Assembly: GCA_015069135.1 (NCBI GenBank)
Contig: SVJE01000007.1
Coordinates: forward strand, 1-64,000
Reading direction: 5' to 3'
Source: Oscillospiraceae bacterium
Lineage (GTDB): Bacteria > Bacillota > Clostridia > UBA1212 > SIG427
DNA length: 64,000 bases
The stretch's first letter is position 1. The number at the start of each line of letters is the position of its first letter. The translations under genes were made by a program, and so were the position numbers. Positions 1-64,000 of this stretch are shown here, piece by piece. The notes beneath the pieces were generated by a model, which searched no databases, was not told where the DNA came from, and was given only the letters and a program-made list of their open reading frames with translations.

Positions 1-180
1 TTGCACTAACCTCCCAGTTAGAATACAATCTCCAGTGTTTTGATTGTTTTCTTCAAAAAGCAATCTCCTTTAAAATATTTATAATCAAGCCTTTCGGCAG
101 ATTATCAGTTCAATAAATTCTTATTTACCAATTAGTTAGGTTCTATCACAATTTACTATATATCGTTAAATAGATTATCA

Positions 181-217
181 AAAATGCCCACAGTTTTAAT
201 AACCTATGGGCATTTTG
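181..217 (-). terminator. terminator after the GH110-like gene
   Basis: Inverted repeat AAAATGCCCA..TGGGCATTTT with T-rich ends lies just past the stop of the gene at 229. It fits a rho-independent terminator for leftward transcription. The rest of 1-180 is AT-rich and I see no gene in it. Confidence 0.75.
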
Positions 218-228
218 TTCCTTAAACT

Positions 229-1902
229 TTATTTCTCTACCTCAACCTGATTGCAGTTTTCGATTATAAATCCATCTTCACTGATTCCCCAGGCCGGTGT
301 AAGGCTTTCATCCTGATAAAACTGGTTATTCCTATAAACAACCTTATCAAAAGACCTTATAAACATAAACCTTGGTTCATGCATTCTGAAGTAGTTATTC
401 TCCACAATCAAAGACTTACTGTAAGGCACATCAGTTACCACCTTCTGCTGTGGAAGAGCCTGAATAACAGCACCACCGGAATAAGCAGCATTATCAAAAC
501 GATTGTTGCGAACTACCAGGTTACCGCATGGTCCGCTTTCAAACCAGCTGTTGGCATCACCGTTAATATCAATAGCCTGGTTTATATTGTAAAATGTACA
601 GTTTTCAACTAATGCATCCTTACAGGTACTTAACAAGAAGCCACGAGGTCTGTTGTATCCACAACAAGTATTTTCAATGTGAACTTCCGGCATACGGGTA
701 AAATTTTCAAAAGCATGGCCTGCAGGTAAATTCTCCGGTAAAATCTCTTCTGTTTCAAGAACAACAAACTCTTTAGAAAGAAGCTTACTTTCCTTTACTG
801 TAACCTCTGCATATCTGCACAAAGTTTCATTATCGGTAATACCCACTCTGTCCCCTGCTTTGAAGATATTAACACCTCTCTGCTGTTCATGGCCAAAGTG
901 CAACAATACTGTATGGTCATCAAGTTTCTTACTTACAGGCACATACATACCGTGAATATTACAAGAGTCATCCATCATGCTTTCAAAACGACAACCGTCA
1001 ATATGTATAAGTCCTGAACAGTTTACAAAATGTGTAGCATCTGCATCTACAGAAAGAAGTCTGCCTTCACTTGGTACAGCCTGCACATTTTTAAGAGTGA
1101 TGTTTTCACAAATCTGGCAAATAACACCCATAGCCAATGTGTGGTTAAGTGTAACATTTTCAATAGTTATATTCTTTGAATCATTACCGAAGATGCCCGG
1201 GAACTCCCTTGAGTTATGAGCACAAAGCCAATACTTACCAACATTATGTTTAATGTTAAAATGCCCTTCCAGGCGAAGTCTGTTATCTGCCGGTTTAGAA
1301 GCTTTAAGATAGCGGTAAAATCCTGCTAAAAACGAATCAGCCTTAGTCTCTCCTAAGTATGCAAAATATGTATCTGTTACAGGCACCGGTCCCTTAAAAT
1401 CTCCGTCAAACTCATTTACCAACACTTTGTCAGTAACATTTTCCCAACCATCACCGTAAAAACGGAATTTGTGGTCAAGAATATCACAGTGGAACATGGA
1501 ATCGTCATATTCCATTTCCACATAGTCATCTCCGGCGTCTAAAATTTTACCATGGAAATACATAGGTTCACTGTACTCAACTGTTAAATTTTTTACAGTG
1601 ATATTTTCAGAACCATCAATTACAAAAGGCATAACTTTTCCGTGGAATATGATTTTTGCTCCTTCACCATCAATGGTAACATTCTTTTTGCCGATTAAAG
1701 GGAACACTATAGGCTTTACACCAAAGTCATTGTTGGAAATATAGTATTCTTTTTCAAAAGCATATTTGGGGTAAAAATGAAGCTCACCGCCACCTAAAGA
1801 AACGGTGTCTCCCTCATTTGCATTTTGTACCGCTGTAACTGCAGAAAGAGTCATATCCTGACCCTCTGCTAAGTATAAATAATCTCTTAAATTAATATTC
1901 AT
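229..1902 (-). CDS. right-handed parallel beta-helix protein, GH110 alpha-1,3-galactosidase-like
   Basis: A 557-residue protein built of short beta-helix repeats such as NITIENVTL, NITLKNVQ and LIVENNYF. The segment MMDDSCNIHG near the middle resembles the double-Asp region of GH110 exo-alpha-galactosidases, which remove terminal alpha-1,3-linked galactose. I see no convincing signal peptide, so the protein may be cytoplasmic. Its ATG overlaps the serC stop by one base (TAATG), so it is probably translated by coupling from serC, an odd partner for a glycosidase. A terminator follows. The beta-helix fold is clear. The GH110 assignment is inferred from the motif and length; another polysaccharide-active beta-helix family is possible. 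Confidence 0.6.
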   Translation of the reverse strand: MNINLRDYLYLAEGQDMTLSAVTAVQNANEGDTVSLGGGELHFYPKYAFEKEYYISNNDFGVKPIVFPLIGKKNVTIDGEGAKIIFHGKVMPFVIDGSENITVKNLTVEYSEPMYFHGKILDAGDDYVEMEYDDSMFHCDILDHKFRFYGDGWENVTDKVLVNEFDGDFKGPVPVTDTYFAYLGETKADSFLAGFYRYLKASKPADNRLRLEGHFNIKHNVGKYWLCAHNSREFPGIFGNDSKNITIENVTLNHTLAMGVICQICENITLKNVQAVPSEGRLLSVDADATHFVNCSGLIHIDGCRFESMMDDSCNIHGMYVPVSKKLDDHTVLLHFGHEQQRGVNIFKAGDRVGITDNETLCRYAEVTVKESKLLSKEFVVLETEEILPENLPAGHAFENFTRMPEVHIENTCCGYNRPRGFLLSTCKDALVENCTFYNINQAIDINGDANSWFESGPCGNLVVRNNRFDNAAYSGGAVIQALPQQKVVTDVPYSKSLIVENNYFRMHEPRFMFIRSFDKVVYRNNQFYQDESLTPAWGISEDGFIIENCNQVEVEK

Positions 1903-2987
1903 TATACGTTCTTTGCCTCAAAGTCCTTCATAAAGTCAACTAATGCCTGTACACCTTCAATTGGCATAGCATTGTAAATAGAAGCTCTCATACCGCCTAC
2001 ACTTCTGTGACCCTTAAGGTTTACAAAGCCGGCACTTGCTGCAGCTTTAACAAATGCAGCATCTTTATCAGCATCTCCTGTTACAAAAGGTACGTTCATT
2101 AAGGATCTGTCCTCAGGAACTACTGTACCTTTGAAAAGTGCAGAAGAATCAAGATAATCGTAAAGGATTTTTGCTTTAGCTTCGTTATACTCTTTCATCT
2201 TTTCAACGCCGCCAATTGTGTTCTTAATCCATTCAAGAACCAACTTACACATATAGATTGTGTAACATGGTGGTGTGTTAAACATAGAACCGTTATCAGC
2301 ATGAGTTTTGTAATCAAACATTGTAGGTGTAATGTCTCTTGCATTACCTATTAAGTCCTCACGAACAATAACGATTGTAAGGCCTGCAGGAGCAAGGTTC
2401 TTCTGAGCACCTGCAAATAAAAGACCAAACTTTGTTACATCCAAAGGTTCAGATAAAATGCATGATGAAATATCACCAACTAAAGTAACATTTCCTGTTT
2501 CAGGTAATGTGTTGAACTTTGTTCCATAGATTGTGTTATTCACACAAATATGGAAATAGTCAGCATCCTTTGTAAAAGTATCAGGATCAAGCTTTGGAAT
2601 GTATGAGAAAGTCTTGTCCTTAGATGATGCCACTGCATTAGCCTGACCGTATTTCTGTGCTTCCTGATAAGCTTTAACAGCCCACTGACCTGTAAGCACG
2701 AAGTCAGCCTTACCGCTACCGTTCATAAGGTTTAACGGAACCATTGCAAACTGTGACCAGGCACCGCCCTGCAAAAGCAGAACTTTGTAGTTGTCAGGAA
2801 TACCCATAAGTTCTCTTAAAAGTGACTCTGCACCATTGATAATCTCTTCAAAAATTGCGGATCTGTGAGACATTTCCATTACAGACATTCCGCATCCTTT
2901 ATAGTCTAACATTTCAGCAGCAGCTTTCTTTAATACTTCTTCAGGCAACGTGGATGGTCCTGCTGAAAAATTATATACTCTAGCCAT
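1902..2987 (-). CDS. serC: phosphoserine aminotransferase
   Basis: A 361-residue PLP enzyme that converts 3-phosphohydroxypyruvate and glutamate to phosphoserine and 2-oxoglutarate in serine synthesis. The protein opens with the family signature VYNFSAGPSTLP and carries the PLP-binding Lys in GAQKNLAPAG; length is normal for SerC. I chose the ATG at 2987 because AAGGAG sits about 9 bases upstream. A longer reading frame to 3014 would put that ribosome site inside the gene. A consensus promoter lies at 3027-3055. The usual neighbour serA is absent, and the next gene overlaps by one base. Confidence 0.95.
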   Translation of the reverse strand: MARVYNFSAGPSTLPEEVLKKAAAEMLDYKGCGMSVMEMSHRSAIFEEIINGAESLLRELMGIPDNYKVLLLQGGAWSQFAMVPLNLMNGSGKADFVLTGQWAVKAYQEAQKYGQANAVASSKDKTFSYIPKLDPDTFTKDADYFHICVNNTIYGTKFNTLPETGNVTLVGDISSCILSEPLDVTKFGLLFAGAQKNLAPAGLTIVIVREDLIGNARDITPTMFDYKTHADNGSMFNTPPCYTIYMCKLVLEWIKNTIGGVEKMKEYNEAKAKILYDYLDSSALFKGTVVPEDRSLMNVPFVTGDADKDAAFVKAAASAGFVNLKGHRSVGGMRASIYNAMPIEGVQALVDFMKDFEAKNV

Positions 2988-3026
2988 TTCAAAAAACTCC
3001 TTAAACATTTTCAATATATGGTGTTT

Positions 3027-3055
3027 ATTATATTTTTAACCGTTGAAAGTGTCAA
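3027..3055 (-). promoter_or_regulatory. consensus promoter for serC
   Basis: On the minus strand TTGACA (3050-3055) and TATAAT (3027-3032) are separated by exactly 17 bases. This is a perfect sigma-A type promoter upstream of the chosen serC start. A copy of the dispersed octamer GGTAAAAT (3056-3063) abuts the -35 box. Confidence 0.85.
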
Positions 3056-3058
3056 GGT

Positions 3059-3096
3059 AAAATTAAAGACCGACTTATAACAAATATAAGCCAGTC
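3059..3096 (-). terminator. terminator after the lipoprotein gene
   Basis: Stem GACTGGCTTATA / TATAAGTCGGTC on the minus strand is followed by TTTAATTTT. It lies between the lipoprotein stop at 3115 and the serC promoter. Confidence 0.65.
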
Positions 3097-3114
3097 CTAA
3101 TTATTCGTTATTAA

Positions 3115-4515
3115 TCAATTCTTGGTACTTATACGAAAAATGCCATTCACACAATGATACAAATAAGTTTCTAAATAGTTTAGCACACCCTCAGGTCCCA
3201 ATTGCACTTGCATATGTAAAGGTATATCCATCAGTTCTTCACTTATATCAGGTATAGCCGGAGAGTTATCCATGGGAACCAGAACATATCCATCCTTTGT
3301 TTTTTCAACAGTACAATAAAGCAGGAATTCCACAGGTCTATCATCTTGCTCATATTCCATTATAGGATAATAACCACTATACGTTACCAAAGATGTCTCA
3401 CCATATACTTCTTTCAAATCCTTCATTTCTTTAGTAACTGAGAAGTATGGTTCATACACGTAACATTCATTAAAAGTTGCTATTTCGTCCGGTACATTAT
3501 CACCTTTAAAACAAACACCTTCTATTTGAACTTTTGTTTTGGTAAAATATTCATACTCTTTTAAAGAACTGATACCACTATCATTTTCAACTTGTTGTCC
3601 GGATTCGATAACATTGCATTTAAAAGCCACCCCATTCTTTTCGGGCAAATTCACAATGTTTCTGTTTTTTTCTTTTATTCCAAAAAATTCAGCTTTCTTA
3701 TCCGAATTCAGATTGTACACCGGTGTAGTATTAATTTTACCTAAATCATCTGCCACAGTACCAGCGTAAATATATTCAAATGTATCACTTTCGCCGTACT
3801 TGATCCATGTGCCTATATACTGAAGCATGTCTCGTGGTGTATATAATTCTCGCCTGTAAGCATGTAAACCATTCTCACTAAGACACACAGCAGCATCATT
3901 TCTATACGGAAAAAGCGCTATTTCATATTCAATATCTTTATACTGGTACGTGTCAATTCCTCCATGTATAAGATACCGATGTCCTTCCAGCATAGGATAA
4001 TAATCTTCTATAGATACAAAGTCACCAACCAAAAACTCATCAGTAACCTCATCCATATCTTCCGTTACCATAAAAAAGTCTTCAACGTAAGGGATAATAT
4101 CTCCCTGATTTATTTCAGCATCTACCATAGGGCCTTTATAATGAACTTTCAATACTTTCACAGGAGTAATTACAACACTTAAGTAATCACCGTTACCTTT
4201 TTCTATATAACGATAACCATTTATGGTTCTATCGGCTTCAAACTTTACCATTTCTCTCTGACCGGAAACTTCACATTCAAGAATAATTCCCGGTTGAAAC
4301 CCTTTAAACATAGATTCATATTGATCATATATCAGTGCATCAAAGCTCACATCATCCAATATATTTTTATTGATGTTTTCGTATGAAGCATAAGCATGTT
4401 GAACATGTATAGGATTCTCTCCTATATCAATAATCTCTGTTTCTGCTTTTTTACAACCACTTAAAGCAAAAATAACTAACAAGCTTAGAACAAAAAATAT
4501 TAGTCTTCTATTCAT
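3115..4515 (-). CDS. putative lipoprotein of unknown function
   Basis: A 466-residue secreted protein with a lipoprotein signal: MNRRLIFFVL, a hydrophobic core, and the lipobox LSGC around residue 20, so it should be lipid-anchored on the outer face of the membrane. I do not recognise the mature part; it is acidic, rich in Tyr and Glu, with no repeats I can define. I chose the ATG at 4515 because GAGGTGGGG lies just upstream and a promoter at 4547-4575 would start transcription inside any longer version. It is monocistronic, with its own promoter and terminator. Confidence 0.7.
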   Translation of the reverse strand: MNRRLIFFVLSLLVIFALSGCKKAETEIIDIGENPIHVQHAYASYENINKNILDDVSFDALIYDQYESMFKGFQPGIILECEVSGQREMVKFEADRTINGYRYIEKGNGDYLSVVITPVKVLKVHYKGPMVDAEINQGDIIPYVEDFFMVTEDMDEVTDEFLVGDFVSIEDYYPMLEGHRYLIHGGIDTYQYKDIEYEIALFPYRNDAAVCLSENGLHAYRRELYTPRDMLQYIGTWIKYGESDTFEYIYAGTVADDLGKINTTPVYNLNSDKKAEFFGIKEKNRNIVNLPEKNGVAFKCNVIESGQQVENDSGISSLKEYEYFTKTKVQIEGVCFKGDNVPDEIATFNECYVYEPYFSVTKEMKDLKEVYGETSLVTYSGYYPIMEYEQDDRPVEFLLYCTVEKTKDGYVLVPMDNSPAIPDISEELMDIPLHMQVQLGPEGVLNYLETYLYHCVNGIFRISTKN

Positions 4516-4546
4516 ATCATCCCCACCTCTTGTTATCGTTACTTTC

Positions 4547-4575
4547 ATTCTACATAATTGTTATTTTTTTGTCAA
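4547..4575 (-). promoter_or_regulatory. promoter for the lipoprotein gene
   Basis: TTGACA (4570-4575) and TAGAAT (4547-4552) on the minus strand, spacer 17. The predicted transcript start is about 25 bases before the ATG at 4515. Confidence 0.7.
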
Positions 4576-4721
4576 TGTTTTCAACAAAATCTCCTTCCTA
4601 GTAGTACACCGGGAAGTATGTATCTGATATATTAGATAGAACATCTTATAAAATATTAAACCATCTCTATGGTGAACTGCACGTAGCAGACCCCAATGAG
4701 ACGGTCAGTATCCAGTATATA

Positions 4722-5474
4722 TTAGTGTTCTAAGTTTATAACTTCCTCATACACCCTATCGTACACTTCATCAGCTACAGCCTCACCAAAGAAAAGTTCT
4801 GAAGCTTTTACCGCCTGTGCCACCAGCATATAAAGTCCATTTTCAGCCTTCACACCCATTTTACGGGCATCTGCCACTAACTTGGTTGTGAGAGGGTTAT
4901 AGATAACATCCAACACACCTTCCAATTTGGTAAAATGCTTCACTTCCACCGGTGCCTCATCTGTATTGGGGTACATTCCCACAGGGGTAGTGTTTATAAG
5001 AATATCTGAATCATAGTAATCCGGCAAATCCTCGTAAGTTATGGGACCTTTACGGGAAACCACAGTTACTGAGGCTGCACCCTTATCCTTGACCACATTG
5101 GAAGCAGTTAACATTGTACCACCACTGCCTAAGATGAGAACCTTTTTATCCTGAAATAAAAGGCCGGACCTCTCCGCCATTTTAGAAAAGCCTGTATAGT
5201 CTGTGTTATACGCCCAAAGCTCACCATCACGATTTACAATGGTGTTAACACTACCAATCCTCTCTGCCAAAGGATCCACATGGTCACAGTAAGGTATAAC
5301 TTCCTTTTTATATGGTATGGTTACATTTATCCCCTTAAAATCCTTAGCCTTCATAAAAGCATCTAAAATTTCAGGGAGTATTGGGGTAATCTGGTAGTCA
5401 TAGTCCCCTATAAACCCATGGACAATTTTAGAATAGCTGTGTCCCAAAGGATTCCCTATAAGTCCGTACTCCAT
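4722..5474 (-). CDS. aroE: shikimate dehydrogenase
   Basis: A 250-residue NADP-dependent enzyme reducing 3-dehydroshikimate to shikimate in the chorismate pathway. The substrate domain shows GHSYSK at the start and NVTIPYKKEV with the catalytic Lys. NTDYTGF supplies the conserved Asp, and a Rossmann part contains LILGSGGT. Somewhat short for AroE (usually 270-290). It is the last gene of the aromatic operon, one base after the pheA stop. I see no strong terminator in 4576-4721. Confidence 0.9.
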   Translation of the reverse strand: MEYGLIGNPLGHSYSKIVHGFIGDYDYQITPILPEILDAFMKAKDFKGINVTIPYKKEVIPYCDHVDPLAERIGSVNTIVNRDGELWAYNTDYTGFSKMAERSGLLFQDKKVLILGSGGTMLTASNVVKDKGAASVTVVSRKGPITYEDLPDYYDSDILINTTPVGMYPNTDEAPVEVKHFTKLEGVLDVIYNPLTTKLVADARKMGVKAENGLYMLVAQAVKASELFFGEAVADEVYDRVYEEVINLEH

Positions 5475-5475
5475 A

Positions 5476-6615
5476 TTAAACCTCCGTATAGCTTCCTAAA
5501 AATACGAATTTATCAGGGCCCTGCTCTAATTCAGCCAAAAGACTTAATACCGCTTCAGAGTAAACAGAAGCCTCTAAGTCAAAATAGAACATAAATTCAA
5601 AATCTTTTCCCGGGATAGGACGGCTCTCTAATTTTGTAAGGTTAATGTCCAGAGCAGCAAACTTAGAAATCAAGCTGTAAAGAGCACCGGGACGATGGTT
5701 CAAGGTAAACATAAGGCTCATCTTGTTAGATCCCGGATAAATTTCCAGCTTTTTAGAAATACAAATAAATCTTGTATAGTTATTGGCACTGTTCTGAATT
5801 TCCACATCTAAAGCATTAAGTCCGTAAATTTCTGCACAGTTACGGGAAGAAATTGCAGCCGCATCTTTTTCAGCACGGTCAGCAACCATTTTAGCAGCCA
5901 CTGCAGTATTTTCCACAATATGAACCTGAATTTCAGGATGTGCTGATAAAAACTCACTGCACTGACCAATAGCCTGCTCATGGGAGTAAATATGTTTAAC
6001 ATCTGAAAGTTTTGCATCTCCCCTTACTAACAAGCTATGATTTATTAAAACCTTAATTCTCTTGGCAATGCTGAAGTTATACTTTTTCATTAAGTCATAC
6101 ACTTCAGTTACAGATCCGTGTACACTGTTTTCAATTGGTAAAATACCATACTGGCAAAGGTTTTTGTCTACTGCATTAAACACACCCTTAAAATCATTCA
6201 TGTACATAATAGAAGGTCTTGAGAAAAGTCTGTCACAAGCAATCTGTGAATAAGCACCTTCTATACCCTGACAAGCAACAATAGCCTGCTTTGTAAATTC
6301 CTTAGGTGTATTTTCAAGAGCCTCATTTATTTTTTCAACTAAAGGTGATTCCTTATAAACAATTCTGCTCTGATGTGAACGGCTTACATCCATTAAAGTT
6401 GTATAAAGCACCTTGGTATGAAGAGCCATTTCCTCATCCTGATCCTTTGTTATTCTGGCCAAAAGTTCTCTTTCACGAAGTCTGTCCATAATAGGGAGTT
6501 TATTCTCTGCTTTGTACTTTCCTATTTCTCCTGCAACCTTCATTCTCTCTTCAAAAAGAGCTACCATTTTATCATCTATTTCATTAATCTGCTTTCTTAA
6601 ATCTTCCATTGCCAT
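5476..6615 (-). CDS. pheA: bifunctional chorismate mutase / prephenate dehydratase
   Basis: A 379-residue P-protein making phenylpyruvate from chorismate through prephenate. Residues about 1-85 form an AroQ chorismate mutase (DLRKQINEIDDKMVALFEERM). A prephenate dehydratase domain follows (GIEGAYSQIA, PIENSVHGSV). A C-terminal ACT domain has the Phe-binding ESRP motif (KLESRPIPG), so feedback inhibition by Phe is expected. The start at 6615 is set by GAGGTGG seven bases upstream. A longer frame would overlap aroC without a ribosome site. Fifth-to-sixth junction of the aro operon; aroE follows directly. Confidence 0.93.
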   Translation of the reverse strand: MAMEDLRKQINEIDDKMVALFEERMKVAGEIGKYKAENKLPIMDRLRERELLARITKDQDEEMALHTKVLYTTLMDVSRSHQSRIVYKESPLVEKINEALENTPKEFTKQAIVACQGIEGAYSQIACDRLFSRPSIMYMNDFKGVFNAVDKNLCQYGILPIENSVHGSVTEVYDLMKKYNFSIAKRIKVLINHSLLVRGDAKLSDVKHIYSHEQAIGQCSEFLSAHPEIQVHIVENTAVAAKMVADRAEKDAAAISSRNCAEIYGLNALDVEIQNSANNYTRFICISKKLEIYPGSNKMSLMFTLNHRPGALYSLISKFAALDINLTKLESRPIPGKDFEFMFYFDLEASVYSEAVLSLLAELEQGPDKFVFLGSYTEV

Positions 6616-6632
6616 AATACTTCCACCTCTTA

Positions 6633-7676
6633 TTAAGCTAATAAATCTAACATACAAAGAGCTGCCACAGCTTCCACCACCGGCACTGCTCTTGGAACTA
6701 TACAACTGTCATGGCGACCCTTAACTTCTAATGTAGCATCCTTCATTTCAGAAAGGCTTACAGACTCCTGTTCCTTACCAATAGAAGGTGTAGGCTTAAT
6801 TGCAAGTCTGAATATTATAGGCATACCTGAAGTAATACCCCCTAAAATACCGCCTGCGTTATTGTTAACTGCCTTAACCTGACCGTCAATCACTCTGTAT
6901 GGGTCATTATTCTCTGAACCTCGCATGGAAGCCACCTTAAATCCTGCACCAAATTCTAAACCCTTAACAGCAGGAATACCAAACAAAGCTTTAGCAAGTA
7001 CATTTTCAACACCATCAAACATAGGATCACCTATACCTGCAGGCATACCTGTTATTGCACATTCAATAACGCCGCCGATAGAATCATTATCCTCTGCCGC
7101 AGCCATTATCTCTGCTTCCATTTCTTCTGTTAAAAGTGGACCATCGAAATTATCAGCTGTTAAATTCACAGCATCATACAAGGACGCTTCTGCCTTTCCT
7201 ATTTTAACAATATGAGCACCTATGCTAATTCCTTTTCTCTCTAAAATCTGCAAAGCTAATCCACCGGCAATACAAAGAGGCGCTGTCAGTCTGCCTGAAA
7301 AATGACCTCCACCTGCCACATCATTAAAACCTTTGTATTTTACACAGGCAGGATAATCAGAATGTCCCGGTCTCGGCACATCTTTAATTTCTTTATAGTC
7401 CTGGCTTCTCTGGTCTTTGTTTTCTATAATAGCTGCAAAAGGAGCACCACAGGTAACACCTGCAACCAGTCCGGAAAGCACTTCCACCTGGTCAGGTTCA
7501 TTTCTTTTAGTTGAATAAATTCCGTCGCTGGGCTTTCTTCTGTTCATAAAAGCCTGTAACTTAACCATGTCGATTTTTTCACCAACAGGCAGGCCATCCA
7601 CCACCACGCCTATAGCCTTGGAATGAGATTGACCGAAAACAGATACTTTAATATTTTTACCGAACTCAGATGACAT
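6633..7676 (-). CDS. aroC: chorismate synthase
   Basis: A 347-residue FMN-dependent enzyme eliminating phosphate from EPSP to give chorismate. The family regions are visible: FGQSHSKAIGVVVDGLP near the start, GGHFSGRLTAPLCIAGGLA, NDSIGGVIE, and GRHDSCIVPRAVPVVEA near the end. The first signature reads GQSHS rather than the usual GESHG, keeping the His but losing the acidic residue. The start overlaps the aroA stop by 11 bases, so the two are translationally coupled. Confidence 0.93.
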   Translation of the reverse strand: MSSEFGKNIKVSVFGQSHSKAIGVVVDGLPVGEKIDMVKLQAFMNRRKPSDGIYSTKRNEPDQVEVLSGLVAGVTCGAPFAAIIENKDQRSQDYKEIKDVPRPGHSDYPACVKYKGFNDVAGGGHFSGRLTAPLCIAGGLALQILERKGISIGAHIVKIGKAEASLYDAVNLTADNFDGPLLTEEMEAEIMAAAEDNDSIGGVIECAITGMPAGIGDPMFDGVENVLAKALFGIPAVKGLEFGAGFKVASMRGSENNDPYRVIDGQVKAVNNNAGGILGGITSGMPIIFRLAIKPTPSIGKEQESVSLSEMKDATLEVKGRHDSCIVPRAVPVVEAVAALCMLDLLA

Positions 7677-8802
7677 TTAAGTGTCCTCCTAACTTTTCAA
7701 AATCTTCAAAGAATGTAGGGTATGACTTGTCCACTGCCCCTGCATCTGTAATTATAACAGGTTCTTTACAAATTGTTGAGGCAATAGCTGTTGCCATAAC
7801 TATACGGTGGTCATTGGCACTATCCACAGTACCACCTTTAAGACTGCCTGTGCCCTCAATTATTAACCCTTCAGGAAGTTCCTTGGCGCATCCCCCTAAG
7901 TTATTTATCATTTCACATACAGTTTTAATTCTGTCGCTTTCTTTAATCCGAAGTCTTGCTGCGTTTTCAATATATGTAGTGCCTTGTCTTCCGGAAGCAA
8001 TTACGCTGATAACAGGTACCAAGTCCGGAATATCCTTAACATCAATATGAAGATCACCGCTGATTTTAGCATCTTCTAATATCTTAACTATGGCCTTGTC
8101 CCCCTGATATGAGTTTTCATCAAGGCCTGTAACATTAATACCTGCAGCCAACCAGAAAGCGCTGTTGGACCAGTCTCCTTCAGGTGCTACAGTTTCCGGT
8201 AAAATGTATTTTTGTCCTCCCGGAACTTTGTAATAATTTTCACCTTGTTCTACCTTAATTCCGAAATTTCCAAGCACTTTCATTGTCATATTTACATAAC
8301 CTACAGACTCTAAAGGTGTGGTAAGCTTTATAATGCTGTCTCCATCCAACAAAGGGGTAGCAAAGAGCAAACCTGAGATGTACTGTGAGCTAACATTTCC
8401 GGGAAGTTCATATGTTCCCGACTTCAATTTACCTTTTACAGTCATAGGTAAAAGGTCTCTGTCAAAGCTTGCACCGTTTTCTCTCATGGCATCGCAAAGT
8501 TCCTTGAAAGGTCTGGATGTTAGTCTCCCCTGTCCTGTTAAAGAAGTTTCTTCTTTTAGTGCTGCTGCCACCGGTAAAATAAACCTGGCTGTACTTCCGC
8601 TTTCACCACAGCTAAGTACATCCCCTGAGTCCAAAGCTTTAAGGCAAGCGTTTGTGGCATCTATATCTTTAGAGGTCCATTCTAATTTAAGCGGTGCTCC
8701 ACCTGCCAGATAGTTTGCTATCATTAAACGGTGTGCATCTGACTTAGATGGTATTGCTTTTATAGTACCTGATATTTTACCGGGCATGATTTTGATGTTC
8801 AT
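7666..8802 (-). CDS. aroA: EPSP synthase, compact form
   Basis: A 378-residue 5-enolpyruvylshikimate-3-phosphate synthase joining shikimate-3-phosphate and PEP. The substrate-binding SKSDAHR, CGESGSTARFILP, and SNDHRIVMATAIA blocks are present. It is about 50 residues shorter than typical AroA (about 427), mainly from short loops, since all recognisable blocks remain. The ATG overlaps the aroB stop as ATGA (8799-8802), and that junction also contains the dispersed octamer GGTAAAAT. Confidence 0.9.
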   Translation of the reverse strand: MNIKIMPGKISGTIKAIPSKSDAHRLMIANYLAGGAPLKLEWTSKDIDATNACLKALDSGDVLSCGESGSTARFILPVAAALKEETSLTGQGRLTSRPFKELCDAMRENGASFDRDLLPMTVKGKLKSGTYELPGNVSSQYISGLLFATPLLDGDSIIKLTTPLESVGYVNMTMKVLGNFGIKVEQGENYYKVPGGQKYILPETVAPEGDWSNSAFWLAAGINVTGLDENSYQGDKAIVKILEDAKISGDLHIDVKDIPDLVPVISVIASGRQGTTYIENAARLRIKESDRIKTVCEMINNLGGCAKELPEGLIIEGTGSLKGGTVDSANDHRIVMATAIASTICKEPVIITDAGAVDKSYPTFFEDFEKLGGHLNVI

Positions 8803-9836
8803 TTTACCATAGCCTCCAGCTCTGATATTTCCACTGTCTTAAGCAGGCACTTACCTAACTTTTCAGGTAATACCAATGTTATACTGTTGCCCTTTCGCTT
8901 TTTGTCTTTCATGGCTACAGCAAGCAAATCGTCCATAGGTATATCTGTAGAAACAGGGAGGTTGTACTTTTTAAGAACTTTTGAAATTCTGTCTTTGCAA
9001 GGTTCTTTTGAGAAGCCTGTTTTCTCTGCAATTTCAGCTGCAATTACCATACCTATAGCCACTGCATGACCATGAGTAATTGTATATCCGGAACATTTTT
9101 CAATTCCGTGGGCAAATGTGTGACCAAAGTTAAGTAGCTGCCTTACTCCTGTATCTCTTTCATCAGCCTCAACCACATCACGTTTAATAGCAACACAAGC
9201 GGCCACCATTTCTTCGTAATCGTTCTCCTCAATACCTGCTTCGAACTTTTCAAAAAGCTCTATATCCCACATGGCACCATATTTAATTGCTTCTGCCATA
9301 CCGTCTGCAAAAATCGCAGGTTCCAAAGTCTTAAATGTATCCAAGTCACAGAAAACTGCCTCCGGCTGCCAGAAGGCACCTGCTAAATTCTTACCTGCCT
9401 CTAAGTCAATGGCTGTTTTCCCGCCAACCGAGGAATCCACTGCTGCCAAAAGTGTGGTAGGAATCTGAATAAATTCAATACCTCTTAAGAATATGGAGGC
9501 TGCGAAACCTGCCATATCTCCTGTAACACCACCACCTAAAGCGGCAATTTTATCTGTTCTGGTAAAATTATTTTCTGCCAGAAACTCAAGTATTTTACCA
9601 AGTTCCTTTATATTTTTAGAAGGTTCACCATGAGGAAATGTATAGCTTACAACTTTGTAACCTACAGCTTCTAATTTAGCTTTTGTGGCTTCTCCGTAAA
9701 GAGCCATTACAGTATCATCGGAAATAAGGGCAATTTTGCAATCAGCCTTTTCATTTATACCATTCTCTGAAAGAGACAAGTCTCTTCCTATGTATACGTT
9801 ATAGTTTTTTGAAGCACTTACATTTACTGTTGTCAT
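8799..9836 (-). CDS. aroB: 3-dehydroquinate synthase
   Basis: A 345-residue NAD- and metal-dependent enzyme that cyclises DAHP to 3-dehydroquinate. The signature run ALGGGVTGDMAGFAAS, the IPTTLLAAVDSSVGGKTA block and the metal-binding His regions NFGHTFAHGIE and THGHAVAIGM are all seen. Length is normal. It overlaps tyrA and aroA by four bases on either side, inside the aromatic operon. No aroD or aroK is found in the window, so those steps must be encoded elsewhere. Confidence 0.95.
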   Translation of the reverse strand: MTTVNVSASKNYNVYIGRDLSLSENGINEKADCKIALISDDTVMALYGEATKAKLEAVGYKVVSYTFPHGEPSKNIKELGKILEFLAENNFTRTDKIAALGGGVTGDMAGFAASIFLRGIEFIQIPTTLLAAVDSSVGGKTAIDLEAGKNLAGAFWQPEAVFCDLDTFKTLEPAIFADGMAEAIKYGAMWDIELFEKFEAGIEENDYEEMVAACVAIKRDVVEADERDTGVRQLLNFGHTFAHGIEKCSGYTITHGHAVAIGMVIAAEIAEKTGFSKEPCKDRISKVLKKYNLPVSTDIPMDDLLAVAMKDKKRKGNSITLVLPEKLGKCLLKTVEISELEAMVK

Positions 9837-10648
9837 AAAGACTTCACCTTCATTTCTTTACCTTCTTTAAGAATTTCCTTAAGCTCTGTCTCGTTATTGC
9901 TGTCCAAAGCATCTTTGTATCTTTGAAGTTCCTTGATTATGTTTCCTACTTCCCAGGCAAGATAATCTCTGTTCTCCAAGAAAAGCTCTGTCCACATATT
10001 TTCATTAAGATATGCAACTCTTGTTAAGTCCTTAAAGCTTCCTGCTGAGAAACCTTTATGTTCTAAAGAAGACGGAGATTTAATATATGCACCTGATACC
10101 ACGTGAGCAAGCTGTGATGTGAAAGCTATCATTTTATCGTGATCTTCAGGAGTGGTGCATTTTACCATGGCAAATCCTAATGCACGAGAAAGTTCCTGCC
10201 ATATTGGCGGAATCTCATCACATGTAAGTATCATGGAAGCACCGCAGTAAAGTTCTGCCACTGAAGCATCGTAACCGGAAAGTTCCTTACCTGCCATAGG
10301 GTGTCCACCTATAAACTTAAAGCCATATTCTTCAGCTATAGGATTTATGGCATCACACACATATCTTTTTACACCGCAAGTATCTGTAACCAAGGTGTCT
10401 TTTCCAATGAAGCAAGCATTTCCCTGAACCCATTTTACAGTTAATTCAGGATACAAGCATAGGATTATGAGGCTACACTCACCTATATTGTCTTTGGTAA
10501 GTTCTTTGTCCACTGCTCCTTCTGAAATAGCTTTGCTGACTGTGGTCGCTGTTCTTGTGGTGGCATATACTCTATGGTCTGTGAATTTTTTTATTGCCTT
10601 GGCAAAGGATCCGCCGATCAATCCAAGACCTACAATCCCTATATTCAT
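9833..10648 (-). CDS. tyrA: prephenate dehydrogenase
   Basis: A 271-residue NAD(P)-dependent enzyme that oxidatively decarboxylates prephenate to 4-hydroxyphenylpyruvate for tyrosine. The N-terminal Rossmann motif GIVGLGLIGGS, GGHPMAGKE and the His-containing FTSQLAHVVSGA region are typical of TyrA. There is no C-terminal ACT domain, so feedback control may rest on transcription. I place the start at the ATG at 10648, which overlaps the aroF stop as ATGA and has AAGGAG upstream, rather than an upstream TTG at 10654. Confidence 0.92.
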   Translation of the reverse strand: MNIGIVGLGLIGGSFAKAIKKFTDHRVYATTRTATTVSKAISEGAVDKELTKDNIGECSLIILCLYPELTVKWVQGNACFIGKDTLVTDTCGVKRYVCDAINPIAEEYGFKFIGGHPMAGKELSGYDASVAELYCGASMILTCDEIPPIWQELSRALGFAMVKCTTPEDHDKMIAFTSQLAHVVSGAYIKSPSSLEHKGFSAGSFKDLTRVAYLNENMWTELFLENRDYLAWEVGNIIKELQRYKDALDSNNETELKEILKEGKEMKVKSL

Positions 10649-11670
10649 TGGCAAACTCCTTGATCATATGTACAAGCCATTGGTCTTATAACTTCAATTG
10701 CCTTTGCTAAGTTATCAAAGGCTTCAGGTGTTAATGACTGAGCACCGTCACAAGCTGCGTGAGGCGGGTCGTTATGTACTTCAATAATAAGACCGTCTGC
10801 TCCTGCTGCCACTGCTGCCAGTGCCATAGGCTTTACTACTCTTGCAATACCTGTTGCATGGCTTGGGTCAACAATAATAGGTAAATGAGTCATGTTCTTA
10901 AGCATTGGTATTGCTGATAGATCCAATGTATTTCTTGTGGATGGTTCATAAGTCCTGATACCTCTTTCACAAAGAATTACGTTCTCATTGCCCCCTGCCA
11001 TAATGTACTCTGCACTCATGATAAATTCCTGTAATGTGCTGGCAAGTCCTCTTTTTAAGAGTATTGGTTTATTTATCTTTCCAAGTTCCTTTAATAATTC
11101 AAAGTTCTGCATATTTCTTGCACCAACCTGAATCACATCCACATCCTCAAATAAATGAAGCTGGGAAAGATCCATGATTTCTGTAACTATGGGAAGCCCT
11201 GTTTTCTGTTTTGCTTCACTTAAGAGCTCCAGGCCCTTTTCTCTCATGCCCTGGAAAGCATAGGGAGAGGTTCTTGGTTTAAATGCGCCACCTCTTAATA
11301 TTTTAGCTCCTGATTTTTTAACACTTTCTGCCACACAACAAATCTGTTCTTCTGACTCTACTGAACAAGGACCTGCTATCATTACAAAGTTTCCGCCGCC
11401 GATTTTAACATCTCCTACATTTACTACCGTATCCTTTGGATGAAACTTTCTGTTAGCATTCTTATATGGCTCCTGAATTCTTTTTACATCTTCTACTATG
11501 TCCAGAGCTTTCAGGAGGTCAATATCAACTACTGTTGTATCACCAACCAAGCCCAGGATTGTCTGCATTGAACCTTCTGAAGCATGAATTTCTAAATTCA
11601 TGTTCTTGAGCCAGTTCATCAGATGTTCTAATTGTTTTTTGTCATGTTGCCTTTTTAAGAGTATTACCAT
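10645..11670 (-). CDS. aroF: 3-deoxy-7-phosphoheptulonate synthase (DAHP synthase, type I beta)
   Basis: A 341-residue enzyme condensing PEP and erythrose-4-phosphate, the first step to aromatic amino acids. Residues about 1-75 form the ferredoxin-like regulatory domain of the Thermotoga/Firmicutes subclass. The barrel follows with [31 protein letters not shown] and VDPSHATG. The start has GAAAGGAAGG upstream. First structural gene of the seven-gene aro operon, behind a Phe/Tyr leader peptide and terminator, so the operon is likely controlled by attenuation as well as by feedback. Confidence 0.95.
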
Positions 11671-11707
11671 TTTCTATCCTTCCTTTCTACTTTCCTTCTG
11701 GAATATT

Positions 11708-11737
11708 AAAGGCCCCGGTGAATTTCACCGCGGCCTT
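11708..11737 (-). terminator. attenuator terminator in the aroF leader
   Basis: On the minus strand AAGGCC-G-CGGTGA loops back to TCACCG-G-GGCCTT, followed by TAATATT. The 5' arm (11723-11734, GCCGCGGTGAAA) can instead pair with TTTCACATACGGC at 11768-11780, an upstream antiterminator. The uridine run is short, so it may be a leaky terminator. Confidence 0.65.
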
Positions 11738-11767
11738 GATTTCTTCTTGAAACTTTATGTACTCCTT

Positions 11768-11780
11768 GCCGTATGTGAAA
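11768..11780 (-). promoter_or_regulatory. antiterminator arm of the aro attenuator
   Basis: The RNA segment TTTCACATACGGC is complementary to GUGAAA and GCC in the 5' half of the attenuator stem (11723-11734), with a small internal loop. It begins just after the leader-peptide stop codon, where ribosome position could decide which stem forms. Confidence 0.55.
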
Positions 11781-11781
11781 C

Positions 11782-11868
11782 TCAAATAAGCCCTACTTTG
11801 TTTGTAAAGTAAAAGCCACTAAAGTAAAAATAACATGTTGAGTTTTTTAAGCAAATTGTATTTTTCAT
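11782..11868 (-). CDS. aromatic-operon leader peptide (Phe/Tyr-rich)
   Basis: A 28-codon frame starting ATG at 11868 and ending TGA at 11782, missed by usual length cut-offs. Its core reads YFYFSGFYF: five Phe and three Tyr in nine codons. That is the hallmark of an attenuation leader responding to charged tRNA-Phe and tRNA-Tyr, and it directly precedes the DAHP synthase gene and an antiterminator/terminator pair. A small hairpin TACTTT..AAAGTA lies within the last codons. No clear Shine-Dalgarno site precedes it, and the mapped promoter would start RNA only about 3 bases before the ATG, suggesting leaderless or very short-leader translation. Function is inferred from composition and position. 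Confidence 0.75.
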   Translation of the reverse strand: MKNTICLKNSTCYFYFSGFYFTNKVGLI

Positions 11869-11877
11869 AATACGGAA

Positions 11878-11906
11878 ATTTTAGCACCATAAAGTGCAGG
11901 TGTCAA
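11878..11906 (-). promoter_or_regulatory. promoter of the aro operon
   Basis: TTGACA (11901-11906) and TAAAAT (11878-11883) on the minus strand with a 17-base spacer. Expected transcription start is about 11871, immediately before the leader-peptide ATG. Confidence 0.75.
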
Positions 11907-11918
11907 GAGGGTATCGGT

Positions 11919-12147
11919 TAGTGCACTGACAAATCAATAATTTTTTCTGGATTTGTCAGTAATTACACTGCTAAAGAATACCTTTTCAAACAATTTATCA
12001 GTGTAAAAAGGCAAGATTTCGAAGAATTTTATGCTTTTTTGCTTTATTTTTCAATTTTTACACTGCTGTTTGATTAGGAATTGTGGCGTTTGTCAGTGTA
12101 ATTACTGCTAAAAACTAAAAATTAAAATTATTTGTCAGTGTAATGAG
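11919..12147 (-). repeat. private intergenic repeat, word TTTGTCAGTGTAAT
   Basis: Six full or partial copies of TTTGTCAGTGTAAT(TACTGC) in mixed orientation: about 11919-11934, 11951-11972, 11994-12010, 12055-12068, 12089-12109 and 12130-12147. They lie in the gene-free stretch between the acyl-CoA ligase stop and the aro promoter. I do not recognise the motif. Upstream operator sites for an aromatic regulator are possible but unproven. Confidence 0.6.
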
Positions 12148-12192
12148 ATGAAAAAAGAGCACCTTTTGGATTTCCCCATCATATACAATACA

Positions 12193-12222
12193 AACGGAGC
12201 TCTCCATAAGGAAAGCTCCGTT
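12193..12222 (-). terminator. terminator after the XRE-cupin-ligase gene
   Basis: Stem AACGGAGCT / AGCTCCGTT followed on the minus strand by TTGTATTG. It lies 11 bases past the stop at 12234. Confidence 0.75.
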
Positions 12223-12233
12223 CATACTTCATC

Positions 12234-14540
12234 TTATTTATCGTTATTCCTTATATCCACTCTCTTAATCTTACCACTGATAGTCTTAGGCAGTTCCTCC
12301 ACAAACTCAACTATTCTCGGGTACTTGTAAGGAGCAGTATGCTTCTTAACATAAGTCTGAACCTCTTTCTTAAGTTCCTCAGAACCTTCCTTGCCCTTAA
12401 CAAGAACAATAGTAGCCTTAACTACCTGACCTCTGATAGGATCCGGAACACCTGTAATAGCACATTCCAGAACATAAGGAAGTTCCATGATAACACTTTC
12501 GATTTCGAAAGGTCCGATGCGGTAACCGGAAGATTTAATAACATCATCCACACGACCTACATACCAGATAAAGCCATCCTCATCTCTCCATGCAGTATCA
12601 CCTGTATGATAAAGACCATCATGCCATGACTCTTTTGTCTTTTCTTCATCTCTGTAGTATCCACAGTAAAGTCCGCAAGGAACCTCTTTATCTGTATGGA
12701 TAACGATTTCACCTGTTTCACCAACCCCAACGCTCTTACCGTCAGGATCAACGATATCCACGTCGAAAAGCGGATTGGGAACACCCATGGATCCCGGCTT
12801 CGGTGTAGTTCCCACAGGGTTGTAGATAGCAAGGGTTGTTTCAGTCTGACCAAACCCTTCCATAAGTTTAACACCTGTAGCCTTTAAGAACTGCTGATAC
12901 ACCTCAGGGTTAAGTGCCTCACCTGCCACACAGGCATACTCTAAAGAAGACAGATCAAATTTGCTTAAATCTTCCTTTATAAAGAAGCGGTACATTGTAG
13001 GTGGTGCACAGAATGTTGTAATATTAAACTCCTTGAACATTGGTAAAATGTCATTAGCATCAAACTTGTCAAAGTCATAAGTAAATACCGGTGCTTCACA
13101 GAGCCACTGACCATAAAGTTTACCCCAGAGTGCCTTACCCCAACCTGTATCTGAAATGGTAAAATGCAATCCGTCCGGGTTAACATTGTGCCAGAACTTA
13201 GCTGTGGTAAAATGGCCAAGCGGGTACTTATGGTTGTGAGCTGCAATCTTTGGATAGCCTGTAGTACCTGAAGTAAAGAACATAAGCATAAGGTCTGAGC
13301 CAAATGCACCTTCTTCTTTTGAAGGTCTTGGGAAGTCTTCAGAACAAGCTTCCATTTCTGTATTGAAATCATGCCAACCTTCCCTTGTACCATTAACTAA
13401 CATCTTAACTTCCAATTCTGGACAGTTCTTAGCAGCTAAATCCACCTGATGAGCTACATCACCGTCGGCTGTTGCGACGATGGCTTTAACACCTGCTGCC
13501 TTAAATCTGTAATCAAAGTCATGTTCAACCAAAAGGTTGGTTGCAGGAATTACAATCGCACCTAACTTATGAAGAGCCAAGATAGAGAACCAGAACTGGT
13601 AATGTCTCTTAAGTACCAGCATAACTCTGTCGCCCTTCTTGATACCTAAACTCTTAAAATAGTTAGCTGTCTTTGCTGAATATTTCTTCATGTCAGAGAA
13701 TGTAAAGTTTCTGACTTCTTTATCTCTTGACACGTGAAGCATAGCGGTCTTATCAGGACACTTTTCAGCCAGTCCATCTACCACATCAAATGCAAAGTTA
13801 AAGTCTTCTGCATTCTTAAATGAAATCTTCTGAAGAACTCCTCTTTCATCCAATTCTGTATCAATGAATTTACTGAAGATACCGTCTGTGGATTTAACTC
13901 TGTCACAGATTTCACTCTGTGTCTTCTTAGTTACAAATGCATCCTCTGTTTCAGGATATTCATAAGCCTTAAACTGCGGATGGAATACCACTGCAATAAA
14001 CTCACAGGGCTCACCACCAACTGCAATCATGCCATGAGGACTGCTACTGTTATAGTAGATAGAATCGCCCGGTTCTAACACTTCCACGTGATCGTCAATC
14101 TGAACCTTAAGCTTACCGCTTACTACCACGTCAAACTCCTGACCTTCATGAGTACTAAGCTTAATAGGCTTATCCTGTTCTTCTTCTATGTAAGGAGCCT
14201 TAACTCTGAAAGGCTCTGCCTGCTTATTTTTAAACATCGGAGCCAAGTTATTATATGCAAAACCTTTTCTTCTTGTAATAGGAAGGCCACCACCATTTTT
14301 TGTAACTGAAAAAGATGTCAGTGTAGGGCTGGAACCCTTTAAAATATCAGTTACATCAACATTAAAGTTCTGTGCACATTTGTAGATAAAGGTAAAAGAA
14401 AAGTCCATATTACCTTCTTCTAATGCCACATAATCATCAAGTGTTACATTAGTTCTTTTTGCCATCTCCGCCTGAGAAATATCCATAATCTCTCTTAAGG
14501 TTTTGATTCGTCCTCCTACTTCTTTCAACATGTCTTCCAT
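12234..14540 (-). CDS. XRE-cupin regulator fused to AMP-forming acyl-CoA ligase
   Basis: A 768-residue three-part protein. Residues about 8-70 are an XRE helix-turn-helix (GGRIKTLREIMDISQAEMAK). Residues about 110-200 form a cupin (STHEGQEFDVVVSGKLKV, LEPGDSIYYNSSSPHG). From about 240 onward it is an ANL-family synthetase with MFFTSGTTGYPK, GFGQTE, YHTGDTAW and the C-terminal catalytic Lys in KTISGKIKR. It should activate a carboxylic acid to an acyl-CoA; the acid is unknown. A consensus promoter and T-box leader precede it, with UAU (Tyr) the best-fitting specifier. Together with the neighbouring aro operon this suggests an arylacetate or aryl acid linked to Tyr supply, but that is inference. 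Confidence 0.85.
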   Translation of the reverse strand: MEDMLKEVGGRIKTLREIMDISQAEMAKRTNVTLDDYVALEEGNMDFSFTFIYKCAQNFNVDVTDILKGSSPTLTSFSVTKNGGGLPITRRKGFAYNNLAPMFKNKQAEPFRVKAPYIEEEQDKPIKLSTHEGQEFDVVVSGKLKVQIDDHVEVLEPGDSIYYNSSSPHGMIAVGGEPCEFIAVVFHPQFKAYEYPETEDAFVTKKTQSEICDRVKSTDGIFSKFIDTELDERGVLQKISFKNAEDFNFAFDVVDGLAEKCPDKTAMLHVSRDKEVRNFTFSDMKKYSAKTANYFKSLGIKKGDRVMLVLKRHYQFWFSILALHKLGAIVIPATNLLVEHDFDYRFKAAGVKAIVATADGDVAHQVDLAAKNCPELEVKMLVNGTREGWHDFNTEMEACSEDFPRPSKEEGAFGSDLMLMFFTSGTTGYPKIAAHNHKYPLGHFTTAKFWHNVNPDGLHFTISDTGWGKALWGKLYGQWLCEAPVFTYDFDKFDANDILPMFKEFNITTFCAPPTMYRFFIKEDLSKFDLSSLEYACVAGEALNPEVYQQFLKATGVKLMEGFGQTETTLAIYNPVGTTPKPGSMGVPNPLFDVDIVDPDGKSVGVGETGEIVIHTDKEVPCGLYCGYYRDEEKTKESWHDGLYHTGDTAWRDEDGFIWYVGRVDDVIKSSGYRIGPFEIESVIMELPYVLECAITGVPDPIRGQVVKATIVLVKGKEGSEELKKEVQTYVKKHTAPYKYPRIVEFVEELPKTISGKIKRVDIRNNDK

Positions 14541-14589
14541 TTTCTATACCATCCTTTCGATAATATTAGAATCTGTAAGGTAGTCTTGC

Positions 14590-14831
14590 AAAAATAAAAC
14601 CCGTCTCAAATTTCTTGAGACGGGTAAACCCGCTATACCACTCTCAGACTCCAACAAGTCCTCTGCCTTAACGCGGCAGGTGTCGGGAAAACTTACTTTA
14701 ATCAAATTTCAGTCCTCCGGCTCAGAAGTGATAGGCTTTTGTGAACTCTCGCTGTCAACTCACACCAACCGTTGACTCTCTGTAAACTACAATTCTCGCC
14801 GTCTTCGTCATAGCCATTATTATTAAGTTCG
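14590..14831 (-). promoter_or_regulatory. T-box leader, probable Tyr specifier
   Basis: Leader RNA between the promoter and the acyl-CoA ligase gene. It has a Stem I region with CAGAGAG and GGTTGGTGTGAG. An antiterminator follows, in which GAGA pairs with TCTC and CGGG with CCCG around a bulge containing TGGT. The competing terminator ACCCGTCTC..GAGACGGGT (14598-14625) is followed by a T-rich tract. The canonical TGGTACCGCG reads TGGTATAGCGG here. By alignment with the pheS T-box, the triplet before CACTTCTGAG is TAT at 14731-14733, a Tyr codon. The T-box call is firm on structure; the specifier is tentative. Confidence 0.75.
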
Positions 14832-14837
14832 AAACAA

Positions 14838-14866
14838 ATTATACAGCGGTATAATTTGTCTGTCAA
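14838..14866 (-). promoter_or_regulatory. consensus promoter of the T-box transcript
   Basis: TTGACA (14861-14866) and TATAAT (14838-14843) on the minus strand, spacer 17: a perfect sigma-A match. Confidence 0.85.
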
Positions 14867-14886
14867 CACTTTTTTATACTAAACTA

Positions 14887-16080
14887 TCATTCTTTCCTTC
14901 TTCTTCCGAAAAAAGACTCCCCTGCACTTGCCTTCTTAAATGCATAAAGTTCATCTATCTTTTGAGAATCAACCTGGACTTTGCCCTTCTTTGGTACTCC
15001 AGAATCTTCAACAACAGGTGGAATATACTCTAAATCATCCTCTGTGTCAGGTACTGAACCAAATATAACACTGGGGCTTCCGGCAGATATACGTTCAGCA
15101 TCAAAGTCATTGCCATCGAAAAGACTTCTTCTGGCATCTTTTTCTTCTTCCGGTGTGTCATCTTCAGGTTCTTCCGGAATAGCACCCACATCCTTGAGAG
15201 CTTCATAAAGTTCCTGGTTAACTTCCGCAGTTTCTGATTCTTCCTGAATTTTCTCTGTTTCAGTTATAGCCTCAACAGCTACTTCTTCAACAGATTCAGG
15301 AACAACAATACTATCGTCAACAGGGATATCCTCTAATGTGAATATATCTTCCTGATTTTCTTCAAGTTCTGTATCTTCATTCACAGCTTCGACTTCAGTA
15401 TCTGTTTCTTCCACATCAGATACAGGCTCTACGTCCAGAGTTTCTTCATCTTCAAAAGGCTCTTCAGTATCCTTCATATCAGAGTAATTACCTCCGTCGC
15501 CGAAAACCCCTGCAAAGAACTTGTCCAAATCATCATTTTCATTTGAACCATCTTCATCAACAAGACTCTTTATAGCAACATTGAAATTTTCATCAGCACT
15601 GTTACTGTCTAAAGGAATAAACATTTCCTCTTCCTCAGAAGATTCAACATCATCAGCTTCCTCTGCCAAAGTTTCTTCGCTTTCTTTTTCAGGAATATCC
15701 TCAATCTCATCGGCTACAAAAGTTTCTTCCTCCAAAGGTTTTCTCTCGAAGCTTGGAGTATCAGTTTCTTCCTGGACAGGAAATACAGGCTCCTCAAATT
15801 CTAATTCATTATGAAGTTCTCTTCTACCCGTAGGCAAATTAGATCTGCCACCTTCTGAAAACTCTTTGTACAAGTTTTCTCTTTTCTTTTTTGCTTCTGC
15901 TTTCTCTAAAACAAGTTCAATTGTAACACCCAATAAGAAGTATACAACTATCAGAATAATAAGAGAAATAAAGAAACTGTATTCTAAAGTTAACTTTAAA
16001 GCTGCAGCCATTAATATAAGAGCAGCTGCGGCAGGTAAATTGGTTACTATTATGTTTTTTGAGTTAGATTTTTTAGCCAT
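14887..16080 (-). CDS. membrane-anchored acidic protein, unknown function
   Basis: A 397-residue protein with two hydrophobic segments in the first 55 residues (around LPAAAALILMAAALKL and FFISLIILIVVYFLLG), then a basic stretch. About 300 very acidic residues follow (runs of EEE, DDVESSEEEE) with little predicted structure. The basic tail ends FFGRRRKE. I do not recognise the family. It starts 30 bases after the second ABC exporter and is the last gene of that operon, so it may be an accessory of the exporter. The acidic region looks like a disordered linker or binding surface. Confidence 0.7.
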   Translation of the reverse strand: MAKKSNSKNIIVTNLPAAAALILMAAALKLTLEYSFFISLIILIVVYFLLGVTIELVLEKAEAKKKRENLYKEFSEGGRSNLPTGRRELHNELEFEEPVFPVQEETDTPSFERKPLEEETFVADEIEDIPEKESEETLAEEADDVESSEEEEMFIPLDSNSADENFNVAIKSLVDEDGSNENDDLDKFFAGVFGDGGNYSDMKDTEEPFEDEETLDVEPVSDVEETDTEVEAVNEDTELEENQEDIFTLEDIPVDDSIVVPESVEEVAVEAITETEKIQEESETAEVNQELYEALKDVGAIPEEPEDDTPEEEKDARRSLFDGNDFDAERISAGSPSVIFGSVPDTEDDLEYIPPVVEDSGVPKKGKVQVDSQKIDELYAFKKASAGESFFGRRRKE

Positions 16081-16110
16081 TTCTTCGTTACACCACCAAA
16101 TCGAAGTATA

Positions 16111-18357
16111 TCATTTCTTCTTTATTTCGTCAATGAACTGGGAATCAGTGGTATCCTCATCACCTAATAACCTGTTCATATTAAGTTGCGCCATTACAAG
16201 GCCGTAATAGATGCCTTTTTTGTCAATAAGTTCATTATGAGTCCCGATTTCAGCAACTCTACCATGATCCAGAACCACCAATCTGTCTGCATTCTTCAAA
16301 GTAGACAATCTGTGAGCAATAGCCACAGTAGTACGGCCCTCAATAAGTCTCTGCAGAGCAGTCTGAATCACAAGCTCATTTTCTGTATCAAGAGAAGCTG
16401 TAGCTTCGTCAAGAATAAGAATTCTTGGATTACAAATAATAGCTCTGGCAATAGCAATTCTCTGTTTCTCACCACCGGAAAGTCGATGTCCTCTTTCCCC
16501 GATTCTTGTATCATATCCGTCAGGGAAATTAGTAATAAAATCGTGTGCATTTGCTGTCTTACAAGCTTCAATAATTTCTTCTTCAGTAGCATCCGGTTTA
16601 GAATAAAGAATATTCTCTCTGATAGTACCGTCAAAAAGATAAGTTTCCTGAAGCACAACACCTATCTGATTATGAAGCTTCTCGCTGTCAATTTCTTTAA
16701 TATTCACACCATCAATATACAAAGCGCCTCCGTCTACATCATAAAAACGCATAAGGAGATTTGTAAGGGTCGTTTTACCGGAACCTGAATGCCCTACCAA
16801 ACCTATCATTTCACCGGGTTTAATATCAATATTTATTTCTTCAGTTACAGGGTCATAAGACTTGTATCCGAAAGTAACTTCTTTATACTCTACATGTCCT
16901 TTAATGTCTAAATCTTTTGGATTCTCACTTTCCGGTACGTCAGACTTCTGATCTAAAACATCAAAAACTCTTGTAGCTGAATTAAGAGTAGCTGCAAAAC
17001 TCTTAGGTACATCCGCCAGATATTGAATAGGACTGTAAATCATGGAAGCATAAGATGTGAAGGCTGTCAGCATACCCAAACTCATATTGCCGTCTAATAC
17101 TGCAATACCACCTATAAGGGCAACAGCATAATATGTAAGTTGGTTTATCATACCTATAACAGGTTGAAAAGTTGCCCAGAAGTATTCATTTTTCAAAGTT
17201 TTTTCTCTATATTTATTACAAACTTTCGAGAACTTATTTACCTCTGTTTTCTCAGCACCAAAAGCCTTTACGACCTTAATTCCGCTAAACACATCTTGTA
17301 AAATAGAATCACTCTTAGAAGAAAGCTGCCTTAACTGACCATAAATTCTTCTTATTTTACTCCACCATAACCTTTGAGCCGCAACAATCAAAGGTGCAGG
17401 TAAAATAACTATAATCGAAAGTTTCCAGTTCATTTTGAACATAAGGACAGCAGCCATAATCAAGCTGAACACCTGTGTTATCAGAGAAATAGTATGATTC
17501 TGTAAAAACTGCTGTATCTGTACAGTATCAACAGTAATTCTGTTCATAAGATCGCCTATGGTACGCTTATTAGAAAATCCAACAGAAAGACGCTGAATCT
17601 TATCAAACATAATCATACGAAGTTCATGCATCATGGAATTACTCATGGAAGCAGTTACTCGGCCACGGGCAATTTCCACACCGGTGTGAGCAAACTTTGT
17701 AAGAGTATATGCACCTAACATGCCAAGGAAATAGAAAAGTAAATCATTATCCATGGATGTAACATTTGATTTGTATACATTATCAACTATTTCAGAATAT
17801 ATAAGAGGGAGCACAATACCAAGAGCTGACATAAGAAGCAGCAAAAACAACTGGAATGTTACAATTGGAATGTACTTTTTGAACATTCTGATAATTCTAA
17901 ATATGATAGCCTTTTTATCAGTACAAAAAGGACATACTCCACTACCTTCCGGAAGCACTCTGCCACACTTTGTACACTTTTTATCCGGTTCATCTCCTGA
18001 TAAAAACTCTGATTTGCCATTGTATCTGAGCTGTAACTTTCGTGCCACAAGTGCATATCTGGCTCCATGTTCCATTGTAAAGCGGCAAATTTTTTCTTTC
18101 TGCTCACTATTTACATTTACAGCAAAAAAGCTACCACCACCTACACACATTTCTGTGGTAAAATCCTTGTATTCTTCAAGCTTCAACTCACGAAACAGAT
18201 CATTGTTATAAAAAACCAGAATGCTGTCTTTTGTTACTATAAAAAAACCTTTACCAAAGTTACCTTCCCTGTCTATATCCAGAGGCAAAGCATAGTCAAC
18301 GTTGTCAATATTAATGATTTTAGAAATTTCCTTGGTTACAGGAAACTTTAAAGTCAT
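16111..18357 (-). CDS. ABC exporter half (permease-ATPase) with N-terminal domain and zinc ribbon
   Basis: A 748-residue fused exporter. Residues about 1-125 are a cytosolic PH-like domain, followed by a four-Cys zinc ribbon (CTKCGR..CPFC). Six membrane helices follow, then an ATPase with Walker A GHSGSGKTT, signature LSGGEKQR, Walker B ILILDEATASLD and switch His in AIAHRLST. All catalytic residues are canonical. It overlaps the DUF1854 gene by four bases and very likely pairs with the exporter at 18844. In other bacteria this DUF1854-ABC arrangement is annotated as cyanophycin-metabolism associated. No cyanophycin gene is in this window, so the substrate is open. Confidence 0.85.
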   Translation of the reverse strand: MTLKFPVTKEISKIINIDNVDYALPLDIDREGNFGKGFFIVTKDSILVFYNNDLFRELKLEEYKDFTTEMCVGGGSFFAVNVNSEQKEKICRFTMEHGARYALVARKLQLRYNGKSEFLSGDEPDKKCTKCGRVLPEGSGVCPFCTDKKAIIFRIIRMFKKYIPIVTFQLFLLLLMSALGIVLPLIYSEIVDNVYKSNVTSMDNDLLFYFLGMLGAYTLTKFAHTGVEIARGRVTASMSNSMMHELRMIMFDKIQRLSVGFSNKRTIGDLMNRITVDTVQIQQFLQNHTISLITQVFSLIMAAVLMFKMNWKLSIIVILPAPLIVAAQRLWWSKIRRIYGQLRQLSSKSDSILQDVFSGIKVVKAFGAEKTEVNKFSKVCNKYREKTLKNEYFWATFQPVIGMINQLTYYAVALIGGIAVLDGNMSLGMLTAFTSYASMIYSPIQYLADVPKSFAATLNSATRVFDVLDQKSDVPESENPKDLDIKGHVEYKEVTFGYKSYDPVTEEINIDIKPGEMIGLVGHSGSGKTTLTNLLMRFYDVDGGALYIDGVNIKEIDSEKLHNQIGVVLQETYLFDGTIRENILYSKPDATEEEIIEACKTANAHDFITNFPDGYDTRIGERGHRLSGGEKQRIAIARAIICNPRILILDEATASLDTENELVIQTALQRLIEGRTTVAIAHRLSTLKNADRLVVLDHGRVAEIGTHNELIDKKGIYYGLVMAQLNMNRLLGDEDTTDSQFIDEIKKK

Positions 18358-18854
18358 ATTACTACCTCCAGAAGTTTTTTAGATTTTCTGTCTAAAGCAG
18401 AAATCTCAGGAATCTCATATCGGTTTCCATCAAAGTCAATAAGTAAAAGTCTGTTTCCACCTAATTTAATAAAATTTGCAGGTGAATTAGGCACAGCAAT
18501 ACTTCTTTTACCTGCATCTGTAATCACATCCATATACACATGACCAAAATCATCCTTTAGAGTCTCAATCTTGGTAATTATCGGTACAAAATATCTGTCA
18601 GCAAGTTCTTTTTCTACATGGGTTCTGTTTTCATCTGACAGAAGTCTTATATCCCTGATAATTCCCAATTCATTACTCATATCTTTATGAACCGCAGAAG
18701 TTTTTACAGAAATATATTCCATAGGTTTAGACAGCGGAAAAGCTCTTTGCAAGACTACGTCAGGATAGCTTTCTCCCATGTATTCAAGGGTAAGGATACC
18801 ACCGGCTGTTCTTCCGAACCTTATCTCATTTTCTTTCATAAACTCAATTGCCAT
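18354..18854 (-). CDS. DUF1854 family protein
   Basis: A 166-residue soluble protein of the DUF1854 family, known to be encoded beside zinc-ribbon ABC exporters. It begins MAIEFMKENEIRFGRTAGGIL and has no membrane segment. It overlaps the upstream ABC gene by 11 bases and the downstream ABC gene by 4, so all three should be made in fixed ratio. A regulatory or assembly subunit of the exporter is the natural inference. Confidence 0.8.
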   Translation of the reverse strand: MAIEFMKENEIRFGRTAGGILTLEYMGESYPDVVLQRAFPLSKPMEYISVKTSAVHKDMSNELGIIRDIRLLSDENRTHVEKELADRYFVPIITKIETLKDDFGHVYMDVITDAGKRSIAVPNSPANFIKLGGNRLLLIDFDGNRYEIPEISALDRKSKKLLEVVI

Positions 18855-21186
18855 CTTCTTCCTTAAGCCCCCTTACTTTTAATGCTTCCTTCTGTATATC
18901 GTATAACCGCTTATATACGCCACCTTCTATTTTACTAAGTTCCCAATGGGTTCCGGTTTCTACTATTTTACCGCCTTCAATAACTATAAGTCTGTCGGCG
19001 TTTCTCAAAGTAGAAAGCCTGTGAGCAATATTAAAGGTTGTTCTTCCTTTCGAAAACTTCTCCATTGCACTCTGGATTTCCATTTCTGTTTTTGTGTCCA
19101 CTGCAGAAGTGGCTTCATCCAGAACAAGAATTTTAGGATTCATAAGGATAGCTCTCGCCAATGCAATTCGCTGCCTCTCGCCACCGGACAAACTTTGTGC
19201 CCCACCGCCTATATATGTGTCATATCCGTCAGAAAGATTCATTATAAAATTATGAGCACAGGCATCTTTTGCAGCAGCTATAATTTCGTCTCTGGTTGCT
19301 CCGGGCTTTGCATAAGCAATATTGTCCGCAACTGTTCCGGTAAAAAGGTATGTATCCTGAAGCACAATACCAATACCCCTTCTTAAGCAGTCAAAGGAAT
19401 AATCTTTAACATTTACGTCATCAATATATATACCACCTGAATCCACATCATACATTCTTGTAATCAGGTTTATAAGTGTTGTCTTACCCGCTCCGGAATG
19501 ACCTACAATACCAATCATTTCTCCAGGCTTAACATCTAATGAAACATCTGTTAAAACAGGTACATTGGGAATATAACTGAAGCATACATTTTCAAGTTTA
19601 ACGTGACCTGTCAATTCTTCTTTAACATAAGGATTATCTTTTTCAGGAACATCAGAAACAGAATCCATGACTTCGAACACACGGTTTGCTGCCTGCAAAG
19701 CTCTTGCAAAATGCTGTATCATACCTGTAAACCACTGAATAGGACTGTACAGCATACCGGCATAAGAAACCATTGTTGTAAGTTCACCAAAAAGCAGATT
19801 GCCATTCATAATCTGAAGACCACCCACCAGATAAACCAACAAAGAACCTATCCACATAAGAGTTCCTGCAAAGGGGAATAAAGTTGCACCTGTTTTGGAT
19901 ATACGGGTTTCCACAGTAGCAAAATCAATACTCTTATCATCAAAATTTTCTACTTCTTGTTCCTCACGACCAAAGGCTTTTACAACTTTTCTTCCAGCGA
20001 AAGAATTATTCATTGTTGAGTTAAGATCAGATCTTCTCTTATGTGATCGTCTGAACATTTTGAAAAACCTTGGCATAAAAGTTCTTGTAAACATAAACAA
20101 GAAAGGAATAGGAATAAGCACCAATACTGTTACCAAAGGTGACATCATGGCCATAATAATTATGGCAGAAACAAGCTGGGCTCCCATAAGGATAGCTCTC
20201 GGGATACCGTCAATAAAGAACCACTGAACCTCATTTGAATCATTGTTTATTCTTGTCATCAAATTACCGGTTTCTCTATCGGTAAAAAATTTAATTGAGA
20301 GTTTTTGCATTGAAGCAAATGTCTCTGTTTTTAAGCGATATATAACATCTGAAGCAAATTTAGCATTAACTCGACCGCTTAATGCATCTAAAAACTTACT
20401 TAATGCAGAAACAGCTATCATTAAAAGTACTACCGGAAAAATCATACCATAGTACTTACCCTCAGGATTAAGTACTTCATCCATATATATTTTACCGGAT
20501 ATATATGTACCTACAACCATAAAAAGAGCAGACAAAAGTAAAAGTGAAAGTGTAATTATAACTTGCACCTTATAATGTTTTGCATACTCCATCAAACGGC
20601 TGAAAACTTTCTTTTTATCTACACACTTATCGCAGACTTCTCCATTGTGAGGTTTTAAAGGCCCTCCACATTTTTTGCAACTTCTGGGACCATGACCGTG
20701 ACCGGGTCCGTGTTCTTCCATATCTTCAAGTGTAATGTCACCTTTTTCTCTTAAAATCCCCAGGTGCTTTATAAACATAGACGCCTCTCTGGCTTTACCA
20801 TTAGAGATACGACCAACTATAATTTTTTCTTCTGTTTCAATATTTTTCAGAGACAAAATACCTGAAGTAGGCAGATTCTCACAAACTAAATCTTTGTATT
20901 TCTCGTATTCATATATGTCATAGAAACCCGGCATCCAACCTTTTTCCGGAACATTTTCACCGGAAATCACACAAAGCTCCCCAGGTGTGGCAATCAACCA
21001 ACTCTCGCCAAAACAAAAGTCCATGGTGAAATCCATCATTAAGGAAAGCTTAACATCTTCCTTTTTAAGTTTATATGTAGAAAGGCACTCCTCTATGTAT
21101 GGTGGAATATATCCTATAGGACCATGTTCTCCCTGCCCTTTAGGGCTATACACTTTATTATTTTTTTTAGGTTTTCTTTTTCTCAT
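18844..21186 (-). CDS. ABC exporter half with zinc ribbon (partner)
   Basis: A 780-residue fused permease-ATPase similar in layout to its partner at 16111. An N-terminal domain of about 160 residues has a His/Gly patch (EEHGPGHGHGPRSC), then comes a four-Cys ribbon (CKKCGGPLKPHNGEVCDKC). Six helices follow. The ATPase has GHSGAGKTT, LSGGERQR, ILVLDEATSAVD and NIAHRLST. Both halves keep the catalytic Glu, unlike many heterodimeric exporters with one dead site. The His-rich patch next to the ribbon could bind metal. It starts 5 bases after the rluB stop, so rluB is probably the first gene of this operon. Confidence 0.85.
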   Translation of the reverse strand: MRKRKPKKNNKVYSPKGQGEHGPIGYIPPYIEECLSTYKLKKEDVKLSLMMDFTMDFCFGESWLIATPGELCVISGENVPEKGWMPGFYDIYEYEKYKDLVCENLPTSGILSLKNIETEEKIIVGRISNGKAREASMFIKHLGILREKGDITLEDMEEHGPGHGHGPRSCKKCGGPLKPHNGEVCDKCVDKKKVFSRLMEYAKHYKVQVIITLSLLLLSALFMVVGTYISGKIYMDEVLNPEGKYYGMIFPVVLLMIAVSALSKFLDALSGRVNAKFASDVIYRLKTETFASMQKLSIKFFTDRETGNLMTRINNDSNEVQWFFIDGIPRAILMGAQLVSAIIIMAMMSPLVTVLVLIPIPFLFMFTRTFMPRFFKMFRRSHKRRSDLNSTMNNSFAGRKVVKAFGREEQEVENFDDKSIDFATVETRISKTGATLFPFAGTLMWIGSLLVYLVGGLQIMNGNLLFGELTTMVSYAGMLYSPIQWFTGMIQHFARALQAANRVFEVMDSVSDVPEKDNPYVKEELTGHVKLENVCFSYIPNVPVLTDVSLDVKPGEMIGIVGHSGAGKTTLINLITRMYDVDSGGIYIDDVNVKDYSFDCLRRGIGIVLQDTYLFTGTVADNIAYAKPGATRDEIIAAAKDACAHNFIMNLSDGYDTYIGGGAQSLSGGERQRIALARAILMNPKILVLDEATSAVDTKTEMEIQSAMEKFSKGRTTFNIAHRLSTLRNADRLIVIEGGKIVETGTHWELSKIEGGVYKRLYDIQKEALKVRGLKEEDGN

Positions 21187-21191
21187 TTATT

Positions 21192-21908
21192 TTATTCTCT
21201 GAATAATGCTTCAAAGTCCTTTTCTTTAAGATATCTCCAAGCACCCGGTTTTAAATTACCAAGTTCAAGAGCACCAATGCTGATTCTTTCCAATGAAAGA
21301 ACCGGATGACCGATTTCCTGCATCATACGTCTAACCTGACGGTTTCTGCCTTCCTTAATAGAAATTTCAGCAATAGCATTTTTACCTTTGTAGCCAACAA
21401 CATCCAATACTGCAGGTTCTGTTTTGCCATCCTCCAGCATAATACCTGCTGCAAATTCTTCTACATTTTTTTCATTGGGAACACCCTTAACCACAGCTCT
21501 GTAGGTCTTCCAAACTTCATAAGACGGATGTGTAAGTTTCTGCATAAAATCCCCGTCATTGGTTAACAGAAGCAATCCGGATGTGTCATAGTCAAGACGT
21601 CCTACCGGAAAGATTCTGGCCTCAACATCTTCCTTAAGAATGTCCACTACACAAGGTCTTTCTCTGTCGTCTGTTACAGCACATATATATCCTGTAGGTT
21701 TATTCATCATTATATAGTATTTTTTCTTTTCCACTTGAACAGGTTTTCCGTCAACCTTAACTTTATCTTTAGAGGTAACCTTAACGCCCTGCTGAGTTAT
21801 TACTTGCCCATTTACGGAAACACGGCCCTCTTGTATAAGCTGCTCTGCGTTACGTCTGGAAGCAACTCCACACATTGCTAAATATTTTTGTAATCTGATT
21901 TCTTCCAT
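21192..21908 (-). CDS. rluB: RsuA/RluB-family 23S/16S pseudouridine synthase
   Basis: A 238-residue rRNA pseudouridine synthase. An N-terminal S4 RNA-binding domain (IRLQKYLAMCGVASRR) is followed by the catalytic domain with GRLDYDTSGLLLLTNDG, containing the catalytic Asp. GRNRQVRRM follows near the end. Small-subunit or large-subunit specificity cannot be told apart here. The ribosome site GGAGCAGAGG precedes the ATG. It lies between the UPF0210 gene and the ABC exporter operon. Confidence 0.85.
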   Translation of the reverse strand: MEEIRLQKYLAMCGVASRRNAEQLIQEGRVSVNGQVITQQGVKVTSKDKVKVDGKPVQVEKKKYYIMMNKPTGYICAVTDDRERPCVVDILKEDVEARIFPVGRLDYDTSGLLLLTNDGDFMQKLTHPSYEVWKTYRAVVKGVPNEKNVEEFAAGIMLEDGKTEPAVLDVVGYKGKNAIAEISIKEGRNRQVRRMMQEIGHPVLSLERISIGALELGNLKPGAWRYLKEKDFEALFRE

Positions 21909-21932
21909 AGCTCTTTTTAGACCTCTGCTCCT

Positions 21933-23294
21933 TTAATTTCTCAGGCTGTGTATCGGAGCCGGTATTCTTCCGCCTCTTTCAATAAAATCATGGCTGCTAT
22001 TTTTATTTACTGCCATTACAGGACCTGAACCTAACAGTCCACCAAATTCTACTGTATCACCTACATCAAGACCAGGTGCAGGAATTACTCTTACAGCAGT
22101 TGTCTTGTTATTTATCATGCCTATAGCTGCTTCATCTGCTATCATAGCAGAAATCGTAGATGCAGGAGTATCTCCGGGCACTACTATCATATCAAGACCT
22201 ACTGAACAAACACAGGTCATAGCTTCTAATTTTTCTAATGTAAGACTTCCTGATACAACAGCATCTATCATGCCTTCATCTTCACTTACAGGTATGAAAG
22301 CACCACTTAACCCCCCTACGTGAGATGAGGCCATTACACCGCCTTTTTTAACTGCATCATTAAGAAGTGCAAGAGCTGCTGTAGTACCATGAGCACCACA
22401 CTGTTCCAGACCCATCTCTTCTAAAATGCGGGCTACACTGTCTCCCACCGCAGGAGTTGGTGCTAATGATAAGTCCACAATACCAAATGGTACACCAAGT
22501 CTTTCACTGGCTTCTCTTGCAACAAGCTGTCCCATTCTGGTTACTTTAAAGGCAGTCTTTTTAATGGTTTCCGCAACTACACTGAAGTCCTGACCTTTTA
22601 CCTGTTCCAATGCACATTTTACAACACCGGGACCACTCACACCTACGTTTATTACACACTCAGGCTCACCTACACCGTGGAAAGCACCTGCCATAAAAGG
22701 ATTGTCCTCAGGAGCATTGGCAAACACAACTATTCTCGCACAGGAAGAACCACCTGTTAAGGCAGAAAGTTCTGCAGCTTCTTTTATAATAAAGCCCATT
22801 TCTTTAACAGCATCCATATTGATACCGGATTTTGTAGTACCCACATTTACACTGCAACATACTCTTGATGTAGCCATTAATGCTTCCGGAATAGATTTTA
22901 TTAACGTTCTGTCTGCATCTGTGTAACCTTTATGTACCAAGGCAGAAAAACCACCTATAAAGTTTACACCTGTAGCTTCAGCCGCTTTCTCTAATGTTCT
23001 GGCTAATTTTACACAGCCATCCACATCGGCTCTGCCTATAATCAAAGAAGCAGGAGTAATAGATATTCTCTTGTTAATAATCGGAATACCCAACATTGTC
23101 TCAATTTCCTGACACACAGGTACCAGGTTTCCTGCTTTTTCACAGATTTTTTCATATACATTATTACAGGTCTCATCTATATTGGAACCAACACAATCCA
23201 AAAGGCTAATGCCCATAGTTACGGTTCTGATATCCAGATGTTCTTCCTGTATCATTTTTATAGTTTCTAAAATATTTTCAGGTGATAAAAACAC
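21933..23294 (-). CDS. UPF0210 (PFL-like) family protein
   Basis: A 453-residue conserved protein of the UPF0210 family, function unknown, whose members are distantly PFL-like. Family landmarks include [15 protein letters not shown] near the start and Gly-rich blocks such as [19 protein letters not shown]. The start is a GTG at 23294 with AAGGAGAAG upstream. It is paired with the small ACT-domain gene, an arrangement conserved across Firmicutes, which suggests amino-acid sensing by the ACT partner. Confidence 0.85.
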
Positions 23295-23318
23295 TTTTCT
23301 TCTCCTTCAAACGAATCA

Positions 23319-23591
23319 TCAGATTTGATGCATAGAATCAAAAATAGACTCATGCTGAAGCTGAATCTTTAACTGCATAGAATCACCAAGAAGTTTCATT
23401 TCTTCAGCTAATTTGTGAAAAGGTTCTGTTGCAGAAGCTACATCTACTAGCACTATCATGGTAAAAATATTTTCCATAATTGTCTGACTAAGGTCTAAAA
23501 TGTTTACGTTCTTTTCGGCCAAGGCATTGCTGACTGCAGCAATAATACCGACTTTATCTTTGCCTACTACTGTAAGAACAGCTTTATCCAT
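23319..23591 (-). CDS. ACT domain protein (UPF0237)
   Basis: A 90-residue stand-alone ACT domain (AVLTVVGKDKVGIIAAVSNA at the start), a regulatory ligand-binding fold that usually binds amino acids. It has an excellent ribosome site AAGGAGG and lies 24 bases before the UPF0210 gene, with which it likely forms a functional pair. Confidence 0.88.
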   Translation of the reverse strand: MDKAVLTVVGKDKVGIIAAVSNALAEKNVNILDLSQTIMENIFTMIVLVDVASATEPFHKLAEEMKLLGDSMQLKIQLQHESIFDSMHQI

Positions 23592-23611
23592 AAAAATACC
23601 TCCTTAAACCA

Positions 23612-24502
23612 TTAAGGCAACTGCTTAAGTGCATACTTTGAAGACGCAGTTTCCAAAGCAGTTTTCAATGTATCAGCATCAGCATTTACAGAATATGAAG
23701 CAATGGAGAAGATTGCTTTGTTGTACAATTCATTGCTGATTCTTGTGTTAAGACCTGACAGTGTCTCTCCACCATAAAGTGTAGTCCAGAGTACTGTTGT
23801 ATAGCCTCTTTGTTTAGCAATAGCCAGATCCCTTATACTGAACTTTCCGCCGATAGGTCTGAAATATTTCAATGTTGCATCTTGACCCATTATAGCTTTA
23901 TATCCGTCTTCAACTTCTTTAAGTGCCGCATTATATTCATCAATAGTAAGAACAGACATGTTGTTTCCTTCAACAATTTTACCTCTGTTACCAATCTGAT
24001 GACCTTCATCAATAATGCGCTTTGTTATATCCTCAACATTACCTTGGAAAAATTCATTTGTTACAAAGAATATAGCCTTAGCTCCTGTATTTTTAAGTGC
24101 ATCAAGTATTGCAGCTACATCCTTGATATCGCTAGCTTCACCATATCCTACATCAAAAGTAATGTAAGCGCCTTCCTGACCAAACTGGCTACCATCAACT
24201 GCACATCCGTACTTTGCCATTTGATCCAATACAGAGCTATCAAGCCCGGAAGATGAACTTCCTTCAGCAAAAGAAGGACTCCATGTAATAGTATCTGTCG
24301 GTAACGTGGAAATCTCGTCAGCAGACACACCCGGAGTTACTTCAGGTACAGCTGTTGCATCTGTCCCTGCTTCACCGGTACCTACAGGTGATGATGTTGG
24401 CATTTCTTCTTTATTGCCGTCTCCGCTGAAAGCTCCTACCCATATTACAGTAGTGACAAGTATTAAAAGTATTACTAACGATATTATCTGACTTTTTCTC
24501 AT
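23612..24502 (-). CDS. NodB-like polysaccharide deacetylase homologue, degenerate active site
   Basis: A 296-residue exported protein. It has a signal or anchor helix at residues about 4-25, a Thr/Ser/Pro-rich linker to about 85, then a NodB-type barrel resembling PdaA/PdaB. The metal motif reads TFDVGYG where active enzymes have TFDDG or TFDNG. The HxxGNHxxxH motif reads HQIGNRGKIVEGN, losing the second metal His. The later RPIGGKFS corresponds to RPPxG. Catalysis is therefore doubtful; glycan binding is possible. Start 24502 has GGAGAA nine bases upstream. It follows the PBP2 gene by 85 bases. Confidence 0.75.
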   Translation of the reverse strand: MRKSQIISLVILLILVTTVIWVGAFSGDGNKEEMPTSSPVGTGEAGTDATAVPEVTPGVSADEISTLPTDTITWSPSFAEGSSSSGLDSSVLDQMAKYGCAVDGSQFGQEGAYITFDVGYGEASDIKDVAAILDALKNTGAKAIFFVTNEFFQGNVEDITKRIIDEGHQIGNRGKIVEGNNMSVLTIDEYNAALKEVEDGYKAIMGQDATLKYFRPIGGKFSIRDLAIAKQRGYTTVLWTTLYGGETLSGLNTRISNELYNKAIFSIASYSVNADADTLKTALETASSKYALKQLP

Positions 24503-24587
24503 TTCGCATCTTCTCCGTTGTTGCATTAATAAAAAACAAAATATACAGTTTATTTTACCATAAATAATTAACAATTAACAGTACCTA

Positions 24588-26735
24588 TTAAGGTGCCGGT
24601 GTAACCACAGGTTCTAAAGAAACACCAGGTGTAGCAATTGGTGCCGGTGTTGGTGTGGGTAGTGGCTCAATATTGAAATAATCTTCCATAACTTTAGCTG
24701 CGGTAGGTAAAGAATACCTTCCCCATGCACCGTGTTCAACAAATACTGAAACAGCCACCTCCGGATTTTTAGCAGGTGCATAACAAATTACAGCTGAATG
24801 GGAGCTCTGACCCAATGCTTCAAGACCAGTCTGGGCTGTACCGGTTTTAGCTGCCACAAAACCATGTTCAAAATTAGCAAATGCTACATTGGCCGATGTG
24901 GATTTTGTATCAACAACAGCTTTCATACCAGCTTTTACAATATCCAGTGTTTCACTATTTATATCAAGTTTCACCCTATTGTTTGAATTATTTACTTTTT
25001 CCTCTCCGTCAGCAGCAACAGACTTAAGTATCAGTGTTGGTTGATTTCTGTAACCACCATTTCCCAATGCTGCTGCATAGTTACACAATTGAAGAGGTGT
25101 AAACTGTGTGTATAACTGGCCTATAGCTGTCTGGGCTGTATCTGACATACCCCATACGTGAGTTTTGTCAGTTTCTTTAATTGCCATTGTGTCACGATTA
25201 CTTCTGTATCCGGCATATTCTCCTATTTCAATACCGGTACGTTCACCAAGCCCCAGCATTTTTGCATATCTGTCTATATTATCCACACCAACACCCTCTA
25301 CAAGAGTAATCTGCTGGAAATATGAGTTGCAGGACATTGTGAATGCTGTGTCCATAGAAATAACACCATGGTTACCTTGGCAGTCATGTTCCATTCCTTC
25401 AAGAATAAGTTTACCTGTACAGGTTTCCTGTTGCCAACGACCTGAAATTTTCCCTGATTCCAAAGCTGCTATAGCAGAAACCGCTTTGAAAGTAGAACCT
25501 ACAGGATATAAGCCTTGTGTGGCCCTGTTAAGGCTGGGAGATGCAGGGTCTGTAAATATAGCACTGATAGCAGCCTGAGCTTCTTTATCATCTGAAGAGG
25601 CAATAAAAAGATTATTGTCGTAGGCCGGATAACTAACCATGGCAAGAACCGCACCGTTTCTTGCGTCTTCCATTACAACAGTTCCCGCATTTGCATCACC
25701 AAAGTTCATGGCTTTATCATCTTTAGTCTTAACAGTATTTTCTATTTGTGCCACAAGAGCATCATAGGCAGTTTTCTGATAGTTAATGTCTATAGTAAGA
25801 TATATATCTTTACCCGGTATTGCCTCCACAACTTCTGCAGTTCTTACAATGCCTGCTTCGGAATCATAATAAACCTTACGATAGCCTTCTGTACCTCTTA
25901 AATCAGCTTCACAAGCTTGTTCAATTCCCGTTTTACCGATAAGGTCATTTTCTTTATAACCCCGGTCTTTCAATTGGTTATATTCGGTTTCGTCAATACC
26001 CCTTATATAGCCTATAATATGACTGGTCAGTTCCGGATAGTAATAAACTCTTTTATATGACAAATCTGTATAAACACCAGGATAATTAAGATATCCTGTT
26101 TCAATTGCCATCATAGTTTCTTCAGAAATATCTTCAGCAACAGTCATAGGATAAAGAGTACTCAAACCCTGAGTTCTGGTAGCATATCTTATAGCCATAA
26201 TTTTATATGCTTCTTCATCAGAATATTTTTCATCAATACCAAAAAGCTCTGTTTTCAAATAATCAAAGGCGTCCTTGGCAGTTTTTATCTTTTCTTTATC
26301 TTCTTTTTTACTAACAACTGTAGAAATCCAAGCACTTCTCTTGGAAGAATTTTCATCTCCGTCAAGTTGTGTTCCCCACTGTAAAGCTTCATTTATATAA
26401 GGTGCCAGCAGATTAATATATCTGTCTCCGTTTGTCTCCAGAAGATTAAGCAATTCAAGATACATTGCATCTCGTTCCTCCTGGGGACTGTTTACATAAG
26501 TCATTTGTAACTTGTATGTCACCCTGCTACCTGCCAGTTTCACACCATTACGATCATATATATCTCCTCGTCTGGCTTCCAATGCAATGGTGGCCTGGTT
26601 CTTGGTACTCACTATAGCATCATAATCATCTCCGTGAATAATCTGAAGACTATAAAGCTTAATGCATATGAGAGACATGCAAAAAATCACACCAAGGCAT
26701 ATATATAAAAATCTGTTTTTTAATAACTTCTTCAC
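24588..26735 (-). CDS. mrdA: penicillin-binding protein 2
   Basis: A 715-residue class B PBP, the transpeptidase of the elongation complex. It has one N-terminal membrane helix, a dimerisation domain (ARRGDIYDRNG) and a transpeptidase domain with the three catalytic motifs: STFK (PVGSTFKAVSA), SCN (MSCNSYFQ) and KTGTAQ. A Pro/Thr-rich tail (PLPTPTPAPIATP) likely spans the wall. The start is GTG at 26735 with GGAAAGGG upstream. Last of the radC-mreB-mreC-mreD run, the usual cell-shape cluster. Confidence 0.93.
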   Translation of the reverse strand: MKKLLKNRFLYICLGVIFCMSLICIKLYSLQIIHGDDYDAIVSTKNQATIALEARRGDIYDRNGVKLAGSRVTYKLQMTYVNSPQEERDAMYLELLNLLETNGDRYINLLAPYINEALQWGTQLDGDENSSKRSAWISTVVSKKEDKEKIKTAKDAFDYLKTELFGIDEKYSDEEAYKIMAIRYATRTQGLSTLYPMTVAEDISEETMMAIETGYLNYPGVYTDLSYKRVYYYPELTSHIIGYIRGIDETEYNQLKDRGYKENDLIGKTGIEQACEADLRGTEGYRKVYYDSEAGIVRTAEVVEAIPGKDIYLTIDINYQKTAYDALVAQIENTVKTKDDKAMNFGDANAGTVVMEDARNGAVLAMVSYPAYDNNLFIASSDDKEAQAAISAIFTDPASPSLNRATQGLYPVGSTFKAVSAIAALESGKISGRWQQETCTGKLILEGMEHDCQGNHGVISMDTAFTMSCNSYFQQITLVEGVGVDNIDRYAKMLGLGERTGIEIGEYAGYRSNRDTMAIKETDKTHVWGMSDTAQTAIGQLYTQFTPLQLCNYAAALGNGGYRNQPTLILKSVAADGEEKVNNSNNRVKLDINSETLDIVKAGMKAVVDTKSTSANVAFANFEHGFVAAKTGTAQTGLEALGQSSHSAVICYAPAKNPEVAVSVFVEHGAWGRYSLPTAAKVMEDYFNIEPLPTPTPAPIATPGVSLEPVVTPAP

Positions 26736-26751
26736 TTAAAAACCCTTTCCG

Positions 26752-27333
26752 TTAATGAGGACTTAATCGTCGCCATAAAATATATGTTGGGAAAATCATA
26801 GCTACCAAAGCTATCATATTCATGAAAGCTCCCGGTAAAATGATTTTTACAAAATGTGCACCATAATTTGTATACAGCACTGCTCCTTCGCCTGAAATAA
26901 CGCTAATCAATCTTATAATCAGGCTTTCAATTATCCCAAAGCCCAAAAACAAAGGTACACCTGCACCTATAATTCTCAGTTTTGCATTAAGAAAATCTTC
27001 TGATAATTGACAAGCTACAAAAGCTACATACATATAAAGTATACCGTAAAGACCTATATACCTACCAAAAAGCACATCCATGGCAAGGCCGGAAAAAATC
27101 CCCAGTAACATTGCTCTTGATGGTTTGCATTTGATAGCCGCCAGATAAACAAAAACAAGTACCAGATCAGGTGATGCACCGAAAAAACCATTCTGAATGA
27201 ATATCAGCAGAAACACAGACACAATACAATATATAATCAGCAAAACACCTTCCGGCTTTCTGTGCTGATATTTTAAATGTTTTGATGCTCTGTATACCTC
27301 AATGTGAGGCATCCCGTTTCTGTTATCCTGCAT
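26752..27333 (-). CDS. mreD: rod shape-determining protein MreD
   Basis: A 193-residue integral membrane protein with about five hydrophobic helices, of normal MreD length, linking MreC and PBP2 in the elongasome. Sequence is poorly conserved in this family, so the call rests on length, topology and the position between mreC (11-base overlap) and PBP2. Confidence 0.85.
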   Translation of the reverse strand: MQDNRNGMPHIEVYRASKHLKYQHRKPEGVLLIIYCIVSVFLLIFIQNGFFGASPDLVLVFVYLAAIKCKPSRAMLLGIFSGLAMDVLFGRYIGLYGILYMYVAFVACQLSEDFLNAKLRIIGAGVPLFLGFGIIESLIIRLISVISGEGAVLYTNYGAHFVKIILPGAFMNMIALVAMIFPTYILWRRLSPH

Positions 27334-28201
27334 TTTCTGGGGTTACCTCCGGTAATATAATCTGGCCTATATCTTTTTTAGGAGTCATTACAAACACTTT
27401 ATCTATACTTCTTAAATTTGCAGCAGGACTCGCAATTGCATATCTGGTACCACTAGCTTTATCTATACCTATCTCTGTAATAACACCTACCCTGATACCA
27501 TACGGATACACATCCCCACTATTAGAAGTAACCAAAGTGTCTCCCACATTTATTACGGCATCGTCAAGGATTCTGTCTATTCTTAAATAAGAACCACCCT
27601 CATCATCGTATGTACCTGTTACACGTAACATTTCATTGTTTTCCAGGGTTCTTACAATAATCTTATTCTGCTCATCCACAACAGAAATAACTTTTGAAGA
27701 AATAGGGCCAGCTGTACCAACTACACCTACAAGTCCTTCAGAAGTCACCACAAAAGAACCTTCTTCAACGCCATCACTGGTGCCACAACTTATTGTAAAC
27801 ATGTTAAACATTTCAGAAATATCGCCCGCAATAACCTCTGCACCTACGATTTCAAATTCAGAATGTGCTTCTTTAAAATCCAACATTCCTTTAAGTTCAG
27901 CATTTTCTTTCTGTAAAATTTCATTTTCAACTGCTGCATTTTCCAGAACTGCATTTTCATCTCTCAATTGTTCCAGTTCAGTAGTCACCTCTTCTGCATT
28001 AAAAAGCAGATTAAAGCCGTTCTTAATATTTTTACCCCATGAACTGAACTTCTCCTGAATTACATTGACAGGAGATGCAAATAACCTGTACATACCATGT
28101 GTAGGAGAAGATGGTGATGCAGACACCAAAAGCATAACAACCAGAAAAACTGTAATCGCTGCAATAACTATAAGTATTTTACTATTTTTTTTGTTTTTCA
28201 C
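27323..28201 (-). CDS. mreC: rod shape-determining protein MreC
   Basis: A 292-residue protein with one N-terminal membrane helix, a coiled coil at about 65-105 (rich in ELEQLRDENAVLENAAVENE), and the extracellular double beta-barrel (GLVGVVGTAGPISSKVISV). It organises wall synthesis beneath MreB. Three bases separate it from mreB. Confidence 0.92.
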   Translation of the reverse strand: MKNKKNSKILIVIAAITVFLVVMLLVSASPSSPTHGMYRLFASPVNVIQEKFSSWGKNIKNGFNLLFNAEEVTTELEQLRDENAVLENAAVENEILQKENAELKGMLDFKEAHSEFEIVGAEVIAGDISEMFNMFTISCGTSDGVEEGSFVVTSEGLVGVVGTAGPISSKVISVVDEQNKIIVRTLENNEMLRVTGTYDDEGGSYLRIDRILDDAVINVGDTLVTSNSGDVYPYGIRVGVITEIGIDKASGTRYAIASPAANLRSIDKVFVMTPKKDIGQIILPEVTPENAG

Positions 28202-28204
28202 TTT

Positions 28205-29215
28205 TTACACTCTCCGATATTCCATAGCAGGTAATTTACGAACTGTTTCGTTGTCTACACATCTGCCTAATCCTGCAATAGTACACTCCATTGGATTTTC
28301 AGCAACGGTTACTTTCATTCCTGTTTCCAACTGTACCAATTTATCTATACCGCTAAGAAGTGAAGTACCACCTGTAAGTGTAATACCTTCATCAATAATA
28401 TCTGCCAGAAGTTCAGGTGGAGTTTCTTCAAGAACACTTTTAATAAGAGAAACAATGGCATCTACCGAACCTTTAATTGTGTCTGTTATTTCAGAAGAAG
28501 AAATTCTGATATTTTTAGGTAATCCTGTGTAAAGGTCACGGCCTCTTACCTCCATGTACTCTTCCTGAGCTTTTGGAACAGCAGAACCTATTGTAATTTT
28601 AATTTCTTCTGCGGTACGCTTACCGATAAGCATACCGTACTCCTTCTTTACATAAGGAATAATAGATTCATCAATAGTGTCACCTGCAAGACGTGTCATT
28701 TTACTTACAACTATTCCGCCCATGGAAAGAACAGCAGCTTCACAAGTACCTGCACCCATATCCACAACCATAACACCCTTTGGAGAATTAAAAGGTATGC
28801 TGGCTCCTATGGTAGCAGTTGCAATAGACGGAATTAGTTCAGGTTTTTTACAACCTGCTGCCTCAGCCACTTCTTTAAGCGCCATTTCTTCTACCTCTGT
28901 AATTCCTTTCGGAAAACCTAACTTTACAACAGGACGGCCAAAATAGCTCTGGCCCATTGCCTGCTTAATAAAAGTTTTAACCATCTGACAAGCCGCGTCA
29001 AAATCACCTATCACGCTGTCTTTAATAGGTCTTATTACACTGATAGATCCGGGAGCTCTTCCCATCATATCTTTAGCCTGTTGACCGACAGCAATAACCT
29101 CATCCTGTCGTAAATTAACAGCAACCACTGAAGGAGCTATTACAACCAGACCCTTACCTCTTACATATATTTTGGTATTTGCTGTACCTAAATCAATGGC
29201 AATATCCTTAGACAT
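28205..29215 (-). CDS. mreB: rod shape-determining protein MreB
   Basis: A 336-residue bacterial actin. ATP-binding phosphate loops IDLGTANTKIYV and VVDMGAGTCEAAVL, and the adenosine motif TGGTSLLSG, are clear. It forms membrane-bound filaments guiding side-wall synthesis. The usual DIGGGTTD-like phosphate-2 loop is DMGAGTCE here, a modest variation. Between radC and mreC. Confidence 0.94.
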   Translation of the reverse strand: MSKDIAIDLGTANTKIYVRGKGLVVIAPSVVAVNLRQDEVIAVGQQAKDMMGRAPGSISVIRPIKDSVIGDFDAACQMVKTFIKQAMGQSYFGRPVVKLGFPKGITEVEEMALKEVAEAAGCKKPELIPSIATATIGASIPFNSPKGVMVVDMGAGTCEAAVLSMGGIVVSKMTRLAGDTIDESIIPYVKKEYGMLIGKRTAEEIKITIGSAVPKAQEEYMEVRGRDLYTGLPKNIRISSSEITDTIKGSVDAIVSLIKSVLEETPPELLADIIDEGITLTGGTSLLSGIDKLVQLETGMKVTVAENPMECTIAGLGRCVDNETVRKLPAMEYRRV

Positions 29216-29217
29216 TC

Positions 29218-29991
29218 CTAAACCTCCCGGTTAATTACTCTTTTTAATCTTGTCATATCATTGTTAAGATGCATACTGTAAAATGTATTATTTCCTGTTA
29301 CAATATGATCCAGAACTTCTATACCTATCATTTCACCGGCTTTAACAAGCCTCTTTGTAGTTTCAAAATCATGACTACTGGGAGTTGGATTCCCACTTGG
29401 ATGGTTATGGGCCAATACAATCCCCGCTGCATGACTCTTGACTGCCGGAGCAAACACTTCCCTTGGATGCACAACAGACTGATCAACACTACCTTCCGAT
29501 ATTTGTACTATATTAAGTACATTCCAACGGCAATCTACCATTACCACTCTGAAAACTTCCGTTTTAAGCCACTTCATTTCAGCAACCAAGAACTCTCCAA
29601 GCTGAGGTATACTGCTGATATTCTGCTTCTTTCTGAAACTTTTATCCATACCTATCCGGACAGCCAGCTGACATAAGGCAATAATCTGTGCTGCTTTAAC
29701 GTTACCTATGCCGTCAACTGCTTTTAATTCCTCAAAGGTCACATCACAAAGTCCCCACAAAGACCCATCTTCCGATAAAGATAATATCCGTCTTGAAAGA
29801 TCAATAACATTCTCACCTGGTCTGCCTGTTTTTAATATTATTGCCAGCAATTCCGCGTCAGAAAGAACATTTGCTCCATGACAAATCAGTCTTTCCACAG
29901 GTTTCTCATTTCCCGGAAAATCCTTAATTTTAAGATGCGTCCCCGGAATATTGTTTGTTTCTTTTTTCAAAAATATCACCGCCAAATACAT
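29218..29991 (-). CDS. radC: RadC-family JAB/MPN protein
   Basis: A 257-residue protein with an N-terminal helix-hairpin-helix (VDGIGNVKAAQIIAL) and a JAMM metalloprotease-like domain (HNHPSGNPTPSSHD). Its cellular role in Firmicutes is unsettled despite the old DNA-repair name. Its position directly ahead of mreB is classic. The start is uncertain: I use the ATG at 29991, but TTG/GTG codons further in have comparable support, and a frame extending to 30084 runs into the divergent promoter. Confidence 0.85.
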   Translation of the reverse strand: MYLAVIFLKKETNNIPGTHLKIKDFPGNEKPVERLICHGANVLSDAELLAIILKTGRPGENVIDLSRRILSLSEDGSLWGLCDVTFEELKAVDGIGNVKAAQIIALCQLAVRIGMDKSFRKKQNISSIPQLGEFLVAEMKWLKTEVFRVVMVDCRWNVLNIVQISEGSVDQSVVHPREVFAPAVKSHAAGIVLAHNHPSGNPTPSSHDFETTKRLVKAGEMIGIEVLDHIVTGNNTFYSMHLNNDMTRLKRVINREV

Positions 29992-30069
29992 TTTATCAGT
30001 TGGTAAAATGTGCTTATAGCCTGTTGCTGCTTCTAATGATATTCTGAATATGTACAGTATATATTTTTT

Positions 30070-30099
30070 TTGCCAAAAGTACAAGTATTCGTGTATAAT
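30070..30099 (+). promoter_or_regulatory. promoter for the mecA-like gene
   Basis: TTGCCA (30070-30075) and TATAAT (30094-30099) with an 18-base spacer, about 25 bases before the ATG at 30124. The divergent mre operon promoter probably overlaps here (minus strand TTGTAC, 17 bases, TATACT). Confidence 0.7.
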
Positions 30100-30123
30100 G
30101 TTATACAGAAAGGAAGTTGCGCT

Positions 30124-30807
30124 ATGGAATTCGAAAAAATCAACGAAAACACGATAAAAGTAATACTCTCTGCAGACGAACTTAAAATACGCGACCTGGA
30201 AATAGAAACCATGAAACCAAACTCTATAGAATATCAGGATTTGCTTCGTGAAGTGCTTGATTCAGCCTCCCGGAAAATAGGTTCAGAAGGATTAGGTAAA
30301 CGAATTGTTGTAGACGGTAATGCTGATAATAAAGGCAACTGGATTATAACAATTACCAAGGTTAAAAATTTCAAGCCCGGTTCTACCCCGCCAAGGCCAA
30401 TGCCTGCTTTTGATTCCGATATTCCTTTCGATGACCTTTTTGATATGCTTATGGATTTTACTGACGAAAAGGCTGAAGATTTTATTGATGCGGTTCCAAA
30501 AACAAAGTTTGATCAACATACAGTTTACTGCTTTGAGGATTTTGAAGCATTATTGGGGGCTTGTACGCATTGTCCTGACCCTAAGAAAATGCCAAGTCAA
30601 TTATTTTTACACCAAGGCAAGTATTATCTGGCCATAAAAGTTAACAAGAGCAATTATTCAGATTCTGTCATTTTCGAATCAGCATGTTCAGAATATCATG
30701 GTGTACTATTCAAAGGTGTGGAAATAATGCCGGTTCTCTTAGAGTATGGCAAACCAATAATAAAGCGTGGAGCTATATCTGCATTACTAAAAAAATTCGA
30801 GGTGTAA
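30124..30807 (+). CDS. mecA: MecA-family adaptor protein
   Basis: A 227-residue homologue of MecA/YpbH, adaptors that deliver proteins to ClpC-ClpP. The first 70 residues match the N-terminal substrate domain (MEFEKINENTIKVILSADEL). An acidic linker follows, then a C-terminal ClpC-binding-like domain (YCFEDFEALLGACTHC). I place the start at 30124 behind GAAAGGAAG. An in-frame upstream start would lie within the promoter. One base separates it from the next gene. Confidence 0.85.
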   Translation: MEFEKINENTIKVILSADELKIRDLEIETMKPNSIEYQDLLREVLDSASRKIGSEGLGKRIVVDGNADNKGNWIITITKVKNFKPGSTPPRPMPAFDSDIPFDDLFDMLMDFTDEKAEDFIDAVPKTKFDQHTVYCFEDFEALLGACTHCPDPKKMPSQLFLHQGKYYLAIKVNKSNYSDSVIFESACSEYHGVLFKGVEIMPVLLEYGKPIIKRGAISALLKKFEV

Positions 30808-30808
30808 A

Positions 30809-31732
30809 ATGAGTTCTATTTACGAAACAATATTTGAAAATCCTTCTGCAAAATTGCCGGACCAGACCAATACGGAGTGGTGCCCGGGTGCATATGAAGG
30901 TACAATACTAAGAGGTAGTAGTATACTTAAGCAACACTCTTATACAAACTATAAAATCGCAAGATTGGTTAAAAAGTTCATTCTCAACCCGTCTTCCGAA
31001 AATATGCAACAAGTAGAAAACTCATTTAGAAAATATACCGCTATTTCAGTAATAGACTATGTGCTTTCTCACATGTCCCGAATGAAATTACCTGCAGAGC
31101 TTTTACACAATGGTGCCATTAAACTTACTACTGAATCTGCACACCGTGATACAGTTAAATTCGGTATTGCTCTTTTAGGTGATGAACGCTCCAGGATAAA
31201 GTCATTAATTCAGCAAGACGCTGAAATTGTAAGAAAGCTTTCATTAAATGAAGAATTTACTTTATACGGACTTGTTGCTCTTAAAAATATTTTACCAAAA
31301 GATCAGGCAACAGAAATATTACTGGATTTAGGAGAACAACTTACCGGTTGGGGTAAATTAGCCCTTATGTACGAACTGGATTACACCAACCCTTACGTTC
31401 GTTTATGGACACTTAAAAACGGTTGTCGTAATTCTATTGGTCTTTCCTACCTGGCAAATGTCTGTGCCATAAAAGGTAAACTGAAGAATTACCTTCAGGA
31501 GCTGGAAGATAATGAACTTCCTATGGATCCTGAATATCTGCCTGGAATATGTAAGATTTTTTTGGGTCTTCTTGAGGACCACCCGGAAAATGATGGTATT
31601 TATGAATACCCAGATGCTGTTGAAAGTGCAAATCTGTTTAGAGCCATCGTAGAAAGAAGTCCTGCTGAAATAAAAGATAAGGCTGCTGACGTAATCAGCA
31701 AACTTAACGCCAAAGGAATTGGAAAAAGTTAA
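30809..31732 (+). CDS. helical protein of unknown function, co-transcribed with mecA
   Basis: A 307-residue soluble, mostly helical protein I do not recognise. The region from about 60 on looks like alpha-helical repeats of the HEAT/ARM kind (AVISVIDYVLSH-like, VALKNILPKDQATEILLDLG). No catalytic motif is evident. It starts one base after the mecA stop, so the two are surely co-expressed. A strong terminator follows at 31743. It could be a ClpC client or co-factor, but that is inference from position only. Confidence 0.75.
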   Translation: MSSIYETIFENPSAKLPDQTNTEWCPGAYEGTILRGSSILKQHSYTNYKIARLVKKFILNPSSENMQQVENSFRKYTAISVIDYVLSHMSRMKLPAELLHNGAIKLTTESAHRDTVKFGIALLGDERSRIKSLIQQDAEIVRKLSLNEEFTLYGLVALKNILPKDQATEILLDLGEQLTGWGKLALMYELDYTNPYVRLWTLKNGCRNSIGLSYLANVCAIKGKLKNYLQELEDNELPMDPEYLPGICKIFLGLLEDHPENDGIYEYPDAVESANLFRAIVERSPAEIKDKAADVISKLNAKGIGKS

Positions 31733-31742
31733 TCGTTTATTA

Positions 31743-31777
31743 AAAGGCTATCGGAACAATAAATTCCGGTAGCTTTT
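31743..31777 (+). terminator. bidirectional terminator between convergent genes
   Basis: Stem AAGGCTATCGGAA / TTCCGGTAGCTTTT with T-runs on both sides. It serves the mecA operon and probably the convergent membrane-protein gene ending at 31793. Confidence 0.8.
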
Positions 31778-31792
31778 GTTTTTTACTTCATT

Positions 31793-32296
31793 TTATTTCA
31801 TCAAATTTCCAAGATAACGTTTAAACAGAAAAATAACTCTTGGAACAATCAGATCATAAAGCAAAAAAGTTATATTGCCCAGCACCAAAAATACTATTGT
31901 CATCCACAAGGATACTACTTCAGGAACAAGTACAAACATAACGAGAGCTTCAATACCAATAAATGTAATATTGAAATAAATAAACTTTGTAATCATCCTT
32001 AAACCCCTGGGCATTTTACCAAAAAAAGAGTAAATCACAGGATAAAGTCCAAACAAAAGAAGAAACATCAGATTCTGTTCCACGTAAGGAATCAGAATAA
32101 AACTTATTACACCTACTACAGCCCACATAGCTATATGATATTTCTTGCCGTACCTGTCACCAACAGGCATGAGTAGGAGACCGGAAATCATGGGTGCTGC
32201 ATACATTCCCACTTCCAGGTATCCACCAACCAGCATTATGACCACTGACAATGCTGACATCATTCCACATAAAGTTATAAGTTTGGTTTTTTTCAT
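31793..32296 (-). CDS. MptD-like putative ECF transporter substrate-binding subunit
   Basis: A 167-residue membrane protein with about five helices (MMSALSVVIMLVGGYLEVG at the start), similar in size and opening motif to S components of energy-coupling-factor transporters. The start matches the common KTKLITLCGMMSALSVV pattern. The substrate is unknown. No ECF ATPases are nearby; such subunits usually share a core module encoded elsewhere. A hairpin with the word ACACCCA lies upstream. Confidence 0.65.
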   Translation of the reverse strand: MKKTKLITLCGMMSALSVVIMLVGGYLEVGMYAAPMISGLLLMPVGDRYGKKYHIAMWAVVGVISFILIPYVEQNLMFLLLFGLYPVIYSFFGKMPRGLRMITKFIYFNITFIGIEALVMFVLVPEVVSLWMTIVFLVLGNITFLLYDLIVPRVIFLFKRYLGNLMK

Positions 32297-32312
32297 CTTT
32301 ATTCACAGGACA

Positions 32313-32350
32313 TACACCCAATCAAGAAATTTTACCGACTATGGGTGTTT
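32313..32350. repeat. hairpin with ACACCCA/TGGGTGT arms
   Basis: ACACCCAATC.. and ..TGGGTGT flank 20 bases containing the octamer ATTTTACC. The arm word ACACCCAATC recurs in the pheT terminator at 32441. It precedes the MptD-like gene and follows no plus-strand gene, so its job is unclear. Confidence 0.5.
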
Positions 32351-32431
32351 GTTTTCTTGTTTTTTATCAATTTTACAGGATTTTAAGGAATCCAAACAGT
32401 GCTTTTTACAGGGCTTTGGGTTCCCTTTTCT

Positions 32432-32474
32432 AAAAAAAATACACCCAATCCGATAATTTTTTCAGATTGGGTGT
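32432..32474 (-). terminator. terminator of pheST
   Basis: Perfect ACACCCAATC / GATTGGGTGT stem on the minus strand followed by ATTTTTTTTA. It lies 14 bases past the pheT stop. Confidence 0.85.
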
Positions 32475-32487
32475 TACACTACAACTC

Positions 32488-34908
32488 TTAGCTTCTAAGC
32501 TCTGCACCAAAGTCATGCTCAAGACCATTAAGAATCTTTCTCATAATCTTGTTAACATCTTCATCAGTCATAGTTTTTTCCATATCGCGGAAAGAAAGTG
32601 AATAAGCAAGGCTCTTTTTACCTTCGCCTACCTGTGCACCCTGATAGCAGTCGAACAAAGTACAAGATTCCATCATCTTGCCGCCACGTTGGCGAATCAA
32701 CTTTTCAACATGACCGGCAGGAACTGAAGCATCCAACACTACAGCAATGTCACGGGTTACAGCAGGGAATCTTGGAAGTTCTTTCTGCTTAGGAATATCA
32801 ACAGCAGCAGCCATTACAGGCTCAAGCTCAATCTGAGCTACATAGCTGTTTGCCGGGCATTCCCAGTTGTCAGCTACCTTTGGATGGATCTGACCGAAGA
32901 AACCAACTGTCTTGCCCTTAATAACCAAAGCAGCTGTACGTCCCGGATGCATAGATGGGTTATCTGTTACAGGTTCAAACTCATATCCTGTAATCTTAAG
33001 GCTGTTAAGCATAGCTTCAATCTCGCCCTTAAACTCATAGAAGTCACCTTCGCCGTACTTACCAAGGCTGATAAGCTGTTTGTGTTCCGGTAAAATGTTT
33101 GTGTCTTCTGAAGTCTTAATATATACATAAGAAATTTCAAATACCTTTGCAGCCGGAACTCTTCTTGCGTGGTTAAATGCTAAAGTCTCACAAAGTGAAG
33201 GAAGCATTGATGTACGCATAATGCTGAAGTCCTCTCCCAAAGGATTGAGAATCTTAACTGCATTTCTGAGTTCATCATCCTGAGGCAGATTTAACTTATC
33301 AAATACATTTGGTGACATAAATGAGAATGTAAGCATTTCATTGTAACCGCTACCGATAAGATTGTGTCTTACCTTCTGACAGATAAGTTGTTTTCTGTTT
33401 CTGCGACCCTGTGTTGTTTCACAAGCAGACAAAAGACTTGACTTAATATTGTTATATCCGTAAAATCTTGCAACTTCTTCTGCAATGTCAGCATCACAGA
33501 TAAGGTCTCCTCTGAATGAAGGAGGAATTACATAACCGTCACAAACTTTACAACCTAAAGCTTCAAGAATATCTTTCTGTTCTTTAGCAGTTGCTTCAAT
33601 ACCGATAAATTTATTTACGTATTCAGGTGTGTACTCAACTTTGCGTTCTTCCTTCTTTACAGGATAGCAATCAACTACACCCTTACAAACTTTACCTGCA
33701 CCCAGTTCTTCAACTAACTGTACTGCTCTCTCTAAAGCTTCTGCACAGTTAATAACATCAAGGCCTTTTTCAAATCTGGAAGATGCCTCTGTACGAAGAC
33801 CTACTTTCTTAGCACCTCTACGAACTGTCACACCTTCAAATACTGCAGCTTCAAATACAATAGCAGCTGTATCATCTGTAACTTCAGAATTCTCACCGCC
33901 CATTACACCGGCAATAGCAACAGGACCGTTACAGTCAGCAATTACCAGCATGGAGCTGTCAAGGTTTCTGTCCTCACCGTCAAGAGTTCTGATTGTTTCA
34001 CCATCAGCTGCACGACGGACAATAATCTTGTCGTTAGAAATGGTCTTCTTATCAAAAGCGTGCATTGGCTGACCATATTCCAACATTACATAGTTTGTAA
34101 TATCAACGATGTTGTTAATAGAACGAACACCTGCAGACGCAAGACGCTCTCTCATCCACTTCGGTGAAGGACCAATCTTAACATCAGTTACAACTCTTGC
34201 CATATATCTCGGGCAAAGGTCAGGATCTTTGATTTCCACCTGAATCATATCTGCTGCGTTCTGTGTACCTTCTTCTTTAACTGTAATTTCAGGCTTTTTA
34301 AAGTTAGCCTTTTCAGTTACTGCAGCTTCTAAAGAAAGACCTAACACGCTGAAGCAGTCTGCTCTGTTGGATGTGATTTCAAAATCAATAATGGTTTCGG
34401 AAGCACCCAACACAGGCATAATGTCCTTACCAATAAGCTTGGACAAATCTTCACCTGCAAACATTTCCAGGTCATTCATAATAATAAGGCCATCCTTGAT
34501 ACCGCCGGGATAGTCTTCGTGGCTTAAACCAAGCTCATCAAAAGAACACATCATACCACATGAAGGCACTCCGCGAAGCTTACCGTTCTTAATCTTTGTA
34601 CCACCTGCAATAGTGGAATTGTCCAGAGCTACAGGAATGTATGCACCTTCTCTTACATTAGGAGCACCTGTAACAATCTGAAGTTTCTCATTTCCCACAT
34701 CAACCTGACAAATCTGAAGATGGTCTGAATTCTCATGGGGTTTAACCTCATAGCAGTAACCTACAACAACTCTGTCAATATCAGCACCCTGAATCTCAAC
34801 GCCTTCTACTTTAGAACCGCTGATAGTCATATCGCTTGCAAGCTGATGGGGATCAATATTCTTATCTATATCTGTATAGCTTAAAAGCCAACTAATAGAA
34901 GTTTTCAT
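32488..34908 (-). CDS. pheT: phenylalanyl-tRNA synthetase beta subunit
   Basis: An 806-residue subunit that charges tRNA-Phe together with PheS. It has an N-terminal EMAP-type RNA-binding domain (PHENSDHLQICQVDVG) and B3/B4 editing domain regions (RADCFSVLGLSLEAAV, SRFEKGLD). The B5 and core domains follow (LNPLGEDFSIMRTSML). The C-terminal anticodon-binding FDX-ACB domain (PRFPAVTRDIAVVLD) ends it. Length is normal. The ATG is preceded by GGAGG and overlaps an octamer copy (34907-34914). Lies 24 bases after pheS. Confidence 0.96.
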   Translation of the reverse strand: MKTSISWLLSYTDIDKNIDPHQLASDMTISGSKVEGVEIQGADIDRVVVGYCYEVKPHENSDHLQICQVDVGNEKLQIVTGAPNVREGAYIPVALDNSTIAGGTKIKNGKLRGVPSCGMMCSFDELGLSHEDYPGGIKDGLIIMNDLEMFAGEDLSKLIGKDIMPVLGASETIIDFEITSNRADCFSVLGLSLEAAVTEKANFKKPEITVKEEGTQNAADMIQVEIKDPDLCPRYMARVVTDVKIGPSPKWMRERLASAGVRSINNIVDITNYVMLEYGQPMHAFDKKTISNDKIIVRRAADGETIRTLDGEDRNLDSSMLVIADCNGPVAIAGVMGGENSEVTDDTAAIVFEAAVFEGVTVRRGAKKVGLRTEASSRFEKGLDVINCAEALERAVQLVEELGAGKVCKGVVDCYPVKKEERKVEYTPEYVNKFIGIEATAKEQKDILEALGCKVCDGYVIPPSFRGDLICDADIAEEVARFYGYNNIKSSLLSACETTQGRRNRKQLICQKVRHNLIGSGYNEMLTFSFMSPNVFDKLNLPQDDELRNAVKILNPLGEDFSIMRTSMLPSLCETLAFNHARRVPAAKVFEISYVYIKTSEDTNILPEHKQLISLGKYGEGDFYEFKGEIEAMLNSLKITGYEFEPVTDNPSMHPGRTAALVIKGKTVGFFGQIHPKVADNWECPANSYVAQIELEPVMAAAVDIPKQKELPRFPAVTRDIAVVLDASVPAGHVEKLIRQRGGKMMESCTLFDCYQGAQVGEGKKSLAYSLSFRDMEKTMTDEDVNKIMRKILNGLEHDFGAELRS

Positions 34909-34932
34909 TTTACCGTAACCTCCTTACTAAAA

Positions 34933-35952
34933 TCAGAACTGGTCTAAGAAACGCTTGTCGTTCTCAAAGAACTGACGAAGGTCTGTTACACCAAAACGAG
35001 CCATAGCTGTTCTTTCAATACCGATACCGAAAGCAAAACCACTGTATTCTTTAGGATCAATTCCGCAACGGGAAAGCACGTCAGGATGAACCATACCGCA
35101 ACCAAGTACTTCTACCCAGCCTTCTCCCTTACATACACGACATCCTTCGCCACCACAGTTCCAACATGAAACGTCAACTTCTGCAGAAGGCTCTGTAAAT
35201 GGGAAATGATGTGGTCTTAATCTGATTTTTGTTTCAGGACCGAACATTGCTTTTGCATATACTTCCAATGTACCCTTAAGGTCACCCATTGTAACGCCCT
35301 TATCTACAACCAGACCTTCCAACTGGTGGAAAATTGGTGAGTGAGTAGCATCCATATTATCTGAACGATAAACCTTACCCGGGCAAATAATTTTAATAGG
35401 AGGTTTCTTGTTCTCCATTACTCTGATCTGTACACAGGAAGTCTGTGTTCTTAAAAGCACCTTATCTGAAATATAAAATGTATCCTGTGTATCTCTGGCA
35501 GGATGTCCTTCAGGAAGGTTAAGAGCCTCAAAGTTATAGTAATCATACTCTACCTCAGGTCCGTCTGCAATTTCATAACCCATACCGATAAACACATTTT
35601 CCATTTCCTCTATAACCTGCTGAAGTGGATGAAATGAACCTTTCACAGGCACTTTACCAGGCATAGTAACATCCAATGTGTCAGCCTTAAGTTTAGCTTC
35701 CATTTCAGCTTTCTTAAGTTCTTCCAACTTAGATGTTAATCCTGCTTCAATCTTACCTCTTACTTCGTTAGCCATCTGACCCATAACCGGTCTTTCTTCA
35801 GGGCTAACCTGTCCCATACCTTTCATTACAGCTGTCATCATACCCTTTTTACCAAGGAATGCTACACGAAGTGCATCTAAAGCTGTAAGATCATTTACTT
35901 CTGCAATCTGAACCGCAAAATCTTCGCTTATTTTTTTAAGCTGTTCTTTCAT
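34933..35952 (-). CDS. pheS: phenylalanyl-tRNA synthetase alpha subunit
   Basis: A 339-residue class II catalytic subunit that makes Phe-AMP and charges tRNA-Phe. An N-terminal coiled coil is followed by motif 2 ([12 protein letters not shown]) and motif 3 ([16 protein letters not shown]). A four-Cys patch [16 protein letters not shown] sits in the catalytic domain, unusual and zinc-like. I set the start at 35952 behind AGGAGG. A longer frame to 36054 would read through the T-box terminator. Confidence 0.95.
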
Positions 35953-35989
35953 TAAGATAACCTCCTGTTTGTATGTTCTCGTGTACCGG

Positions 35990-36275
35990 TAAAATAAAAA
36001 TCCCTGCGTAGCCAAAACTACACAGGGACGAAAACACATTTTCCGCGGTACCACCCTAATTTCTACTTAGTACGCTGTTGCGTCAAGTAAACACTCACAG
36101 ATATAACGGTCTGACCCGTAACTCCCTACTTAAAGTAAAATGTTCAGGAACTCAGCTCCGGAGGGAACTTGGGATTTTTCTTTAATCAGTTGCTTTCAGC
36201 CGTGGCAACTTTCTCTGTTGATTCAGGGTAAAATCTTACTTTTCTCCATCAATGCCTTTGAATATATAAACTTCA
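35990..36275 (-). promoter_or_regulatory. T-box leader of pheST (Phe)
   Basis: Classic T-box: the minus-strand AGGGTGGTACCGCGG (36043-36057) is the antiterminator bulge. It pairs across to CGTCCCT, competing with the terminator CCCTGTGTAG..CTACGCAGGG (36001-36028) and T-tract at 35990-36000. Stem I has ACAGAGAAAG and GGCTGAAAGC. The likely specifier is TTT at 36138-36140, next to TACTTTAAG, matching Phe. Uncharged tRNA-Phe should allow read-through into pheS. Confidence 0.92.
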
Positions 36276-36281
36276 AAGGCG

Positions 36282-36310
36282 ATTATATAATTATTATGGA
36301 AGAATGTCAA
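36282..36310 (-). promoter_or_regulatory. consensus promoter of pheST
   Basis: TTGACA (36305-36310) and TATAAT (36282-36287) on the minus strand, spacer 17. A plus-strand TATAAT at 36320-36325 for the divergent lipoprotein lies beside it. Confidence 0.85.
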
Positions 36311-36356
36311 CTTTTATAGTATAATATCTCCATATTAAAGAGAGGACCTTACCGTT

Positions 36357-38162
36357 ATGAAAAAAAGCAGAATTTCACCTATAATTTATTTTATTTTACT
36401 CACATTGGTAAGTATCATTGTGTTGTCAGCCTGTGATTCAAAGCCAACCATCAATCCTGAAGAAAACACAGCACCGGAGGCAACAGTTAAACCTACACCT
36501 AACACTGAATACTTAAACAAAAGTCTAAAAGTTACTGCCACTGACTCCGGCTATGATATTTTCACTCTGTCAAAAGAAATTGTTTGGGGGTACAGATACG
36601 GACCGGCTATATTGTTGGAAGATGATGGCACTATTCGCGCATGGTTTGCTTCTCCCGGCACCAAGTCAGGAGATGAACTGGATTGGTTTACATATAGATT
36701 TTCTGAAGACGGCGGTGAAACCTGGAGTGATGAAAAAGTAGTACTTTATCCTACAGCCGGTTCTCTCGACCAGTTATCTGTCTGTGACCCTGCAGTTTTC
36801 TTCCACGATGGTTACTATTACATAGGATATACATCTACTATAGATGACACCAACGGCGGACTTTGCAACAGCACTTTTTTAGCTCGTTCCAAAAATCCTG
36901 ACGGACCATTTGAAAAATGGAATGGTAACGGTTGGGGCGGATATCCCTGGCCTATTATATATTATCAGGGTGAAGGAACTGCCTGGGGCGAAGGCGAACC
37001 AAGCTTTGTAATACTTAACGACACAATTTATGTATATATAACTTCTGACACTAACGACAAAACCGGGAAACGCACAAAGAGTACTAAAGTATACACCGCA
37101 GATATTACCAACGAGAACTGGCCTGCAGAGCTTGAATATAGGGGAACCGCCATTAACAGATGGGGACGGGTACAAGGTTGCGACCTTACCACAGCAGATT
37201 CTGTAGATGTCGCTTATGTGGAACAATACGGTAAATTTTTGGCAATAGGTACCAATAGAAGGTTTGAAAATGATAGTTGCATTGTTTATTATGAATCCAA
37301 TGACGGACTGAATTTCACAATGGTCTCTGAGATAAATAATAATATAATTGCCGGCTGTCACAACGCAGGCATTATGAAGGATGCCGACGGTCACATTAAA
37401 GAGGGGGACCCTATGCTAATTGGTTATGCTTATGCCGGATTTAACAATGATGTTTGGGGTTACTGGTCTACTCGTTTTGCACCTATTGAAATCACTATTA
37501 CAGATGAACCTGACACTTCTGAAATGAAAATGAGCAATCTTAAAGAAAAGGTTGTTTTAGGCAATGCACCGGAAAATCCTTGGCCTGTTGCAATAACCAC
37601 AACTTCCCATTATTATAAAACTAATGTAGGTAAAAAAGGTATTACCATCTCGCTTTTTTGGTATGACAGAGATTATCAGGTAACAAAAATAAAAGATTTA
37701 TCAGAGGTTACTTTCAGTGGTTACGATGAAAATATTATTACTTTCGATGGTTGGAAAGCAATACCAAAAAATGCAGGTACAACAATGGTAACTGTAGAAT
37801 ATAAAGGACTTATAAATCAATTTAAGTATACCGTTTTTCCTGAAGGAACAGATACAAAAAGTTGGAATGTTGAAATAGAAGAATTCAAGGCAACTTCTCC
37901 TGATTATGTAATTTCTTTAACACAGAAAGAAACTGTCCAGCTCCGTTCTCTGGCTATTTTGGAAAATGGAAATCTTTGTGAATTATACAATACCAAAAAT
38001 TCCCCTCTCCCCAATGAAAAAATAAGTTTTCAGGTGGAAGATACATCTGTATGTACTATAGGAGACAACTGTATAATCAAACCTAAATCACTAGGAGAAA
38101 CCACAATTACGGTAAAATGTCGTGATCTTAGCTATCAGGTAAAAGTTACTGTAATTGAGTAA
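36357..38162 (+). CDS. lipoprotein with GH43-like beta-propeller and two Ig-like domains
   Basis: A 601-residue surface lipoprotein: hydrophobic signal, lipobox LSAC at about 26, Pro/Thr-rich linker. A five-bladed propeller (EIVWGYRYGPAILLEDDGT, FSEDGGETWSDEK, SVCDPAVFFHDGYYYIGY) follows, to about 380. The C-terminal 200 residues look like two bacterial Ig-like (BIG2) domains. The SEDGGETW stretch resembles sialidase Asp boxes, and CDPAVFF..YYYIGYTS resembles GH43 active-site blades. Likely a glycan-binding or cleaving exoprotein, substrate unknown. Divergent from pheST. Confidence 0.65.
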   Translation: MKKSRISPIIYFILLTLVSIIVLSACDSKPTINPEENTAPEATVKPTPNTEYLNKSLKVTATDSGYDIFTLSKEIVWGYRYGPAILLEDDGTIRAWFASPGTKSGDELDWFTYRFSEDGGETWSDEKVVLYPTAGSLDQLSVCDPAVFFHDGYYYIGYTSTIDDTNGGLCNSTFLARSKNPDGPFEKWNGNGWGGYPWPIIYYQGEGTAWGEGEPSFVILNDTIYVYITSDTNDKTGKRTKSTKVYTADITNENWPAELEYRGTAINRWGRVQGCDLTTADSVDVAYVEQYGKFLAIGTNRRFENDSCIVYYESNDGLNFTMVSEINNNIIAGCHNAGIMKDADGHIKEGDPMLIGYAYAGFNNDVWGYWSTRFAPIEITITDEPDTSEMKMSNLKEKVVLGNAPENPWPVAITTTSHYYKTNVGKKGITISLFWYDRDYQVTKIKDLSEVTFSGYDENIITFDGWKAIPKNAGTTMVTVEYKGLINQFKYTVFPEGTDTKSWNVEIEEFKATSPDYVISLTQKETVQLRSLAILENGNLCELYNTKNSPLPNEKISFQVEDTSVCTIGDNCIIKPKSLGETTITVKCRDLSYQVKVTVIE

Positions 38163-38181
38163 AATTTTGTTAATATACATA

Positions 38182-38216
38182 TTGCATAATTATACATTTC
38201 GATGTATAATATGCAA
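38182..38216 (+). promoter_or_regulatory. promoter overlapped by ArgR-like operator, argGH
   Basis: TTGCATAATTATACAT (38182-38197) and ATGTATAATATGCAA (38202-38216) form an inverted pair resembling ARG boxes. Embedded are TTGCAT (-35, 38182-38187) and TATAAT (-10, 38205-38210), spacer 17. ArgR bound here would block RNA polymerase directly. The operator is inferred from the match and its position before argG. Confidence 0.7.
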
Positions 38217-38262
38217 CGTTGTTATAAAATTTACACATATAAATGTTTAGGAGGCATAAATC

Positions 38263-39489
38263 ATGGCAAAAGAAAAAGTTATATTAGCATATTCCGGCGG
38301 ATTGGATACTACAGCCATTATCCCTTGGTTACAGGAGAACTACGACTACGATGTTGTATGTTGTTGTATTGACGTAGGTCAGGGAAATGAGCTTGACGGT
38401 CTTGATGAAAGAGCAAAATTGTCCGGAGCTACAAAATTATACATATTAAATGTAATTGATGAATTCTGTGACGAATACGTAGTACCTTGCGTACAAGCTA
38501 ACGCTATTTATGAAAACAAGTACTTACTTGGTACTTCTATGGCTCGTCCTGTTATCGCTAAGAAGTTAGTTGAAATTGCACGTAAAGAAGGTGCTGTTGC
38601 TATCTGTCATGGTGCTACAGGTAAAGGTAACGACCAGGTACGTTTTGAGCTTGGTATCAAAGCTCTGGCTCCTGACCTTAAGATTATCGCTCCTTGGAGA
38701 TGTAATGAAACTTGGAAGATGCAGTCCCGTGAAGACGAAATTGCATACTGCGAAGCACATGGTATTCACCTTCCATTCTCTGCAGACAGCAGCTACAGCC
38801 GTGACCGTAACTTGTGGCATATAAGCCACGAAGGCTTAGAGCTTGAGCTCCCTGAAAACGAGCCTAACTACGATCACTTGTTAGTATTAGGTGTTACACC
38901 TGAGAAAGCTCCTGATGAAGGCGAATATGTAACAATGACATTTGAAAAAGGTGTTCCAAAGAGCCTTAACGGTAAAGAGATGAAGGTTTCTGAAATCATT
39001 ACTGAGCTTAACAAATTAGGCGGCAAGCATGGTATTGGTATCATTGACATTGTGGAAAACCGTGTTGTTGGTATGAAGTCCCGTGGTGTATACGAGACTC
39101 CAGGCGGAACAATTCTTATGGAAGCTCACCAGCAGTTAGAGGAACTTATCCTTGACAGAGCTACATACACAGTTAAGAAAGAAATTGGCAACAAGTTTGC
39201 TGACGTAGTATATGAGGGACGTTGGTTCACACCACTTCGTGAAGCTCTCCAGGCATTCATCGAATCCACTCAGAAATATGTAACAGGTGAAGTTAAGTTT
39301 AAGCTCTACAAGGGTAACATTATTAAAGCAGGTACTAAATCACCATATTCATTGTACAATGAAAGCCTTGCTTCCTTTACAACAGGTGATCTTTATGACC
39401 ATCACGATGCAGAAGGCTTTATTAACCTCTTCGGTTTGCCTTGCAAGGTTCAGGCTATGATGAAGGCTCAGAATAACATTAAGGATTGA
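38263..39489 (+). CDS. argG: argininosuccinate synthase
   Basis: A 408-residue ATP-dependent ligase joining citrulline and aspartate in arginine synthesis. The PP-loop [24 protein letters not shown] and [12 protein letters not shown] regions are present, and length is normal. Ribosome site AGGAGG. First of the argGH pair behind an ArgR-like operator. Confidence 0.97.
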
Positions 39490-39497
39490 TTTTTACT

Positions 39498-40868
39498 ATG
39501 AAATTATGGGGCGGACGTTTTGCAGGTGCTACAGATTCAGCTATGGATGATTTTAACTCATCCATCCGCTTTGACCAGCGCTTGTACAGACAAGATATAA
39601 AAGGCAGTATGGCTCACGCAACTATGTTGGGCCGCCAGGGCATTATACCAAAAGAAGATGCAGATCTTATCGTTAAGACATTAGGTGAGATTTTACAGGA
39701 TATAGAAGCCGGCAAAGTTAATTTCCGTGTTGACGCCGAGGACATTCACATGAATGTGGAAACCCTCCTTATAGAGCGCATTGGTGAACCCGGTAAAAGA
39801 CTTCACACAGGAAGATCCCGTAACGACCAGGTAGCTCTTGACTTTAAGATGTTTGTAAAAGACGAAATTCAGGAAATCAGCAACATGGTTACTGACCTTA
39901 TGAAGGTTATCCTTTCTGTGGCTGAAAAGAATCTTGATACAATAATGCCCGGTTACACTCACTTGCAGCGTGCACAGCCTATTACTCTTGCCCACCACAT
40001 GATGGCTTACTACCACATGTTTAGCCGTGACAGAGAAAGACTTTCCGACTGCTTAAAAAGAACTGACTATATGCCTTTAGGCTCAGGAGCTCTTGCCGGA
40101 ACAACTTATCCGTTAGACAGAGAATTTGTAGCTAAGGAACTTGGTTTTGCCAATGTTACAGCAAACAGCTTAGATGGTGTATCCGACAGAGACTTTGCAA
40201 TTGAGTTCTGTTCTTGTATGTCTTTAATTATGATGCACTTAAGTCGTTTCTCTGAAGAAATGGTACTTTGGTCAAGCTTAGAGTTTGGCTTTGTTGAAAT
40301 GGATGATGCCTACTCCACAGGTTCTTCTATAATGCCTCAGAAGAAAAATCCTGATGTAGCTGAGCTTGTACGTGGTAAGACCGGCCGTGTATACGGAGAC
40401 CTGATGACACTTCTTACAGTAATGAAAGGTATTCCTCTTGCCTACAACAAAGACATGCAGGAAGACAAAGAAGCTGTATTCGATGCAGTTGACACCGGTA
40501 AGATGTGTTTAGACATATTTACTCGTATGCTGGCTACTTGTAAGTTCAAGAACGAAAATATGTACGCAGCAGCTTCTAAAGGCTTTACAAATGCCACTGA
40601 TTTTGCTGACTACTTAGTTAAGAAAGGCACTCCTTTCCGCACAGCACATGAGATTACAGGCAAGTTAGTACTTCACTGTTTAGGACTTGGAATCGGTATT
40701 GAAGATTTAAGTCTTACCGAACTTCAGGAACTTGGTGGAGACTTCATTCAGGAAGATGTATACGATGCAATTTCCCTTAAGACCTGTGTAGATCAGAGAA
40801 AGCTTATTGGCGGGCCTTGTTCAGATACTGTTAAGGCTGATATTGAGAAAGCCAAGGCTGAACTTTAA
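39498..40868 (+). CDS. argH: argininosuccinate lyase
   Basis: A 456-residue lyase splitting argininosuccinate to arginine and fumarate. It starts MKLWGGRFAG, with HTGRSRNDQVA and the superfamily signature GSSIMPQKKNPD. I chose the ATG at 39498, the normal start of the family. A TTG at 39486 would overlap the argG stop. A terminator at 40891-40919 follows. Confidence 0.96.
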   Translation: MKLWGGRFAGATDSAMDDFNSSIRFDQRLYRQDIKGSMAHATMLGRQGIIPKEDADLIVKTLGEILQDIEAGKVNFRVDAEDIHMNVETLLIERIGEPGKRLHTGRSRNDQVALDFKMFVKDEIQEISNMVTDLMKVILSVAEKNLDTIMPGYTHLQRAQPITLAHHMMAYYHMFSRDRERLSDCLKRTDYMPLGSGALAGTTYPLDREFVAKELGFANVTANSLDGVSDRDFAIEFCSCMSLIMMHLSRFSEEMVLWSSLEFGFVEMDDAYSTGSSIMPQKKNPDVAELVRGKTGRVYGDLMTLLTVMKGIPLAYNKDMQEDKEAVFDAVDTGKMCLDIFTRMLATCKFKNENMYAAASKGFTNATDFADYLVKKGTPFRTAHEITGKLVLHCLGLGIGIEDLSLTELQELGGDFIQEDVYDAISLKTCVDQRKLIGGPCSDTVKADIEKAKAEL

Positions 40869-40890
40869 TAGTAAAATGATGATATTGAGA

Positions 40891-40919
40891 GCACCGGACG
40901 TTGAGTTCGGTGCTTTTTT
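40891..40919 (+). terminator. terminator of argGH
   Basis: GCACCGGAC..GTTCGGTGC followed by TTTTTT. Textbook rho-independent terminator. Confidence 0.9.
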
Positions 40920-41005
40920 GTTACTTTCCAGTCTTCTAATATGCTGTAAAATTCTATTTATTTACTCTTTACTGCACTTTTACCCTGTAACAAGTTAAAA
41001 CTCAT

Positions 41006-41079
41006 ACTGTTTACAACATAATTTATGTTGTAAAGCACACCTTTTATGTCTGTTTACAACACTTCCATGTTGTAAAAAC
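41006..41079. repeat. twin hairpins TGTTTACAACA..TGTTGTAAA
   Basis: Two copies of a palindromic element, 41006-41036 and 41048-41079. Each is TGTTTACAACA, a 5-8 base loop, then TGTTGTAAA. They lie between the argGH terminator and the GNAT gene. They resemble tandem operators; a repressor site is possible. I see no gene here. Confidence 0.6.
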
Positions 41080-41148
41080 ACTAAAAATAGAAAATTACAG
41101 GGTACAGAAGTATGATATAATAAAACAAATAGCGAAAGGAAGCACACC

Positions 41149-41631
41149 ATGATAAAAGAACTTAATCCTGACCATATTTCAGAATGTGTACAAGTAATAA
41201 AAGAAAGTTTTCTCACAGTTGCGGAAGAATTTAGTCTGACTGATAACAACGCACCCCGCTTTACAGCCTTTGCCGCCACAGAAGAACGAATAAGTTGGCA
41301 TCTTCATGGTGAGCATCGTCCCATGTACGCCTATTATGAAAACCATAAAATAATCGGATACTACTCCCTTGCCTTGCAGGATAGCAATGAATGTGAGCTA
41401 AATAATCTCTGTGTACTTCCGGCATTTAGGCATAAAGGAATAGAAGCAAAACTTCTCACACACGCTTTTCAGGTTGCAAAAGAACAAGGCTTAACTAAAA
41501 TGAACATCGGTATTGTGGAAGAAAACAAGAGACTCCGAGACTGGTATGAAACGTTTGGTTTTGTGCATACAGGTACAGAAAAATTCGAATTCTTCCCTTT
41601 TACTTGTGGATATATGGTAAAAAAATTGTGA
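41149..41631 (+). CDS. GNAT-family N-acetyltransferase
   Basis: A 160-residue acetyltransferase. The acetyl-CoA motif lies in LCVLPAFRHKGIEAKLLTHAF, and a C-terminal WYETFGF motif is typical. Substrate unknown. Ribosome site AAAGGAAG, and a TATAAT at 41116-41121 may be its -10 box. It shares an operon with the HIT-like gene 12 bases further on. Confidence 0.85.
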   Translation: MIKELNPDHISECVQVIKESFLTVAEEFSLTDNNAPRFTAFAATEERISWHLHGEHRPMYAYYENHKIIGYYSLALQDSNECELNNLCVLPAFRHKGIEAKLLTHAFQVAKEQGLTKMNIGIVEENKRLRDWYETFGFVHTGTEKFEFFPFTCGYMVKKL

Positions 41632-41643
41632 GAGGTAAAATAC

Positions 41644-42105
41644 ATGTGTTTCATCTGCGATCGTATTAAAATGATAAAAGAAGGTACTAACCCATATTTT
41701 GTAAAAGAATTAGAAACGGGATATGTTGTTATTGGCGATAACCAGCATTTTAAAGGATATACTCTTTTCTTATGTAAAGAACATAAGACTGAGCTATTCT
41801 ATTTGGATAGAGAAACAAAGCTTAAGTTTATGGAAGAAATGTCTATTGTAGCAGAAGCAATTTCCAAAGCTTTCAAGGCCGAAAAAATGAATTATGAATT
41901 GCTGGGGAATGGAGACACACATCTTCATTGGCCCCTGTTTCCCAGAAGAAGTGGCGACTTAGAAGATTATGGCAACAATGGCAAAGGTCCTGTCTGGTGG
42001 TATCCCATAGAGAAGATGTATAGCGATGATAATCGACCCTCTGAAACAGAGTTGGAAGAAATAAAAGAGGCTTTGCTTAAAGAATTATATATGTTGTTAA
42101 AGTAA
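41644..42105 (+). CDS. HIT-like protein with altered catalytic triad
   Basis: A 153-residue HIT-superfamily protein, expected to act on nucleotide conjugates. Two N-terminal Cys (MCFIC) match zinc-type HIT proteins. The active-site triad HxHxH reads THLHWPLFPR, so the third His is Pro. The middle, catalytic His is kept, so activity may survive. An octamer copy (41634-41641) sits in its leader. Co-transcribed with the GNAT gene. Confidence 0.75.
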   Translation: MCFICDRIKMIKEGTNPYFVKELETGYVVIGDNQHFKGYTLFLCKEHKTELFYLDRETKLKFMEEMSIVAEAISKAFKAEKMNYELLGNGDTHLHWPLFPRRSGDLEDYGNNGKGPVWWYPIEKMYSDDNRPSETELEEIKEALLKELYMLLK

Positions 42106-42120
42106 TTTGTTGCTTTGCTA

Positions 42121-42296
42121 TGTAGTGTTTTTCATAAAATCACAAAAATCACTGTGCAAACCAACATAAACATACAGTGTCTCTAAAGAAATTAGCCTAA
42201 TCACTACACAAAACATACAGTGTTTTTGTCTCCCAACAACAAAACACTACACGATTGTGTAGTGTTTTCATTGAAATTATCAAAATCACTGTACGG
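42121..42296. repeat. private intergenic repeat, word CACTRYACA
   Basis: Eight copies of CACT(A/G)(C/T)AC or its complement TGT(A/G)(C/T)AGTG, at about 42121, 42149, 42170, 42201, 42213, 42244, 42257 and 42286. Orientation alternates and spacing is 15-28 bases. They fill the spacer between two convergent genes. Flanking words ACATA and AAAATCA also recur. Confidence 0.6.
42241..42268. terminator. bidirectional terminator inside the repeat array
   Basis: Perfect palindrome AAAACACTACAC-GATT-GTGTAGTGTTTT with A/T ends on both sides, between convergent genes. Confidence 0.8.
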
Positions 42297-42319
42297 CGAC
42301 ATATTATCACATCACCATC

Positions 42320-44176
42320 TTACTCTCCAAACTCCTCTTTCAGCCTACTTGTAGCAGTCAACATTGCCGCAGTCTCACACCAGCAGCAAGATCCTGCCCA
42401 CACAGAGCCAATCCAATCATAGCCTTCCCAGTCGCTCATATTAACACGCTCACACGAATATCCCGCAGGAAGAACATTACCTTCCGGTGTGTGAATAGGC
42501 ACCTCTTCTGTAGAAGTGTACTGAGGAATATTCCATGCAATATCTTTTATAAGCTCATAATATCTTTTATCCCCTGTGTACTCATAAAGTTCCAGCAAAG
42601 TATCACCGGACATAGAACATATTCCCGGTGCAGAGTGCTTATTCTGACAGTTAGCAATTACGCTACCAACAGACTTAATACCCAAACGGTAAAATTCAGA
42701 AGTTTCAGGGAATTCAAAGTTATATGAAACAACCCAGGTTGCAAAAAGATTTGCAGCCTTCTTAGCAGCTTCAAGCCAATAATTATCCTTGGTAAAGCGA
42801 TACAGCACCACATAACTTTCCACTAAAGCATAGGCAGACTCACTATCGCTGTTATGAATTATCTCACCGGGACCGGCATTGGCCAAAGCAATATTGGTAA
42901 AATTCTCACAGTAGTACTTACCGGAAGCAAGAGCTACCTCTTTATACTTTTCATCACCGAAAACATCATAACCCATCATTAAAGCTGCCGGCATAAGACC
43001 TGCAGAAGCTGTTGTTCCGATTACGATTTCTTCTTTTACAGTATCCCAGATCTGTCCAAACTGACCATATTTCTCCCAAATTCTAACCACTGCATCAAGA
43101 CCTTTGCGAAGTCCATCAGCCCACAAAGTCTTACCCATATCAGCACCAAATTCCTTATACTGTAGCAGCAAGAAATAAAGCATATCCGCCTGTTTGCGTG
43201 ACATGAGAATTTCTGTTTTATCAGGATTTGCAAAATCATCACCATATATTTTACCGTTGTAATACACCGGAGCAAAAAAACCACGCTCATCCTGGAAGCG
43301 GTTAAAATAGCAATCCAGCGACTTAACTACACGCTCTCTTACTTTCTCATTTCCTGCTCTCCACAAAGCTAAAGTGAACATACCGCCACCGGTCCAACCA
43401 CTTTGCCAATCCTGATAAAGGTTGTCAGCACAACCGCTTCTGTAATATTCTTCTTCAGCTTTCCAGTTTAAGAGGTCATACTTTTTAATATATGTGTCCA
43501 TTAAAGCATCATAATCAGGCTTCTTCGCAAGTGTTGCATCCTCACCCATTACCTTACGAAGAGACAAGAAACGATCCAACATTTCATGCACATTTTCACA
43601 ATCAAACTCTTCAATTCTGTAAGGAAGAACTATTTTGTCACCTGCCTTAAGGTCTGCCCCTTTGTCATTACTTGGAATACGAGGGTTACACATTCTGTAT
43701 TCCAAAGGTCTTACAGAAGGGGCTGTATATGAAATCTTACAACTCTTACCATCGCTGCTTTCTCTTACCTCAAAACCTGTGTAGCCGTATTCAGTTTTAT
43801 GTATGCCTAACAAAATCCAAGCTTTCTTTTTAGCAGGATCAAAGTAGCAAACAGAAGGTGTGGCTAAATCTCCTGATCTCTGATATATTTCAGGCACTCT
43901 TGGAACATCTGAAATATACACAGGACCTTCTGCCTGTCTTAAATCTCCTTCAGGTACAAAAGGCGGATACTGCATAGGAAGACACTCATACCTGTTGCCG
44001 TTATATACAGCTCCCGGCATAAGCAAATAACCTTCAGTATTCCAATCCCCCTCCCAGTTAAGAGTCAGAGCACAGGATACATTATGAGCCTCTCCCTCTT
44101 TCAAGGTAAAATGTACCCGGTCCTCAAAAAAATCAACAATAAAATTTGAATTTGGAATTTCAGTTTTAATATTCAT
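42320..44176 (-). CDS. probable alpha/alpha-barrel glycoside-active protein
   Basis: A 618-residue cytoplasmic protein, no signal peptide. The first 200 residues are beta-rich. The rest looks like an (alpha/alpha)6 barrel as in six-hairpin glycosidases (YQDWQSGWTGGGMFTLALW, VRERVVKSLDCYFNRFQDERG, GIGSVGSVIANCQNK-like). I cannot assign a family or catalytic residues. It is followed by a convergent terminator and preceded by GAAGGA. The neighbour upstream is an exported GH42-like enzyme, so a joint role in sugar use is likely. Confidence 0.55.
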   Translation of the reverse strand: MNIKTEIPNSNFIVDFFEDRVHFTLKEGEAHNVSCALTLNWEGDWNTEGYLLMPGAVYNGNRYECLPMQYPPFVPEGDLRQAEGPVYISDVPRVPEIYQRSGDLATPSVCYFDPAKKKAWILLGIHKTEYGYTGFEVRESSDGKSCKISYTAPSVRPLEYRMCNPRIPSNDKGADLKAGDKIVLPYRIEEFDCENVHEMLDRFLSLRKVMGEDATLAKKPDYDALMDTYIKKYDLLNWKAEEEYYRSGCADNLYQDWQSGWTGGGMFTLALWRAGNEKVRERVVKSLDCYFNRFQDERGFFAPVYYNGKIYGDDFANPDKTEILMSRKQADMLYFLLLQYKEFGADMGKTLWADGLRKGLDAVVRIWEKYGQFGQIWDTVKEEIVIGTTASAGLMPAALMMGYDVFGDEKYKEVALASGKYYCENFTNIALANAGPGEIIHNSDSESAYALVESYVVLYRFTKDNYWLEAAKKAANLFATWVVSYNFEFPETSEFYRLGIKSVGSVIANCQNKHSAPGICSMSGDTLLELYEYTGDKRYYELIKDIAWNIPQYTSTEEVPIHTPEGNVLPAGYSCERVNMSDWEGYDWIGSVWAGSCCWCETAAMLTATSRLKEEFGE

Positions 44177-44233
44177 AATATAGTCCTTCTCGATTTATTA
44201 AATATTATAACTATTATATCATTAAACACAGCA

Positions 44234-46372
44234 TTAATCCATTTTTACAGTTATATTGGTACTTACCAATGACCCTGTAGTTTCACAAAGACTTGTACGG
44301 AAAGTTAACTTATCACCCTGTTGCAAATCTATTTCAAATTCACCGGACACCGGTGCAGCTATGGTCATTGTGGCAAACTGCCCATCAACAGAGGGGTAAA
44401 TTTGTGTACCGTTAAACAGCACCTTCATACCCATTCCGTTTCCGCTTTTATTCATAACCCTGAAGTCCCAGGATACCTTAGCTGTTCCGGAAGAAGGTGC
44501 ATTAAAATTAATCTCTCCATCTATATTAGAAATAGGGTTTACAATTCCGGGAGCAATCCAACAGCTGCTTGCCCACCATCTGCCGGATCTTAATGTCATA
44601 GGCATAACTCTGGTATTCCCTTTGTTACGCCAACCTGTACAAGTCCATACATCTGTGCTGAATCCTCCGGGGAAGTTATAGTATTCTCCTTCTCCAGGAG
44701 TGTATCTTAACAAATCACTATCCACCAAAACTTTACTTACCGGCGTGTAAAATGTACCAAATTTTGCGCCACCAACATTAAACATTGCATAAGTTGATGC
44801 TATGTATGACGGATCACCCTTCTTAGCTCTCAGAACTTCCGGCGTGGACTTAGTCAACCATGTGCCGGAAATATTTTTCCACATTTGAGACCACCCTGCA
44901 AAATTAGTATCAAAGCCCCAGTTAGCACAAACCACGTATTTTGCTCCATGTTGATAACTGACCATACCTTGTGTTTCATAAGCTTCCTGAGAGGCATTAA
45001 ACTGTGTTGGGCCATCTATTTCATTTCCATATTCTATATCCAGATTAGCACTCAGGTAATTCATTGACCAGGCATGGTTATGGTTAGGGCCATCATCCAC
45101 CCATACGGCATCAGCTTTTTCACAAAGATCTACAAATTCATATGTTGTTCTCAGTATTGATGTTTCGTCATGGACACTTCCAAACTGTAAACACATTTTA
45201 GTATCCGGTCTGGCATTATGCTGGGCATCTGCTAATTTATCAATCAAATTTTTAAGTTTCATGTGTCTGAATTGATACCATAGCACACCGATTTTACTTC
45301 TGTCTGAGCTTGATGGAGATTTTACATCAGCAAAAGAACTGTATTCAGATCCCAACACCAGATTCAATTTCTCTATTGTTCCATACTTTTCTCTAAGGAA
45401 TCCACGGAAGCCCTCTTCCATGTAAGCAGAGTGGTCAAAATCACCGTTGCAAGAATATTCTGTTTCGTTATAGTGGGAAAAACTTGGCAAGTATAAAGGA
45501 ATACTACCACCGTATAAATCATCAAAATGTTTAACTGCATCTTCATAAAAGGCCACACATTTTTCAACAGCTCTATCGCTGGCAAAGGTTATAGAGGTTC
45601 TTGCCCCTGTGCCTCCTGTAAGGTTTCCTGACATATCCCTGGCATAATCTTCCGGAGATAACACTTTGTCATTTCCATCCATTCTGCCCATATAAAGAAT
45701 AATGGCACAGTTCATATTCTTTTCCTTAACTATATAATCCACCATAGAATCAAAGGCGCTATAGTCATACACACCATCTTCTTTTTCTACTTGATACCAA
45801 GGAATGTGCAAATTTATAGTATTAAACCCAACATTTTTTGCTGCATCTGTAATCGACTTAACAGAAGAAAGTGAACTCATACTAAAATTCCATATGCGAT
45901 AACCTAAATACCTTTTTCCTACGTAGCTTTCGGCACTCCACAATTCATATGTTCCCCCAACACACTTTTTAATCGCAATGTGATCAGCGGTTGTTACTCT
46001 TCCATCCTCATTAACATCTGCTGCAACCAAGCCTTCCTTCCCTATGCTGGCCCCGGCGAAAACTCCTTTAACAAGTGCATAGTCTGAAGCTTGTATTTTA
46101 CCATCACCATTTATATCTCCCAATACAATAACCGTGTAATTGATATTCTGATCTTTAAACATACTACCGGTGCCAACAAACTCCCCTTTGGCAGGTATAA
46201 TTTCTCCTGTCATTCCATATTTCCACAAGAATTTTGTCGCATTTAAATTACCAACAGCATGTAAAAACTCAACTTCTTCATTTTGAGACTGAGAAGCATA
46301 GACGGGAATAGCTGTGATACTTAAAACAGTAACTAATATCATAGTAATTATGCGTTTCATCTGATTACACAT
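44234..46372 (-). CDS. secreted GH42-like glycoside hydrolase with N-terminal dockerin
   Basis: A 712-residue exported enzyme. The signal peptide ends near VYASQ. A type I dockerin lies at about 80-145, with the calcium-loop pair GDINGDGKIQASDYALVKG and ADVNEDGRVTTADHIAIKK. A TIM barrel at about 150-480 resembles beta-galactosidase-type families (YRIWNFSM, NLHIPWYQVEKEDGVYDYSAF). The likely acid/base Glu is in SHYNETEYS. A C-terminal beta-sandwich at 600-712 may bind carbohydrate. The dockerin sits before the catalytic domain, an uncommon order. Start is ATG with GAGGTGA upstream; an internal Met four codons on is possible. Confidence 0.75.
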   Translation of the reverse strand: MCNQMKRIITMILVTVLSITAIPVYASQSQNEEVEFLHAVGNLNATKFLWKYGMTGEIIPAKGEFVGTGSMFKDQNINYTVIVLGDINGDGKIQASDYALVKGVFAGASIGKEGLVAADVNEDGRVTTADHIAIKKCVGGTYELWSAESYVGKRYLGYRIWNFSMSSLSSVKSITDAAKNVGFNTINLHIPWYQVEKEDGVYDYSAFDSMVDYIVKEKNMNCAIILYMGRMDGNDKVLSPEDYARDMSGNLTGGTGARTSITFASDRAVEKCVAFYEDAVKHFDDLYGGSIPLYLPSFSHYNETEYSCNGDFDHSAYMEEGFRGFLREKYGTIEKLNLVLGSEYSSFADVKSPSSSDRSKIGVLWYQFRHMKLKNLIDKLADAQHNARPDTKMCLQFGSVHDETSILRTTYEFVDLCEKADAVWVDDGPNHNHAWSMNYLSANLDIEYGNEIDGPTQFNASQEAYETQGMVSYQHGAKYVVCANWGFDTNFAGWSQMWKNISGTWLTKSTPEVLRAKKGDPSYIASTYAMFNVGGAKFGTFYTPVSKVLVDSDLLRYTPGEGEYYNFPGGFSTDVWTCTGWRNKGNTRVMPMTLRSGRWWASSCWIAPGIVNPISNIDGEINFNAPSSGTAKVSWDFRVMNKSGNGMGMKVLFNGTQIYPSVDGQFATMTIAAPVSGEFEIDLQQGDKLTFRTSLCETTGSLVSTNITVKMD

Positions 46373-46445
46373 AAACTCACCTCATTATTCTGTTAAAATA
46401 AAACAAATATCGTTGTACTTATTCTACAATTTGTGTACAAATTAA

Positions 46446-46500
46446 TTCAAATATTTTTTGTTGCATTAATATTATTTTTTTATGAATATTTTTGAATTAA
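46446..46500. repeat. AT-rich inverted repeat between divergent genes
   Basis: TAATTCAAATATT and AATATTTTTGAATTA flank about 27 bases. It lies in the divergent promoter region of the GH42-like gene and the PRC-barrel gene. It could be a regulatory site; nothing else is recognised in 46373-46555. Confidence 0.4.
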
Positions 46501-46555
46501 AAAACTAGCCTTGTGAATAATATATAAGGAATATATTTTTCAGGGGGATTTTACC

Positions 46556-47038
46556 GTGATAAGAGTAATGGACATTAAAGGTATACCTGTAATCGGATTA
46601 CAGGACGGAAGGCGACTCGGTTATGTAGATGGACCTGTATTTGATGAAAACAATTGTCTTACAGGCTTCATTTTAGAAGGCAAAGGACTGACCCCGTCCA
46701 GAAAATTTATTTCCCTGGACAATATGTTAAGGGCAGATAGAAACAGTTGTGTAATTTACAACAATCATTCCATAGAAAAATTGCCATTTGGTTCTAAAGT
46801 CCGCCGTCATTCAAGCCATGAGGACATGCTGGGTAAAGATGTAAAAAATACTAAAGGAAACTCGTTGGGCGTTGTAAAGGATCTTGTTTACAGTACGGAA
46901 ACCGGAACCATACAAGGACTTGAATTATCCAGAGGTTTTATTGACGATGCTTTAGAAGGCAGAAATGTTGTTATGCTTAAAGACGGCGTAGAATTTGCCG
47001 AAGAATATATTACTGTAGGGAGGGATTCTAATGAATAA
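46556..47038 (+). CDS. PRC-barrel domain protein
   Basis: A 160-residue protein with two PRC-barrel-like halves (GIPVIGLQDGRRLGYVDGPVF and MLGKDVKNTKGNSLGVVKD). The fold occurs in RimM, photosynthetic reaction centres and small stress-related proteins. The GTG start at 46556 is set by AGGGGGA and directly follows an octamer copy. The next gene overlaps its stop. Confidence 0.8.
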   Translation: MIRVMDIKGIPVIGLQDGRRLGYVDGPVFDENNCLTGFILEGKGLTPSRKFISLDNMLRADRNSCVIYNNHSIEKLPFGSKVRRHSSHEDMLGKDVKNTKGNSLGVVKDLVYSTETGTIQGLELSRGFIDDALEGRNVVMLKDGVEFAEEYITVGRDSNE

Positions 47039-47189
47039 AAGCACATTGTTTGCAGGCATGGTTATAGGTGCTATGGCAGGCGGCATTATGACTGCTGTAA
47101 TCGAAAAGAAACAGCACGACAACAGTCTTAGTTGTATGGGAAAGAAAATGCTTAAAAAATGTACAAGCGTAGTTTCAGAACTTATGTAA
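47031..47189 (+). CDS. 52-residue Gly-rich membrane protein
   Basis: A small gene below the usual length limit. It starts ATG at 47031 inside the PRC-barrel stop (overlap 8 bases) with GGGAGGG upstream and ends TAA at 47189. One hydrophobic helix, LFAGMVIGAMAGGIMTAVI, is followed by a basic tail with two Cys. It is of YtxH-like type and probably interacts with its neighbours at the membrane. It overlaps the AI-2E-family gene start by 31 bases, consistent with a coupled trio. Confidence 0.7.
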   Translation: MNKSTLFAGMVIGAMAGGIMTAVIEKKQHDNSLSCMGKKMLKKCTSVVSELM

Positions 47190-48247
47190 AAAAGATTTTA
47201 TATTTTATCCCGGTGGTGACCTTAACAATAGTAATTATATTGTTAAGGCACAGACTTTCTCATGTGTTGATTCCGGTAATCTTCGCAGTACTTTTTTCTG
47301 TACTGCTGTCACCACCGGTTACTTATTTAACCTACAAACGGAACTTCAAAAGAAGTTTTGCCTGTTTTCTGGCATTACTTTTGCTTATTACCGTTATACT
47401 TTTAATTCTTACGGGAATTTTACTTCCTCTTTTTGTCAGTATTAAAGATGCTGTAGCCAACTCTGAAACTCTTGGCTTAAGACTGGAAGGACTTTTTACT
47501 GATTTCACCATTCGGCTTCAGAGTTTTTTCAGAGTGGAAGAAAACAGCGACACTGCACTATGGCTTACAAATGCATTAGATAATATCAAAGAAAAAATCA
47601 TGGTTTCATTTTCCGGGTTCGCTACAGGATTCTTAAAAAAAGTTGGCTCAGCCTCAATGGAACTAGTTACTCTACTGGTAGATGGAGTAACCACATTAGT
47701 ACTGACATTTTACTTTTTGAGAGACAGTAAAATTATAAAGAAAACTCTGTTGGAACTTTTCCCTTTTGACTGTCGAAAATCTGTAGAAAGCACAGTTTTA
47801 GGTTTGGGCAAAATCTTTACCGATTTTCTTAAAGGACAACTTTTTGTAAGTATTTTACTGGGTATACTGCAAACATCTGGTCTTTTTTTACTAAAAATCC
47901 CCTATGCTCCATTATTGGGATTTCTAGCAGGACTTCTAAACATAATCCCATACTTCGGCCCTTTTATCGGTGCTGTTCCTGCAGTTATTGCTGCCTTCTT
48001 TATTTCTCCTTGGCGAGCTCTTATGGTAGCACTTTTGTTCATTGTGCTTCAGCAGATTGACAATATAATACTGACCCCCAAGATTGTTGAGGGTCAGTTG
48101 GAAATTCATCCTGTAACTACAATTATTGCAGTATTTTTAGGTGGGGAATTTTTAGGTTTCTTCGGCATACTTTTTGGAGTCCCCATTTATGCAGCCATAA
48201 GATTTATTCTTCGAAAAGTTTTTCCAGTTCCAAAGCTGCCTGCTTAA
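47159..48247 (+). CDS. AI-2E family transporter (YubA/PerM type)
   Basis: A 362-residue polytopic protein with about eight helices and the family motif region LGFLAGLLNIIPYFGPFIGAVPAV. The family includes proposed exporters of quorum signals and Na+/H+ antiporters, so substrate is open. No strong ribosome site precedes the ATG at 47159, so translation may depend on coupling to the overlapping small gene. Its 3' end overlaps the convergent glycosyltransferase by 44 bases. Confidence 0.85.
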   Translation: MYKRSFRTYVKKILYFIPVVTLTIVIILLRHRLSHVLIPVIFAVLFSVLLSPPVTYLTYKRNFKRSFACFLALLLLITVILLILTGILLPLFVSIKDAVANSETLGLRLEGLFTDFTIRLQSFFRVEENSDTALWLTNALDNIKEKIMVSFSGFATGFLKKVGSASMELVTLLVDGVTTLVLTFYFLRDSKIIKKTLLELFPFDCRKSVESTVLGLGKIFTDFLKGQLFVSILLGILQTSGLFLLKIPYAPLLGFLAGLLNIIPYFGPFIGAVPAVIAAFFISPWRALMVALLFIVLQQIDNIILTPKIVEGQLEIHPVTTIIAVFLGGEFLGFFGILFGVPIYAAIRFILRKVFPVPKLPA

Positions 48248-49316
48248 TGTTCCATACAGACTCTGACATTTTACCAAAATTAGATAATCTGTCTGCTGTA
48301 ATGTTTATTCTGTACTTTTCTCTTATTACTTCTGCCCAAAGTTTTGGCTCATCTTCCAGTGACATAAACTGAAGTAGCGGTGTAATCTGTGCCTCGTCCG
48401 TAACTGCCTCTCTTGAAGTAAAGCTTGGAAGACCTGCTGCCTGTGACTCTACTAATGTCATAGGAAGACCTTCGTATTTAGAAGGTAGTGCAAACACATC
48501 CATTGCGCTGTATAGGTCTGATACATTAGATGTTTGTCCCAAAAATCTAACTTTGTCATAAATCCCCAGGTTTGAAGCTTTTTCATGAAGCTCACTGTCT
48601 AACTCACCGTAACCTGCTATAACCAATGTGGAAGCAGGATCTAGTTTCACAAGTTCTGCAAATATGTCCAACAGGAATAACTGGTTTTTCTGATCAGTCA
48701 TTCTTCCGGCATTTCCCAACACCAAGTCTCCGCCTAAAGAAAGCTCTTCTCTTATTTTTTCACGTGTTTCCGGGTTGAACTTATACTCTTCAACATCCAC
48801 CGCATTTGTTATTACTTTAAATTTGTTGGAGTTTATAACGCTACCATTAAAGAAAAACTTTGCAGCAGACATGGAACATGCCCAGAAGTTAGTAGCGTAT
48901 TTTGTAATTTTCTTTTTATTTATTTTGTGAAGAAAGTTAGTTACAAAATTTCCCATAGGTCTTGAATTGTGACTATGGACTATTCTTTTTGGAATTTGAA
49001 ATTCTTTTGCTAATTTAAATATATTAAGGTCGCTTATAATACAACAATTGTACCAAAGGCCTTCATATTCGTGACCATAGGTTTCAAAAATTTCACGCAA
49101 TTCCGCCTTGTTCTTTTTGAAATCGACAGAACGGCCTGTTACCACAAAGTAACGACCACCCAGAGCCTCTATTTCTTCTGCACAATAAGGCTTCTCGTTA
49201 TATGAAATAAAATCAAACTGGAATTTGCTCTTATCTATGTGACGGTAGTAGTTCATGATACATGTTTCCATACCGCCTCTGTCTTTGCTCATTCCCATTA
49301 CAAGAATACGTTTCAA
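48204..49316 (-). CDS. GT4-family glycosyltransferase
   Basis: A 370-residue GT-B enzyme (RILVMGMSKDRGGMETCIMNYYRHI at the N-terminus; E7E motif region in ALPSKYEGLPMTLVESQAAG). It adds a sugar from a nucleotide donor to a lipid or glycan acceptor. I set the start at TTG 49316, with AGGTGGG six bases upstream. A longer frame to 49406 has no ribosome site. Its last 44 bases are antisense to the convergent AI-2E-family gene. Confidence 0.85.
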   Translation of the reverse strand: MKRILVMGMSKDRGGMETCIMNYYRHIDKSKFQFDFISYNEKPYCAEEIEALGGRYFVVTGRSVDFKKNKAELREIFETYGHEYEGLWYNCCIISDLNIFKLAKEFQIPKRIVHSHNSRPMGNFVTNFLHKINKKKITKYATNFWACSMSAAKFFFNGSVINSNKFKVITNAVDVEEYKFNPETREKIREELSLGGDLVLGNAGRMTDQKNQLFLLDIFAELVKLDPASTLVIAGYGELDSELHEKASNLGIYDKVRFLGQTSNVSDLYSAMDVFALPSKYEGLPMTLVESQAAGLPSFTSREAVTDEAQITPLLQFMSLEDEPKLWAEVIREKYRINITADRLSNFGKMSESVWNIKQAALELEKLFEE

Positions 49317-49424
49317 AACAACCCACCTATAAGTCAGTTTTTCGTCAAATCTATTATACACTAAGCAGTAAGAAAATGCGAGAGGAAAATTGAAAGCTAT
49401 TACCATGTGAATAATCTATAAAAA

Positions 49425-49665
49425 CTCGCCGAAAAATTTACATTTCTTAAGATTTATTGGCGAGTGTTGCTTTTTCTCGCCGACATATTAAACACTTTTT
49501 TACTTCTGTGGGCGACTTTTCCTTAAATTTTTGCATAATCTTCCAAAAAACCATATAGTTTTGCTGAAAATCGCCGACAGAACAGTATATTTATTGTGTT
49601 TGTCGATGAGTTTTAAAGAGACTCACCCTCGAACTTTATTTCTGCTGTTGTTTTTCGGCGACTTC
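49425..49665. repeat. private intergenic repeat, word CTCGCCGACA
   Basis: About seven copies of TCGCCGA or its complement TCGGCGA, at about 49425, 49457, 49475, 49509, 49571, 49600 and 49654. They lie between the nuclease-like gene stop and the glycosyltransferase start, with one inside the gene end. Two can pair as GGCGAG/CTCGCC hairpins. No gene is evident in 49317-49635. Confidence 0.55.
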
Positions 49666-50448
49666 TTTATTTTTCAACAATATGTCATACCTTTTAATAG
49701 TAAAATACTCTTCTACCAAAGCATCAAATCGATTCGTATCTTCTTCAGTAGTAACAATCAGTCTCTTCCCTTCAAAAAGCCCATTATTGTTATATACAGC
49801 TTTACGGTTCAGCCAATCAACAGTATACTCCGAATTATTCATTCCCAAATGCTCCCAATAATATATTCTACCATCCAGCGGATTAACTATTGTAAAATCA
49901 GGATGCAAGTTAAACTCTTTCAAAGATAGCTTTTTCTCATATTTATAATCAATACCATATCTGTAAAGTGTATCCGCAATAAATCGCTCTGACTTTGATC
50001 TTACCATTTCACCTCTTGTTGTTAAAACTTTCAAATTTCCATATGCATCATTTTTTTCACTTGGTGTAGCTGTATACTCGTTTTTCACAAAGGTAAAAGT
50101 CTCAATGATCTTTATAGCTAAAGGTTGTAACCGCTTAAATACATCTTCCAAAAAAATCAATTCGTTTCTGATACTAATTCTTCTGGCTGTAGCTTTTTTC
50201 ATATTTTCAATAATTTCGGCTCCTGTTTTACGGGATATATACACCTCTCTTTTTTTACCATTTTTATTTAAATTAATATAGTAATCCCATTTGTTCTCGC
50301 CTCTTTTCCTCTTCACCAGATTGCCTTTAGGTAACAGAGCCAATTCTTTTTCCAAGTTTTTCTTTTGTCGCCTGTTATAAAGCAACTCCTCCAAAAATTC
50401 ATACTCCCAGATTTCCACAAAATCACATCCTTTCCACATTTTTTCCAA
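49636..50448 (-). CDS. PD-(D/E)XK nuclease-like protein
   Basis: A 270-residue protein. The first half is basic and coiled (KKNLEKELALLPKGNLVKRKRG). The second half carries VRSKSERFIADTLY, then HPDFTI and IYYWEHLGM. This E..PDF..WEH pattern is seen in restriction-like nuclease domains tied to helicases, with His in place of the usual Lys. A DNA-binding or nicking role is possible. Start is uncertain: an ATG at 50448 or internal GTGs are options. Surrounded by repeat-rich spacers. Confidence 0.6.
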   Translation of the reverse strand: MEKMWKGCDFVEIWEYEFLEELLYNRRQKKNLEKELALLPKGNLVKRKRGENKWDYYINLNKNGKKREVYISRKTGAEIIENMKKATARRISIRNELIFLEDVFKRLQPLAIKIIETFTFVKNEYTATPSEKNDAYGNLKVLTTRGEMVRSKSERFIADTLYRYGIDYKYEKKLSLKEFNLHPDFTIVNPLDGRIYYWEHLGMNNSEYTVDWLNRKAVYNNNGLFEGKRLIVTTEEDTNRFDALVEEYFTIKRYDILLKNKEVAEKQQQK

Positions 50449-50552
50449 ATTTCTTCATGGTAAAACAGGGAAATCTATATTACACCTTTTATTAAAATCT
50501 GTCCGTCGAAGCCCGACGCATTTATGCAGACATAAAAATTTAATAATTAAAA

Positions 50553-50584
50553 AACCGCCTCCCGGCACAAAACCGAAAGGCGGT
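50553..50584 (-). terminator. terminator after the GH4 gene
   Basis: ACCGCCTTTCGG..CCGGGAGGCGGT on the minus strand followed by TTTTTTAATT. Strong rho-independent terminator. Confidence 0.88.
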
Positions 50585-50608
50585 AAAACACTAAATATAA
50601 TAAATATA

Positions 50609-51922
50609 TTATTTATATTCAGGCAACCAATCTTTGTGAGCTTCAAACAAATCATCACACAAGGAAATAATCTGGTCAATAGAAAGCTCTGCAGATGTAT
50701 GTGGATCCAAAAGTGCAGCCTGGTAAACAAGCTCCTTCTTCTGAGTAAGAGCAGCTTCCATTGTAAGAATCTGTGGGTTAATGTTAGTTCTGTTAAGAGC
50801 TGCCAACTGCTCAGGAAGATCACCAACAAACAAAGGCTGTACACCTGTAGCATCAATAAGACAAGGAACCTCAACACAAGCAGCCTTAGGAAGGTTTGTA
50901 ATATAACCCTTGTTAAGTACGTTACCACCAAGCTTATATGGCTTGTTATTAAGCATAGCTTCAATAATATAAGATGCGTACTCACCACTTCTTGTATGCT
51001 CAAGCTTATTCTGAGTTGTAAGCTCATCTCTTCTCTTCTTCCAGTCATTAATCTGCTCTATGCAACGTCTTGGATATTCATCCAACGGAATACCGTATTC
51101 CTCTATAAGCTCAGGATGTGTAGACTTAATAAAGTATGGTAAGTACTCAGAAGCATGTTCACTGGACTCAGTAATATAGTAACCGAATGTCTGCATCATC
51201 TTCATACGAACCTTGTCGCCCTCTGTCAAGCCCTGCTCTTTAGCAAGCTGCTTAATTCTTGGATAAAGGTCAACACCATCTTTAGAGATGCTCAATAACC
51301 ATGCCTGGTGGTTGATACCTGCAATGTTCCACTGAACTTTTTCATCATATTCAGCACCAAGACCTACGTTATGCATAAGTCTTTCAGCACAGTGCTGTAC
51401 GCTGTGGCAAAGACCTAAAGTCTTAATAGGAGAAGCTTTCTGGATAGCACCTGTAATCATAGCCATTGGATTAGAATAGTTAATGAACAAAGCATTAGGA
51501 CAAACCTCTTCCATATCCTTTAAGAAATCCAAAACTACAGGAATAGTACGAAGTGCTCTAAAGATACCGCCAATACCAAGTGTATCAGCAATAGTCTGTC
51601 TCAAGCCGTATTTCTTTGGAATTTCAAAATCGGTAACTGTACAAGGCTCATATCCGCCAACCTGAATAGCATTAACAACAAAATCAGCACCGGCCAATGC
51701 CTTTTTACGATTTCTTACACCAAGATATGTCTTAATTGTAGCCTTTGATCTATATTTTCTGTTAATAGCCTTAAGCATTAACAAAGAATCAGCCAAACGC
51801 TCCTGGTCAATGTCATAAAGAGCAATTTCAATACCCTTAAGATCAGGTGATACCAAGCAGTCACCTAAAACATTTTTTGCGAAAACCGTACTACCGGCTC
51901 CCATAAAAGTTACTTTTACCAT
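50609..51922 (-). CDS. melA: GH4 alpha-galactosidase-type glycosidase
   Basis: A 437-residue NAD- and metal-dependent GH4 enzyme. NAD-binding VTFMGAGSTVFAKN is at the start. NYSNPMAMITGAI and the metal-binding CHSVQ motif point to the MelA (alpha-galactosidase) branch, though galacturonidases share it. It is cytoplasmic. Follows the DUF1015 gene by 10 bases and ends at a terminator. No melibiose permease is adjacent. Confidence 0.82.
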   Translation of the reverse strand: MVKVTFMGAGSTVFAKNVLGDCLVSPDLKGIEIALYDIDQERLADSLLMLKAINRKYRSKATIKTYLGVRNRKKALAGADFVVNAIQVGGYEPCTVTDFEIPKKYGLRQTIADTLGIGGIFRALRTIPVVLDFLKDMEEVCPNALFINYSNPMAMITGAIQKASPIKTLGLCHSVQHCAERLMHNVGLGAEYDEKVQWNIAGINHQAWLLSISKDGVDLYPRIKQLAKEQGLTEGDKVRMKMMQTFGYYITESSEHASEYLPYFIKSTHPELIEEYGIPLDEYPRRCIEQINDWKKRRDELTTQNKLEHTRSGEYASYIIEAMLNNKPYKLGGNVLNKGYITNLPKAACVEVPCLIDATGVQPLFVGDLPEQLAALNRTNINPQILTMEAALTQKKELVYQAALLDPHTSAELSIDQIISLCDDLFEAHKDWLPEYK

Positions 51923-51932
51923 AAATAACCTC

Positions 51933-53273
51933 CTACTTTATCTTTCTGCACTCAATATAATATCTTTTTTCAAAAGCCTCTCCCATAGAGAATGTCTTTC
52001 TGGGCAGAGAACCTTTTAAGATCACTGTTTTGAAGAACTGGTTCTTATCAATTACAGGCAAATAGAATCCCATATTTCCCTGAGCTGTTCCAAGTTCCTT
52101 TACCACATCGTCACCGTGGATATAGTCCACTCTGGTTTCAGGATGTGCTTTAATAAATTCATCAATAAATTCTTGTAAAGCACCTACTGCAAGTGTATGT
52201 ACCTTTTGGTCAATAAATATGTATCCCTGCTTACCCGGTGCCACATATTTAATTGTATGACAACCCTCATAAGAAGGAATTTCGCCACCATCGTCAGCTA
52301 TAGCTTCAATACAAGAAGCATTTTCACCGTAAAACCCTGCCATTTCATCAAAGAACAAATATGGGTTTACATTGAACATAACTCTGTGAATAGGCTCAAA
52401 AATAATTCCTTTATCGTGAATGTTCACAATTTCAACAAGAGCATACCTTGCCGGATGATCCATTGGTGCTCCCTGCTTTTTAACTTCTTCCCAATGACAC
52501 TTAGCAGATGCCAGAGAATGGTTACCGTCGCCTACAGCATAAAGAAGAACCGGAGTATCTTCTTCCACACCATATTTTTCGGTAAAATGTTTCCTGTCTC
52601 CTAATACTTCCAGAGCCTTGACCACTCCGTCAATTGCGTCAGCATCGGAAACCAGACTACCTTTAACATGACCGCCACCCTGCATCATATCAAAATCATA
52701 CAAAGGTTTGGATTCTAATTCAAATAAAGGTTCAACAACTGTTTTTTCAGGGTCATCTATAAGAATCATTACATGTGGCATTTCCAATACCGCATTTTTT
52801 CTTATTTTCATTCTTGGAGGAATTCTCTCTACAACAGTGCCTTCAGTTGCACGGATTAAAGAGCCTGAACCCTTGTTGTAGTCATATGCTTCCAGATCAA
52901 GAGCCATAACAACACCACGTCTTACAGGAGATGCCTTAGTATCTCTTTCCACAAGAATCAAACCTGGTTCATTTTCCTTAAGTACACCATCTTCTATGTA
53001 CTTTTCCATAGTCTTGTTAATTTCCACAATACGGTCATCTGCATCAGGTTCTTCAAGGAAAATCTCAGGTAACATCAAATTATATGTAGACTCTTTACCC
53101 TCAGTCTCTTTTTCAACTGCCTGCCAGTAATCAAGCTGTGATGTATACTGGTCGCAAGCAACACAAGCCCAGCTCTTCCAGAAATCAGATGAGTTATTCT
53201 CAGGCAACAAAACATTTGGTACATTCATTGCCACATTTTCAAAAATCATTTCTCCGTTAGCTATCTTTTTCAT
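51933..53273 (-). CDS. DUF1015 family protein
   Basis: A 446-residue conserved protein of unknown role. The diagnostic DGNHSLASAK block resembles the family's DGHHRYAAA motif, and length is typical. An octamer and a stem ACCGAAAA/TTTTCGGT lie upstream in 53274-53352. Transcribed together with the GH4 gene. Confidence 0.75.
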   Translation of the reverse strand: MKKIANGEMIFENVAMNVPNVLLPENNSSDFWKSWACVACDQYTSQLDYWQAVEKETEGKESTYNLMLPEIFLEEPDADDRIVEINKTMEKYIEDGVLKENEPGLILVERDTKASPVRRGVVMALDLEAYDYNKGSGSLIRATEGTVVERIPPRMKIRKNAVLEMPHVMILIDDPEKTVVEPLFELESKPLYDFDMMQGGGHVKGSLVSDADAIDGVVKALEVLGDRKHFTEKYGVEEDTPVLLYAVGDGNHSLASAKCHWEEVKKQGAPMDHPARYALVEIVNIHDKGIIFEPIHRVMFNVNPYLFFDEMAGFYGENASCIEAIADDGGEIPSYEGCHTIKYVAPGKQGYIFIDQKVHTLAVGALQEFIDEFIKAHPETRVDYIHGDDVVKELGTAQGNMGFYLPVIDKNQFFKTVILKGSLPRKTFSMGEAFEKRYYIECRKIK

Positions 53274-53352
53274 AACAAATACCTTTCAACGATATTTTAC
53301 CGAAAACACAGGATTTTTCAATAGTTTTTCGGTACTATTCAATAAAAATTCA

Positions 53353-54891
53353 CTACTTTTTTAGCTTTGACACAATCATTTCCCACAATTCCATAAATTG
53401 ACGTACTTTAAACACTCTGCATATCACTGCATATACAATAACTGCAATTACACATGGCACAAAAAATCTGATATAAAGATTGTCAGGAACCAAAAGCTTC
53501 ACCCCAAAATACGTCAGCACACAAGCCACCGTACCTGATGTCATAACAAGAAATTCCTTAAATGAACCTTCCATGCTCCACTTACCATATTGTTTTATAT
53601 AAACAACAATCATAACTACAGTTGCCAAAGCTAATGCAATTGAGTTAGCCAGGGCAAGACCGCCAATACCCATAAATTCTTTCAATATAAAATTAAGTAT
53701 AACATTCAACACGATATATATGATACCTGTCCACATAGGAGTTTTGGTATTCTTACGGGCATAAAAAGCTCTGTTCATTAAAGTCTTATAACCGTAAAAC
53801 ACCAAGCCTACAATGTAATATATCAACGCAATACTGGTGAGTTTTACACCCTCATCTGTGAAAGCACCTCTGTCATAAATTATTCTTACAACGTCGGAGC
53901 AAGAAGCCACAATCAAAGAAACTAAAGGCAGACACAAAAAGCTTATTGCCTCAAAGCCGTCCCTGATAGATTTAGAGAACTCCCCTTCCTTTTTCTCAGC
54001 AACAGTCTGGCTGAACTTGGTAAACATAACTGTAATTATAGGGGTTACCAATAGTGATGTGGCAAAAGTATTTATTCTTAATGCATAATTAAGAGCTGAA
54101 ACACTTCCCTCGTCCAATGTTGATGCCAAAGCACTGTCTATAGCAGAGTTTATTTCAGCAGCTGCAACACCTATAACGGAAGGAGTTAATATCCGGAAAA
54201 ACTCTTTTGTCCCACTATCCCTAAAAGAAAGAACCGGCTTATACCTATAACACTTAATCAAAGCAGGAATAACAACTAACAACTGAAGTACATATGCAGC
54301 CAAGGCTCCTATAGGCATGGAATACTCGTTTATTATCGGTGAAAGGCAAACTATAGAGGCCATGACACCAAAGCCTACAAACATAGTGGCAAATTCAACA
54401 ATTTTAAAACGCTTCTGAGCATTTAATACAGCACTGAAATAGTAATAGACTGCGTAAAATGGTATAGCTAAAAATACTATCCTACACATATTTACGGTCA
54501 AATCAAATTTAGCACCTTCAAAACCTGTAGCTACAAGAGAACATATAGGCCTTACCAGTATTTCACAAAGAACGGTTACGGAAACTGAAATGATTATAAT
54601 GATATTTAAAAGATTGCTGGTCAGCTTGTCTGCACTTTTCCTTCCATCATTTCTGGCCAGCTCATGAGTATACAAAGGTGTATATGCAGTTGTAAGAATG
54701 GATCCAAAAAGCAGGGCGAAAATATTAAAAATTCTGATCGCCATTAAATAAGCATCCGCTTCTGTACCTGTTCCAAACCAACCGGCAATTACAACTTCGC
54801 GCAGGAAACCGAAGACACGGCAAACCATAGATATTAAAAACACACCGGCTATAGAAGCAAACAAGCCGGATTCTTTTTTACTATTTTCCAT
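53353..54891 (-). CDS. MurJ/MviN-family lipid flippase
   Basis: A 512-residue protein with about 14 membrane helices and the MVF family start (FASIAGVFLISMVCRVFGFLREVVIAGWFG). It should flip an undecaprenyl-linked precursor across the membrane: lipid II if it is MurJ, or a glycan unit given the adjacent glycosyltransferases. Start 54891 behind AGGGAGAT. Overlaps the upstream glycosyltransferase by 11 bases. Confidence 0.85.
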   Translation of the reverse strand: MENSKKESGLFASIAGVFLISMVCRVFGFLREVVIAGWFGTGTEADAYLMAIRIFNIFALLFGSILTTAYTPLYTHELARNDGRKSADKLTSNLLNIIIIISVSVTVLCEILVRPICSLVATGFEGAKFDLTVNMCRIVFLAIPFYAVYYYFSAVLNAQKRFKIVEFATMFVGFGVMASIVCLSPIINEYSMPIGALAAYVLQLLVVIPALIKCYRYKPVLSFRDSGTKEFFRILTPSVIGVAAAEINSAIDSALASTLDEGSVSALNYALRINTFATSLLVTPIITVMFTKFSQTVAEKKEGEFSKSIRDGFEAISFLCLPLVSLIVASCSDVVRIIYDRGAFTDEGVKLTSIALIYYIVGLVFYGYKTLMNRAFYARKNTKTPMWTGIIYIVLNVILNFILKEFMGIGGLALANSIALALATVVMIVVYIKQYGKWSMEGSFKEFLVMTSGTVACVLTYFGVKLLVPDNLYIRFFVPCVIAVIVYAVICRVFKVRQFMELWEMIVSKLKK

Positions 54892-56101
54892 ATATCTCCC
54901 TGTATACACTCATATATCCGTCAACCATAGACTGACAGCTGTAATTTTCCACACAACGATTTCTGCAGGCTGTGGTAAAATCCTTAGTTTCATCTAAAAT
55001 TTTACTTACAGCTTCGGATAAAGCTTCTCTGTTGTCACGAGGTACTACAATACCTACTTCATCAGAAATAAGTTCACTGCATCCGCCACCATCTACACAT
55101 ACAATAGGTGTGCCGGAAGCCATAGCTTCTCCCACAACTAAGGAGAAAGACTCCTCAACAGATGTACTTACAAATACATCTGCAGCTGAATATATTCTTG
55201 CCAACTGTTCCTGATTTTGGGTCCTCGTAATACCTACAATACCTTCAGGCAAAGCAGCTTTCTGCTTTTCGCTTAAACCAACAATTACAATCTTAGCATT
55301 CTGATTCTTTACGTCTCCTGCAAGTTTCAACAATGCAGACATACGTTTTCTTTCATCCCAGACATTAGCAACACCTAAAATCATTTTACCGTTTTCAGGA
55401 ATTCCCAGCCATTCTCTTGTCTGCTTGTTGATTTCATCTCCATAAGGTTTAAAAACATCAACATCAATTCCGTTATAAACTACCTTCACGGGATAATCTT
55501 TCATGAAAGAGTCTGACACAATTCCCGCTAACCAAGCAGATGGTGTTGTTATTGTTAATTTCTCAAGAGAGGTAAAATGTTTTTTCTTAAACAAATATTC
55601 TCTGTGGGATTTATCCACATATCTTTTTGGGTAAACATCTAACTGACCACAATTGTTACAGCCTTCTTTCCATTTCTCGCAGCCACATTCTAAAAAATAT
55701 GCGCAACCGCCTGTAATAGGCCAACAATCGTGCATTGTCCAGACTACCTGAACACCGCTCTCTTTAAGATATTTAAAAAGAACTTTGAGATTTATAAAAT
55801 ACCCGTGAAGATTATGGAGATGCACAATATCAGGCTTCTCCTCTTTCAGAATTCTAACTAATTTCTTTGTGTTAAAATATGAGCCGTGACCCATTTTATC
55901 AAAAAATCTTGCTGTTACACCATGCCAGCCCACAGACAAATTGTCCGCCATTTTAAAAGATTTCAAATCTTTTTCGGGTACTGAACCTCTTCCAAAAAAA
56001 GAAACAGCTTCATAACCCTGGCTAAGAGCTTTTTCCTGTACCTGATACATGATGCGACCTGTACTGCCGTAACTTGCTACATTGATTTGTACAATTTTCA
56101 T
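54881..56101 (-). CDS. GT4-family glycosyltransferase
   Basis: A 406-residue GT-B enzyme. It has NVASYGSTGRIMYQV at the start, HLHNLHGYFINL, and VSTSVEESFSLVVGEAMASGTP with the EX7E motif. The Cys-rich CAYFLECGCEKWKEGCNNCGQ insert is typical of a clostridial/Bacteroides glycosyltransferase subgroup. It sits between a second GT4 gene (4-base overlap) and the flippase, suggesting a surface glycan assembly unit. Confidence 0.85.
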   Translation of the reverse strand: MKIVQINVASYGSTGRIMYQVQEKALSQGYEAVSFFGRGSVPEKDLKSFKMADNLSVGWHGVTARFFDKMGHGSYFNTKKLVRILKEEKPDIVHLHNLHGYFINLKVLFKYLKESGVQVVWTMHDCWPITGGCAYFLECGCEKWKEGCNNCGQLDVYPKRYVDKSHREYLFKKKHFTSLEKLTITTPSAWLAGIVSDSFMKDYPVKVVYNGIDVDVFKPYGDEINKQTREWLGIPENGKMILGVANVWDERKRMSALLKLAGDVKNQNAKIVIVGLSEKQKAALPEGIVGITRTQNQEQLARIYSAADVFVSTSVEESFSLVVGEAMASGTPIVCVDGGGCSELISDEVGIVVPRDNREALSEAVSKILDETKDFTTACRNRCVENYSCQSMVDGYMSVYREIYGK

Positions 56102-57315
56102 TTCAGTTCTCCCATTATATTCTCCAGCCTGTCCAGGAGCTTTCCTTTTGCGAAATGACTGTGGGAATATTCCACCGCATTATTACCCAGTTGCTGTCTT
56201 TCTTCCGGTGTCATGTTATAAAGCTTAAGTGCTGCTTCTGCCAGAGCCTGTCCGTTTACATCACAGCAAACACCACAGTTCGCGTCAGTAATGGCGTTGG
56301 CACCTGCACCTTTTATACAACCTAAAACCGGTATGCCACAGGCCATGTAGGACTGCACCTTAGCCGGCAACGTAATATTAAACAAATCCTTATCCTTAAG
56401 AATCAGCAAAGCCACATCACTGGCTGCTAAATATCTGCTCATGGACTCCATAGGTTTTCTTCCGGTAAAATGTACATTGTCAGTTACATTTTTTTCTTCA
56501 GAATATTCAAAAACCTTATCTCTATCTCTGCCATCTCCCACCAATATCCAGTGAATGTCCGGATAATCCTTAAGAAGAGCCGCTGCATCCACTACTGTCT
56601 CAAGGGACTGGGATGTACCCATATTTCCTGTAAAAATAATACGGAAGCCCTGAGGAATTTCATTTTCAATAGGATCCTCAGGATTTTTAGGTAACTTCTT
56701 ATAGCAATCCTCTGCATACTGAGGGAAAAACTCTATTTTATCTGCAGGATGTCCTGCCTTAACTATTCTGTCTTTAAATTCTTTGGATGAAACCAGAATT
56801 TTACTGCTGGCTTTGTAAATCTTGTTAACCTGACGCTGAATCCATTTTACTACAGGGGCAAAAGTTATTCCGCCGGCATTAACAGCGCTCTCAGGCCATA
56901 AATCCAATGTATATGTGATTAAAGGAATATTCTGAGCTTTGGCTACTTTCATGGCAGGGAAAGCCATAAAAACAGGTGAAAGCTGATAAACGAATACCAT
57001 ATCGAATTTTTCTTCTTTGGAAAGTTTCCTGGCCCTCTTGTTTCCTGAAAGCCAGAAAGTAAAATAGTGCATTGCCAGATGAATGGCATCATGATGTCTC
57101 TGTGAGTTATACGCTCTTACAACTCTGGCACCTTCAAAAGTATCTTCAATTCTTTCTTTTGGACTATACCCTTCCCAGAACTTTCCGGTGGTACGATTTA
57201 TAGGGATACCTGCAAGTACAGTGACTTCATGACCTCTTGCCACAAATTCTCTGCACAAATCATTCACTCTGAAGTTTTCCGGGTAGAAACACTGGCAAAC
57301 CAGTAATATTTTCAT
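56098..57315 (-). CDS. GT4-family glycosyltransferase, WbuB-like
   Basis: A 405-residue GT-B enzyme resembling L-fucosamine-type transferases WbuB. It begins MKILLVCQCFYPENFRVN, with GTSQSLETVVDAAALL in the acceptor-to-donor transition. The start at 57315 has GAGGGGA upstream. A longer frame lacks a ribosome site. First gene of the glycan module. Confidence 0.83.
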   Translation of the reverse strand: MKILLVCQCFYPENFRVNDLCREFVARGHEVTVLAGIPINRTTGKFWEGYSPKERIEDTFEGARVVRAYNSQRHHDAIHLAMHYFTFWLSGNKRARKLSKEEKFDMVFVYQLSPVFMAFPAMKVAKAQNIPLITYTLDLWPESAVNAGGITFAPVVKWIQRQVNKIYKASSKILVSSKEFKDRIVKAGHPADKIEFFPQYAEDCYKKLPKNPEDPIENEIPQGFRIIFTGNMGTSQSLETVVDAAALLKDYPDIHWILVGDGRDRDKVFEYSEEKNVTDNVHFTGRKPMESMSRYLAASDVALLILKDKDLFNITLPAKVQSYMACGIPVLGCIKGAGANAITDANCGVCCDVNGQALAEAALKLYNMTPEERQQLGNNAVEYSHSHFAKGKLLDRLENIMGELK

Positions 57316-57401
57316 TTTAAATCCCCTCAACATGTTGTTATTATATCCCAAAATACATACAAGATAATGATAGACCAAAATTCCTTTTCCGTCAAGGAAA
57401 A

Positions 57402-58256
57402 TTACATATATATAACTGCAATTTCAGGAGTGCTTTTGTACCTGATTGCAAGGTTTGTGTTACCTAATCCTGAAGTGATATATATAGGTGTCTTTTTGTA
57501 TGTATGCTTACCGTAAATATACCCTTTACAGGCCAGTTTATCTTTTCTTCTTAATATGTGAAACTCTGTTCTAAAAGGCAGATGCACCTGTCCGTCGTGG
57601 TAATGACCCAGTACCGCCAGGTCTGCTGTTTCTTCTTCCAGAATTTCAAGTATTCCCGGATTGTGTGAAACCAATAAAAAGTCCTGACCTTTTTCTTTGG
57701 CTTTGCTTCGTTCATTTTTAATAAAATCCGTTGTTTTCTTGCTTATCACCCTGAAATCTTCTGCCCCGCAAATAGAAATTTCTCGGTCTTCCTGCTGAAA
57801 CAATACTGTTCTGTTCTCAATTACTTTAATTCTGGATGAAATCATTTCCAGGGTTTCTGTAAATGATTTTTTTAGTTTTTCATCGTGTTCAAAAAGCTTG
57901 TTGTTGTCGTGATTGCCATAAACTACGTATATTGGGCAAGTTACATACTCAGTAAGCAACTTAAAAAAGAACAGTACTCCACTACCGTCCTTTTTCTTAA
58001 ACACAAGATCTCCGGCCACAACTACAAATGAAGGCTGTGCCTTGGAAATGTTTGTACAAATATAGTCCCAATGAATGGGCATAAGAGAAATGTGCAAGTC
58101 CGAAATAAGCACGAAGCGAACAGGCTCCTTGCCTTCTTTTGTAAAATCAGCTTCTGTTATTTTAAGCTTGCTGGCCTGCCTTATCATAATAAACAATGCT
58201 GCTGCACCAAACAGCAGCATTGCAATAATAAGCATAAGCCATATTTCTATGTTCAT
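57402..58256 (-). CDS. membrane-anchored metallophosphoesterase
   Basis: A 284-residue YkuE/YaeI-type calcineurin-like phosphoesterase. It has an N-terminal membrane helix (LMLIIAMLLFGAAALFIM), then all five metal motifs: LISDLHIS, VVAGDLVF, YGNHDNNK, VSHNPG and LGHYHDGQVHLP. Substrate unknown. Starts one base after the GH32 stop. Confidence 0.85.
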   Translation of the reverse strand: MNIEIWLMLIIAMLLFGAAALFIMIRQASKLKITEADFTKEGKEPVRFVLISDLHISLMPIHWDYICTNISKAQPSFVVVAGDLVFKKKDGSGVLFFFKLLTEYVTCPIYVVYGNHDNNKLFEHDEKLKKSFTETLEMISSRIKVIENRTVLFQQEDREISICGAEDFRVISKKTTDFIKNERSKAKEKGQDFLLVSHNPGILEILEEETADLAVLGHYHDGQVHLPFRTEFHILRRKDKLACKGYIYGKHTYKKTPIYITSGLGNTNLAIRYKSTPEIAVIYM

Positions 58257-58257
58257 C

Positions 58258-59832
58258 TTATTCCTTCCAGATGTTCTTAAGAGAGGAAATTTCCAACTTA
58301 CAAAGTTCGATATCTCCTTCTTCTGCTATAATTGTAAAATCAGTATTGTCGTAGTTACTTACAAAGTTAACACCTGCAAAAGACTGTCCTTCTGCACAGT
58401 AAACTTCACAACCATGAGTATCTGTAACAATTCTTAATTTTACCCCGTCTTCTGATGGATATGCAGGCATGAAGCAACCTGCTACAGCTGCATAACAGTT
58501 GTAGTTGTCAATCTCATATTCCTGACCCAAGTGATGAATCTTAATCTTTCTGCCACCTTTAATCTGAAGCTTAATGTCATTAGCCTTACCTTCTGTTTTG
58601 AATGTAACGGACTGACCTTCTTTAATACTCTGAGGTTCTGCCTTGAATGTATCTTTGTAAAGAAGTTCAAGTTCCTTTACAGGAGCAGCGCAAAGATAGT
58701 ACTGGTCGTTGAATTTCTTAAGTGTCATTTCTGTAGGTGTGGTCATAGCACAGTTGAAGTTCTGTCCCGGGATGTCACCGTTTGCCCATGCAATTTTAAT
58801 TCTTCTTCCATCATCAATTTCAGAATATGACTGAGCAGCATAGCTGGAGTTACCGAAGTGAAGCTTGATTCCACCTTGTACAGGTGTGAACTTACCTTCC
58901 TTGCTCAGTTCACCTACTAAATATGCATCGTGTGCACCTGTAAGTACCCAGAATGATTTGTCTTCACCTTCAACTTTCAACTTATAGAAGTCAGGACATT
59001 CTGCAGCATCAGGCAATGTAATCTGGTCTGTTTTCTCCCAATCCAAAAGATTGTCTGATTTGTAAAGTGCAAACTCATTATCAAGATAATAAAGTGCCAT
59101 AACATAGCAACCCATTTCTTCGGAGTAGTTAATAAGAGGGTCTCTGTTAGCAGCCACCACATGACCTAATATAGGTTTGTCATACTTAATCAGAGTCTTA
59201 CCCTGATCAAGGCTATATGCTAAACACTGGATATATGGCTTTCCTTCAGAAAGAGTGTTTACACCACCTGCTGCTGTATAGAAGAACAATACTGCAGGAT
59301 TCTCTTTTGTTCCAAGTCCTGTTACATTGTCTTTATCAAGCCAGGCAGAACCTGAGTACATAGTACCTGTTTCGTCAGGGAAAAGGGCAATATCATGTTC
59401 TTCCCAGTGCATAAGGTCTTTACTTGTTGCATGACCCCAGTGCATGTTTCCCCACCAACGTCCACATGGATTATGTTGGTAGTAAAGATGGTATGTATCT
59501 CCTAATTTGATACATCCGTTAGGGTCATTAATCCAACCCTGCTTTGCAGAGAAGTGTGCAATTGGTCTCATTGGCTCATCGTATATTCCGGTTTCGTCAC
59601 GCTCATCAGCCTGATCCCAGTCTGCCATACCTTCCGGCACACCGTCAATATCAAATGTCTGTCCTATAAAGCGCTCAAAATCTACATAGTATATCGCATC
59701 ATACTGATCTGCACTTAAGCGGATATCCAAGTCAAATACTAATTCACCTTTGGATCTGAAATAAACTCTTACCTGCTCTGCACCATGACATACAGGTATC
59801 ATAAGATACTTCTTAGTAATACTGATTTTCAT
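58258..59832 (-). CDS. GH32 beta-fructofuranosidase
   Basis: A 524-residue sucrose/fructan-cleaving enzyme. The first about 90 residues form an extra small domain. The five-bladed propeller has WINDPNG (nucleophile Asp), NRDPLI and the acid/base AECPDFY. A C-terminal beta-sandwich ends it. No signal peptide, so it acts on imported sucrose or fructo-oligosaccharides. No transporter is adjacent. Confidence 0.9.
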   Translation of the reverse strand: MKISITKKYLMIPVCHGAEQVRVYFRSKGELVFDLDIRLSADQYDAIYYVDFERFIGQTFDIDGVPEGMADWDQADERDETGIYDEPMRPIAHFSAKQGWINDPNGCIKLGDTYHLYYQHNPCGRWWGNMHWGHATSKDLMHWEEHDIALFPDETGTMYSGSAWLDKDNVTGLGTKENPAVLFFYTAAGGVNTLSEGKPYIQCLAYSLDQGKTLIKYDKPILGHVVAANRDPLINYSEEMGCYVMALYYLDNEFALYKSDNLLDWEKTDQITLPDAAECPDFYKLKVEGEDKSFWVLTGAHDAYLVGELSKEGKFTPVQGGIKLHFGNSSYAAQSYSEIDDGRRIKIAWANGDIPGQNFNCAMTTPTEMTLKKFNDQYYLCAAPVKELELLYKDTFKAEPQSIKEGQSVTFKTEGKANDIKLQIKGGRKIKIHHLGQEYEIDNYNCYAAVAGCFMPAYPSEDGVKLRIVTDTHGCEVYCAEGQSFAGVNFVSNYDNTDFTIIAEEGDIELCKLEISSLKNIWKE

Positions 59833-59881
59833 ATTAAGTTACCTCTTTCGTTAACTAATTAGTTTAATTGTCCAAATTATA

Positions 59882-61150
59882 TCATATAATCGGTCTTATA
59901 GCCATACATTCTATAAACTTTTTAGCAAAATTTTCTTCTTCCGTAAGCTTTATGGTTTCTGTCTTTTTACAGATATTTCTAACCTTTTCTTTGTTCTCGG
60001 AATTTCCACACAACAAGACAGCTCCTTTAAGAGCGCTGTTGCCTGTAAGATTTATTTTTCCTGACAAACTGAACGGATAAAGACCTATGGCGGCTGCATT
60101 TTGTATATTAAGATTTTTACCAAATCCACCGGCTATATAAAATGCTGCTATCTGTGAAGTTGTAACTCCGGCTTTGTCCATTACCGTAAGTATGCCGGCA
60201 CAGATTGCACTTTTAGCCAGCTGTATCATGTTTATGTCTTTGTTGTCCATAAGCATCTGAGGTTCTGTCAGTGTGCCGTTTTCTTCCAATATTCCTGTTT
60301 GTTTAAGGCATGCCATCAGATCTATTACTCCACTTCCGCAAAGACCTTCAGGTTCTGTATCTCCTATTACTTTGTAAGTCAGTTTGTTGCCCATGTTAAT
60401 CACATGTTCCACTGCACCTTTAGAGGCACCCATACCATGGCTTAAACCAAAGCCTTCAAATGCAGGTCCGGCTGCTGCGGATGCACAATACAGTTTATTT
60501 TTATGCCAGAGAAGAATTTCTCCGTTGGTGCCTATGTCTGTTAGTAGTGTTGTGTTATTTTGTTCTGTCATTTCTGTTGAAAGAGTAGCACAAACTGCAT
60601 CTGCTCCAACAAAAGCAGATATGCACGGCGGAATGTAGTATTTAATTCCGGATATTTCTATTTCTTCATCCCCAAGCCAGTCCGGTTCAAATGGTGCTTT
60701 GGTAAGACATTCAGGGTTTCTGCCGGTAAGAAGATACAACATAGTAGTGTTTCCGGTGATTACACCACTTCTTACATTTACATCAGGCGGACACAAAACT
60801 TCTGAGATTTCGGCTATGGTATTATGTATTACTTGCTGAAGTTCTCTACCATGTTGGGTTGCTGCCTCTGCCCGGGTAAGCACATCAGCACCCCATTTTA
60901 CCTGTGGGTTTATTTTACCGGTGGTAGCTACTACTTTACCTTCTGCCACCAGACTTGCTGCTAGGGTCGTAGTACCAATGTCTATTGCCAGCTGATACTC
61001 GGTTTCCATTAGAGGAGTAAATTCTTTCTTCGGCAGCTCGATTTTCATTTCGTCGGTGGAATGGCACCAGTATTTAAGCTGACAGGTGGAACAGGATTTG
61101 CCGTCACCGCAAACCTTTTTATTATGTTTTGAGGAATAGTTAGTAGTCAT
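59882..61150 (-). CDS. ASKHA-domain corrinoid-protein activator-like (RACo-like), short form
   Basis: A 422-residue protein with an ASKHA ATPase core (LAIDIGTTTLAASLVAEGK; LTDIGTNGEILL; FYIAGGFGKNLN). RACo-type proteins use ATP and a 2Fe-2S domain to reactivate corrinoid methyltransferases. Here only the motif CGDGKSCSTCQLKYWC remains at residues about 14-29, matching the CGGxGxCGxC iron-sulphur signature without the full ferredoxin domain. No methyltransferase or corrinoid protein is adjacent, so the partner is elsewhere. Family length is usually 500-640. Confidence 0.75.
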   Translation of the reverse strand: MTTNYSSKHNKKVCGDGKSCSTCQLKYWCHSTDEMKIELPKKEFTPLMETEYQLAIDIGTTTLAASLVAEGKVVATTGKINPQVKWGADVLTRAEAATQHGRELQQVIHNTIAEISEVLCPPDVNVRSGVITGNTTMLYLLTGRNPECLTKAPFEPDWLGDEEIEISGIKYYIPPCISAFVGADAVCATLSTEMTEQNNTTLLTDIGTNGEILLWHKNKLYCASAAAGPAFEGFGLSHGMGASKGAVEHVINMGNKLTYKVIGDTEPEGLCGSGVIDLMACLKQTGILEENGTLTEPQMLMDNKDINMIQLAKSAICAGILTVMDKAGVTTSQIAAFYIAGGFGKNLNIQNAAAIGLYPFSLSGKINLTGNSALKGAVLLCGNSENKEKVRNICKKTETIKLTEEENFAKKFIECMAIRPII

Positions 61151-61206
61151 GGGGAAAGTATAAAGGAAAATAGATAGATTATCAAGGCTAGATATTGAAC
61201 ATCAAA

Positions 61207-61234
61207 AAAGGACTACCGATCGGCAGTCCTTTTC
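61207..61234 (-). terminator. terminator after the leucine-rich protein gene
   Basis: AAAAGGACT-CCGATCGG-AGTCCTTTT with T-runs both ways. It serves the gene ending at 61250. Confidence 0.85.
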
Positions 61235-61249
61235 TAGTAGAATTTTTCA

Positions 61250-62872
61250 TTATGAATAAATGTCAACTCCACCAGCAATGTATTTTTTAACTCTCATATA
61301 GTCAGCAGCTTTCAACATTCCATCTCCTGTTACATCAGCAGCTTCAAGATATACTCCTGTAAGCAATTCCGGGTTAGCAATTGCACGCTTAATGCTCATA
61401 TAGTCAGCAGCTTTAACAAAACCATCACCAGTTACATCTCCCAAAATTACTATTTCTTTAATATATGTTTCTGAAGTAACTTTATTAGTAACAACAAGCT
61501 TCATGCCTGTACCTAACATTGTATCGGAAGAAACAGTTATATCACTTTTGTAAACGACACATTCAAAAGCATCACCAATAGAATTAGCATATTCGGTAAC
61601 AGAAGTCTTTTCTCGAATTGGCTGTTCTAACAAAGATTCATTAACATACACTATTTTAGCTGATTCCAAAGGTTTTATGTATTCATCTCCGTTATAACTT
61701 TTATACAGCTCAGCCCACTCGTCGCTTGTTCCACAAAAATATACAGTTTCAATTCTACAGCCATCAAAAGCGCCCCAACCTATTTCAGTTACACCCCGTG
61801 GAATTACTATTTCTTTTAAACCACTAACTGAAAATGTCTCGAAATCAATTTTAGTTATACTATCTGGAAGCACCACGCTTTTCAAGTCTGTATGACTGAA
61901 CGCATAACTTCCTATTTCTGTTATACATCTTGGTATCACTACACTGCTTAAACCGCTGCATCCATAAAATGCATCGTCTCCTATACTTGTCACACTACCA
62001 TCATCAGGTATAACACTATTTTTACAGCCTAATATTAATTTTTTACTGTCAGTCTCAATCAAACAATTTCCATCACTGTGATATACAGGGTTTTCTTGTG
62101 CTACTACAATACTTGTTAACCCCCTGCAGTGAATAAAGGCACCCTCTCCTATTGATATTACACTTTCTGGGATTGTTATGCTGGTTAAACCATTACATCC
62201 CCAAAATGCATTATTTCCTATACTTGTTACACTATTTGGAATTTTTATGCTAGTCAAGTCACTGCTTTCATAAAAAGTACCATTCTGAAATGCAGTATCT
62301 CCTATACTGGTTACAGGTATATCGCCAAATTCTCCAGGAATAATGATTTCAGTTTCCGTTCCGATATAGCTAGAAATTTCGCAATATGTATCATAAACTT
62401 TATAACATACACCATCAGTTGCTAAAAATTCCATTTCTGATATAAAATATTCGTTTCCCGAAGCAATATTTATTTTGTTCCACTGCTTGGGGTTGCCACA
62501 ATAATATACTGTAAACCATTCACAATAGCCAAATACATTATAACCAATATCTGTTACACTATCAGGAATTGTGATTCTTCTTAATTCATAACAATTCGAA
62601 AACGCATAATCTCCTATACTTGTTACAGCCACTCCGTTAATTTCTTCAGGAATGACGATTTTCGTTGCAGCTGAGTTACAACCTGTAATTTCACAATATG
62701 TATCATATAGAACGTACTCCAAACCATTTTCAAGAGTTTCCGCTGCCTGATTTTGATTCACAATTTCTGCCTGGACAGCTGAATTTACTTCAACATTTTC
62801 TGCAAAACAAAATCCATTACACATTCCAGTCATAAGACTCATAGTCAATAAAAATACAATTATTTTTCTCAT
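61250..62872 (-). CDS. secreted BspA-type leucine-rich repeat protein with C-terminal dockerin
   Basis: A 540-residue surface protein. The signal peptide ends near FCFAEN. About 12 BspA-type repeats (VTSIGDYAFSNCYELRRITI, VTSIGNNAFWGC, VTEIGSYAFSH-like) span residues 60-400. A type I dockerin lies at about 475-540, with the loop pair GDVTGDGFVKAADYMSIKR and ADVTGDGMLKAADYMRVKK. BspA-type repeats are commonly adhesins. The ribosome site AGGGGGA lies at 62880-62886. The only good promoter upstream is inside a segment flanked by 23-base inverted repeats and now faces the wrong way, so this gene may be phase variable and OFF here. Confidence 0.85.
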   Translation of the reverse strand: MRKIIVFLLTMSLMTGMCNGFCFAENVEVNSAVQAEIVNQNQAAETLENGLEYVLYDTYCEITGCNSAATKIVIPEEINGVAVTSIGDYAFSNCYELRRITIPDSVTDIGYNVFGYCEWFTVYYCGNPKQWNKINIASGNEYFISEMEFLATDGVCYKVYDTYCEISSYIGTETEIIIPGEFGDIPVTSIGDTAFQNGTFYESSDLTSIKIPNSVTSIGNNAFWGCNGLTSITIPESVISIGEGAFIHCRGLTSIVVAQENPVYHSDGNCLIETDSKKLILGCKNSVIPDDGSVTSIGDDAFYGCSGLSSVVIPRCITEIGSYAFSHTDLKSVVLPDSITKIDFETFSVSGLKEIVIPRGVTEIGWGAFDGCRIETVYFCGTSDEWAELYKSYNGDEYIKPLESAKIVYVNESLLEQPIREKTSVTEYANSIGDAFECVVYKSDITVSSDTMLGTGMKLVVTNKVTSETYIKEIVILGDVTGDGFVKAADYMSIKRAIANPELLTGVYLEAADVTGDGMLKAADYMRVKKYIAGGVDIYS

Positions 62873-62895
62873 TAAGCATTCCCCCTAAACCCTGT

Positions 62896-62918
62896 TAACA
62901 TAATTTCTATTATGTTGT
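62896..62918 (+). repeat. inverted repeat, left end of invertible segment
   Basis: A 23-base sequence beginning TAACATAA, centre TTTCTA, then TTATGTTGT. It is itself nearly palindromic (AACATAA / TTATGTT) around the asymmetric TTTCTA core, the layout of a tyrosine-recombinase crossover site. An exact reverse-complement copy lies at 63159-63181. Confidence 0.85.
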
Positions 62919-63085
62919 TAATAAGAAACAAATTTCAAAAGAACCTATCAGATAATATTCTTTTCTATAGAAAGTACATACATAATTAAATAAACCCTAC
63001 ATAAACTCTTTCATGGTAGATTTATTCTTTATGCCTAAATAAATCATGTACACAGTCAGAATACTTTTAAATTCTTTGTGCATAC

Positions 63086-63114
63086 TTGAATTTATCAATT
63101 TAGTGTGATAAAAT
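63086..63114 (+). promoter_or_regulatory. promoter inside the invertible segment, facing away from the surface gene
   Basis: TTGAAT (63086-63091) and TAAAAT (63109-63114) with a 17-base spacer, plus strand. It now points to the 3' end of the recombinase gene, on the opposite strand from it. I find no comparable leftward promoter in the segment. Confidence 0.7.
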
Positions 63115-63158
63115 TCTGCGTATTGTAAGAATATCTATTTCATGCAGATTATAGAATT

Positions 63159-63181
63159 ACAACATAATAGAAATTATGTTA
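63159..63181 (-). repeat. inverted repeat, right end of invertible segment
   Basis: Exact reverse complement of 62896-62918, with outer bases also partly matching. Lies 35 bases past the recombinase stop. Confidence 0.85.
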
Positions 63182-63215
63182 CTCTCTGATTCTCACCCCC
63201 TTTCCAATACTAATT

Positions 63216-64000
63216 TCATATTATCAATCTCATACTCTCCATCTTTCTTCTATGCTCTTCACCTGTAGTAATGATATAAATTCTTGTAGTATTAATACTT
63301 GAATGACCTAATATATCAGCAAGTTTAGCAATATCTTTCTCTATACCATAAAAAGTTCTTGCAAAAAGATGTCTCAAATTATGGGGGAACACCTTTTCAG
63401 GATTAACATTGGCAGCTCTACATAAAGCCTTCATATCTCTCCATATATTACATCTATTCACAGGCTTACCTGCCTTTGTTATGAAAATCACACCTGATTT
63501 AATGTCAAGTCTCTTTGCATACTCTGACAGAACCTTACTTAATTCTCTGACGATTAATATAGTCCTGGTCTTACCTTTACACTGTACTACAGCTTTACCT
63601 TTACTAACTGCCTCTACTGTAATATATTGAAGTTCGCTAACACGAATTCCCGTACTACAAATAGTTTGAATAATCAAGTTTAATCTTTCATTACCTTTAG
63701 ATTTAGCTGTTGAAACCAATCGAATATATTCTTCTTTAGTCAGTTCCCTTTCTTCATTACAATAAACATTTCTTTGAATTTTGCATTGTTTGACACAACA
63801 ATCATTCCAACCCATAAACCTGAAAAAAGAATTTATCGATGCAATCATAGAATTAACACTTGTAACATTATATGATTCCAGCAGGCTGTTTTTGTAGGCA
63901 ATCACCATATTTTTATCAATGTTTTCACCACTGCTGAAAGCAACAAACTTTTTAACGTCTCTTATATACTTTTCAATTGTATTGTCACTTTTTTCTTCAT
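63216..64000 (-). CDS. tyrosine recombinase (site-specific invertase candidate), 5' end beyond window
   Basis: The frame stays open to the window edge, so the gene is partial. The residues before the first Met (EKYIRDVKKFVAF) are part of the N-terminal SAM-like core-binding domain. All catalytic residues are present: Arg in STGIRVSEL, Lys in CKGKTRTI, HNLRH (HxxR), His in LGHSSINTTRIY, and the nucleophile Tyr in RIYIITT. It is closely related in layout to XerC/RecV-type enzymes. Lying beside a pair of inverted repeats, it likely flips the 62896-63181 segment. It could also act on other sites or belong to a mobile element outside the window. Confidence 0.9.
   Translation of the reverse strand, partial: EEKSDNTIEKYIRDVKKFVAFSSGENIDKNMVIAYKNSLLESYNVTSVNSMIASINSFFRFMGWNDCCVKQCKIQRNVYCNEERELTKEEYIRLVSTAKSKGNERLNLIIQTICSTGIRVSELQYITVEAVSKGKAVVQCKGKTRTILIVRELSKVLSEYAKRLDIKSGVIFITKAGKPVNRCNIWRDMKALCRAANVNPEKVFPHNLRHLFARTFYGIEKDIAKLADILGHSSINTTRIYIITTGEEHRRKMESMRLII

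Follow-up and report, generated by a model that had tools for sequence, protein, structure and literature searches.

The window analysed here, a 64,000-nt stretch from the 1.9-Mb genome of an Oscillospiraceae bacterium (G000), carries near its right-hand end a short segment enclosed by inverted repeats and placed between a surface-protein gene and a tyrosine recombinase gene. A preliminary description, made from the sequence alone, had claimed exact 23-base repeats around 240 bases, each a near-palindrome with an asymmetric core, and had proposed an invertible promoter switch. The repeats (62896-62918 and 63159-63181) are indeed 23 nt each, 100% complementary and separated by 240 nt, and each has the near-palindromic form AACATAAT-TTCT-ATTATGTT with an asymmetric core, which is 4 nt long. 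This 20-nt unit occupies 62897-62916 in the left site, and the right site is its inverted copy with the core AGAA; the arms, which give the site the form ACATAAT-NNNN-ATTATGT in the window, are common to ~40 homologous loci. Two half-sites and an asymmetric core in each repeat are the form expected of a tyrosine recombinase site. The locus therefore has the inverted repeats flanking a short segment (62919-63158; unstranded, like both sites) that are looked for in an inverton, and a predicted promoter inside that segment whose position is conserved in homologues.

To the left lies the gene that would be switched (61250-62872, - strand), which encodes a secreted BspA-type leucine-rich-repeat protein of 540 aa with a C-terminal type I dockerin. 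Its start at 62872 is preceded by the ribosome-binding site AGGGGGAA (62875-62885, - strand), which stands immediately outside the left repeat, where the preliminary description had placed it. To the right, the recombinase gene (63216-64000 in the window, - strand) has its 3' end 34 bases beyond the right repeat; it crosses the window edge, and the contig contains the whole gene (C6 63216-64070), which encodes 284 aa. The protein matches PF00589 and an N-terminal SAM-like domain and has the full R-K-H-R-H-Y set (R143, K165, H230, R233, H256, Y265), so the earlier claim of an adjacent complete-motif tyrosine recombinase stands. It falls well below the NCBIfam equivalog cut-offs for XerD (123 bits vs 329.6) and XerC (111 bits vs 335), and it lacks the full-length homology to ~200-aa recombinases that defines the FimB/FimE family, the layout being similar and the protein different.

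The promoter within the segment (63086-63114, + strand) consists of TTGAAT at 63086-63091, a 17-nt spacer and TAAAAT at 63109-63114, with a TG ahead of the -10 element. Its end is separated by 46 bp from the 20-nt core site at 63161, and it points at the 3' end of the recombinase gene, away from the surface-protein gene on the - strand, as had been noted. The near-consensus match was likewise present as described, but by itself it is no better than chance: 2 kb of sequence held 9 consensus matches, compared with 11.4 expected from shuffles. What makes the promoter credible is that its position is fixed across the cassette family, even though it is weaker than in many relatives and the segment has weaker matches on the opposite strand.

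Only four places in the genome match the exact pattern AACATAATNNNNATTATGTT; they form two inverted pairs, and a backwards-read control gave none. The second pair spans 44598-44881 of contig C5, with its sites spaced 264 bp apart as in the window, and sits between a recombinase 68% identical to that of the window and another BspA/dockerin gene; the genome has four PF00589 genes, and both site pairs lie beside the two of them that adjoin switches. The arms are identical between the two cassettes and the cores differ (TTCT in the window vs GGTG on C5). The two segments align lengthwise, promoter included, only when both are turned the same way with respect to gene and recombinase, and both cassettes thus stand in the OFF orientation. 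In the scoring, the C5 locus (L008) came out as ON by a margin of 0.5 units, from an unanchored match; this alignment is the reason for counting it as OFF. Its repetitive cargo gene contains a run of unknown bases (L008 12671-12710), which splits the gene into two frames in the assembly.

As a correction to the first interpretation, the window switch is no one-off but belongs to a widespread cassette family with locus-specific cores. I found ~40 homologous cassettes in Clostridia with the order recombinase, site, segment, site, cargo, including in the named isolates Monoglobus pectinilyticus and Subdoligranulum variabile, and the site pattern matched in 26 of 391 class genomes. To avoid circularity, an unbiased scan of the same 391 genomes for paired sites enclosing 221-251 bases left both cores free. 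It returned 23 pairs in 19 genomes (control, 0), and the cores were reverse-complementary in all 23 pairs, against a chance of 1/256 for each. Among 38 complete loci there were 29 different cores; these loci were selected for matching cores and so provide no independent test of core matching. Strand exchange between the two sites of a pair would impose just this combination, cores that match within a locus and vary among loci. None of the 38 cores was palindromic, where 2.4 would be expected, which is not a significant deficit. In seven genomes with two cassettes (G000, G003, G015, G082, G134, G308, and G326) the cores differ within each genome, for which chance alone could suffice. A recombinase homologue at least 48% identical ends beside the first site in every locus kept, and nearly all loci with such a homologue have a second site, the exceptions being L038, which runs off a contig end, and L042, for which no partner was found. 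Sites without a recombinase were lone sites only and were taken as chance.

In 35 of the 38 loci (15% in shuffles) the highest-scoring sigma-A-type promoter reads outwards and is 24-52 bp away from an end of the segment, and a promoter score of at least 15 was reached in 20 of 38 loci, compared with 0.1% of shuffles. L028 and L039 have strong promoters in both directions. Homologues stand both ways, with the promoter directed to the cargo in ~14 loci and to the recombinase in ~24; homologous elements in both orientations are a prediction of an active switch. The window locus itself was not found inverted in the genomes searched, among which the one other genome of the same family was without sites, and no same-strain pairs were found for Monoglobus and Subdoligranulum, where the extra matches were cargo repeats. 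The assemblies of two relatives break at the base where the orientations would part: in G310 a contig ends one base past the site and overlaps the next contig by 77 bases, and two contigs of G378 abut at the site, their ends lying one base outside it. This is the pattern left by mixed orientations, though not proof of them. Contig ends within 600 bp of the recombinase were found six times on the switch side and never on the other (p 0.025), which is only suggestive.

Taken with the paralogue and the ~40 homologues, the invertible promoter switch, its dockerin-bearing BspA-type target and the OFF state in this assembly all gain support. The locus is very probably a self-contained phase-variation cassette in which a dedicated recombinase flips a 240-bp promoter segment and thereby switches the BspA/dockerin gene. 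The recombinase would bind the two inverted sites, each with arms of 7-8 bp and the 4-nt core, and the asymmetry of that core would make the outcome inversion rather than deletion. In the ON state transcription from the segment promoter would cross the left site and enter the BspA/dockerin gene, while in the OFF state, as assembled, it would run toward the 3' end of the recombinase gene. The adjoining recombinase likely inverts the segment, and I infer that the window copy flips in vivo and that expression follows segment orientation. As the core differs from that of the only other cassette in the genome, the two switches should flip independently.

Three other explanations have to be weighed against this cassette. 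Both copies in the genome are OFF, as they would be had the switch been active in the past and since become locked OFF in this lineage. Against this, both sites are still perfect, the intact recombinase retains every catalytic residue and the promoter is still in the segment, making a locked switch unlikely. A tyrosine recombinase beside short repeats, and one with 29-45% identity to phage integrases, could also be what remains of an integrated or excised mobile element, the sites being its relic rather than a working switch. I regard this as very unlikely, because the sites are inverted rather than direct, no mobile-element genes were seen beside them, and the order of recombinase, site, promoter segment, site, and cargo is kept across many families with cores that vary yet match within pairs. 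It is extremely improbable that the palindromic repeats serve a regulator as operator sites or terminator hairpins, with the recombinase as a coincidental neighbour: each site is palindromic and forms part of terminator-like hairpins in relatives, yet a binding site would have no need of an asymmetric core that varies from locus to locus but agrees within each pair, and adjacency to a recombinase is near-universal.

The fim switch of Escherichia coli is itself an invertible promoter element. The fimE-fimS-fimA arrangement (background in PMC2784873) shares with the window cassette a checked gene order, on a single strand, in which the recombinase gene comes directly before the switch region with its 3' end reaching it, an invertible promoter follows, and the gene of a secreted surface protein comes last. 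FimE, however, is a 198-aa protein of a different subfamily and 28% identical to the window recombinase over 79 residues only; fim has two recombinases where the cassette has one, and the sites differ. The preliminary description had likened the locus to switches flipped by RecV of C. difficile, which was right as to the type, a phase-variation switch, but the closest layout is that of fim. RecV switches resemble the cassette in their XerC/D-type recombinase, ~20-bp repeats and ~200-bp segments, whereas RecV acts in trans on several switches (cwpV, flg, and cmr) and the window-type cassettes each carry their own recombinase (PMC2784873, PMC9286219). The cwpV promoter, moreover, is outside its segment and that of the window inside. 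In the main-text passages of PMC11892184, inverton group 139 has 32 of its 33 members in Clostridia, nearly all near a tyrosine recombinase (group 35), and two cited elements of ~255 bp show orientation shifts in reads; judged by these features, the cassette family, with its site sequence ACATAATNNNNATTATGT, probably equals or overlaps this group. Those passages make no mention of dockerins, locus-private cores or split terminators. Searching papers for the site motif as a text string returned noise only. The kind of switch is already known, and the new detail lies in the cores and the terminators.

The genes downstream of the family's switches carry dockerin, cohesin, BspA-repeat, S-layer-homology, and SPFH domains, with further types including a SipW-type signal peptidase, a TetR regulator, and polysaccharide genes; judged from these predicted products, the cargo set is surface-biased. 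A protein search with the window cargo found relatives at 28-35% only. The window genome has eight cohesin and ~50 dockerin matches in its 1.9 Mb, pointing to a cellulosome-like system to which the window cargo may belong; a three-cohesin gene lies on contig C1 (54281-55558). The switch suggests that dockerin-bearing surface proteins are phase variable in such a genome, and none of the four papers found on phase variation together with the cellulosome concerns, by title or abstract, phase-variable cellulosomes. With about equal chances of being right and wrong, a wider reading would be that the family keeps one DNA-binding specificity (ACATAAT/ATTATGT arms) and a private 4-nt core at each locus, homogenised between its two sites by recombination, so that the several switches of one cell could invert independently of each other, that in this genome they would govern components of a cellulosome-like dockerin system, and that in one branch the flip would also make or unmake an intrinsic terminator straddling the site. 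With private cores matched within each pair, whether the switches act independently can be tested directly, and the site is a simple DNA signature for listing dedicated switches and their targets in unannotated gut Clostridia.

One branch of the family seems to add a split terminator: the invertible segment supplies one half of the stem and the fixed flank, which carries a T-run, the other, and the full stem would exist only in the OFF state. Where the cargo flank has a T-run (11 loci), the OFF hairpin, formed with the promoter-distal segment end at the cargo, is ~9 kcal/mol stronger than that of the other orientation (p 0.003), while in 25 loci without a T-run, the window among them, hairpin strength is the same in both orientations; a split terminator was looked for at the window locus and is absent. 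Such terminators at the cargo-side site were seen in L036, L043, L046, L079, L080, L081, L086, L089, and others, and are comparable in principle to cwpV, which has been modelled with a terminator formed only in the OFF state (PMC2784873). A mid-segment hairpin (GACCAATG..CATTGGTC) was considered as a shared terminator and rejected, as the window segment lacks it. Antisense transcription of the recombinase gene in the OFF state, as feedback on the state of the switch, is possible at the window and is not proposed as general because 21 of 36 relatives have a T-run directly past the site that could stop it.

Some loci depart from the basic plan. On plasmid pMM59_01 of Pusillibacter faecalis (L094), a 48% identical recombinase is followed just past its stop codon by quite different inverted repeats (GACAAAAACAACATTTCGT), which suggests a sister site specificity. 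Extra direct copies of the site with the same core, ~32-63 bp apart, make predicted three-site switches of L028, L032, L037, L038, L039, L047, L086, L087, and L092, and in L039 the spacer that separates the near copies reappears, inverted, in the flank past the far site, as though it had been moved.
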